A DNA stretch of 27,883 nucleotides. It comes from a virus. The stretch spans positions 1 through 27,883 of the IMG/VR virus record IMGVR_UViG_3300025010_000203; one strand, given 5' to 3'. The notes under the pieces are model-generated. The model searched no databases. It was not told where the DNA came from and worked only from the letters and a program-made list of their open reading frames with translations. Positions 1 through 27,883 of the stretch are shown here, piece after piece (positions within the stretch are counted from its first letter, which is position 1; every line of letters starts with the position of its first letter). The translations under genes were made by a program, and so were the position numbers.

Positions 1-3
1 AAT

Positions 4-372
4 ATGAACGAAAAAGCATTAGTAGAGCTTTCGCTGAAAGACCAGAATTATATGACTGAGCTATTAGCGAAAAGCGCAGGAGCTTTGACCCCTGCAGAAA
101 GAGCTCATTTAGTCGCACGCCGTGACTATTTGAACAAAGAAACATTGGAGCGCTTGGACATCAAGGGAGCCGAAGCGATAGCCGATGACAATGGCGATGG
201 TGATACAGACAACGAATACGAAGCGATGACCGTGCCAGAGCTAAAAAAGATGTGCGAGGAAAGGGATATAGAGATTGACCCAAAGGCAAAGAAAGCCGAC
301 CTCGTAGATATTTTGAAAGCCGATGACAATGGCGAACTGGAAGATGAAGACGAGAACGAAGACGAAGAATAA
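4..372 (+). CDS. Small acidic head-region protein with HeH/SAP-like motif
   Basis: 122 aa. The C-terminal half contains MTVPELKKMCEERDIEID followed by KAKKADLVDIL (residues about 74-104), the helix-extension-helix pattern of HeH/LEM/SAP domains, which are common in small phage head or head-tail joining proteins. The tail is strongly acidic (EDEDENEDEE), and a second acidic run lies at residues 61-70. It precedes the scaffold and coat genes, so a structural or assembly role is inferred from position. The ATG lies 3 nt into the window and its upstream context is cut off, so the true start could be further upstream. The exact function is not recognised. Confidence 0.7.
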   Translation: MNEKALVELSLKDQNYMTELLAKSAGALTPAERAHLVARRDYLNKETLERLDIKGAEAIADDNGDGDTDNEYEAMTVPELKKMCEERDIEIDPKAKKADLVDILKADDNGELEDEDENEDEE

Positions 373-437
373 AGTTAAACAATTTTAATAGCCAAACTCT
401 TGCGACCACAAATCGAGGAACGGCAAAAAACAACAGT

Positions 438-1187
438 ATGCCAAATGAAAATGTCCAAACTGGCAAAAATGACGGTGAAAACCCAACCATTCCGCCAACG
501 GATATGTACGCAGAAATGCGTGGCAAAAAAGATACCAATGATGTGCCATTACACCCAGAGGAACGAGCAGAATACTACAAAGTAAAATTTGCAGAGTCCA
601 CAAGGGGCGTGGAAGCATTGGTGGCGAGCGAAAAGAAGCTCAAAGAGGAAAACGAAACCTTAAAAACAAAAAAAGAACAAAACACTGAAGATGAATTGTC
701 AAAAACGATACCAGACTGGGATATTTTAACTCTCGACCAGAGGCGTTCAATATCTATGTCGGTGGGATCATTAAAGCAAGACCTCGAAAAGGTGAAAGCT
801 CAAGTCGCTGAGATTGTTGATGAACGTGAATTCGAACATACTTTTAAAAAAGTCACATCTGAACCCGAATTCGCAATTATTAAGAAGCACAAGCGAGAAT
901 TTAGAGAATATGCCTACAAACAGGAAAACTTGAATGTTCCATTATCGATTTTGTCAAAATCATTCTTAGTTGATAAGAACTTAATCGGAGTCAAACCAAC
1001 AGAGCAGAATAAAGACGACAACCCAGATGCTGGGCGGAGCGGACTTGATTCAGGCTCAGGCGGTGACCGAACTCCTCAAACCCCAAAAGGCGGATACACC
1101 GCTGACGAGGTAGAGAAGATTCGGAAAGAAGACCCGAGAAAGTATGCCAGACTCGCAAGAGAGGGCAAGCTTAACATCAAAGAGTAA
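438..1187 (+). CDS. Capsid scaffolding protein (predicted)
   Basis: 249 aa, highly charged. Coiled-coil-like segments lie at about residues 55-85 (VASEKKLKEENETLKTKKE) and 108-130 (SVGSLKQDLEKVKAQVAEI). A Gly/Ser/Pro-rich linker follows, then a C-terminal basic helix with the pattern YTADEVEKIRKEDPRKYARL. That ending (helix, 'DP.KY..L', basic tail) is typical of phage scaffold proteins, which bind coat subunits through a basic C-terminal helix and leave the mature head. Its place directly before the coat gene is the standard head-module order. No SD precedes the ATG (context ACAACAGT). Confidence 0.72.
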   Translation: MPNENVQTGKNDGENPTIPPTDMYAEMRGKKDTNDVPLHPEERAEYYKVKFAESTRGVEALVASEKKLKEENETLKTKKEQNTEDELSKTIPDWDILTLDQRRSISMSVGSLKQDLEKVKAQVAEIVDEREFEHTFKKVTSEPEFAIIKKHKREFREYAYKQENLNVPLSILSKSFLVDKNLIGVKPTEQNKDDNPDAGRSGLDSGSGGDRTPQTPKGGYTADEVEKIRKEDPRKYARLAREGKLNIKE

Positions 1188-1195
1188 ATCATCTC

Positions 1196-1236
1196 GTGTA
1201 TTGTTCGAAAACTTAATTAAATAAATAACAATACAC
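1196..1236 (+). promoter_or_regulatory. 10-bp inverted repeat just before the coat gene
   Basis: GTGTATTGTT (1196-1205) and AACAATACAC (1227-1236) are perfect reverse complements separated by 21 nt. The right arm ends 2 nt before the coat ATG at 1239. In the mRNA this would be a 10-bp stem abutting the start codon. It could stabilise a processed 5' end or tune translation; as DNA it could be an operator. No good sigma70 promoter is visible in the gap. Confidence 0.6.
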
Positions 1237-1238
1237 AT

Positions 1239-2327
1239 ATGAGCAGTTTCTCAACCAATGTCGGCGAGAAGTTTGCCAGTAATGTTATCACCAAGTTTTT
1301 TGAAACAGCCGTAGCTCCGATGATCACGAATGACAACTACGAGGGTGAAATCAAAGGCGGTGGTGCAGACAGACTGAACATTCTCTCCGTAGCGGAAGAC
1401 CAAGGTCTTCAAACATACACAGGTGCTGACCTTACCCTAGGCAATGCGACAGAAAGCGAAGGCGTTCTGACCGTAAGCCAGAAAAAGGCTTATTATTTTG
1501 GTATCAAAAGCTGGGATAAATTTAAATCCTATGCGGAAGATGTCGATAGTGATTTAATCAAACAAAAAGCAGGCGAATTGCAAGAAGCAGTTGACGCTTA
1601 TGTCCTCGGACTTTATGGGGATGTCGGCGCAGGCAACAGAGTCGGCACAGACTACACCACTGGAACAGTCACTGTAGACGTAACCACTGGCGCAGTCACA
1701 GGCTCTGGTACAACTTTTGCATCAGGTATGGTTGGCAAAGGGTTCAAAGCTCTTGGCCACACAGCATGGTATCGTGTCAAAACATATTCATCCACGACTG
1801 CAATTGTGATCGAGGATGACAGCGATGACGACACCAGCGCATACACTGGCGGAGCAATCGCAGGCGGAGCCACATACGTAATTGAAGCAAACACAGCCGT
1901 TCAGGTAACAGCTTCAACCGTATACACCAAAATCGTAGCTTTGAGGACTAAGTTGAATAAAACTAAAACCCCAAAGGCAGACCGATGGTTGGTAATCCCA
2001 GCTGATATTGCTGGAGTAGTAGACACATGCACCGAGCTTGTCCACGCCACTCAAAAGGGCGATGATGTCGTAGCAAACGGCTTTATGGGCAGACTCGCAG
2101 GCTTCAATGTCTACGAGAACGAGGAAGTATCTGGTGACGGAACTAACGGCTACCACTGTATGGCAGGCCACAAGTCGGCAATCTGCTTCGCAATGGCTTT
2201 TGTAGAAACTGGCGTAGAAGACCTGCAAGGGAACTTCGGCAAAGCATACAAAGGTTTGAATTGCTACGGAGCCAAGGTAATCGACAGACGGCGCAAAGCG
2301 CTTGCAGAGGGTTTCTTCAAGTTATAA
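1239..2327 (+). CDS. Major capsid protein, HK97 fold, with inserted beta domain
   Basis: 362 aa. The N-terminus (FSTNVGEKFASNVITKFFETAVAPMIT) and the pattern of early helices, central strands and a Gly-rich C-terminus match P22-gp5-like coat proteins of the HK97 fold, which build the icosahedral shell. Residues about 142-216 (GTVTVDVTTGAVTGSGTTF to GGATYVIEAN) look like an insertion: a Thr/Gly/Val-rich beta module of a kind found in many phage surface proteins (GSGTTF, YRV, TYVI strands). It follows the scaffold gene and is followed by a strong hairpin, as expected for the most abundant late product. No SD is present; the leader is ACACAT-ATG. The C-terminus (KVIDRRRKALAEGFFKL) is intact. Confidence 0.85.
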   Translation: MSSFSTNVGEKFASNVITKFFETAVAPMITNDNYEGEIKGGGADRLNILSVAEDQGLQTYTGADLTLGNATESEGVLTVSQKKAYYFGIKSWDKFKSYAEDVDSDLIKQKAGELQEAVDAYVLGLYGDVGAGNRVGTDYTTGTVTVDVTTGAVTGSGTTFASGMVGKGFKALGHTAWYRVKTYSSTTAIVIEDDSDDDTSAYTGGAIAGGATYVIEANTAVQVTASTVYTKIVALRTKLNKTKTPKADRWLVIPADIAGVVDTCTELVHATQKGDDVVANGFMGRLAGFNVYENEEVSGDGTNGYHCMAGHKSAICFAMAFVETGVEDLQGNFGKAYKGLNCYGAKVIDRRRKALAEGFFKL

Positions 2328-2338
2328 ACGCATACTGA

Positions 2339-2362
2339 GGGGGTAGATGAAAATCTGCCCCC
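2339..2362 (+). terminator. Hairpin with GAAA tetraloop after the coat gene
   Basis: GGGGGTAGAT (2339-2348), loop GAAA (2349-2352), ATCTGCCCCC (2353-2362): 10 paired bases with one T-G wobble. No T-run follows, so it may act as a partial terminator or as a 3' stabiliser of the coat mRNA rather than a strong intrinsic terminator. Confidence 0.65.
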
Positions 2363-2393
2363 TTGGGGTATCTAATTAATTAATTCCACTAAA

Positions 2394-2705
2394 ATGATAA
2401 ACGCAGAAACAAGCCTAAGGGCAAAAATAAAGACTTCTCGTGTTGACACGGTGGTCGCCACTGGCGAAAAGTTTATCGATGTGGAGGTCGAAATCTATGC
2501 CGATGAACAGATCATCGAAACAAAGAAATTCGGCTATCCTATTGGAACGCCAGTGGAACAAATTACTAGCGAAATCAGCAACACGCTTGGCAACATGAAA
2601 ATAGAGGCGGAAAACGCCGTGGCCAGCGAAGAAGCTGAAAAGGTCGAAAAAATAGCTCAGGACACAGTCAACGAATTGGCTGACCTAGAAATTAACGAGC
2701 AATAA
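2394..2705 (+). CDS. Small virion-region protein, function unknown
   Basis: 103 aa. The first half has alternating strands (TVVATGEKFIDVEVEIYADEQIIETKKFGYPIGTP). The second half is helical and acidic (EAENAVASEEAEKVEKIAQDTVNELADL), a likely short coiled coil. No signal peptide or membrane segment is visible. It lies between the coat gene and another structural gene with only 4 nt to the next start, so a decoration or connector role is possible but not shown. It starts at ATG after CCACTAAA with no SD. Confidence 0.7.
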   Translation: MINAETSLRAKIKTSRVDTVVATGEKFIDVEVEIYADEQIIETKKFGYPIGTPVEQITSEISNTLGNMKIEAENAVASEEAEKVEKIAQDTVNELADLEINEQ

Positions 2706-2709
2706 ACAT

Positions 2710-3342
2710 ATGAACAAAATCAATAAAGCAAAAGTTAATTATCAAGAAAACTTCGTGTACGAATTGCGTGACAAAGCTGGCAATATCAAAAAATTGTTTA
2801 AGGATGGATTTTTGAATACTGCTATCGTAAAATTTGTCAGAGCAAGATACAACCCGTACAACGAGGCAGGCGAAGTAAAATCTGGCCTGTTGGCTAAGAT
2901 CGCATTGTTCGGTGTACGGATTCCATTCATCACTGGCATGTGGGTAGAACGGATGAGCGTGGCCAACCTGATCACGAGCGCTGGCAAAGCAGGCTTAGCG
3001 AGCAGGGTAAATGGCAACGGCGCTGAGGCCGCTTTTACCTATATCGCAATCGGTATCGGCACAACTGCGGCCGCAGTCGGTAACACCGCACTGGAATCGG
3101 AAATCACAACCGCAGGCGGACAGCGTGCTAACTCGACCGCTTCCAGAACAACCACAACCGTAACCAACGACACGGCAAGACTGGTAAACACATTCACGTT
3201 TACAGGTTCGTTTAACGTAACAGAGGCAGGCGTATTAAATGCAGGCTCCACTGGAACGCTTTTGAACCGCCAAGTCTTTACGGCTGTAGCGGTGGCAAGC
3301 GGAGATAGTTTGCAAATCACGGTAGATGTTTCAAATGCTTAG
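2710..3342 (+). CDS. Phage structural protein, beta-rich (decoration/tail type)
   Basis: 210 aa. Residues about 110-208 carry the pattern 'FTYIAIGIGTTAAAVGNTALESEI' then 'RTTTTVTNDTARLVNTFTFTGSFNVTEAGVLNAG' and 'LLNRQVFTAVAVASGDSLQITVDVS'. This resembles a recurrent small phage virion domain ('AIG.GTT.....T.L..E', 'F.VTEAG.FN', 'SGD.L..T') known from tail-side or head-decoration proteins. The N-terminal ~100 aa (KVNYQENFVYELRDKAGNIKKLF) are less recognisable. The product is probably exposed on the particle; its exact location is unknown. It ends with TAG, one of the few in the window, and is followed by a hairpin. Confidence 0.68.
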   Translation: MNKINKAKVNYQENFVYELRDKAGNIKKLFKDGFLNTAIVKFVRARYNPYNEAGEVKSGLLAKIALFGVRIPFITGMWVERMSVANLITSAGKAGLASRVNGNGAEAAFTYIAIGIGTTAAAVGNTALESEITTAGGQRANSTASRTTTTVTNDTARLVNTFTFTGSFNVTEAGVLNAGSTGTLLNRQVFTAVAVASGDSLQITVDVSNA

Positions 3343-3353
3343 TTCCTGATGTA

Positions 3354-3377
3354 CAGCTCCTTGGAAACAGGGAGCTG
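3354..3377 (+). terminator. Second hairpin with GAAA tetraloop
   Basis: CAGCTCCTTG (3354-3363), loop GAAA (3364-3367), CAGGGAGCTG (3368-3377): ten pairs with one T-G wobble. It has the same architecture (10 bp plus GAAA) as the hairpin at 2339-2362 but an unrelated stem sequence. It has no T-run and lies in the 51-nt gap before the fibre-like gene. An mRNA stabiliser or partial terminator is inferred. Confidence 0.6.
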
Positions 3378-3393
3378 GGATTAGAAAATAAAT

Positions 3394-5418
3394 ATGATAG
3401 AACTATCTCAACAAAGAAATTACAACAGTAAAACATTCTTGCACGACACAGAAGTTGGCAAGAAAGTTTTACAATCCCACGCAGGACATATCCATTACAA
3501 AGACGGCGCTGATTTTAAAGAGATAAGCTGGGATTTAATTTGGGATGAAGTAAAAAGAGGCTGGGGTTTTACTACTCACTCTTTCAATCCTTTTTTACCA
3601 GAATATTCAGACGGCTTTGTTGAATTTCGTGATAGATTTCAAGACAAAGACCAGACGATTAAATATCGGGCTGTTTGCGATAAGGTAAAAGGCGAGCTGA
3701 TTGAAACCGATGAAACCAACCCGAACTTTGATAATAATCCAGATAATAAAGGTGTGCTTTATAAAGACGCTTTCGGAAAAGGAAAAGATTATTTACTCTA
3801 TCATACCCGCTCATCTTTGGTAAAAGTCGCAACTGTAAATAATCCGAACGAGCAAACCGAAGACGTGAAATTCCGCTGGGAAATACAGTTGCCAAACAAA
3901 GATGTTTATCGTGCAGAAAGCAAAGAGATTGTCGAAAAATCAATAAAGGATAATGAATTTGAAGTCATAAAAGACGGCAAGACTTTATCGTATAAACTTG
4001 ATGTTACAAAAGCAAAAGCGTTTGACAGCGATAAACAAACCTTAATCGGCGATACGCAAAATGACGGCAAGGAATGGTTCACATATTTAAAATCTTTTCG
4101 AGCGTGGGATAGCAAAGGCAATAAAATAATTGTTGGTGCAAGAATATTTCAAGAGAATGGAAAAACATATTTAGAAAAAACCATACCGCTTGATTTTTTG
4201 AAGAAAGCAGAGGGGAGAGTTTTTACTGATACGACAACCACGTATTATCCGACAGTTGACGGAATAGTTGCTCAATACTATACAACTGGAACAAACGCCT
4301 ATTCGTTGGCACAGTTGAGAAGCGGTGTTGGCAATACTGTTTGGGACACGGATGCTTCAATCTATATTTTTGGAATAACCTCGGACGTAAACTCCGCCTA
4401 TTATCGCTATATAATGCGAAGTATTTTTATTTTTGATACATCGTCATTAACTTCTGGGGCTTCTATTTCTAGTGCTTCATTTAAGTTTTACGGAAACGCA
4501 AAATTAAATGAGGGAAGTATGTGGAGCAGTGCTGCTTTAAATCTTTATAGCGCAGCCCCTGCTAGTGAAACGGCATTAGCAGCTGGCGATTATGACAGTC
4601 TTGGAAGTTCAGCATACTGTGATACTGAAATTAGCTATTCCTCTTTTTCCATAACAGGATATAATACATTTTCTCTAAACTCAACTGGCATCTCTGCAAT
4701 AAGTAAAACTGGAAAAACAAAAATTGGTGCGAGAGAAACGTATTATGATTTGGGGGGAAATAGTCCAACTTGGAGTACCGACAAAGCAGTCCACGTTGAT
4801 GGATATTTTTCCGAACAAACAGGAACAGATAAAGACCCCTACCTTGAAGTAACTTATACGACAGGGACGGCATACACAAAATCAATAACCGAAGCTTCGA
4901 CATATTCCGACACGGTAACAAAAAAACAAACAGCCAAGAGAATAACCGAGGCCAGCACATACACTTCGGTCGTAGCGAAGCTGATCGGAAAAAGAAACAC
5001 TGAAAGCTCAACGTGGACTGACACGGTGGCGAGTATATACGCATTAGCCAAAGCAATAACCGAGAGCTTAACATGGACAGATTTGCTGACGAAAAAACAA
5101 ACAGGAAAGAGAATAGCGGAAGTGTCAACCAGTACGGATAGCCTAAACATTTTGAAGACAATCGGCAAATATTTTTTAGAAAGCGCAACCTATACAGATA
5201 CGGTGGCAAAAATAAAAACGCTTTTTAAAACATTAACGGAAACGGCCACGTATACCGATGTCGTGAGCAGAGGCGCAATCATGATCGGAAGACTTTTACA
5301 AGAATCAATCGCTTGGTTGGATAGGTTATACGGAAAGAAAAACGGTGTAAATATGAAGTACGTAAAAAAATACGCCGAGAAAGTCGGCACATATATTAAA
5401 AAATATTTTGATATCTAA
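3394..5418 (+). CDS. Large fibre-like protein with DNRLRE-like domain and C-terminal repeats
   Basis: 674 aa. Residues 1-280 are a mixed N-terminal region of aromatic- and charge-rich strands. Residues about 285-490 resemble the DNRLRE/disaggregatase-related beta sandwich found in surface and wall proteins (RSIFIFDTSSLTSGASISSASFKFYG, a TYY-rich start, and a terminal PYLEVTYTTG strand). Residues 496-645 are eight degenerate ~19-aa repeats of the form 'TESxTYTDTVxKxxxGK'. The last 25 residues are basic. The position between capsid and tail-hub genes and the modular beta-rich build suggest an appendage or fibre contacting the host surface. The gene is AT-richer than its neighbours, perhaps reflecting exchange of receptor-binding parts. 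Host-binding is inferred, not shown. Confidence 0.68.
   Translation: MIELSQQRNYNSKTFLHDTEVGKKVLQSHAGHIHYKDGADFKEISWDLIWDEVKRGWGFTTHSFNPFLPEYSDGFVEFRDRFQDKDQTIKYRAVCDKVKGELIETDETNPNFDNNPDNKGVLYKDAFGKGKDYLLYHTRSSLVKVATVNNPNEQTEDVKFRWEIQLPNKDVYRAESKEIVEKSIKDNEFEVIKDGKTLSYKLDVTKAKAFDSDKQTLIGDTQNDGKEWFTYLKSFRAWDSKGNKIIVGARIFQENGKTYLEKTIPLDFLKKAEGRVFTDTTTTYYPTVDGIVAQYYTTGTNAYSLAQLRSGVGNTVWDTDASIYIFGITSDVNSAYYRYIMRSIFIFDTSSLTSGASISSASFKFYGNAKLNEGSMWSSAALNLYSAAPASETALAAGDYDSLGSSAYCDTEISYSSFSITGYNTFSLNSTGISAISKTGKTKIGARETYYDLGGNSPTWSTDKAVHVDGYFSEQTGTDKDPYLEVTYTTGTAYTKSITEASTYSDTVTKKQTAKRITEASTYTSVVAKLIGKRNTESSTWTDTVASIYALAKAITESLTWTDLLTKKQTGKRIAEVSTSTDSLNILKTIGKYFLESATYTDTVAKIKTLFKTLTETATYTDVVSRGAIMIGRLLQESIAWLDRLYGKKNGVNMKYVKKYAEKVGTYIKKYFDI
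4879..5340 (+). repeat. Eight degenerate ~19-residue coding repeats
   Basis: The encoded units read, in order: SITEASTYSDTV, RITEASTYTSVV, RNTESSTWTDTV, AITESLTWTDLL, RIAEVSTSTDSL, YFLESATYTDTV, TLTETATYTDVV, LLQESIAWLDRL. Each is followed by a basic linker (KKQTAK, AKLIGK, KKQTGK and similar). The DNA is diverged between units, so this is an old protein repeat rather than a recent tandem duplication. Confidence 0.8.
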
Positions 5419-5421
5419 AAT

Positions 5422-6843
5422 ATGCAGATTATAGAAATAGGCGCAAACGTATTCCAAAATGGAACATTCCTCGATGACAACATCGAGGGGCTTGGGTTAT
5501 CTCCGAGCTACAAAGGCCACAATTATTTTAAAGGCAAAGGAGCCGTGATGTATCCACAGCCTGGGCTGATAACAATAGCAATATCTGGAAGCACGCTTGC
5601 GCACGAAATGGTGGCCTCTTGTCTAGACCCAGCGTATCTTGGAAACGATGGTTATTTTGTCGATAATGGCGGTAAATTTTGGGTGTTGGATGGTGACACG
5701 CTGACTTACAAACAGATAGACGACACCGCTGGGCATACCTATAATTTTGGAAACGTAGATATTAAAGTTTTTAACGGTGATATTTTTTGTACATGTGATG
5801 ACGATATAGTGAAACTGACAAACGACATGGCGAGTATTGATAAAACTTGGTGGACAGTGACAAAAGGAAAATCTGGATTAAGCGGATCATTCCGTCATCC
5901 AATGGAAATAGTTGAAGACACGCTATATATTGCAGACCAAGATGAAATCCATACATACGATGTCGCAGGCGTGGCCACAAGTGCATGGATGACACTGCCT
6001 GGGGGTGTAAATATAACAGCGCTGGTAAAACACCCGAACGGAGTATACTTGATGGCATACGTGAGCGCAACCGCAAACTACTCGCACAGCAAAAAAGCTC
6101 GGGCTAAATTATTTATAATCGACACGACCGCAGGTGAATTTTTGCAGGAAATAGAAATTGACGATCAGGTCGAGGGGGCAATAAACGTAGGCGGAATAAA
6201 CTATGTCACATACGGTGATAATTTTGGATATTTTAACGGACAAGGATTGAAGCTTTTAAAAAAAATAGATTTTGTTAGCTCACCAGTATATTCGCAAAGA
6301 TTGTCGGCGGTAGGAAACACGGTGCTGGTGCCAGAATTTAAAAGCAACGTGCGGAGCCTGATGGCATACGGCGATGTGAACGGAAAAGGAAATATATTTT
6401 TTTACCCGTATTACGCACTCGACACGGCAGGCGCATACGAGCTAAAAAATATGCTGGTGACTATGCAAAATTCTATAGTTTTAAATTACCGAGATAGCAC
6501 AGCGCACCGAATGGTGCGAATGGACTTCACGGCCAGCACTTTGACGGCAGGAACGACAATGCTGACTGCAAAACAAAATCTGGGTGGTAGGGTTTGGGTG
6601 AGGCGTGTAGATTTATTTACGGAAACACTGGCAAGCGGAGCGCTCCTGACTTGTTTGATAAGACAACTACCAAGCGGATCGTTCTCAACAGTTGGCACGC
6701 TTGATTATTCAGCAGACGGAGCTATCTCTTATAAAAGATTAGATTGCAATATTTTATTATCAGATTTGCAATTAGCAATAAACTTTGGAGGCTCGGCGCT
6801 AGTCGGGCTAAAGAAAGCATTAGTATATGTCGAATCAGAATAA
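5422..6843 (+). CDS. Propeller-like tail hub protein (P22 gp10-like by size and order)
   Basis: 473 aa. The middle consists of repeated short strand-turn-strand units resembling propeller blades (KFWVLDGDTLTYK; DIFCTCDDDIVKLTN; DTLYIADQDEIHTYDV; GVYLMAYVS; FGYFNGQGLKLL). The C-terminal ~100 aa form a further beta domain (WVRRVDLFTETLASGALLTCLIRQ). P22 gp10, the packaged-DNA stabilisation hub, is of nearly the same length and propeller-like, and an adaptor gene lies nearby as in P22. The homology call is therefore from length, predicted fold and context, not from a diagnostic motif. The 3' end overlaps the next start by 17 nt. Confidence 0.55.
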   Translation: MQIIEIGANVFQNGTFLDDNIEGLGLSPSYKGHNYFKGKGAVMYPQPGLITIAISGSTLAHEMVASCLDPAYLGNDGYFVDNGGKFWVLDGDTLTYKQIDDTAGHTYNFGNVDIKVFNGDIFCTCDDDIVKLTNDMASIDKTWWTVTKGKSGLSGSFRHPMEIVEDTLYIADQDEIHTYDVAGVATSAWMTLPGGVNITALVKHPNGVYLMAYVSATANYSHSKKARAKLFIIDTTAGEFLQEIEIDDQVEGAINVGGINYVTYGDNFGYFNGQGLKLLKKIDFVSSPVYSQRLSAVGNTVLVPEFKSNVRSLMAYGDVNGKGNIFFYPYYALDTAGAYELKNMLVTMQNSIVLNYRDSTAHRMVRMDFTASTLTAGTTMLTAKQNLGGRVWVRRVDLFTETLASGALLTCLIRQLPSGSFSTVGTLDYSADGAISYKRLDCNILLSDLQLAINFGGSALVGLKKALVYVESE

Positions 6844-7060
6844 AATCCCACAACCAAAAACAACATCGGAAGATAGCACAATATGGTTGCATATGCTAAA
6901 GGGGTACGTCAAAACCATAACGAGCGCCCCAACATATACGCCGAAGAATTTTGAGCAGGCAATTAAATTATACATGGACAGCCTGACAACTCCGACCGTG
7001 AAACGATTATACATTTACAGTTTTGAGGCAGGCATTTGGTCTTATATATCATTAACATAA
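6827..7060 (+). CDS. Small tail-region protein
   Basis: 77 aa. The C-terminal half reads 'FEQAIKLYMDSLTTPTVKRLYIYSFEAGIWSYISLT', a compact aromatic pattern of a type seen in short conserved phage structural proteins. It overlaps the hub gene by 17 nt and is followed after 6 nt by the adaptor gene, so it is co-translated with tail components. No signal peptide or membrane helix is visible. Function unknown. Confidence 0.65.
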   Translation: MSNQNKIPQPKTTSEDSTIWLHMLKGYVKTITSAPTYTPKNFEQAIKLYMDSLTTPTVKRLYIYSFEAGIWSYISLT

Positions 7061-7066
7061 AAAAAT

Positions 7067-7768
7067 ATGACATTCCTAGAATTCCAAACAAATATATACG
7101 ATGACCTCGGAGTAACAAGCTCGGATAGTTTTTATTCTTTGGCATACATCAAACGGCGCATAAACGCCAACATGAAAAGAGTAGCAGGATACTTCAACTG
7201 GCCACAAACCGAAGATGCAGTAAACCGTGACAGCGAGGCAAACCAAGAATGGTATAATTATCCAGAGAATATGAAGCAGGATACGATCCGCAAATTGATG
7301 TTCAATGGTGAGTATTATAAAAAAACAGCATACCCTGATTATTTGCAATATCAGGAAGACATGGGTGCAAACGCAACCGATAAAATATTTACAGACTTTC
7401 AAAATAAATATTTTATAAACCCGAAACCAACCGCTGACATAGTGGCTGGCATTTCGCTATGGGGGCAAGTAATCCCGAGCGACCTGACGACAGACACTGG
7501 TGTAACGCCATTTTACAATGACCCAGATATTGAGGAAGTTATCTACCAGCTGTCATTGGCAGACTGCTATAAAAAAGCCAGAGGAACGATGTTCGAACGA
7601 GGAGCGACAATGGAAAAAGAAGCATTGCAGAAATTGGAAATAATCAAAAAGAAAGTCATGCTTCGCCAAGCTAGTTATAAAAATAAAAATAATAACATGT
7701 TCGAGCATACCGAACTGATAAGAAAAGGCGGTCGGTATAAACGAGGCACGTTCGAAACCTGTAATTAA
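7067..7768 (+). CDS. Head-to-tail adaptor protein (predicted)
   Basis: 233 aa, largely helical. The N-terminus (MTFLEFQTNIYDDLGV, then YIKRRINANMKRVAGYFNWPQTEDA) has the 'helix - A/R-rich helix - FNWP' pattern of phage adaptor proteins that dock under the portal ring. Residues about 155-180 (DPDIEEVIYQLSLADCYKKARG) form a second helix pair and the C-terminus is basic. Adaptors of this type (P22 gp4 group and relatives) join the portal to the tail hub, which fits the hub gene just upstream. The portal itself would lie before the window. Alternative: another connector of similar fold. Confidence 0.6.
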   Translation: MTFLEFQTNIYDDLGVTSSDSFYSLAYIKRRINANMKRVAGYFNWPQTEDAVNRDSEANQEWYNYPENMKQDTIRKLMFNGEYYKKTAYPDYLQYQEDMGANATDKIFTDFQNKYFINPKPTADIVAGISLWGQVIPSDLTTDTGVTPFYNDPDIEEVIYQLSLADCYKKARGTMFERGATMEKEALQKLEIIKKKVMLRQASYKNKNNNMFEHTELIRKGGRYKRGTFETCN

Positions 7769-7775
7769 TAATAAT

Positions 7776-10142
7776 ATGGCAACTCAAACATTTTATCGTC
7801 AGGGCGTAGATATTTACAACGCCTCGAATAATCAAAAAATAGGGGCTACGGACTGGGCAAAGAATTGGACAGGGCGAGCCACGGAAGTGAAAGCGCCAAC
7901 GGTGCCAACTGGTGGCAGTTTTCAGTTGAATCCGAACTATAATCCGAACGACCAGAACGTAAACCGCTACATCCCAGCCGAACAGTCCGCAAATTCTACT
8001 CCCATTGCGATAGGACTGCCCCAGAATAAACAAAGTGGGGGTGTTTCGATAGTTGACCCATTCGCAGGCAAGAACCCCACAGTGAGCGTTATAGAGCCAA
8101 ATTTTGGCAACGGTAAAGTTGACATAATTGGAAATAATCAGCCTAATCAGAACAAAATAGCACCAACACCGACCCCGACACCGCAAAACACGGCTCCCGA
8201 GGCACAGCAAAAGCAATTCTACCGCATAGGGCAGACTATTTTTGATGCAAGCACCGATAAGGCTATAACCCCCGATGACTGGGCAAAAAACTGGACTGGC
8301 AGGGCTTCTGAGATACAAAAAGGCTATCAGGCCATACCAGACCCGAGTAAAATCAACCAATTTACCAGATATCAGAAAATTGGCAACACCATGTACGGCA
8401 TACCAGTAAACGGAGGCGCTGGTGCAGGTGATATGAGCGGAGCTGATCAGGGCGTTCCAAGCGCAGGTATTCCATTCGATACACAAGACCAAGGCATTCG
8501 GGATATTCTGACATACGCAGGGCAAGCAGATCTGTCGCCTGAGCAAACACTAAGTCTTTTAAATGCTTATAACCAAGTGTCATCTGACGAGAGAAGCAAA
8601 ATTGAGAATGACCTTGGCATTCCTGACGTAGTTAACAGTCTATACACAAAGCCGAGCAAGACCAGCGAACAAATATACCAAGAAGCATACAACTCCTCGG
8701 AATTGCCGAACCTGAAAAATCAGATTGCGGAAATTGACAAGAAAATTGCCGAGAAAAAAGAGCAGATAACGGCAGGCACGGCCGAATTGCAAAACAACCC
8801 ATGGTTGAGCCAAGCTTCAAGGGGTGGCAGAATAAGAAATTTGAATGAAACAGCACAGAGCGAACTGAATAACCTCCTAGACGAGCGCCAAGGTTATCTT
8901 GACACCTATAACGGCGGAGTGGATGAAATCGAAAAAGTGATGACAAGATATGCCAGCCAGCTGGAAGAAGACCAGACCCTAAACGCCAGCAAATTGAATT
9001 ATTTATTGAATCAAGCCGAAAAACAGGTGACGGCATTGACTCAGTCTAAACAGGCTGAGAATTTGCGGTACGTTCCTGACTATTTAAAAGCCAAGGCAGA
9101 CAAAAACCTTGATAAATTATCATACGAGGCGACTAAGCAACAGCTTGAACTTCAAAAGCTGGGGCTTGATATTGATAAAGCTAAAAGAGAAACTGGCGAC
9201 CTACCGACATCCGTAGCAGGCCGAGTAGATAAGATTGCCAACCAGTTTGATGGTGAGCAAACCGTGAAGAATTATGCCCAATTAGTCGAGAGCGTAAACA
9301 TGATCAGCCAGATACCAGACGATACCAAAAACCCAGCTGATAACCAAGCCTTGATTTATGCATTCGCCAAGGCAATGGATCCAACCAGCGTAGTCCGAGA
9401 GGGCGAGTATGCCACGGTGCAAAAATATGCGCAGAGCTGGATTGAGAGCTTCGGATTTAACGCTATGAGGGTAGTAAATAACCAGCAATTCTTATCACAG
9501 CAAGCCGTTCAGAACATAAAGGCCACGATTGCCAAAAAGTTTACTGGCACGGAATCATCATACAAAAACCTGACCAACGAATATGGCCGAAGAATTGACC
9601 GCATAACTGGAAAGGCTGATGGAACCGATTATATCAGTAATTATTCTGGTGGATTAATGCAGGAAGATAGTCGGCCAACGCTCGATATCGGTCAAGAAGC
9701 AGGGTTCTCGGATGAGGAAATCCAAGAAGCAATAAAACAGCAAGGTGAATCAGCGGTCAGACAATGGCTACTGAGTAAAAAAAAAATGAGTAGCGCCTCC
9801 ACGACAGGAATGAGAACCGATCGTCACAACAACCCGACAGCATTCACGACCGACATAGCAAAACAGGCAGGGTTGAAAGAGGGTGTGGATTATGAAGTAG
9901 GCGACCCATTTCCGAATAACCCGAACCTGAAAACTGCAACTATTCTCGGTGACCCGATCGCAACCACGATAAAAGTGATTGACAAAATCGGCTTCCAGAC
10001 AGCGAGCGGAAAACAAAGATGGTCGTACATCAACATGCCAAAGAGCCAATGGGATGGAATGACCTACCAGCAAAAGAAAAACACCATCGCAAAAATGTAT
10101 ACCAATGAGGGCGGTTCTCAATTAAAACAATATTTTGCATAA
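7776..10142 (+). CDS. Large internal/ejection-type virion protein with duplicated N-terminal motif
   Basis: 788 aa. Residues 6-38 and about 147-181 repeat the motif 'FYRxGxxI(Y/F)(N/D)AS...DWAKNWTGRA', linked by a Pro/Gln/Asn-rich spacer with TPTPTPTP. Residues about 300-460 are long helices (LKNQIAEIDKKIAEKKEQITAG and similar), probably coiled coil. Residues about 520-560 contain 'NQALIYAFAKAMDPTSVVREGEYATVQKYA', a pattern seen in phage tail-tip and internal virion proteins. A C-terminal globular unit begins at MRTDRHNNPTAFTTDIAK. The combination of size, helices and position suggests a protein carried in the head and released into the cell during DNA entry. No lytic enzyme motif is evident. 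Confidence 0.6.
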   Translation: MATQTFYRQGVDIYNASNNQKIGATDWAKNWTGRATEVKAPTVPTGGSFQLNPNYNPNDQNVNRYIPAEQSANSTPIAIGLPQNKQSGGVSIVDPFAGKNPTVSVIEPNFGNGKVDIIGNNQPNQNKIAPTPTPTPQNTAPEAQQKQFYRIGQTIFDASTDKAITPDDWAKNWTGRASEIQKGYQAIPDPSKINQFTRYQKIGNTMYGIPVNGGAGAGDMSGADQGVPSAGIPFDTQDQGIRDILTYAGQADLSPEQTLSLLNAYNQVSSDERSKIENDLGIPDVVNSLYTKPSKTSEQIYQEAYNSSELPNLKNQIAEIDKKIAEKKEQITAGTAELQNNPWLSQASRGGRIRNLNETAQSELNNLLDERQGYLDTYNGGVDEIEKVMTRYASQLEEDQTLNASKLNYLLNQAEKQVTALTQSKQAENLRYVPDYLKAKADKNLDKLSYEATKQQLELQKLGLDIDKAKRETGDLPTSVAGRVDKIANQFDGEQTVKNYAQLVESVNMISQIPDDTKNPADNQALIYAFAKAMDPTSVVREGEYATVQKYAQSWIESFGFNAMRVVNNQQFLSQQAVQNIKATIAKKFTGTESSYKNLTNEYGRRIDRITGKADGTDYISNYSGGLMQEDSRPTLDIGQEAGFSDEEIQEAIKQQGESAVRQWLLSKKKMSSASTTGMRTDRHNNPTAFTTDIAKQAGLKEGVDYEVGDPFPNNPNLKTATILGDPIATTIKVIDKIGFQTASGKQRWSYINMPKSQWDGMTYQQKKNTIAKMYTNEGGSQLKQYFA

Positions 10143-10149
10143 CAAAAAT

Positions 10150-12408
10150 ATGGCCAATAGATTATTACAAGAAATGCAGGCTACGCCTGCGCCAAAAGGT
10201 TCTACACAGAACAGATTACTCCAAGAAATGGGCGATTTTCAAGCTAGCCCGACCCAAAACAGCGAATGGGCAAGCAAATACGCAAACCTAAACCCGACAT
10301 GGTCGGGAGCTGAAAAAGAGGGCGGATTTTATAATAATGCCGAGCAATTTGGGCAAGGTATTGTTAAAGGCGGAATATCAACGCTCAGAGGAGCCAGCAC
10401 GCTTGGTGAAAATATAATTAAAGGCATAGGCAGAATAGTTACCCCAAAAAGCTGGGAGGAAAAGCTTGGCTTTGCGAAGACCGAAAAATCTTCCGCCGAC
10501 CAACTGGTAAACGCCGTAGAGCGAAAGCTTGGAATGGCCGAGGGCAACCTGACAAAACCAGATGACAACCCGTGGGAAAAGGCAGGCTTCATGACTGAGC
10601 AGATATTGGAATTTTTTGCGCCAAGCGCCAAGATAGCAAAGTTGGAAAAAGGCGCAAACCTTTTGACCCGAACGGCGATTGAGGCAACGGCGATAGGTGG
10701 CCAGACCGCAATACAAAAAGGAGCGTTTGATGATGACGCTAAGACAGGTGCCTTGATAGGTGCCGCTTTTCCGCTTGCTGGTGCCGCTTTTTCTGCATTG
10801 GCAAAACCGATAAAGAGTGCGATGGGAAAAAGTGTTACCAAGTCGAGCGAGGAGGGATTATTTAAAATTATTAAACCATACAAATCCGACATCGATAACG
10901 GCTTTGATGTTAAAAATATATTTAAGCATGACGTGAGCGGAAACCTCGGGCAGATTTTGGCAAAGACGGAAAACAAATTGAATGGCTTGTACGCTCAACT
11001 GAAAACAGGATTGAAAAACTCAAACGTCGAAACCGATCTGGCCAAGGTACTGAAAGAAACCGAAAAAAGATTATTCAATAAAAGCCTTGGAGCCAAAACA
11101 GTAGACGGCATACGCACGGAAGCGCAAGCTAAGCTCGGGCAAGGGATAAACGATGAGGTGTTTAAAAACTTTGCAGACGCTGGTGGCATAAAAAGAATAT
11201 TTAAAAACTTAGTGGATGATGTGGCAGACGTAACCGAGGGAAGCTATAAAGCAGGGTTGTACGAATCGAACCTGATCAAGCAGGGCGCTGGCACGAAAGG
11301 CGCATGGCACTGGCTTACTTCGCCAGATGCAAAACCGATCGAAACAGTTTATAACACTTTTTACGATGTGCTTAAAAAAGAGATTGAAACAGTCGGAAAA
11401 CAATCAGGCGTGAAAAATATCGGGGAACTGAATAAAGCCATGAGCGAGCTGATACCGATTAAGAGCGCAGTCATCCGCAGAATGCCAGTTGCAGACCGAA
11501 ACAACGCATTAAGCCTTACTGATTCGATACTTGGACTAGGCGCAGTATTTAACCCGAAAGCCTTGGCGCTTCTCGGGATTTCAAAGTTATCAAAGAGCGG
11601 TCGCTTTATGTCATTTTTACATCGGGCAGGCGAAAACTTACAAAAACCAGCGCAAAGGGGGGCAATCGGCGAGCGCATATTCGGTGGGAATATTGATGAT
11701 TTAAAAAATATGCCAGCTGGGTTAAGCATAAAAGACGTGTCCGTGAAAGCGCAAAACGTGAAAAAATTTGTAACCGAAAAGAACCCGAGCAAAGCGGTCG
11801 AAGCTATGGCCGACAAAGAACTTGAAGCGCTTGGGATGAAACTTGAATATAATGATATGTTTGACGGATATGATATTTTATGGGAAAAAGCGCCGACCGA
11901 CATTAAAGAAGCCCAAGACAGACTGGCAGGAATTCTCGATGAATTTGAAATCCCTTACAAAACAAACCAAGACGGAACAATAAAAATGTATCACGGCACA
12001 GATAGCAAGAGCGCAAAAAGCATTGCCGATGATGGCTTCGAGTCAGGCACTTTTTTGTCTAGCGTGATCGATGAAGAAGTCGGAGGAGTAAATGGCGCTT
12101 CGTATTATGGTGATACGATTGTGTCGGCAAATGTTGACCCGAGAACATTAGCATTCCGAACTAACGGCGAATTTTATATTGATAAAGACGGCGGAGTAAA
12201 AAATATAATTATAGAGGGCAAAAAGGCGCTGAGAAAAACCGACCCCAAAATTCTCGAACTCGAAGACACCGTAAATCGCCTGACCGATGATTTTAACAAG
12301 ACAACAAACCAGACGGCCAGAAAACAAAAAGAGAAAGCCATCCAAGAAGCAAAAAAAGAAATAAATAAACTAAAGCTTCGGATTGAGGCTCAAAATAAAT
12401 TAAAATAA
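10150..12408 (+). CDS. Ejection-type protein with candidate ADP-ribosyltransferase domain
   Basis: 752 aa from the ATG after AACAAAAAT; an upstream TTG at 10135 is less likely. The N-terminus repeats NRLLQEM at residues 3-9 and 21-27. Residues about 185-225 include an Ala/Gly-rich amphipathic or membrane-active stretch (GALIGAAFPLAGAAFSALAKPI). The middle is helical. Residues about 609-700 look like a PARP/diphtheria-toxin-type ART: MYHGT (H615), then GFESGTFLS, then ASYYGDTI (Y652/Y653), matching the H-Y core of that fold. The third catalytic position is not certain. The end is a coiled coil. Phage virion proteins with C-terminal ART domains are known; here the enzyme would enter the cell with the DNA. 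The ART call is moderate. Confidence 0.6.
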   Translation: MANRLLQEMQATPAPKGSTQNRLLQEMGDFQASPTQNSEWASKYANLNPTWSGAEKEGGFYNNAEQFGQGIVKGGISTLRGASTLGENIIKGIGRIVTPKSWEEKLGFAKTEKSSADQLVNAVERKLGMAEGNLTKPDDNPWEKAGFMTEQILEFFAPSAKIAKLEKGANLLTRTAIEATAIGGQTAIQKGAFDDDAKTGALIGAAFPLAGAAFSALAKPIKSAMGKSVTKSSEEGLFKIIKPYKSDIDNGFDVKNIFKHDVSGNLGQILAKTENKLNGLYAQLKTGLKNSNVETDLAKVLKETEKRLFNKSLGAKTVDGIRTEAQAKLGQGINDEVFKNFADAGGIKRIFKNLVDDVADVTEGSYKAGLYESNLIKQGAGTKGAWHWLTSPDAKPIETVYNTFYDVLKKEIETVGKQSGVKNIGELNKAMSELIPIKSAVIRRMPVADRNNALSLTDSILGLGAVFNPKALALLGISKLSKSGRFMSFLHRAGENLQKPAQRGAIGERIFGGNIDDLKNMPAGLSIKDVSVKAQNVKKFVTEKNPSKAVEAMADKELEALGMKLEYNDMFDGYDILWEKAPTDIKEAQDRLAGILDEFEIPYKTNQDGTIKMYHGTDSKSAKSIADDGFESGTFLSSVIDEEVGGVNGASYYGDTIVSANVDPRTLAFRTNGEFYIDKDGGVKNIIIEGKKALRKTDPKILELEDTVNRLTDDFNKTTNQTARKQKEKAIQEAKKEINKLKLRIEAQNKLK

Positions 12409-12414
12409 AAAGAT

Positions 12415-12687
12415 ATGACCCAATACCTTGATATTATACTGCAGGTGACAACACTCGGCGGAGTGGCGTTCGCAGTATATAAAACATTTCGCGACCCAGA
12501 CATAGACGCAACAAAAGAAATAGCGATATTAAAAGCGACATGTTTCTTGAAGCACCAAAACATAGACGAGAACATTGTATTGATAAAAAACAATCACCTG
12601 AGGCACATCGAGGAAGACATCGCTTTTTTAAAAAATGAACAGACAAAAATAATCACAATATTGGAAGAAAGACTTCCGAAAAAATAA
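12415..12687 (+). CDS. Small membrane-anchored coiled-coil protein
   Basis: 90 aa. The N-terminus has one hydrophobic stretch (YLDIILQVTTLGGVAFAVYKTF, residues 4-25), followed by a long charged helix with heptad-like spacing (LRHIEEDIAFLKNEQTKIITILEERL). This one-membrane-helix plus coiled-coil plan resembles XhlA-type holin accessory proteins and some phage envelope proteins. It closes the virion module 6 nt after the ejection protein and precedes the zinc cassette. A lysis-accessory or virion role is possible. No SD. Confidence 0.62.
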   Translation: MTQYLDIILQVTTLGGVAFAVYKTFRDPDIDATKEIAILKATCFLKHQNIDENIVLIKNNHLRHIEEDIAFLKNEQTKIITILEERLPKK

Positions 12688-12711
12688 TTGTTTTTTAAAA
12701 AGGAGGCCGTA

Positions 12712-12966
12712 ATGAACGACAGACGCATAATATCTAAGTGGCATAAAGAAATTTTTATACATTGTATAAAAAGAAAAAAAACAAACAGACCGATAACGGA
12801 AAGGAGAAAAAAAATGGATCACGAAACTTGCCCAAAATGCGAAAAAGAGATTTATGGCAGAGAGGGAAAATTCAAATGCTACCTGTGCGGTGATTTCAAA
12901 AAGAATTACAATACAGGAAAACTGGAGCTTGTTCTTTACAACGAAACCACCAAGGAGGAAAAATGA
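12712..12966 (+). CDS. Zinc-ribbon microprotein with two SD-preceded in-frame starts
   Basis: 84 aa from ATG 12712, which has a textbook SD (AGGAGG, 12701-12706, 5 nt away). A second in-frame ATG at 12814 also has its own SD (AAGGAG, 12801-12806, 7 nt away) and would give a 50-aa product beginning MDHETCPKCEKEIYG. The zinc ribbon (CPKC then CYLC) lies entirely within the short form. The extra N-terminus is basic (HCIKRKKTNRPITERRKK). Both forms may be made, or the longer reading may be fortuitous. This is the first gene of an SD-led Cys-rich cassette; the stop TGA overlaps the next ATG. Function unknown. Confidence 0.65.
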   Translation: MNDRRIISKWHKEIFIHCIKRKKTNRPITERRKKMDHETCPKCEKEIYGREGKFKCYLCGDFKKNYNTGKLELVLYNETTKEEK

Positions 12967-13169
12967 TTTGCGTTTATCAGCTATTTCCAGTGAAAGACCC
13001 TTATAAAAAAGAGGGCAAAGGCGACTGCTTCAACTGCACTCCTGACGAACGGAACGCAGATTGTGAACAATACATTGGCGCTTCGGAAGTTTATGTGGAG
13101 GTGAAACGATGTCCAGAAAAGAACGGAAGCGAGCAAGGAAGCGGAAAGGTAATCCTGAAAAAATATTAG
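12963..13169 (+). CDS. Cys-rich microprotein
   Basis: 68 aa, started by an ATG overlapping the previous stop (ATGA) with SD AAGGAGG at 12952-12958. Cysteines occur in CFNC (residues 21-24), then DC and RC further on, consistent with a small metal- or disulfide-stabilised fold. The C-terminus (GSEQGSGKVILKKY) overlaps the start of the next gene by 61 nt in another frame. Family not recognised. Confidence 0.6.
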   Translation: MICVYQLFPVKDPYKKEGKGDCFNCTPDERNADCEQYIGASEVYVEVKRCPEKNGSEQGSGKVILKKY

Positions 13170-13429
13170 ATTGGATAACCAATGCCGAGATAAGAAAAAT
13201 ATCAGACGCATTAACACTGAAAGCGATTGCGCACGCAAAAACCTTACCGCTCCATGACAGATTTTTTTGCAAGAAATGCAATGCTCTTTATTGCCTAAAC
13301 AATGACGGCAATGTGCGCTACTGCAAAGAGTGTCGGTTTAACATCAAGCCGAAAGAAAAAACAAAAGGTTGCACTTGGGTCGGTTGCATTAAAAAAGTGC
13401 AAGACATAAGAAATTGTGAAAACCATTAA
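13109..13429 (+). CDS. Zinc-ribbon protein with basic N-terminus
   Basis: 106 aa with a strong SD (GGAGGTG about 8 nt before the ATG). The N-terminus is very basic (MSRKERKRARKRKGNPEK). A helix follows, then CKKC with CKEC about 20 residues later and a third pair CTWVGC, so one zinc ribbon plus extra cysteines. The basic arm and ribbon suggest nucleic-acid or protein binding, but no specific family is recognised. It overlaps the preceding gene and is followed after 11 nt by the next SD-led gene. Confidence 0.65.
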   Translation: MSRKERKRARKRKGNPEKILDWITNAEIRKISDALTLKAIAHAKTLPLHDRFFCKKCNALYCLNNDGNVRYCKECRFNIKPKEKTKGCTWVGCIKKVQDIRNCENH

Positions 13430-13440
13430 AGGAGGTTATT

Positions 13441-13677
13441 ATGAACACAAGCTTAACGAACGGCGCTAAGTTTTATAGATGTCCGCATTGCACAAATTTG
13501 GTAAGTGAAAATTTTGTTGGAGAAAACAACAAAATAAAATGCAACGGAATAATATTGCACAAGCTGGCATACAAGTTTTGTGGGATGACGTTCAGCGCAG
13601 AGCCTTACAACCTTTTTATTTGGAATACAGAAAATGAGCGTTTTAAAAAAGAAATCTCAGCAAAACATTGGTGGTAA
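13441..13677 (+). CDS. Zinc-ribbon protein, last of the SD-led cassette
   Basis: 78 aa preceded by AAAGGAGGTTATT-ATG, an SD nearly complementary to the canonical 16S tail. The ribbon is CPHC (residues 15-18), with later Cys in IKCNG and FCGM. The segment after the ribbon contains 'FIWN', loosely reminiscent of Lar-type restriction-alleviation proteins (C..C ... WN), but spacing and length do not clearly match. It ends 13 nt before a hairpin that would terminate the cassette. Confidence 0.62.
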   Translation: MNTSLTNGAKFYRCPHCTNLVSENFVGENNKIKCNGIILHKLAYKFCGMTFSAEPYNLFIWNTENERFKKEISAKHWW

Positions 13678-13689
13678 AACCTCTTAAAC

Positions 13690-13710
13690 TGGGCAATACT
13701 AAATTGCCCA
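13690..13710 (+). terminator. Hairpin ending the zinc-ribbon cassette
   Basis: TGGGCAAT (13690-13697), loop ACTAA, ATTGCCCA (13703-13710), followed by TAAAAAATAT. The stem is a perfect 8 bp. The T-run expected of an intrinsic terminator is missing, so it could also be a processing or stabilising element between the cassette and the lysis genes. Confidence 0.55.
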
Positions 13711-13739
13711 TAAAAAATATAAATAATTAACATAAAATT

Positions 13740-14414
13740 ATGATCAAACTGCGTTTACCGCTTAAAGACATTTTTATTACACAGCCATTCGGCGTGAATT
13801 ATTTAGATTTTTATCAACAGATGGGATTGCCGTATCACCCTGGGGTAGACTTTAAGGCTAGAAATGGCTGTGCGCTGTACGCTTCAAATGGCGGTAAAGT
13901 TACGAGAAGCGGATTATTCAGTGACGGAGGTATTGGAATAGAAATAGAACACCAGAGCGGACACTCGACATTTTATTATCATTTAAAAGAAAGCCTTGTG
14001 TCAATCGGCGAGGGCATAGTCGCTGGTGACCAGATCGGAATATGTGACAACACAGGAAAATATACAACAGGCGACCATCTACACTTCGAGCTTCGGGTAA
14101 ACGGCGAGAAAATAAACCCAGCGCCGTATTTTAATCACAACTACCTAGGCGATGAGATAAACCCGAAAGACTGGGATAAGTCAAGGTGCTACCATCGATA
14201 CTACCGTGGCAGGCCGAAAGGCGGATATCAGAACGAAGTCAGAATACTCGGGATACTGACGGCCAAAGGAATATGGCCGACAGCTGAAAAGATAAATGCC
14301 TTAGTGTACGGCGGTTGGGATTTGGAGGCCGTGATAAACCCAGCCATGTACGGAATATGGAGCCAGCTAAAAAAAGACGAGTACGTGGAGAAAGGATTGA
14401 GGCCATTCAATTAA
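13740..14414 (+). CDS. M23-family peptidase, phage endolysin
   Basis: 224 aa. The zinc-binding motifs of M23 metallopeptidases are present: HPGVD (H33, D37), YYHL (H81) and HLHFE (H113, H115). These enzymes cut peptide cross-links in peptidoglycan. The catalytic domain covers residues about 8-132. The remaining ~90 aa (NPKDWDKSRCYHRYY to GLRPFN) form an extra C-terminal region that may bind wall material. There is no signal peptide, so release would need the holin encoded just downstream. No SD precedes the ATG, unlike the four genes before it. Confidence 0.88.
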   Translation: MIKLRLPLKDIFITQPFGVNYLDFYQQMGLPYHPGVDFKARNGCALYASNGGKVTRSGLFSDGGIGIEIEHQSGHSTFYYHLKESLVSIGEGIVAGDQIGICDNTGKYTTGDHLHFELRVNGEKINPAPYFNHNYLGDEINPKDWDKSRCYHRYYRGRPKGGYQNEVRILGILTAKGIWPTAEKINALVYGGWDLEAVINPAMYGIWSQLKKDEYVEKGLRPFN

Positions 14415-14418
14415 AAAA

Positions 14419-14556
14419 ATGTTTAAAAAGATAATTAAAATAATTTTTATTTACGCACCACTGACGTGGTTTTATTACATACTCACGATCACGTGGTACG
14501 ATTTATATCACAAAAATATATGGAAATTATTCTCGGCGTTTTTGTCTCTCTTTTAG
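14419..14556 (+). CDS. Short hydrophobic membrane peptide overlapping the holin
   Basis: 45 aa: a basic N-terminus (MFKKIIK), then a mostly hydrophobic and aromatic body (IIFIYAPLTWFYYILTITWYDLY). The start follows the endolysin stop by 4 nt, with an A-rich leader and no SD. The 3' end overlaps the holin gene by 37 nt in a different frame. It may be a lysis accessory or antiholin-type peptide. Its coding status is suggested by codon continuity and position only. Confidence 0.45.
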   Translation: MFKKIIKIIFIYAPLTWFYYILTITWYDLYHKNIWKLFSAFLSLF

Positions 14557-14747
14557 TAGAGGGCATTAAAAAGAAATTCGGGGCTAAGGGATGGGCAAGC
14601 AGGGCAATCCTGCTCGGAGTAGCGCTTGTGAGCGCAACCATCTATTGGGCTTTAGCAACCACAGGCTATTGGGAAATTATTCTCAAGGTGCTCGTTATCG
14701 CAGGCGCATTCTACGCTTTCATAATCAGAGCGTTCGAACAGGAATAA
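14520..14747 (+). CDS. Holin
   Basis: 75 aa from ATG 14520 (leader CACAAAAATAT); an upstream GTG at 14466 would add an implausible polar extension. Three hydrophobic segments are visible: IILGVFVSLLV, ASRAILLGVALVSATIYWALA and WEIILKVLVIAGAFYAFII, separated by a basic loop (KKKFGAKG). The C-terminus is short and charged. Small size, multiple membrane helices and position directly after an endolysin are the usual signature of a holin, which opens the inner membrane at lysis. A strong terminator follows. Confidence 0.75.
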   Translation: MEIILGVFVSLLVEGIKKKFGAKGWASRAILLGVALVSATIYWALATTGYWEIILKVLVIAGAFYAFIIRAFEQE

Positions 14748-14771
14748 ACAAACCAAAAACCTTGCTCAATT

Positions 14772-14794
14772 AAAGACACTTCGGTGTCTTTTTT
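14772..14794 (+). terminator. Intrinsic terminator with UUCG tetraloop
   Basis: AAAGACAC (14772-14779), loop TTCG, GTGTCTTT (14784-14791), then further T's to 14794. This is a classic Rho-independent terminator and marks the end of the late/lysis transcript. Confidence 0.92.
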
Positions 14795-14817
14795 GATATG
14801 GATAAATAATTGATAAG

Positions 14818-14826
14818 TGCTATAAT
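14818..14826 (+). promoter_or_regulatory. Extended -10 promoter, predicted leaderless
   Basis: TGCTATAAT matches the TGnTATAAT extended -10 consensus. No good -35 is present at 17 nt. The ATG of the HNH gene lies 6 nt after TATAAT, so the predicted +1 coincides with the start codon. Confidence 0.7.
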
Positions 14827-14832
14827 AACATT

Positions 14833-15189
14833 ATGCAAAAAATTATAAAAAATTTTAAAAAACGATATTCCATAGACGAAGACGGATACGTCATTGATTT
14901 GGTAACTGATAAAAACATAAAACACCAATATGCTGTTAGCGGATATAATAGGGTTCGTTTATGGAAAGACGGAAAAAGAAAAGAATATCTAGTCCACAGA
15001 CTAGTGGCATTAACATTTTTAAGAAAGAAAAAAAACAGGACAATAGTTAACCACAAGGACTGCGACAAAAAAAATAATAATGTAAATAATTTAGAATTTT
15101 GTACATATAGCGAAAATGCAATACACGCTTATAATTATTATTTTGTGCTTAAATTAGAAGAAAATAACAAAATAAATAAAAACACTTGA
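14833..15189 (+). CDS. HNH homing endonuclease
   Basis: 118 aa. An N-terminal NUMOD4-like part (YSIDEDGYVIDLVTDKNI, GYNRVRLWKDGK) leads into the HNH core: VHRLVALTF (H55), IVNHKDCDKKNNNVNNLEF (H74 and the Asn-rich stretch) and ENAIHAYN (H98). Free-standing HNH endonucleases spread by cutting cognate sites and are frequent in phages. It has its own promoter after the lysis terminator, so it is transcribed apart from the late genes. Its stop codon overlaps the -35 of the next promoter. The start repeats ATGCAAAAAATTAT, also found at two other genes. Confidence 0.85.
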   Translation: MQKIIKNFKKRYSIDEDGYVIDLVTDKNIKHQYAVSGYNRVRLWKDGKRKEYLVHRLVALTFLRKKKNRTIVNHKDCDKKNNNVNNLEFCTYSENAIHAYNYYFVLKLEENNKINKNT

Positions 15190-15214
15190 CAAATGTTATA
15201 ACAACTGATATGAT
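15186..15214 (+). promoter_or_regulatory. Strong sigma70 promoter with palindromic spacer
   Basis: TTGACA (15186-15191), 17-nt spacer, TATGAT (15209-15214), with TG one base upstream of the -10. The spacer contains the perfect palindrome TGTTATAACA (15194-15203), a candidate operator. A near copy lies at 19040-19068. Predicted +1 is about 15221, at the foot of a structured RNA. Confidence 0.88.
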
Positions 15215-15222
15215 AACAATAA

Positions 15223-15315
15223 GCATGGGGAAACATGCAAGCCGAAAGGGTGATGGTTGCCGATAAATAAGCGCTCGATACGAGCAGGCTATAAAACCCA
15301 TCACCCAGACGGCAA
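15223..15315 (+). ncRNA. Structured 5' leader RNA, unknown class
   Basis: Starting about 2 nt after the predicted +1, the RNA folds as follows. Hairpin A is GCATG/CATGC (15223-15238). The closing helix is GCCG (15241-15244) with CGGC (15310-15313). A symmetric AAA/AGA internal loop follows, then GGGTGATGG (15248-15256) with CCATCACCC (15298-15306), a perfect 9 bp. Inside is a hairpin GCTCG/CGAGC (15273-15285), extended by AGC/GCT. An alternative pairing TTGCCG (15257-15262) with CGGCAA (15310-15315) would break the main helix, hinting at a switch. A 13-codon ORF starts at 15225. It does not match the riboswitch consensus sequences I know. The next gene starts 9 nt downstream. Confidence 0.72.
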
Positions 15316-15324
15316 TATAAAAAT

Positions 15325-15516
15325 ATGAAAAAAAGAAATGATTACAGAGGTTTTTTAAAAGGGCTAAGTGATGAAAAACTGCTGACAACAATAAAGAGGT
15401 GGGATGAAATGCTTTTTGCAGGATATAGAGATGACTTCCGATATACAAGCACGCCACTTTTAACAAAGCTCAACTATGCTGAAAGCATTGCGAGGCAGAG
15501 AAAATTATTAAAATAA
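15325..15516 (+). CDS. Small basic protein under the structured leader
   Basis: 63 aa, basic and probably helical (MKKRNDYRGFLKGLSDEKLLTTIKRWDEMLFAGY, then a C-terminal YAESIARQRKLLK helix). No cysteines, signal or membrane segment. It is the first gene after the strong promoter and RNA element, so it is likely an early product, but no family is recognised. The start follows AATATAAAAAT with no SD. Confidence 0.62.
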   Translation: MKKRNDYRGFLKGLSDEKLLTTIKRWDEMLFAGYRDDFRYTSTPLLTKLNYAESIARQRKLLK

Positions 15517-15522
15517 AAATAT

Positions 15523-15996
15523 ATGGACTTGGCAATAGCGATGGACATCGCAAAAAGAAAAATGAAACAATACAGTCTCGATGACTGGCAACTCGGGATA
15601 AACGAAAGAGCCAGCTCACTCGGGATATGCAAATACAAAATTAAAACCATAGAGCTGTCAAGAAAATTTATAGCGCTAAACGAAGAACACGTAATCACAA
15701 ACACCATACTTCACGAAATAGCGCATGCGCTAGAATGGATCAGGCACGGAACCCGAGGACACCAGTACCGCTGGAAAACAATCGCAAAAGAAGTCGGGTG
15801 CAGGCCAGAAAGCAGAACTAAGAACTGCATACAGCCAGAAAAAAAATATATTACGATTTGCAGAATACATGGCGAAATCGGAAAATCAAACTTAAAGAAT
15901 AACAGCGCCTGCAGGCTATGCTGTAATTTGTATAACAAAGGCGAGTACTCCGAAAAATATGAATTAACATATAAACGAAATGAAAAACTTAATTAA
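15523..15996 (+). CDS. SprT-like zinc metalloprotease
   Basis: 157 aa. The catalytic motif is ILHEIAHALEW (H64, E65, H68), with a third ligand candidate in the following RHGTRGHQYRW (H75 or H80). This is the SprT/Spartan-like arrangement, where the helix is followed by 'H...F/RW'. The C-terminal ~50 aa hold five or six cysteines (C102, C113, C130, C133, C134), consistent with the zinc ribbon found in this family. Spartan-type proteases act on DNA-bound proteins, though bacterial and phage members are poorly defined. It sits in the early region next to DNA-metabolism genes and overlaps the next gene by 17 nt. Confidence 0.82.
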   Translation: MDLAIAMDIAKRKMKQYSLDDWQLGINERASSLGICKYKIKTIELSRKFIALNEEHVITNTILHEIAHALEWIRHGTRGHQYRWKTIAKEVGCRPESRTKNCIQPEKKYITICRIHGEIGKSNLKNNSACRLCCNLYNKGEYSEKYELTYKRNEKLN

Positions 15997-16177
15997 AAGA
16001 GCAATCTTAATCCTACTGGCCTTCGGCGCAATCGCATACGCATTCAGCATAGGGATGGAGCGCCAACAAAAAAAAGACTGCCTGACATGGAAAAGCTGGG
16101 CAGAACAATCAAATTTATTTAAACCGAGCGAGGACATGCTCGCAACCTGCCAAGCGGTAGGTATAAAGATAAAATAA
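15980..16177 (+). CDS. Small single-pass membrane protein
   Basis: 65 aa. N-terminus MKNLIKRAILILLAFGAIAYAFSIGM gives a positive start and one hydrophobic helix (residues 8-25), so an inner-membrane anchor or uncleaved signal. The remaining 40 aa are polar with two cysteines (DCLTW, ATCQAV). The start lies inside the end of the protease gene (17-nt overlap), implying coupled translation. Function unknown. Confidence 0.6.
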   Translation: MKNLIKRAILILLAFGAIAYAFSIGMERQQKKDCLTWKSWAEQSNLFKPSEDMLATCQAVGIKIK

Positions 16178-16178
16178 T

Positions 16179-16343
16179 ATGCAAGAAGAAAAACTATGTC
16201 CGAAATGCGGACAAGGAACGCTAGAATTTATGACAGACAAAGAATTAGCCAAAGCAGGCTTTTGGGAAAAATATTTAAAAGACGGCATAAGAATAATGGG
16301 TTGCGACAACTGCCAATACAGTTGCGAACACAGCGAAGAATAA
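16179..16343 (+). CDS. Zinc-ribbon microprotein
   Basis: 54 aa. CPKCG (residues 7-11) and CDNC (about 42-45) are two CxxC knuckles separated by a short polar helix (DKELAKAGFWEKYLKDGI), with a further Cys near the end. This is a minimal zinc ribbon. The start follows the previous stop by 1 nt and the next gene starts 1 nt after its own stop, so it is part of a tight operon. Specific role unknown. Confidence 0.6.
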   Translation: MQEEKLCPKCGQGTLEFMTDKELAKAGFWEKYLKDGIRIMGCDNCQYSCEHSEE

Positions 16344-16344
16344 T

Positions 16345-16464
16345 ATGAACAAAGAAAAATTAATCGAAGAAATCTACAAGCTCGAACAATACGAACTTGT
16401 GACCACAGGCGAGCCTGGGCTGGCATTATCCGATGTGCTGGATTTGATAGAAAAAAATATTTAA
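16345..16464 (+). CDS. Very small acidic helical protein
   Basis: 39 aa: MNKEKLIEEIYKLEQYELV, a Gly/Pro turn (TTGEPG), then a second helix (LALSDVLDLIEKNI). The two-helix pattern and tight operon spacing (1 nt before, 7 nt after) support coding. No family recognised. Overlap with a 29-bp repeat begins at its last codons. Confidence 0.5.
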   Translation: MNKEKLIEEIYKLEQYELVTTGEPGLALSDVLDLIEKNI

Positions 16465-16486
16465 TTAAATAATGCAAAAAATTATG
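16458..16486 (+). repeat. 29-bp direct repeat, copy 1 (translation start region)
   Basis: An exact 29-bp match to 22048-22076. It covers a TATTTAATTAAATAATG start region and the next few codons up to a second in-frame ATG. The upstream part includes the palindrome TTTAATTAAA. Confidence 0.85.
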
Positions 16487-17158
16487 CAAGATGAAAAAGA
16501 TTTGAAGCTCGCACAAATCACCAAAGATGTGAGCAACATTGTGAAAGTAGGGCAAGCAATCACAATCAAGACAGCCGAACACATGACCGAGGCAACGGAC
16601 TTCCTCGGACAGATAAAGGCCAGACAGAAACGGATCGAGGAGTTGAGGCTGTCATTTACAAAGCCGATGAACGAAGCACTCCGAAACATCAACAATGAAT
16701 TTAAGAAAGCGAGCGAACCACTCGAAAGAATCGAAAGGGCGGTAAAAATGGAAATGACGAAGTACCACAATTCCGAAGCTGAGAAAATCCGCAAGGCGCA
16801 AGAAAAGGAAGCTGAAAAACAGCGCAAAGAATTTGAGAAAGAGCAGGAACGCAAACGCAAGGAAATAGAGAAAAGCAACCTAACCAAAAAAGCGCAGAAA
16901 GAGGCCATCAAAGAAGTGAAGCAGGAAGAATTTGTCGCCAAGCCGACAATAGTGCAAGAGAAGACAGTAAAGAGCGAGAGCGGATCGGCGGTGACTTTCA
17001 AGAGTGTATGGAAATTCAAGGTGCTAGACATCAAACAGGTGCCAGCAGACTTCCTTAAGGTCGATGAGGTAGCAGTAAACAAAGCCATCCGAATGGGTGT
17101 GCGAGGAATTAACGGCCTAGAGCTTTTTGAAGAAAAAGAAGTATCGGCCAGAGCATAG
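16472..17158 (+). CDS. Coiled-coil protein of the recombination region
   Basis: 228 aa from ATG 16472; a second in-frame ATG at 16484 is equally plausible. The middle is a long highly charged helix (residues about 95-150, KIRKAQEKEAEKQRKEFEKEQERKRKE). The C-terminal ~55 aa read 'VWKFKVLDIKQVPADFLKVDEVAVNKAIRMGVRGINGLELFEEKE'. That C-terminal pattern ('IP/VP..FL.VD...(V/I)NKAI..G.R.I.GL..FEE') recurs in phage proteins encoded near single-strand annealing proteins. It may therefore assist recombination or replication, but the biochemical role is unknown. It ends with TAG abutting the next ATG. Confidence 0.68.
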   Translation: MQKIMQDEKDLKLAQITKDVSNIVKVGQAITIKTAEHMTEATDFLGQIKARQKRIEELRLSFTKPMNEALRNINNEFKKASEPLERIERAVKMEMTKYHNSEAEKIRKAQEKEAEKQRKEFEKEQERKRKEIEKSNLTKKAQKEAIKEVKQEEFVAKPTIVQEKTVKSESGSAVTFKSVWKFKVLDIKQVPADFLKVDEVAVNKAIRMGVRGINGLELFEEKEVSARA

Positions 17159-17332
17159 ATGAAAGAATTCAAAAACTGTCAGTACTGCGGTAACGTTTTC
17201 TGGCCACACGCAAACTGCACGCCGAAGCAATGGCAAGAGCAAATCTACTGCAGGTCAATCTGCCACGCTAACGCCGAAGCGAAACCGCCTATAGAATTTG
17301 GATATCATTGCAACAAAAAATATGGAAATTAA
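17159..17332 (+). CDS. Zinc-ribbon microprotein
   Basis: 57 aa. CQYC (residues 7-10), then C20, CRSIC (31-35) and C51 make a likely zinc site of the form CxxC...CxxxC. Its ATG follows the previous TAG by 0 nt, and its last codons overlap the next gene by 11 nt. Aromatic residues flank the ribbon (NVFWPHANC). No family assigned; it is one of several Cys-rich microproteins in this operon. Confidence 0.58.
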   Translation: MKEFKNCQYCGNVFWPHANCTPKQWQEQIYCRSICHANAEAKPPIEFGYHCNKKYGN

Positions 17333-17471
17333 ATTTTTACAAATATTACTCATGGACAACGGCGAAATACTTTGTGATGGAGTGACGATAGGATGGGAAA
17401 AGAAACTTGGAAAATATCTCAGAACCAACAAAGAGATAGTCGACCGAGAAAACGCTAAAAAACCATTATAA
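17322..17471 (+). CDS. Small hypothetical protein
   Basis: 49 aa: MEIKFLQILLMDNGEILCDGVTIGWEKKLGKYLRTNKEIVDRENAKKPL. The first part looks like two strands with a turn, and the rest is basic helix. The start overlaps the zinc-ribbon gene by 11 nt with an AAAAAAT-ATG leader, the usual context in this genome. No recognisable motif. Confidence 0.48.
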   Translation: MEIKFLQILLMDNGEILCDGVTIGWEKKLGKYLRTNKEIVDRENAKKPL

Positions 17472-17544
17472 TAAAACTGGTGAGCCATAGTGAAAATAGT
17501 GGCCTAACAGACATTTGATATCAATGACGGCCAGTAACAAAAAA

Positions 17545-18066
17545 ATGAAAAAAGAAACAAAAACAAAAATTGCGAAAACACTTAAAATCACGATTTTGTA
17601 CGGCTCATTCTGCATTCTGGCAGGAGGAATGCTGGACTATGCCATTTTAAAGGCAATTTACGCAGTGCAACTGCCCCAAAATGCCCCAAAATGCGAAATG
17701 AGGTACATTGAGCCACAAACGGCGACAACCACGCTAGAAACCGCCATAGCGCCAAAAAAACAAGGCACAGGGAAGATAGTCGAGGTAACGGCATACAACT
17801 CCGTAGAGGCGCAAACTGACGGAAATCCTTGTGTCGGGGCAGACGGCACAAATTTGTGCGAAAGATATGAAAAAGGCGAATGCTTGGTGGCAACAAACGG
17901 ATATAAAATGGGTAGCAAACTGAATATCGATAAATTTGGTGAATGCACAGTCGCTGATCGGATGAACAGTCGATACAAAAATAGGATAGACATTTTTATG
18001 AATAAAGAAATAACACGAGCCATCAACTTCGGCGTACAACGCCTGATGGTGGCCGAAATAGAATAA
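17545..18066 (+). CDS. Membrane-anchored 3D-domain cell-wall protein
   Basis: 173 aa from the ATG after AACAAAAAA; an in-frame ATG at 17524 would add seven residues. The N-terminus is basic with one membrane helix (ITILYGSFCILAGGMLDYAILKAIYAV). The C-terminal domain (residues about 82-170) contains VTAYNSVEAQTDGNPCVGADG ... LVATNGYKMGSKLNIDKFGECTVADRM ... RIDIFM. This matches the 3D/RlpA-like double-psi barrel with its conserved Asp residues (D in 'VADRM', 'RIDIFM'), found in peptidoglycan-active enzymes. The likely site is the outer face of the membrane. It could alter the wall during infection or act in lysis or exclusion. It is unusual among recombination genes. Confidence 0.78.
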   Translation: MKKETKTKIAKTLKITILYGSFCILAGGMLDYAILKAIYAVQLPQNAPKCEMRYIEPQTATTTLETAIAPKKQGTGKIVEVTAYNSVEAQTDGNPCVGADGTNLCERYEKGECLVATNGYKMGSKLNIDKFGECTVADRMNSRYKNRIDIFMNKEITRAINFGVQRLMVAEIE

Positions 18067-18067
18067 T

Positions 18068-18163
18068 ATGTACGAGCTAGAAGTTTTAGAACGAGTAGAA
18101 ACCATTGTAAAATGGATACTCGCCATCACAATTTTAATCGCCGTGGTGGTAATTGTAAAATAA
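18068..18163 (+). CDS. 31-aa membrane peptide
   Basis: MYELEVLERVETIVKWILAITILIAVVVIVK: a short acidic helix followed by an 18-residue hydrophobic segment ending in Lys. It starts 1 nt after the 3D-domain gene and ends directly before the next ATG (TAA-ATG), so it is placed in an operon between two genes. It may partner the 3D-domain protein in the membrane; this is inferred from adjacency only. Confidence 0.5.
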   Translation: MYELEVLERVETIVKWILAITILIAVVVIVK

Positions 18164-18502
18164 ATGGTAAATTTAAAAGACAAAGTCAAAGAGTGCCTTG
18201 CGAAAGACAAGCAGTCACGCAACAGCGACATCAGACTGACGCAAATGGTTTGGTGGAATTATCACAACTCAAAAATAGTAACACTTCCAGATGGGGAACG
18301 AGCGATAAGGATAAAGGATTTATTCGACCTGCCTAGAGAAGACCACATCTCCCGAGTCCGCCGATCCATTCAAGAGCATGCGGTCAAAAAAGTGCTGAGC
18401 GGATATCCTGATTTTGGGATATACCTGCCGACAGACATCAATGTAGCTAAACAACGTAAAATGAACGAGATAAACTGGAGGGAATATCTTGGGCTGAACT
18501 AA
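18164..18502 (+). CDS. Phage early-region protein with HTH-like C-terminus
   Basis: 112 aa. The pattern LKDKVKECLAKDKQSRNSDIRLTQMVWWNYH, followed by LPREDHISRVRRSIQEHA and a C-terminal Tyr/Pro segment, resembles small proteins found near phage recombination genes ('RNSD..L....W...H', 'ed.I.R.RR.IQ'). A winged-helix or other helix-rich nucleic-acid-binding fold is plausible but not shown. It is placed directly after the membrane peptide with no gap. Confidence 0.62.
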   Translation: MVNLKDKVKECLAKDKQSRNSDIRLTQMVWWNYHNSKIVTLPDGERAIRIKDLFDLPREDHISRVRRSIQEHAVKKVLSGYPDFGIYLPTDINVAKQRKMNEINWREYLGLN

Positions 18503-18506
18503 AACC

Positions 18507-18860
18507 ATGAATGTACCAAATCAATGCCGAGTCCGAAGTGGAAGACTGGCAAGCGATGAAAGTTTTGGAAACAACGGAGTGTTTTATATCCCGATCGGGA
18601 TTAGTGGAAAATATTATACGGTGGTAGCGAGCGATGGCATGGGCTGGGAGCATGTAAGCGTGTCTTTGCCGAGCAGAGCGCTGACGTGGGAAGAAATGTG
18701 CAAAATCAAATAAATCTTCTGGGGTGACGAAGAAACGGTCATTCAGATACACCCGAAAAAAAGCGAATACGTAAACAACCATGAATACTGCTTCCATTTA
18801 TGGAAGCCCAAAAACAAAGAGATAGAATTACCGCCAGCGATATTGGTGGGCGTAAAATAA
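18507..18860 (+). pseudogene. Conserved phage protein split by an in-frame TAA
   Basis: The first part (18507-18713, 68 aa) ends 'WEHVSVSLPSRALTWEEMCKIK' then TAA (18711-18713). In the same frame, 48 further codons follow with no stop: IFWGDDEETVIQIHPKKS, EYVNNHEYCFHLWKP, ending LPPAILVGVK and TAA at 18858. From memory of the family (DUF7694-like: 'WEHVSVS...TWEEMC.(V/I)K..FW..EE.V.Q.HP..SEYVN.H...LHLW.P'), the two parts form one ~117-aa protein with a single stop codon in the middle. It is a nonsense mutation, a readthrough site, or a sequencing error. The downstream part has no good start. Without it, the next 150 bases would be unexplained. Confidence 0.75.
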
Positions 18861-18864
18861 AAAA

Positions 18865-19038
18865 ATGGACTGTCCGAGATGTTATCGAGTAAAAATGATA
18901 TTAACAAACGAGCCAATACCGAAAAAGAACAACGGCCAGTTTTATTATGCCCAAAGCCATAAATGCCCAAAGCGTAAAAAGAAAATCTTTATACAAGGAT
19001 CGGTAACAAAGATAATACCGCAACAAACATTATTTTAA
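18865..19038 (+). CDS. Zinc-ribbon microprotein before an early promoter
   Basis: 57 aa: MDCPRCYRVKM at the start and HKCPKRKKKIF later. Only one CxxC (residues 3-6) is complete; the second knuckle has C34 with no partner cysteine (KCPKRKK), so metal binding may be partial or completed by His. It begins 4 nt after the split gene and ends 1 nt before the -35 hexamer of the next promoter, closing the operon. Function unknown. Confidence 0.55.
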   Translation: MDCPRCYRVKMILTNEPIPKKNNGQFYYAQSHKCPKRKKKIFIQGSVTKIIPQQTLF

Positions 19039-19039
19039 T

Positions 19040-19068
19040 TTGACAAATGTTATAACAAATGATAAGAT
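19040..19068 (+). promoter_or_regulatory. Sigma70 promoter, near copy of the one at 15186
   Basis: TTGACA (19040-19045), 17 nt, TAAGAT (19063-19068), with TG one base upstream of the -10. The first 19 bases (TTGACAAATGTTATAACAA) are identical to 15186-15204, and 31 of 34 bases match overall. The spacer palindrome TGTTATAACA is at 19048-19057. Drives the regulator/recombinase operon. Confidence 0.85.
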
Positions 19069-19106
19069 AATAAAAGATGTGACTATAATTGTGCAAAACT
19101 AAACAT

Positions 19107-19469
19107 ATGAATATTAGAGAAATAGAAAACGAAAAAGAATACAGTTTATATGGCCTTTTAAAGCTTAATGCTTTTCCATGGATAAGATCGTATAACTCAT
19201 ATTTAAAACTTGTGCTGATAGAGAGGGAAGCGCTTTGTGTAAAAATATTCGGTGAGGGTAACGGAACTACTTACAGGATAAAAGGTGAAAATTTAATTAA
19301 ATTTTTAAATGAAAAAAAGTATGAAAAAAGAAAAGCAAAAAGGCGTAAAGCCAACAGTGAAAAGCCTGACAAAACAAGTCAAGGCGCTGGCGAAGAAATC
19401 GGAGCCAAAAAAGGACTCAAAACTGATGTGGGCAGGGGGCTCAAAATTACTCGAAAAATCAGAAAGTAA
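19107..19469 (+). CDS. Excisionase-like DNA-binding regulator (predicted)
   Basis: 120 aa from the ATG after AAACAT; an upstream GTG at 19089 is less likely. Residues 10-70 read 'EYSLYGLLKLNAFPWIRSYNSYLKLVLIEREALCVKIFGEGNGTTYRIKGENLIKFLNEK', the layout of small winged-HTH excisionase/MerR-like domains (helix, turn with W, basic helix, hairpin 'GTTYRI', final helix 'ENLIKFL'). The last 50 residues are Lys/Arg-rich and overlap the next gene by 161 nt in another frame. It is the first gene after a palindrome-bearing promoter, so it may regulate that promoter. The fold call is tentative. Confidence 0.55.
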   Translation: MNIREIENEKEYSLYGLLKLNAFPWIRSYNSYLKLVLIEREALCVKIFGEGNGTTYRIKGENLIKFLNEKKYEKRKAKRRKANSEKPDKTSQGAGEEIGAKKGLKTDVGRGLKITRKIRK

Positions 19470-20106
19470 GGAAGTCCAAAAGCAAAAAAACGCCATCCTC
19501 GTAATGTCTAACGTGCTGGGCGTTTCGCCATTCGGCGTGAACATCCTCGGCGGAGTAGCCTACATAAACAAGCTAGGTAGAAAGCAAAAACTAAGACAAT
19601 ATGGTGGTGGAAAATGGGCAGTAGAGTACAACTGGGTGCAAAGAGCGCTGAACGACACGGACAAGGCAATCTGCGAGGCTCGGGTAATCGACAGAGAAAC
19701 CAGACAACCGCTCGGTGAATGGGCAGTCGGCGAATGCTCGCCAGCCAGTATGAAGATGAGTACGCTGGCAGGATACCAAAACCACAATGCGCAAACCAGA
19801 GCGCACAACAGAGCGATTGAAGAATGCCTCGGCGCTGAAATTCACGAAGAAATGCTTGAAAATCTCGGCAAACTCCAAATGAGCAAAGACCAAAAACTGC
19901 CGATGTTGGAAACTGGCGTATCGATAGAGGAAATGAATGTCGGGGGCAACCAGCCGAAACAGAAAAGCGATGACATTGAACTTCCAGAGGCAGAGTGCCA
20001 TGAGTGCGGAAACCCGATGACCAAACAAGAAGCAACTTACTCAATGAAAATTTATAAAAGAAATCTTTGCCGACAGTGTCAAGCGCAGGTGAAGAAAATG
20101 CAATAA
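19309..20106 (+). CDS. Candidate single-strand annealing recombinase with C-terminal zinc ribbon
   Basis: 265 aa. The core (residues about 65-175) reads 'VLGVSPFGVNILGGVAYINKLGRKQKL', 'VEYNWVQRALNDTDKAICEARV', 'GEWAVGECSPASMKMSTLAGYQNHNAQTRAHNRAIEECLG'. The 'M.T..G..N..A.TRA.NRA' motif is typical of RecT/Rad52-like annealing proteins. The N-terminal 60 aa are Lys-rich and overlap the upstream gene. The C-terminus adds a ribbon (C230, C233, C254, C257), which is not usual for that family. The adjacent exonuclease gene supports a recombination pair in which the nuclease makes single strands that this protein anneals. The alternative is an uncharacterised ssDNA-binding protein. Confidence 0.65.
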   Translation: MKKSMKKEKQKGVKPTVKSLTKQVKALAKKSEPKKDSKLMWAGGSKLLEKSESKEVQKQKNAILVMSNVLGVSPFGVNILGGVAYINKLGRKQKLRQYGGGKWAVEYNWVQRALNDTDKAICEARVIDRETRQPLGEWAVGECSPASMKMSTLAGYQNHNAQTRAHNRAIEECLGAEIHEEMLENLGKLQMSKDQKLPMLETGVSIEEMNVGGNQPKQKSDDIELPEAECHECGNPMTKQEATYSMKIYKRNLCRQCQAQVKKMQ

Positions 20107-20110
20107 AACT

Positions 20111-20932
20111 ATGCCAGACTACAAAGAGCTAAGCCTATATAACGGCGAAATAAAAATCTTATTTAACGAGGAACTTCATCAATACTGGATTAAGGAAGCG
20201 AAGATGAGAAGACTGTGCGGTGTAACTACGATCTGCGGAACCCTGAACAAGCCGTTCCTTATCCCATGGGCAGTAAACACAACCGTAGATTACCTGCGAG
20301 ATAACATTCATCTTTTAAAAGACGGCACAGTTAGCGGTGACAACATCCTTGAGATGGCAAAACAAGAATCAGACAGACAACGAGATGAGTCGGCCACACT
20401 CGGCAAAATAATTCACAAATGGGTTGAAGACTATATCATGGGGCGCAACCCAGAAATGCCAGATGACAGCCGAGTGATGATCGGAGTCAATAACTTTCTT
20501 GAATGGGTAGAAACAAATAAAATCAAATTCTTATGGGCTGAGAAAGTCGTTTATTCAAAGCAATACGGATATGTAGGAACGGCAGACATCGGAATTCAGA
20601 TCGGAAAAAAAATGTACCTAGTCGACATCAAGACTGGCAATGCGCTATATCCCGAAGTTAAAATGCAAACCTCGGCGTACGCCAAAGCCATAGAGGAAGA
20701 AAAGAATGTCAAATTTGCTGGCAGATGGGCAACACGGCTGGCCAAAGAAACCGAAGCTGAATACTACGTCAGAATGGAAAAGAAAAAAATCAAAACCATT
20801 CCGCCGTACAAAATGTTTGAAGCTGTTTTTTTAGATGAAGACCCAGAGGAAATGGATCGAGATTTTAATTCATTCTTAAGCGCACAAAATTTGTATGAGT
20901 GGCAAAAAGGTGCCAGCAAATTTTTTAAATAA
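20111..20932 (+). CDS. PD-(D/E)XK exonuclease (RecB/Cas4-like)
   Basis: 273 aa. Motifs in order: GVTTIC (residues 37-42), an H in 'GKIIHKWVEDYI' (H102), 'WAEKVVYSKQYGYVGTADI' (E144, D159), 'YLVDIKTG' (D172, K174) and 'KMQTSAYAKA' (Q186). This is the RecB-type nuclease core D..DxK..Q with the extra N-terminal His. Such enzymes resect DNA ends to single strands. It starts 4 nt after the candidate annealing protein, making a two-gene end-resection and annealing module. The full length fits the family. Confidence 0.82.
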   Translation: MPDYKELSLYNGEIKILFNEELHQYWIKEAKMRRLCGVTTICGTLNKPFLIPWAVNTTVDYLRDNIHLLKDGTVSGDNILEMAKQESDRQRDESATLGKIIHKWVEDYIMGRNPEMPDDSRVMIGVNNFLEWVETNKIKFLWAEKVVYSKQYGYVGTADIGIQIGKKMYLVDIKTGNALYPEVKMQTSAYAKAIEEEKNVKFAGRWATRLAKETEAEYYVRMEKKKIKTIPPYKMFEAVFLDEDPEEMDRDFNSFLSAQNLYEWQKGASKFFK

Positions 20933-20934
20933 TT

Positions 20935-21180
20935 ATGTCAATGACTTATAAGCCGAGGCAAAAAAGCCGACCGCTTAACATCGGGGCGCTGTGGAGGCGA
21001 ATCGATAAAAAAGGAAAAGATTATTTTTTTGGCAGAGTCGACATCAACGGAGTGCGGACAAATATTGTTGTGTTTTTAAACACATTCAGAAAAGGCTCAA
21101 AAGAGCCGACCCACGTGATAAAAGAAGATCAAATAAGAGAACTGATCGAGAACGACCGACAGTATCACTGGGAGGAATAA
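20935..21180 (+). CDS. Small DUF736-like protein
   Basis: 81 aa. 'IGALWRRIDKKGKDYFFGRVDINGVRTNIVVFLNTFRKGSKEPTHVI' resembles DUF736-type proteins ('(I)GALW....GKDY..G.I......I.VF.N......P.Y.I'), small OB-like or beta-barrel proteins of unknown role. It lies 2 nt after the exonuclease in the recombination operon and may bind DNA or a partner nuclease, but that is not shown. Confidence 0.6.
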   Translation: MSMTYKPRQKSRPLNIGALWRRIDKKGKDYFFGRVDINGVRTNIVVFLNTFRKGSKEPTHVIKEDQIRELIENDRQYHWEE

Positions 21181-21181
21181 T

Positions 21182-21514
21182 ATGCGACCAATACCAATTA
21201 AGCTACGAGAAGAAATAACGCAAGACCCGTTCATGATGTTTTGCATATACGAACGAAGCGATGCGCCGAACCACAACTGCAACGGCAGGATAACATTTGA
21301 ACATGCGTGGATTTATGCAGGAAAACAGGTAAATGAAAAATGGGCGATAGTACCATGCTGTATGGCGCATAACAGCGGAGTGGCTATGGTGAAAGATTTT
21401 AACCGCTACGTGGCATTATCTCGAGCCAATATAGTTGATTTACAAAAGCGATACCCGAGAAAAAATTGGGCGCAGGAATATAAATTTTTAAGTAAAAAAT
21501 ATGGCAGACAATAA
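21182..21514 (+). CDS. HNH-like nuclease of the recombination operon
   Basis: 110 aa. 'HNCNGRITFEHAWIYAGKQVNEKWAIVPCCMAHN' carries the elements of an HNH/ββα-Me fold: a Cys (C33), the central EH pair (E39, H40), and a C-terminal CC..HN (C58, C59, H62, N63). In recombination operons such small nucleases can process branched DNA. It differs from the free-standing homing HNH proteins elsewhere in this window, as it lacks NUMOD regions and is embedded 1 nt after the previous gene. It overlaps the next gene by 14 nt. Confidence 0.65.
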   Translation: MRPIPIKLREEITQDPFMMFCIYERSDAPNHNCNGRITFEHAWIYAGKQVNEKWAIVPCCMAHNSGVAMVKDFNRYVALSRANIVDLQKRYPRKNWAQEYKFLSKKYGRQ

Positions 21515-21635
21515 ATTTGAGAAAAAAGAAAAAGGTGATTTAAGGAAGAAATTTAAAACATGCCCGAAGTGCAAACGACAAACCAATTTAATGATTTGCG
21601 TATGCGGTGAGGTGCTGTATAAAAAGCATGCTTGA
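21501..21635 (+). CDS. Zinc-ribbon microprotein
   Basis: 44 aa: a basic N-terminus (MADNKFEKKEKGDLRKKFK) followed by CPKC (residues 21-24) and CVCG (34-37). One minimal zinc ribbon. It overlaps the HNH gene by 14 nt and the next gene by 8 nt, in different frames, with leader AAAAAAT-ATG. Coding is supported by the two CxxC pairs and tight packing. Role unknown. Confidence 0.58.
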   Translation: MADNKFEKKEKGDLRKKFKTCPKCKRQTNLMICVCGEVLYKKHA

Positions 21636-22062
21636 AAAAAACTTCCAGTCCATCTTCGGCAACTGGTTAAAAGAAAACAACCCGACACGAAGCGCAGTCT
21701 TTGAATTGAAGCTCGAAAAAGGAAAAAGCATACGCTTTGACGCAGTCAGAGAACACCAGCTCGTGAACTTGCTTGCGATAAAAAACGGCTGTGGATTTTA
21801 TTACAAGATAGTCGATTCGCCGATCACATTCTATGGCGGAAAAATGCGTTTTACGGCCACAAAACCGTATGATTGCCAGTATTTAGTGGGCATTGAGGCA
21901 TTTATTGTGGTTTTATTTTATGTGCCAAGACGACCTAAAAACGCAATATTTGTGGAGCCAGAGGCTTGGGAAAAAAAACAAAAAGAATTCGCAGAGCAGG
22001 GGCGCTTAAGCATACGAGAAAGCGAACTCCGAGAAATCGGTCAAGTTTATTTAATTAAATAA
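21628..22062 (+). CDS. RecU-like Holliday-junction resolvase / PD-(D/E)XK nuclease
   Basis: 144 aa from ATG 21628; an upstream GTG at 21607 would add seven residues. The pattern 'AVFELKLEKGKSIRFDAVREHQLVNLLAIKNGCGFYYKIVDSP' (E-x-K plus the EHQ helix), followed by 'TKPYDCQYLVGIEAFIVVLFY' and 'AIFVEPEAWEKKQ', matches RecU-type resolvases and related short endonucleases, which cut four-way junctions. The E.K pair sits where the PD-(D/E)XK catalytic residues would be. It fits the recombination operon. Length is shorter than Bacillus RecU (~200 aa). Confidence 0.7.
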   Translation: MLEKNFQSIFGNWLKENNPTRSAVFELKLEKGKSIRFDAVREHQLVNLLAIKNGCGFYYKIVDSPITFYGGKMRFTATKPYDCQYLVGIEAFIVVLFYVPRRPKNAIFVEPEAWEKKQKEFAEQGRLSIRESELREIGQVYLIK

Positions 22063-22076
22063 TGCAAAAAATTATG
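22048..22076 (+). repeat. 29-bp direct repeat, copy 2 (translation start region)
   Basis: An exact copy of 16458-16486, again spanning the start of a gene (ATG at 22062 and a second in-frame ATG at 22074). The shared 14-mer ATGCAAAAAATTAT also begins the HNH gene at 14833. Confidence 0.85.
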
Positions 22077-22598
22077 AAAAAGAAAAAAGTGGTGGCTCCC
22101 AAAGCGGAAGCGCCAAAAGAATTTTTAAATGAAGAAATCAAGCCGAACACGATCAAGGCAAAATTCAATTTGCAACAGCTGATCATGAAAGAACTGTCGT
22201 GGAAAATGAAAATTAAAGTCGAGGATATTCTCCCGAGAACGTATTATAAATACGCCATGGCGATGGTTTTTGACGAAGCACCATACGAGCGAAAAATAGC
22301 AGGACTCCAAGATGACATTCGAGATGTCCAAGACAGTCGGCAAAAACCGCTATTCGAATCAGAGAACCAAGACAAGATAACCGAGCTGGAAGAAGAAGTC
22401 GAGGAAGAAAAACGCCAGATGGAAGAACATCAAAAAGAATGCAAAGCCATAAAAATGCCAGCGACCGTGGAGGAATTGAAATATAGCGGAACTGATACGC
22501 TCCTGACGTTCAAAATCCCAGACACCAGCATAAACGAGCTCAATGAAAATAAATTAAAATTCGGTTACTACATAATCGAACTAACGCCAGAATTTTAA
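22062..22598 (+). CDS. Coiled-coil protein of unknown function
   Basis: 178 aa from ATG 22062; ATG 22074 is the alternative and both lie in the 29-bp repeat. After a Lys/Pro-rich start, residues 35-75 are globular (LIMKELSWKMKIKVEDILPRTYYKYAMAMVF). Residues about 75-130 form a charged coiled coil (KITELEEEVEEEKRQMEEHQKE). The C-terminus is a small beta unit (GTDTLLTFKIPDTSINELNENKLKFGYYIIELTPEF). The start overlaps the stop of the resolvase gene by 1 nt. It lies between recombination genes; no family is recognised. Confidence 0.6.
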   Translation: MQKIMKKKKVVAPKAEAPKEFLNEEIKPNTIKAKFNLQQLIMKELSWKMKIKVEDILPRTYYKYAMAMVFDEAPYERKIAGLQDDIRDVQDSRQKPLFESENQDKITELEEEVEEEKRQMEEHQKECKAIKMPATVEELKYSGTDTLLTFKIPDTSINELNENKLKFGYYIIELTPEF

Positions 22599-22602
22599 CT
22601 AT

Positions 22603-23061
22603 ATGGCAAAAATGAAATTAATATTTTACGGTGAATTAAAGAGCGGTGAATTTAAAATGAATGATCGTGATAAGTTTTTGAAATATATTGCAAAAATGGC
22701 AGACCCAAAAGACAACAGCAAACCAGTCAGAATACGCATGACCGTGGAAAAAGTCCGAAAAACACGCACAACCCCCCAGAATTCATACTACTGGGGAATA
22801 ATTGTAGCCATGGTGGCAGACGAAATTGGATATAACCCGTGGGAACGGCAGGAAGTCCACAATGCCCTGAAACAAGCCGTGAGGGGCATGGTGGGCGACC
22901 AGAGGCTCCCTGTGCCAGTTAGCACCTCCACGATGACTACAACCGAATTCAGCGAGTATGTGGAGGATTGTAGGCGGTGGGCTTCGCTCAACCTAAACAT
23001 AAATATCCCGAGTCCGAACGAGATTGAGCCAGCGGATTATGACACACAGTTTATGCACTAA
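22603..23061 (+). CDS. NinB-like recombination protein
   Basis: 152 aa. The motif 'KTRTTPQNSYYWGIIVAMVADEIGY' followed by 'VHNALKQAV', 'STSTMTTTEFSEYVEDCRRWASLNLNINIPSPNEI' is the signature layout of NinB/Orf-family proteins of lambdoid phages (QN..W near the middle, 'T.EF..Y...' and 'P.P' at the end), which promote homologous recombination by helping annealing or strand-exchange proteins load on DNA. Length fits the family. It ends the recombination operon, 31 nt before the next promoter's -10 region. Confidence 0.75.
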   Translation: MAKMKLIFYGELKSGEFKMNDRDKFLKYIAKMADPKDNSKPVRIRMTVEKVRKTRTTPQNSYYWGIIVAMVADEIGYNPWERQEVHNALKQAVRGMVGDQRLPVPVSTSTMTTTEFSEYVEDCRRWASLNLNINIPSPNEIEPADYDTQFMH

Positions 23062-23088
23062 AAAACGATAGCTATAAAATATTTTATT

Positions 23089-23097
23089 TGGTATAAT
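23089..23097 (+). promoter_or_regulatory. Extended -10 promoter before the replication attenuator
   Basis: TGGTATAAT (TG 23089-23090, TATAAT 23092-23097). No clear -35 at 17 nt. The predicted +1 is at or near 23104, which is the A of an ATG; the 6-nt spacing from TATAAT to ATG equals that at 14821-14833. Confidence 0.72.
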
Positions 23098-23103
23098 AAA
23101 ACC

Positions 23104-23217
23104 ATGCTTGTAAAAAAACCGTCAAAAATAAAAAATAGAAAGCTGATATCTGCAAACCGCTGGTTTTTACTTGACGGTGTTCCAACGAGGAGCAGATACC
23201 AGCTTTTTGTTTTTTAA
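23104..23217 (+). CDS. Possible 37-aa leader peptide
   Basis: An ATG at the predicted +1 opens 37 codons (MLVKKPSKIKNRKLISANRW, then a hydrophobic C-terminal part ending in LFVF) and stops with TAA at 23215-23217, inside the T-run of the terminator. It would be leaderless. Lys/Arg are enriched early. The frame coincides with an RNA element, so it may be a real leader peptide whose translation disrupts that structure, or chance. Coding is uncertain. Confidence 0.35.
   Translation: MLVKKPSKIKNRKLISANRWFLLDGVPTRSRYQLFVF
23118..23215 (+). ncRNA. Attenuator or small RNA with pseudoknot topology
   Basis: Helix 1: ACCGTCAA (23118-23125) with TTGACGGT (23171-23178), 8 bp. Helix 2: AAAGCTGATATCTGC (23139-23153) with GCAGATACCAGCTTT (23192-23206), 14 pairs and one A-C mismatch. 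Helix 3: AAACC/GGTTT with loop GCT (23154-23166). A T-rich run (23204-23215) follows helix 2, making it a terminator. Helices 1 and 2 interleave: either a pseudoknot or two mutually exclusive folds. Transcription would start near 23104 and stop just before the replication initiator ATG at 23226, so the element either controls readthrough into that operon or makes a ~112-nt RNA. Confidence 0.75.
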
Positions 23218-23225
23218 TTAAAAAT

Positions 23226-23972
23226 ATGCAAAATAATGGATGGATTAAGCTCCACAGGAAACTGAGAGAAAATCCGATATATAAAAACTCCAAAGCCGTG
23301 CATTGTTGGATAGAGTGCCTACTAAGAGCCAACCACAACAATGAAAGTTTTTATTTAGGCAGGAAGCAAATAGAATTAAAAAGCGGTGAATTTATCTTTG
23401 GTAGAGAGGAATTTGGTAAGGGTTTAGGCATTTCTGGCTCAACAATTTGGTTTTGGTTAAGGCGCTTTGAAGTTGACAGTATGGTTGACATCAAAAAAAC
23501 ATCAAAAGGTTGCTTATGTAAGATAAAAAACTGGGAAGAATTTCAAACAGTTGACAGCAATCTTGACAATAAAAAAACAGCAAATAAACAGCAAAAAAAC
23601 ACAGACAAGAATGATAAGAATGATAAGAAGATAAAGAAATATAATATTGCGACAAATGTCGCAGAGGGGGAAATAATCCCAGACATTTTAAAAGACAAAC
23701 AAAAACATATTCAAATAATTGGAATATACGCAAAAGCAAAAAAGATATATTTTGAAAACAAAGAGCAACAGCAATCTTTTATAAGGCGACACGTTCGGCC
23801 AGCCAAAAATTTATGCGGATATGATCCAAATAGAATAATAATCACAATGAAATATTTACTTGATCAAGCGGATTTTAAATGGACACTGGAAAGCGTGGGA
23901 AAATTTATTGATGAAGACTTAACAAAAACAACCATGAAAAAAAATAATAATTTAATAACATCTGTAATATGA
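23226..23972 (+). CDS. Replication initiator / replisome organiser with winged-helix N-terminus
   Basis: 248 aa. 'GWIKLHRKLRENPIYKNSKAVHCWIECLLRANHNNESFYLGRKQIELKSGEFIFGREEFGKGLGISGSTIWFWLRRFE' is the N-terminal wHTH of phage replisome organisers (GWIKL.R.....P......W..LL..A, GEFI.GR..L....G.S.STV...L..L). Then comes a polar Asn/Lys-rich linker and a C-terminal helical part (ENKEQQQSFIRRHVRPAKNLCGYDPNRIIITMKYLL). Such proteins bind the origin and load helicase. It follows the RNA element and terminator; its stop overlaps the next ATG (ATGA). An origin may lie inside the linker region but no iterons are evident. Confidence 0.75.
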   Translation: MQNNGWIKLHRKLRENPIYKNSKAVHCWIECLLRANHNNESFYLGRKQIELKSGEFIFGREEFGKGLGISGSTIWFWLRRFEVDSMVDIKKTSKGCLCKIKNWEEFQTVDSNLDNKKTANKQQKNTDKNDKNDKKIKKYNIATNVAEGEIIPDILKDKQKHIQIIGIYAKAKKIYFENKEQQQSFIRRHVRPAKNLCGYDPNRIIITMKYLLDQADFKWTLESVGKFIDEDLTKTTMKKNNNLITSVI

Positions 23973-24454
23973 CAATGATTTTAAAAACAATGGATGGTAA
24001 TCGGTTTGAGATTACCGACCAAGAGTATCAAAACTTAAATGCAACCAGTAGCCAGCTGGCACATTTCCCATCAATAAACACTGTAATCAATAAAAACCGC
24101 ATTGAAAGTATCTACCCCAAAAGCACAGCCGATGATGTCGAAGCCAGAAAAGCACAACAAACAGGTGTGCTTCATGACGGCACAAAAGTAATAAGACGGT
24201 TCGGCGAATGGGTGGTGGCAGGTGAAACAGCGATAGATGATAACGGAAACTATGTTCCGATAAAGCTAAATAAAGATTATTACCCAGAGGTGGCACGAGA
24301 TTGTGTGGCGACCGAAGCAGAATATAAAAAGGTTTTAGCAGGCGAGAAATATTACGAATTAGTTGGATATGATCCAGAAAGAAAAAAAAGAGAAAGCGCA
24401 GAAACGAAATCAATCGGCGACATAATAAAAGATAAACAGAAAAGACTTGCGTGA
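23969..24454 (+). CDS. Hypothetical protein co-translated with the replication initiator
   Basis: 161 aa, ATGA overlap with the initiator; an in-frame ATG at 23975 is an alternative start. Residues 1-50 look like a small beta unit (MILKTMDGNRFEITDQEYQNLN), residues 60-110 a second (GTKVIRRFGEWVVAGETAIDDNGNYVPIKLN), and the C-terminus is charged helix (ERKKRESAETKSIGDIIKDKQKRLA). Soluble. Proximity suggests a replication role; no family is recognised. Confidence 0.62.
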   Translation: MTMILKTMDGNRFEITDQEYQNLNATSSQLAHFPSINTVINKNRIESIYPKSTADDVEARKAQQTGVLHDGTKVIRRFGEWVVAGETAIDDNGNYVPIKLNKDYYPEVARDCVATEAEYKKVLAGEKYYELVGYDPERKKRESAETKSIGDIIKDKQKRLA

Positions 24455-24465
24455 TTTGGTAAATA

Positions 24466-24486
24466 TGATATAATAAATGATATAAT
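24466..24486 (+). promoter_or_regulatory. Tandem extended -10 elements
   Basis: TGATATAATAA occurs twice, at 24466-24476 and 24478-24488, giving two consecutive TGnTATAAT elements (TATAAT at 24469-24474 and 24481-24486) 12 nt apart. A weak -35 candidate (TTGCGT, 24447-24452) lies 16 nt before the first. The second would start transcription about 11 nt before the next ATG. Confidence 0.7.
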
Positions 24487-24503
24487 AATAAACTGTGGAT
24501 AAA

Positions 24504-24722
24504 ATGAAAAATAAATTTTTAGGAATAGCTTCAATTTTAATAACGACAGCGATATTGACCGCAACAGGATATGCGTTCGCTGAATATACAAAAACAACCG
24601 TGAGTGTTCCACTGAGCCTTGAAATCAGTACCACGACAGATGAAGTGTTTATAGCGACCAATGGTCGTGTTTATATAACGACAGGAAACAAAGTTTTTAG
24701 AAACAATGTCGCCTGCGAATAA
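24504..24722 (+). CDS. Small exported protein with its own promoters
   Basis: 72 aa. Residues 1-25 are a typical signal peptide: MKNK, hydrophobic core LGIASILITTAILTATGYAFA, with AFA as a likely cleavage site. The mature part (about 47 aa) is Thr/Val-rich with strand-like stretches (KTTVSVPLSLEISTTTDEVFIATNGRVYITTGNKVF) and one Cys near the end. A GTG at 24495 would add three residues. Two stacked -10 elements just upstream suggest strong independent expression. It may act at the cell surface, for example in superinfection exclusion, but that is speculation. Confidence 0.7.
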   Translation: MKNKFLGIASILITTAILTATGYAFAEYTKTTVSVPLSLEISTTTDEVFIATNGRVYITTGNKVFRNNVACE

Positions 24723-24731
24723 TTTAATCAA

Positions 24732-24827
24732 ATGGGAAAAACAGTGAAAGCCGTCAAGACGGCAAAGCCAGCAGTCAAGACCGCAAAGAAAGCGCCAGTC
24801 AAAAAGACTGCTAAAAAGGCTAAATAA
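24732..24827 (+). CDS. 31-aa histone-H1-like basic peptide
   Basis: The peptide MGKTVKAVKTAKPAVKTAKK and following AP.KKTAKKAK is built almost wholly of Lys, Ala, Pro, Val and Thr, the composition of histone-H1 C-terminal tails and bacterial H1-like proteins. It would bind DNA by charge and lacks any folded core. It begins 9 nt after the exported protein's stop and ends 2 nt before a hairpin. It could compact or shield phage DNA. The codon repetition (GTCAAG, AAGCC-type) is low-complexity but not a simple tandem repeat. Confidence 0.65.
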   Translation: MGKTVKAVKTAKPAVKTAKKAPVKKTAKKAK

Positions 24828-24829
24828 AA

Positions 24830-24848
24830 AAAGAGGCTAGTCCTCTTT
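24830..24848 (+). terminator. Hairpin between the H1-like peptide and the tRNA
   Basis: AAAGAGG (24830-24836), loop CTAGT, CCTCTTT (24842-24848): a 7-bp stem ending in TTT directly before the tRNA 5' end. It may be a weak terminator or a processing signal for the tRNA. Confidence 0.6.
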
Positions 24849-24920
24849 ACCCGAGGAGTCCAAGGCTGGCAGTTTTCTCTCCAAAAGAAAAAGCGGTGCG
24901 TTCGATTCGCACATCGGGTG
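24849..24920 (+). tRNA. tRNA-Trp-like gene, anticodon CCA, poor D-arm
   Basis: Acceptor ACCCGAG (24849-24855) pairs with ATCGGGT (24913-24919), 6 of 7. The anticodon stem is TTTCT/AGAAA with the 7-nt loop CTCCAAA (24879-24885), identical to the loop of E. coli tRNA-Trp, so anticodon CCA. The variable loop is 5 nt. The T-arm GTGCG-TTCGATT-CGCAC (24896-24912) is perfect. No CCA tail is encoded. The D-arm (24856-24873) has the right length but pairs badly and position 8 is G rather than T. It may be degenerate, or a tRNA mimic. Confidence 0.65.
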
Positions 24921-24935
24921 CTAATAAAAAAAACT

Positions 24936-26273
24936 ATGTACAAAGGAATTGAAAAATTTGAAAAACTGGAAGTAGAAAAAATCAGAGTAGACGAATACAA
25001 CCCAAGAAAGATAAGCGCCTCACAATTTGAAAAATTAAAGAAAAATGTAGGCGAAGAATTTGGATTTGTGGAACCGCTTATTTTAAACAGCAACCCGAAA
25101 CGCAGAAATATTTTAATCAGCGGACACCAGCGCCTGAAAGCGATAAAAGAATTAGGCTTCACGGAAGTAATGGTCGGATATATAAACCTGACAATGGATC
25201 GGGAAAAAGCATTGAACATCGCCATGAACAGAATATCGGGCGAATGGGATGAGGACTTGCTGGCGCAACTTTTAGCAACCATCAAAGACGATATCGACAA
25301 AACAGGTTTTGAAGCAAGTGAAATAACCAGACTACTCGACAAACTTCTTGAGCAAGACCCCGAGGATGAATTCCAGCCAGAGCCTCCAAAAAATCCGAAA
25401 GCGAGAATGGGATATACGTACAAACTTGGAAGACACACGCTCATGTGTGGCGATGCCACAAAAGCCGAAGACGTAAAGAAACTGATGGGAGGAAAGATGG
25501 CGCAAATGATATTCACCGATCCGCCGTATAATGTTGACTACCAAGGCGGTATGGGAACTCACGAGCAAAACAAGCGAGAGGGAATCATGAACGATAAAAT
25601 GACGAAGACGGCGTTCTACACTTTCCTGAAATTATCAATCGGCAATATGCTGAATTATTGCGAGGGCGTTGTGTATATTTGCATGAGCTCAACCGAGCTG
25701 GACACACTCAAGACAGCGTTTGAAGAAACAGGCGGACACTTCCAAAGCTTCCTGATTTGGGTAAAAAATACATTTACGCTAAGCCGAGCGGACTGGCAAA
25801 ACCAATATGAACCGATCCTGTATGGGTGGAAAGACGGCGTGGTAAACCATTATTTTGTCGGCCACAGAGATGAGGGCAACGTATGGCAGAACCTTGAACA
25901 GCTAAAACCGAAAGTTGATGAAGACGGAAAAATGAGCCTGCGCCTTGGTGAATACCACATCGTGCTTGACCAAGTTGTGACTGGAAAAATTTGCGTGAAG
26001 AAAGAGCAGACCGATATTTGGAAAGAAAAGAAGCCGACCAAAAGCGATCTACATCCCACGATGAAACCGATACGCCTAGTCCAGAAAGCGCTAAAAGCCA
26101 GTAGCAAGCGAGATGACATAGTCCTCGACCCATTTGGCGGAAGTGGAAGCACCTTGATAGCCTGCGAAAAATCAGAAAGAACGTGTTATATGATGGAGCT
26201 AGACCCAGGATATATTGATGTAATAATTGCTCGCTGGGAACAACTTACAAACCAGAAAGCAGTAAAATTATGA
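24936..26273 (+). CDS. ParB-domain/DNA methyltransferase fusion
   Basis: 445 aa from ATG 24936 (a GTG inside the tRNA would add six residues). Residues 1-135 are a ParB/Srx-like domain (VDEYNPRKISASQFEKLKKNV, FVEPLIL, ISGHQRLKAIKELGF with GHQR at 63-66). Residues about 160-445 are a DNA methyltransferase with motif IV TDPPYNVDY (DPPY 195-198) before motif I DPFGGSGS (398-405). That order is the beta class, which makes N6-methyladenine or N4-methylcytosine. This fusion is common in phages and may protect phage DNA from host nucleases. A linker with acidic and Pro residues joins the two. The target sequence cannot be read from the protein. Confidence 0.88.
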   Translation: MYKGIEKFEKLEVEKIRVDEYNPRKISASQFEKLKKNVGEEFGFVEPLILNSNPKRRNILISGHQRLKAIKELGFTEVMVGYINLTMDREKALNIAMNRISGEWDEDLLAQLLATIKDDIDKTGFEASEITRLLDKLLEQDPEDEFQPEPPKNPKARMGYTYKLGRHTLMCGDATKAEDVKKLMGGKMAQMIFTDPPYNVDYQGGMGTHEQNKREGIMNDKMTKTAFYTFLKLSIGNMLNYCEGVVYICMSSTELDTLKTAFEETGGHFQSFLIWVKNTFTLSRADWQNQYEPILYGWKDGVVNHYFVGHRDEGNVWQNLEQLKPKVDEDGKMSLRLGEYHIVLDQVVTGKICVKKEQTDIWKEKKPTKSDLHPTMKPIRLVQKALKASSKRDDIVLDPFGGSGSTLIACEKSERTCYMMELDPGYIDVIIARWEQLTNQKAVKL

Positions 26274-26464
26274 ATATAATAAATGACAAATTCCCAGACG
26301 GGAAACTAAACGCCGATGACGATGGTGCAACACATATTGCGATGTTTATAAAAGACGGCAGGATAGTATTTGACTTTATGAAACCAGTAACGTGGTTTGC
26401 TTTAGACAAAGAATCCGCTCAGAAATTGGTAAAACGAATTGAAAATTATATTGAAAAAATATGA
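26270..26464 (+). CDS. Small protein coupled to the methyltransferase
   Basis: 64 aa. The ATG overlaps the methyltransferase stop (ATGA). Strand-rich start (NADDDGATHIAMFIKDGRIVFDFMKPVTWFALD), then a C-terminal helix ([18 protein letters not shown]). No Cys, no membrane helix. It may be an accessory protein, but no family is recognised. Confidence 0.6.
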   Translation: MNIINDKFPDGKLNADDDGATHIAMFIKDGRIVFDFMKPVTWFALDKESAQKLVKRIENYIEKI

Positions 26465-26547
26465 GCGATGAAGAAATGAAAATAATCGAAAAAATGGAAA
26501 AATACGGTGGAAGTTTTGTGAAAGCGTTTACAATTAATAATATATGA
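26461..26547 (+). CDS. 28-aa peptide in an ATGA-overlap chain
   Basis: [28 protein letters not shown]. It begins in an ATGA overlap with the preceding gene and ends in another with the HNH gene, which is the main evidence that it is translated. Helical first half. It may serve only to couple translation. Confidence 0.42.
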
Positions 26548-26951
26548 CCAAAGTTGGATATAAACAAACAGAAGAACATAAAAGAAGGACTGGTGATGGA
26601 AACAGAGGTAAGAAAAGGTCGAAAGAACAAATAAAGAGAATGAGTGATTTTGCTAAAAGTAGGCTAGGCAAGGAGTCGTCAAATTGGAAAGGCGGAATAC
26701 AAAAAAATAAAGCTGGTTATGTTTTAATTTATTCTCCAGACCACCCACACGCCAACTCTCATAAACAGGTACTTAAGCACCGTTTAGTAATGGAAGAATA
26801 CTTAGGCAGATATCTAAAGAAAAATGAAATTGTTCACCACAAGAACGCTATTAAAGACGATAACAGAATTGAAAATTTGGAACTGGTTGGAAACCCACAC
26901 CTTGGTAAGATCCAGTGTCCACATTGTCAAAAAGAATTTTTAATAGCTTGA
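26544..26951 (+). CDS. HNH homing endonuclease with NUMOD3-like N-terminus
   Basis: 135 aa. The N-terminus ([42 protein letters not shown]) matches NUMOD3-type DNA-binding repeats. The HNH core is [36 protein letters not shown] (H79, H98, H99, N111). A CPHC at residues 125-128 follows, half a zinc knuckle. It starts by ATGA overlap with the small peptide gene, so it has settled downstream of the methyltransferase operon. It is unrelated in sequence outside the HNH core to the two other HNH proteins here. Confidence 0.85.
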
Positions 26952-27031
26952 TAAAGCCGATAGTATAAATTTTCAAATATTAAAAAAAATTATTCTCATA
27001 ATATCAGGAAGAATATAAAAATTTTTAAAAT

Positions 27032-27190
27032 ATGAATTCTAAATACGCTAAAAAATTAAGGCAATTCAGTCGGCGCAGTCTAGCAGACTTCGGCAAGCAA
27101 GCCTTTTTAGAAATGATGAATTATTGTCCTTGGTATATTCCGAAGTGGGTATGGAAGCGAGCGGTGGCCAAGACGATGGAAAAACTGTAA
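27032..27190 (+). CDS. Small basic protein, aromatic-rich
   Basis: 52 aa: MNSKYAKKLRQFSRRSLADF, then MMNYCPWYIPKWVWKRAVAKTMEKL. Strongly basic with a Trp/Tyr/Pro-rich middle, so possibly membrane- or nucleic-acid-associated. The leader AAAAATTTTTAAAATATG matches the genome's start context. It follows an 80-nt gap with no evident promoter and abuts the HNH gene (0 nt). Confidence 0.55.
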   Translation: MNSKYAKKLRQFSRRSLADFGKQAFLEMMNYCPWYIPKWVWKRAVAKTMEKL

Positions 27191-27721
27191 ATGGAAATAT
27201 GGAAAAAAATAGAAAATTATCCGTACTATAGGATTTCTGACAAAGGAAGAATAAAAGTGATAGACAGAGAAGTGAGAGTGACTAATAATAAAATAGCGAT
27301 AAGAAAGGAAAAAGTGATGGTTAGTGTTATTACGAAATTTGGATATAAGAGAGTCGGGTTGACAAACCAAGGCAGAAAAAAATTATTTTATATACACGTT
27401 CTTGTGGCTAAGGCTTTTATAAAAAACCAAAGAAACAAAAAACAGGTTAACCATAAAGACGGAAATAAAATTAACAATATAGTATCAAATTTAGAATGGG
27501 TGACACCAAAGGAAAACACAGAACACGCATTTAAAAATAATTTAAGAAAAGGTAATAACCTAGGTGAAAAAAATTACTTTAGTAAACTTACCGAAATTGA
27601 TATTTTAAACATAAGACAGCGCAAAAACGAAAGCAAAAAAAAGATATCGGTCGATTATGCAGTAAATACAAAAACAATTTATAATATATTAACCAAGAAG
27701 ACTTGGAAACACATAATATGA
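27191..27721 (+). CDS. HNH homing endonuclease, NUMOD4 type with C-terminal HTH
   Basis: 176 aa. NUMOD4 start (EIWKKIENYPYYRISDKGRIKVIDREV), GYKRVGLTNQGRKK, HNH core IHVLVAKAFI (H69), QVNHKDGNKINNIVSNLEWVTPKEN (H88) and EHAF (H112). The C-terminal residues 130-172 (FSKLTEIDILNIRQ ... VDYAVNTKTIYNILTKKTW) form an IENR/NUMOD1-like HTH that would recognise the target. The stop TGA overlaps the ssb ATG (ATGA), so it inserted precisely before ssb without damage. Such elements often target a conserved gene nearby; ssb is a candidate. Confidence 0.88.
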   Translation: MEIWKKIENYPYYRISDKGRIKVIDREVRVTNNKIAIRKEKVMVSVITKFGYKRVGLTNQGRKKLFYIHVLVAKAFIKNQRNKKQVNHKDGNKINNIVSNLEWVTPKENTEHAFKNNLRKGNNLGEKNYFSKLTEIDILNIRQRKNESKKKISVDYAVNTKTIYNILTKKTWKHII

Positions 27722-27883
27722 ATAAAACATTTTTAATCGGCAACCTTACTAAAAATCCCGAATTGCGAACAACACAAACTGGCAAGAGCGTAGCCTCGGC
27801 CAGCATAGCCACAAATAAAAGCTACATTGATCAGGCAGGCCAGAAACAGACAGTCGTGCAATTCCATAACCTCGTTTTATGGG
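27718..27883 (+). CDS. ssb: Single-stranded DNA-binding protein (5' part, cut by window end)
   Basis: The 55 visible codons read MNKTFLIGNLTKNPELRTT, then GKSVASASIATNKSYIDQAGQ and QFHNLVLWG. This is the OB-fold start of bacterial-type SSB: 'N.v.LIGNLT.DPELR.T..G..V....iA....', with the aromatic 'W' strand at the end. SSB covers single strands and loads recombination and replication partners, in keeping with the upstream genes. The window ends before the C-terminal acidic tail, which therefore cannot be judged. Confidence 0.9.
   Translation, partial: MNKTFLIGNLTKNPELRTTQTGKSVASASIATNKSYIDQAGQKQTVVQFHNLVLW

Follow-up and report, generated by a model that had tools for sequence, protein, structure and literature searches.

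The rep leaders of plasmids pT181 and pIP501 and the CI RNA leader of phage P4 each limit a replication gene by means of a structured leader and a terminator, and these attenuators use an antisense or trans RNA together with alternative helices. In the Salmonella prophage Gifsy-1, a promoter, the short structured RNA IsrK and an intrinsic terminator lie directly 5' of phage genes (PMC4825925). Some IsrK transcripts read through and serve as mRNA, an upstream small ORF is involved, and control was shown to be translational, via alternative helices with orf45 (PMC4825925). The STAXI motif, in which a pseudoknot comes in two or three successive repeats, places pseudoknots near genes for DNA-binding proteins and in some cases near phage RNAs (PMC2864571).

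Here we describe an RNA element in a stretch of 27,883 nucleotides of viral DNA (the whole of which we call the window; positions 1 to 27,883 of IMG/VR record IMGVR_UViG_3300025010_000203) that is like IsrK in its predicted layout of promoter, structured RNA and terminator and in its predicted read-through mRNA, whereas IsrK is without an H-type pseudoknot terminator module that recurs with unrelated sequences before many genes. Compared with the pT181, pIP501 and P4 attenuators, the two helices of the window element are compatible with each other, and an opposite-strand promoter was not found in a weak scan. Unlike STAXI, the window pseudoknot is single and comes with a promoter and a terminator, with no tandem repetition and no match to Rfam.

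Anatomy of the element

The element lies between a gene for NinB, on its 5' side, and a gene for a DnaD-like helicase loader, which is thought to be the gene that it controls in cis. Its features are as follows.

23089-23097, plus strand: extended -10, TGG-TATAAT (TGGTATAAT), promoter-like by sequence, with an expected +1 at about 23104
23104-23217, plus strand: possible leaderless or near-leaderless ORF of 37 aa (MLVKKPSKIKNRKLISANRWFLLDGVPTRSRYQLFVF), from translation, spanning the element and the terminator
23118-23125, plus strand: H1a, 5' strand of helix 1 (ACCGTCAA), pairing with 23171-23178 over 8 bp
23126-23138, plus strand: L1, the A-rich linker crossing helix 2, recognised by A-content across copies
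23139-23153, plus strand: H2a, 5' strand of helix 2 (AAAGCTGATATCTGC), pairing with 23192-23206
23154-23166, plus strand: H3, nested hairpin AAACC-GCT-GGTTT, from sequence
23171-23178, plus strand: H1b, 3' strand of helix 1 (TTGACGGT), pairing with H1a
23192-23206, plus strand: H2b, 3' strand of helix 2 and predicted terminator stem (GCAGATACCAGCTTT), from pairing with H2a and fold energy
23204-23215, plus strand: T-rich tract (TTTTTGTTTTTT), from sequence; a T-run follows H2b in nearly all copies
23226-23972, plus strand: DnaD-like helicase loader (replication initiator), PHROG 2514, E 4.5e-31

Read directly from the sequence, H2 has 14 pairs and one A-C mismatch. The T-rich tract holds two T-runs (23204-23208 and 23210-23215), the 3' end of the short RNA is predicted at about 23209-23216, and the initiator ATG at 23226 lies 17 nt past the first run and 10 nt past the second. 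The loop of the putative terminator, at 38 nt, exceeds those of ordinary terminators. No -35 is recognisable upstream of the extended -10, and a sigma-70 scan of 22900-23450 on both strands at 9/12 returned no site; this is a weak scan, which misses the sense promoter too. Other copies of the element, described below, have predicted promoters at homologous positions. On the minus strand, the element again reads as a pseudoknot followed by TTTTTTT (23110-23125), and it may thus stop antisense transcripts too.

We found that the window element folds with a minimum free energy of -36.6 kcal/mol, compared with -20.1 +/- 2.9 in dinucleotide shuffles (0 of 200 as low; z -5.7), and that its best interleaved helix pair reaches -35.9, compared with -19.8 +/- 4.8 (0 of 300 as low). 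Of 34 copies folded with RNAfold, 32 are predicted to contain H1 in the best fold of an RNA ending before H2b, and 31 to contain H2 when folded at full length, which fits an H-type pseudoknot that folds in order. In these models H1 and H2 look like co-existing helices of an H-type pseudoknot, not mutually exclusive alternatives.

Conservation of the helices

To judge the structure by its evolution, we compared the window with L036 (IMG/VR 3300001390_000007), a related phage whose element is 72% identical to that of the window and directly precedes its own DnaD-like gene, the protein of which is only 23% identical to the window's. H1 is identical in the two phages, and H2 carries three two-sided changes and one one-sided compensated change; none of the 21 pairs is broken, whereas slid controls keep 22-51% paired. 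At the position of H3, L036 has a different small hairpin. Another pair of copies, L045 and L085, share their loop sequence but not their helix sequence, and keep 19 of 19 pairs with none broken, ten of them through two-sided changes (slid controls, at most one); H1 is among the helices that covary. L145 and L134 differ by three two-sided changes with one broken pair, and the comparison of L151, L152 and L181 yielded one two-sided change. In three Enterococcus prophage copies (L167-L169), H2 is conserved by eye and H1 differs, still pairing in L169 and L167 and reduced to 5 bp in L168. Read as covariation, these comparisons show that the window RNA is a real, evolving structure that has been selected as structure.

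A preliminary description of this DNA had pointed to H1, H2, the nested hairpin, the extended -10 and the T-run, all of which are present at their positions and score far above shuffles, and had proposed looking for the helices at homologous loci, where they indeed proved to be preserved. It had spoken of alternating or pseudoknotted helices; the pseudoknot stands, and the helices do not look mutually exclusive. Its remark that the element does not match familiar riboswitch classes and may be new agrees with Rfam, as follows.

At the gathering score, Rfam 15 gave 0 matches in the window, and permissive scans of the window element and 13 other loci gave only chance matches at the elements. The best bacterial small RNA model in the permissive scan, lactis-plasmid RNA (RF01742), aligned to the linker and H2 at chance level (16.5 bits, E 2.7; gathering score 70). 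Eukaryotic miRNA models that appeared in the permissive scan were rejected as chance fits to a long hairpin. Homology with IsrK, which presumably has an Rfam model, was not indicated either, as cmscan matched the window element to no Rfam family. The phage motifs of a 2017 survey of 224 candidate RNAs were compared through Rfam only. The window element shows no DNA similarity to sequenced phages, and the pattern CCGTCAAAAATNAAN{20,50}TTGACGG, searched in viral contigs, matched only its own virus (also present in our set as L002), the L036 contig and two coding regions by chance. The window element belongs to no family tested.

The same architecture in other phages

The order of parts for which we scanned was a start region, H1a, an A-rich linker, H2a, H1b, H2b, a T-run and a gene start. 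A first scan for interleaved helices in the 210 nt 5' of about 80 DnaD-like genes found ten or so upstream regions with a pair far above shuffles and most others without one. A T-run after H2b, which became a search criterion later, could be seen even in the copies found before it was required. With the T-run required, a scan of whole loci (1.37 Mb, 110 non-redundant loci, both strands) gave 24 sites at z <= -4, a few of which are the reverse strand of another match, compared with one in block-shuffled DNA; when a promoter within 40 nt, mismatched at no more than two positions, was required as well, 14 sites were left, compared with one. With no hand selection, an ORF start lay within 60 nt of 16 of the 29 strong sites (z <= -4) and of 36 of the 261 weak ones, and 18 of 29 strong sites fell outside long ORFs, compared with 61 of 261 weak sites. 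Some strong matches inside ORFs are probably due to chance.

About 30 further copies were found, with sequences unrelated to that of the window. Only the topology, the A-rich L1 and the T-run are shared across copies, and the helices and L2/L3 differ; L1 is 6-38 nt long with 46% A, compared with 25-26% in L2/L3. The L1 motif AAAAATNAAA occurs in five copies (window, L036, L025, L199 and L200). In most curated copies H2 is separated from the start codon by 3-40 nt. The genes behind curated copies encode DnaD-like loaders, small zinc-ribbon proteins, an integrase, a Rha-type regulator, a glycosyltransferase-like protein and an 840-aa capsid-type protein, names that, except for DnaD, are our reading of the sequences. 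A single phage can have up to three copies (three each in the L006 and L026 contigs, two in L049). One copy is in an isolate, Pseudomonas phage Orisa03, on the minus strand at L220 17125-17018 before Orisa03_00053; further copies occur in an Ignavibacteriales bin (L181) and in the Enterococcus prophages. The latter copies are on the minus strand, opposite to the neighbouring genes:

L167 17500-17590, minus strand: Enterococcus prophage copy
L168 15400-15500, minus strand: Enterococcus prophage copy
L169 12974-13060, minus strand: Enterococcus prophage copy

They have no leader-type gene behind them, keep H2 and the hairpin, and may be stand-alone small RNAs.

Membership of the curated set was decided partly by eye, and the single-site E-values and z-scores are rough; L206, L158, L128, L156 and L094 are weaker members, and L183 and L075 are uncertain. 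The spectrum of genes is biased because sampling began from DnaD-like genes, and the DnaD searches favoured proteins with an NDKNDKND linker. In the DnaD-like gene of the window, a DNA repeat (AATGATAAGAATGATAAG, 23598-23643) encodes NDKNDK, a linker that the search patterns favoured and that also recurs in many phage DnaD-like proteins; the repeat could represent origin iterons lying within the gene for the initiator, like those of lambda O. Judged from these scans, the architecture appears to be a common control device, shared by many unrelated phages, that has apparently gone undescribed so far.

A possible leader reading frame

The ATG of the 37-codon frame in the window, at 23104, coincides with the expected +1, and its stop TAA (23215-23217) lies 8 nt before the initiator ATG. 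In several copies, as in the window, the ATG is at or close to the expected +1 and its frame continues past the terminator. Frames that span or nearly span the element were found in L031, L026, L006a, L006b, L045, L036 and L085; the frame closes early in L021, L025, L027, L005, L039, L011 and L199, and start-stops (ATGTAG/ATGTGA) occur in L049b/L141. Across 31 curated copies, part of which were picked after the ATG had been noticed, 29 ATGs fall within the 20 nt before H1a, compared with about 3 per 10 nt elsewhere. Copies picked by structure alone, before the ATG had been noticed, have it in about 14 of 19, and unselected strong sites show no ATG excess (9 of 29 versus 84 of 261 weak sites). 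We regard the 5' ATG as suggestive. By eye, the differences between the window and L036 in the first half of the leader are mostly at third codon positions. Because frames close early in many copies, we rejected the idea that the module generally serves to encode a conserved leader peptide.

Proposed mechanism and alternative explanations

Our preferred reading, to which we assign a probability of about 0.52, is that the window element is a cis-acting 5'-leader attenuator, an H-type pseudoknot in which H2 doubles as an intrinsic terminator. The promoter just upstream would start an RNA near 23104; H1 is predicted to form once H1b has been transcribed, after which H2b would pair across H1 with H2a and complete the pseudoknot. 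H2 and the T-tract would then act as an intrinsic terminator that releases an RNA of about 110 nt, and the downstream gene would be expressed from read-through transcripts only, so that the element, judging from its geometry, would set the amount of loader mRNA. This geometry is the strongest argument on function: since the 10 nt from the T-tract to the start codon leave no room for another promoter, the initiator mRNA should consist of transcripts that have passed the terminator, from which we infer a leader attenuator. Because H1 closes before H2 while RNA polymerase still holds the 3' end, H1 probably tunes the speed at which the terminator stem closes. Termination would most likely be relieved by a ribosome loading on the 5' AUG and covering H1a, or by a factor on the A-rich linker. 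The predicted arrangement, in which a promoter is followed by a leader, an intrinsic terminator within that leader, and then the gene, is that of an attenuator; the absence of a good -35, the 38-nt terminator loop and the Enterococcus copies opposite to genes count against it.

Two other readings, neither exclusive of an attenuator or of the other, are its main rivals. The short RNA might be the main product, a pseudoknot-capped small RNA that acts in trans like IsrK, either on its own read-through mRNA or elsewhere, with read-through secondary. A predicted promoter and terminator of its own flank the structure closely and both ends are locked in helices, there is precedent in IsrK for a small RNA that is also a read-through mRNA (PMC4825925), and a free small RNA fits the Enterococcus copies better, alone as they are on the opposite strand without a leader-type gene. 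In L006 (2233-2400 and 8717-8860) the leader opens with an exact repeat of the beginning of the downstream gene, over 13 nt (ATGGAACACAGAG) or 8 nt (ATGAGACT), which makes H1b antisense both to H1a and to the start of that gene, and L011 shows a resemblance between leader and gene start (GTGGAAA/ATGGAAA). We rejected such complementarity as a general property, since only 4 of 31 copies have an H1b that is complementary to the start of the following gene at p<0.05; almost every copy sits in a leader position, and no seed is conserved among the freely varying helices. We consider this reading unlikely. Quite unlikely, in our estimate, is a translation-sensing attenuator, in which a ribosome from the 5' AUG would translate a leader ORF across both 5' strands, H1a and H2a, so melting the terminator, and would couple to the initiator. 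It would account for the position of the window ATG and stop, the spanning or nearly spanning frames in seven further copies, the ATG peak before H1a in curated copies and the third-position changes between the window and L036, but not for the early closure of the frame in seven copies, the start-stops, the lack of ATG enrichment in unselected strong sites or the fact that L045 and L085 carry motif AATTTAAAGAG in frames that differ.

The remaining explanations fare worse. H2 and the T-tract alone make a plausible terminator, which might only insulate NinB from the replication module with H1 incidental, but H1 keeps its position and covaries in copies of unrelated sequence, and a separate promoter appears to drive this stretch only; we regard an insulator as very improbable. 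We give hardly any credence to a DNA element, in which overlapping inverted repeats beside the replication gene would serve as protein or origin sites: the arms interleave in fixed order with G-U pairs, the T-run is strand-specific, the orientation is set relative to promoter and gene, and the same module precedes non-replication genes. Antisense copy control was set aside, no opposite-strand promoter having been seen in the weak scan that misses the sense promoter too. A ligand riboswitch, a class that the preliminary description had mentioned, was rejected: homologues have no conserved aptamer core, and the freedom of helices and loops to change sequence, with no sign of ligand binding, makes one unlikely. 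The broader claim made there, that a control RNA which is compact, pseudoknotted and equipped with a terminator precedes the replication initiator, is supported. The link to replication initiators is not exclusive, as many other phage genes are preceded by this architecture, up to three times per phage.

Implications

More tentatively, and as a possibility rather than an expectation, the copies may form a widespread and so far undescribed class of phage leaders defined by topology only (a 5'-terminal AUG, then H1a, the A-rich linker, H2a, H1b and the H2b-terminator), a uniform switch used several times per genome, in which H1 would be a co-transcriptional brake on H2 and a ribosome at the 5' AUG (or a linker factor) would decide between the knotted short RNA and read-through. 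Sequence-based RNA searches would miss such a module, because only its topology is conserved. If this reading is true, it defines a testable class of phage attenuator and explains how replication genes can be placed behind a terminator; pseudoknot topology alone would be a conserved functional unit, and one kind of knotted leader RNA would serve many unrelated tailed phages in timing their genes.
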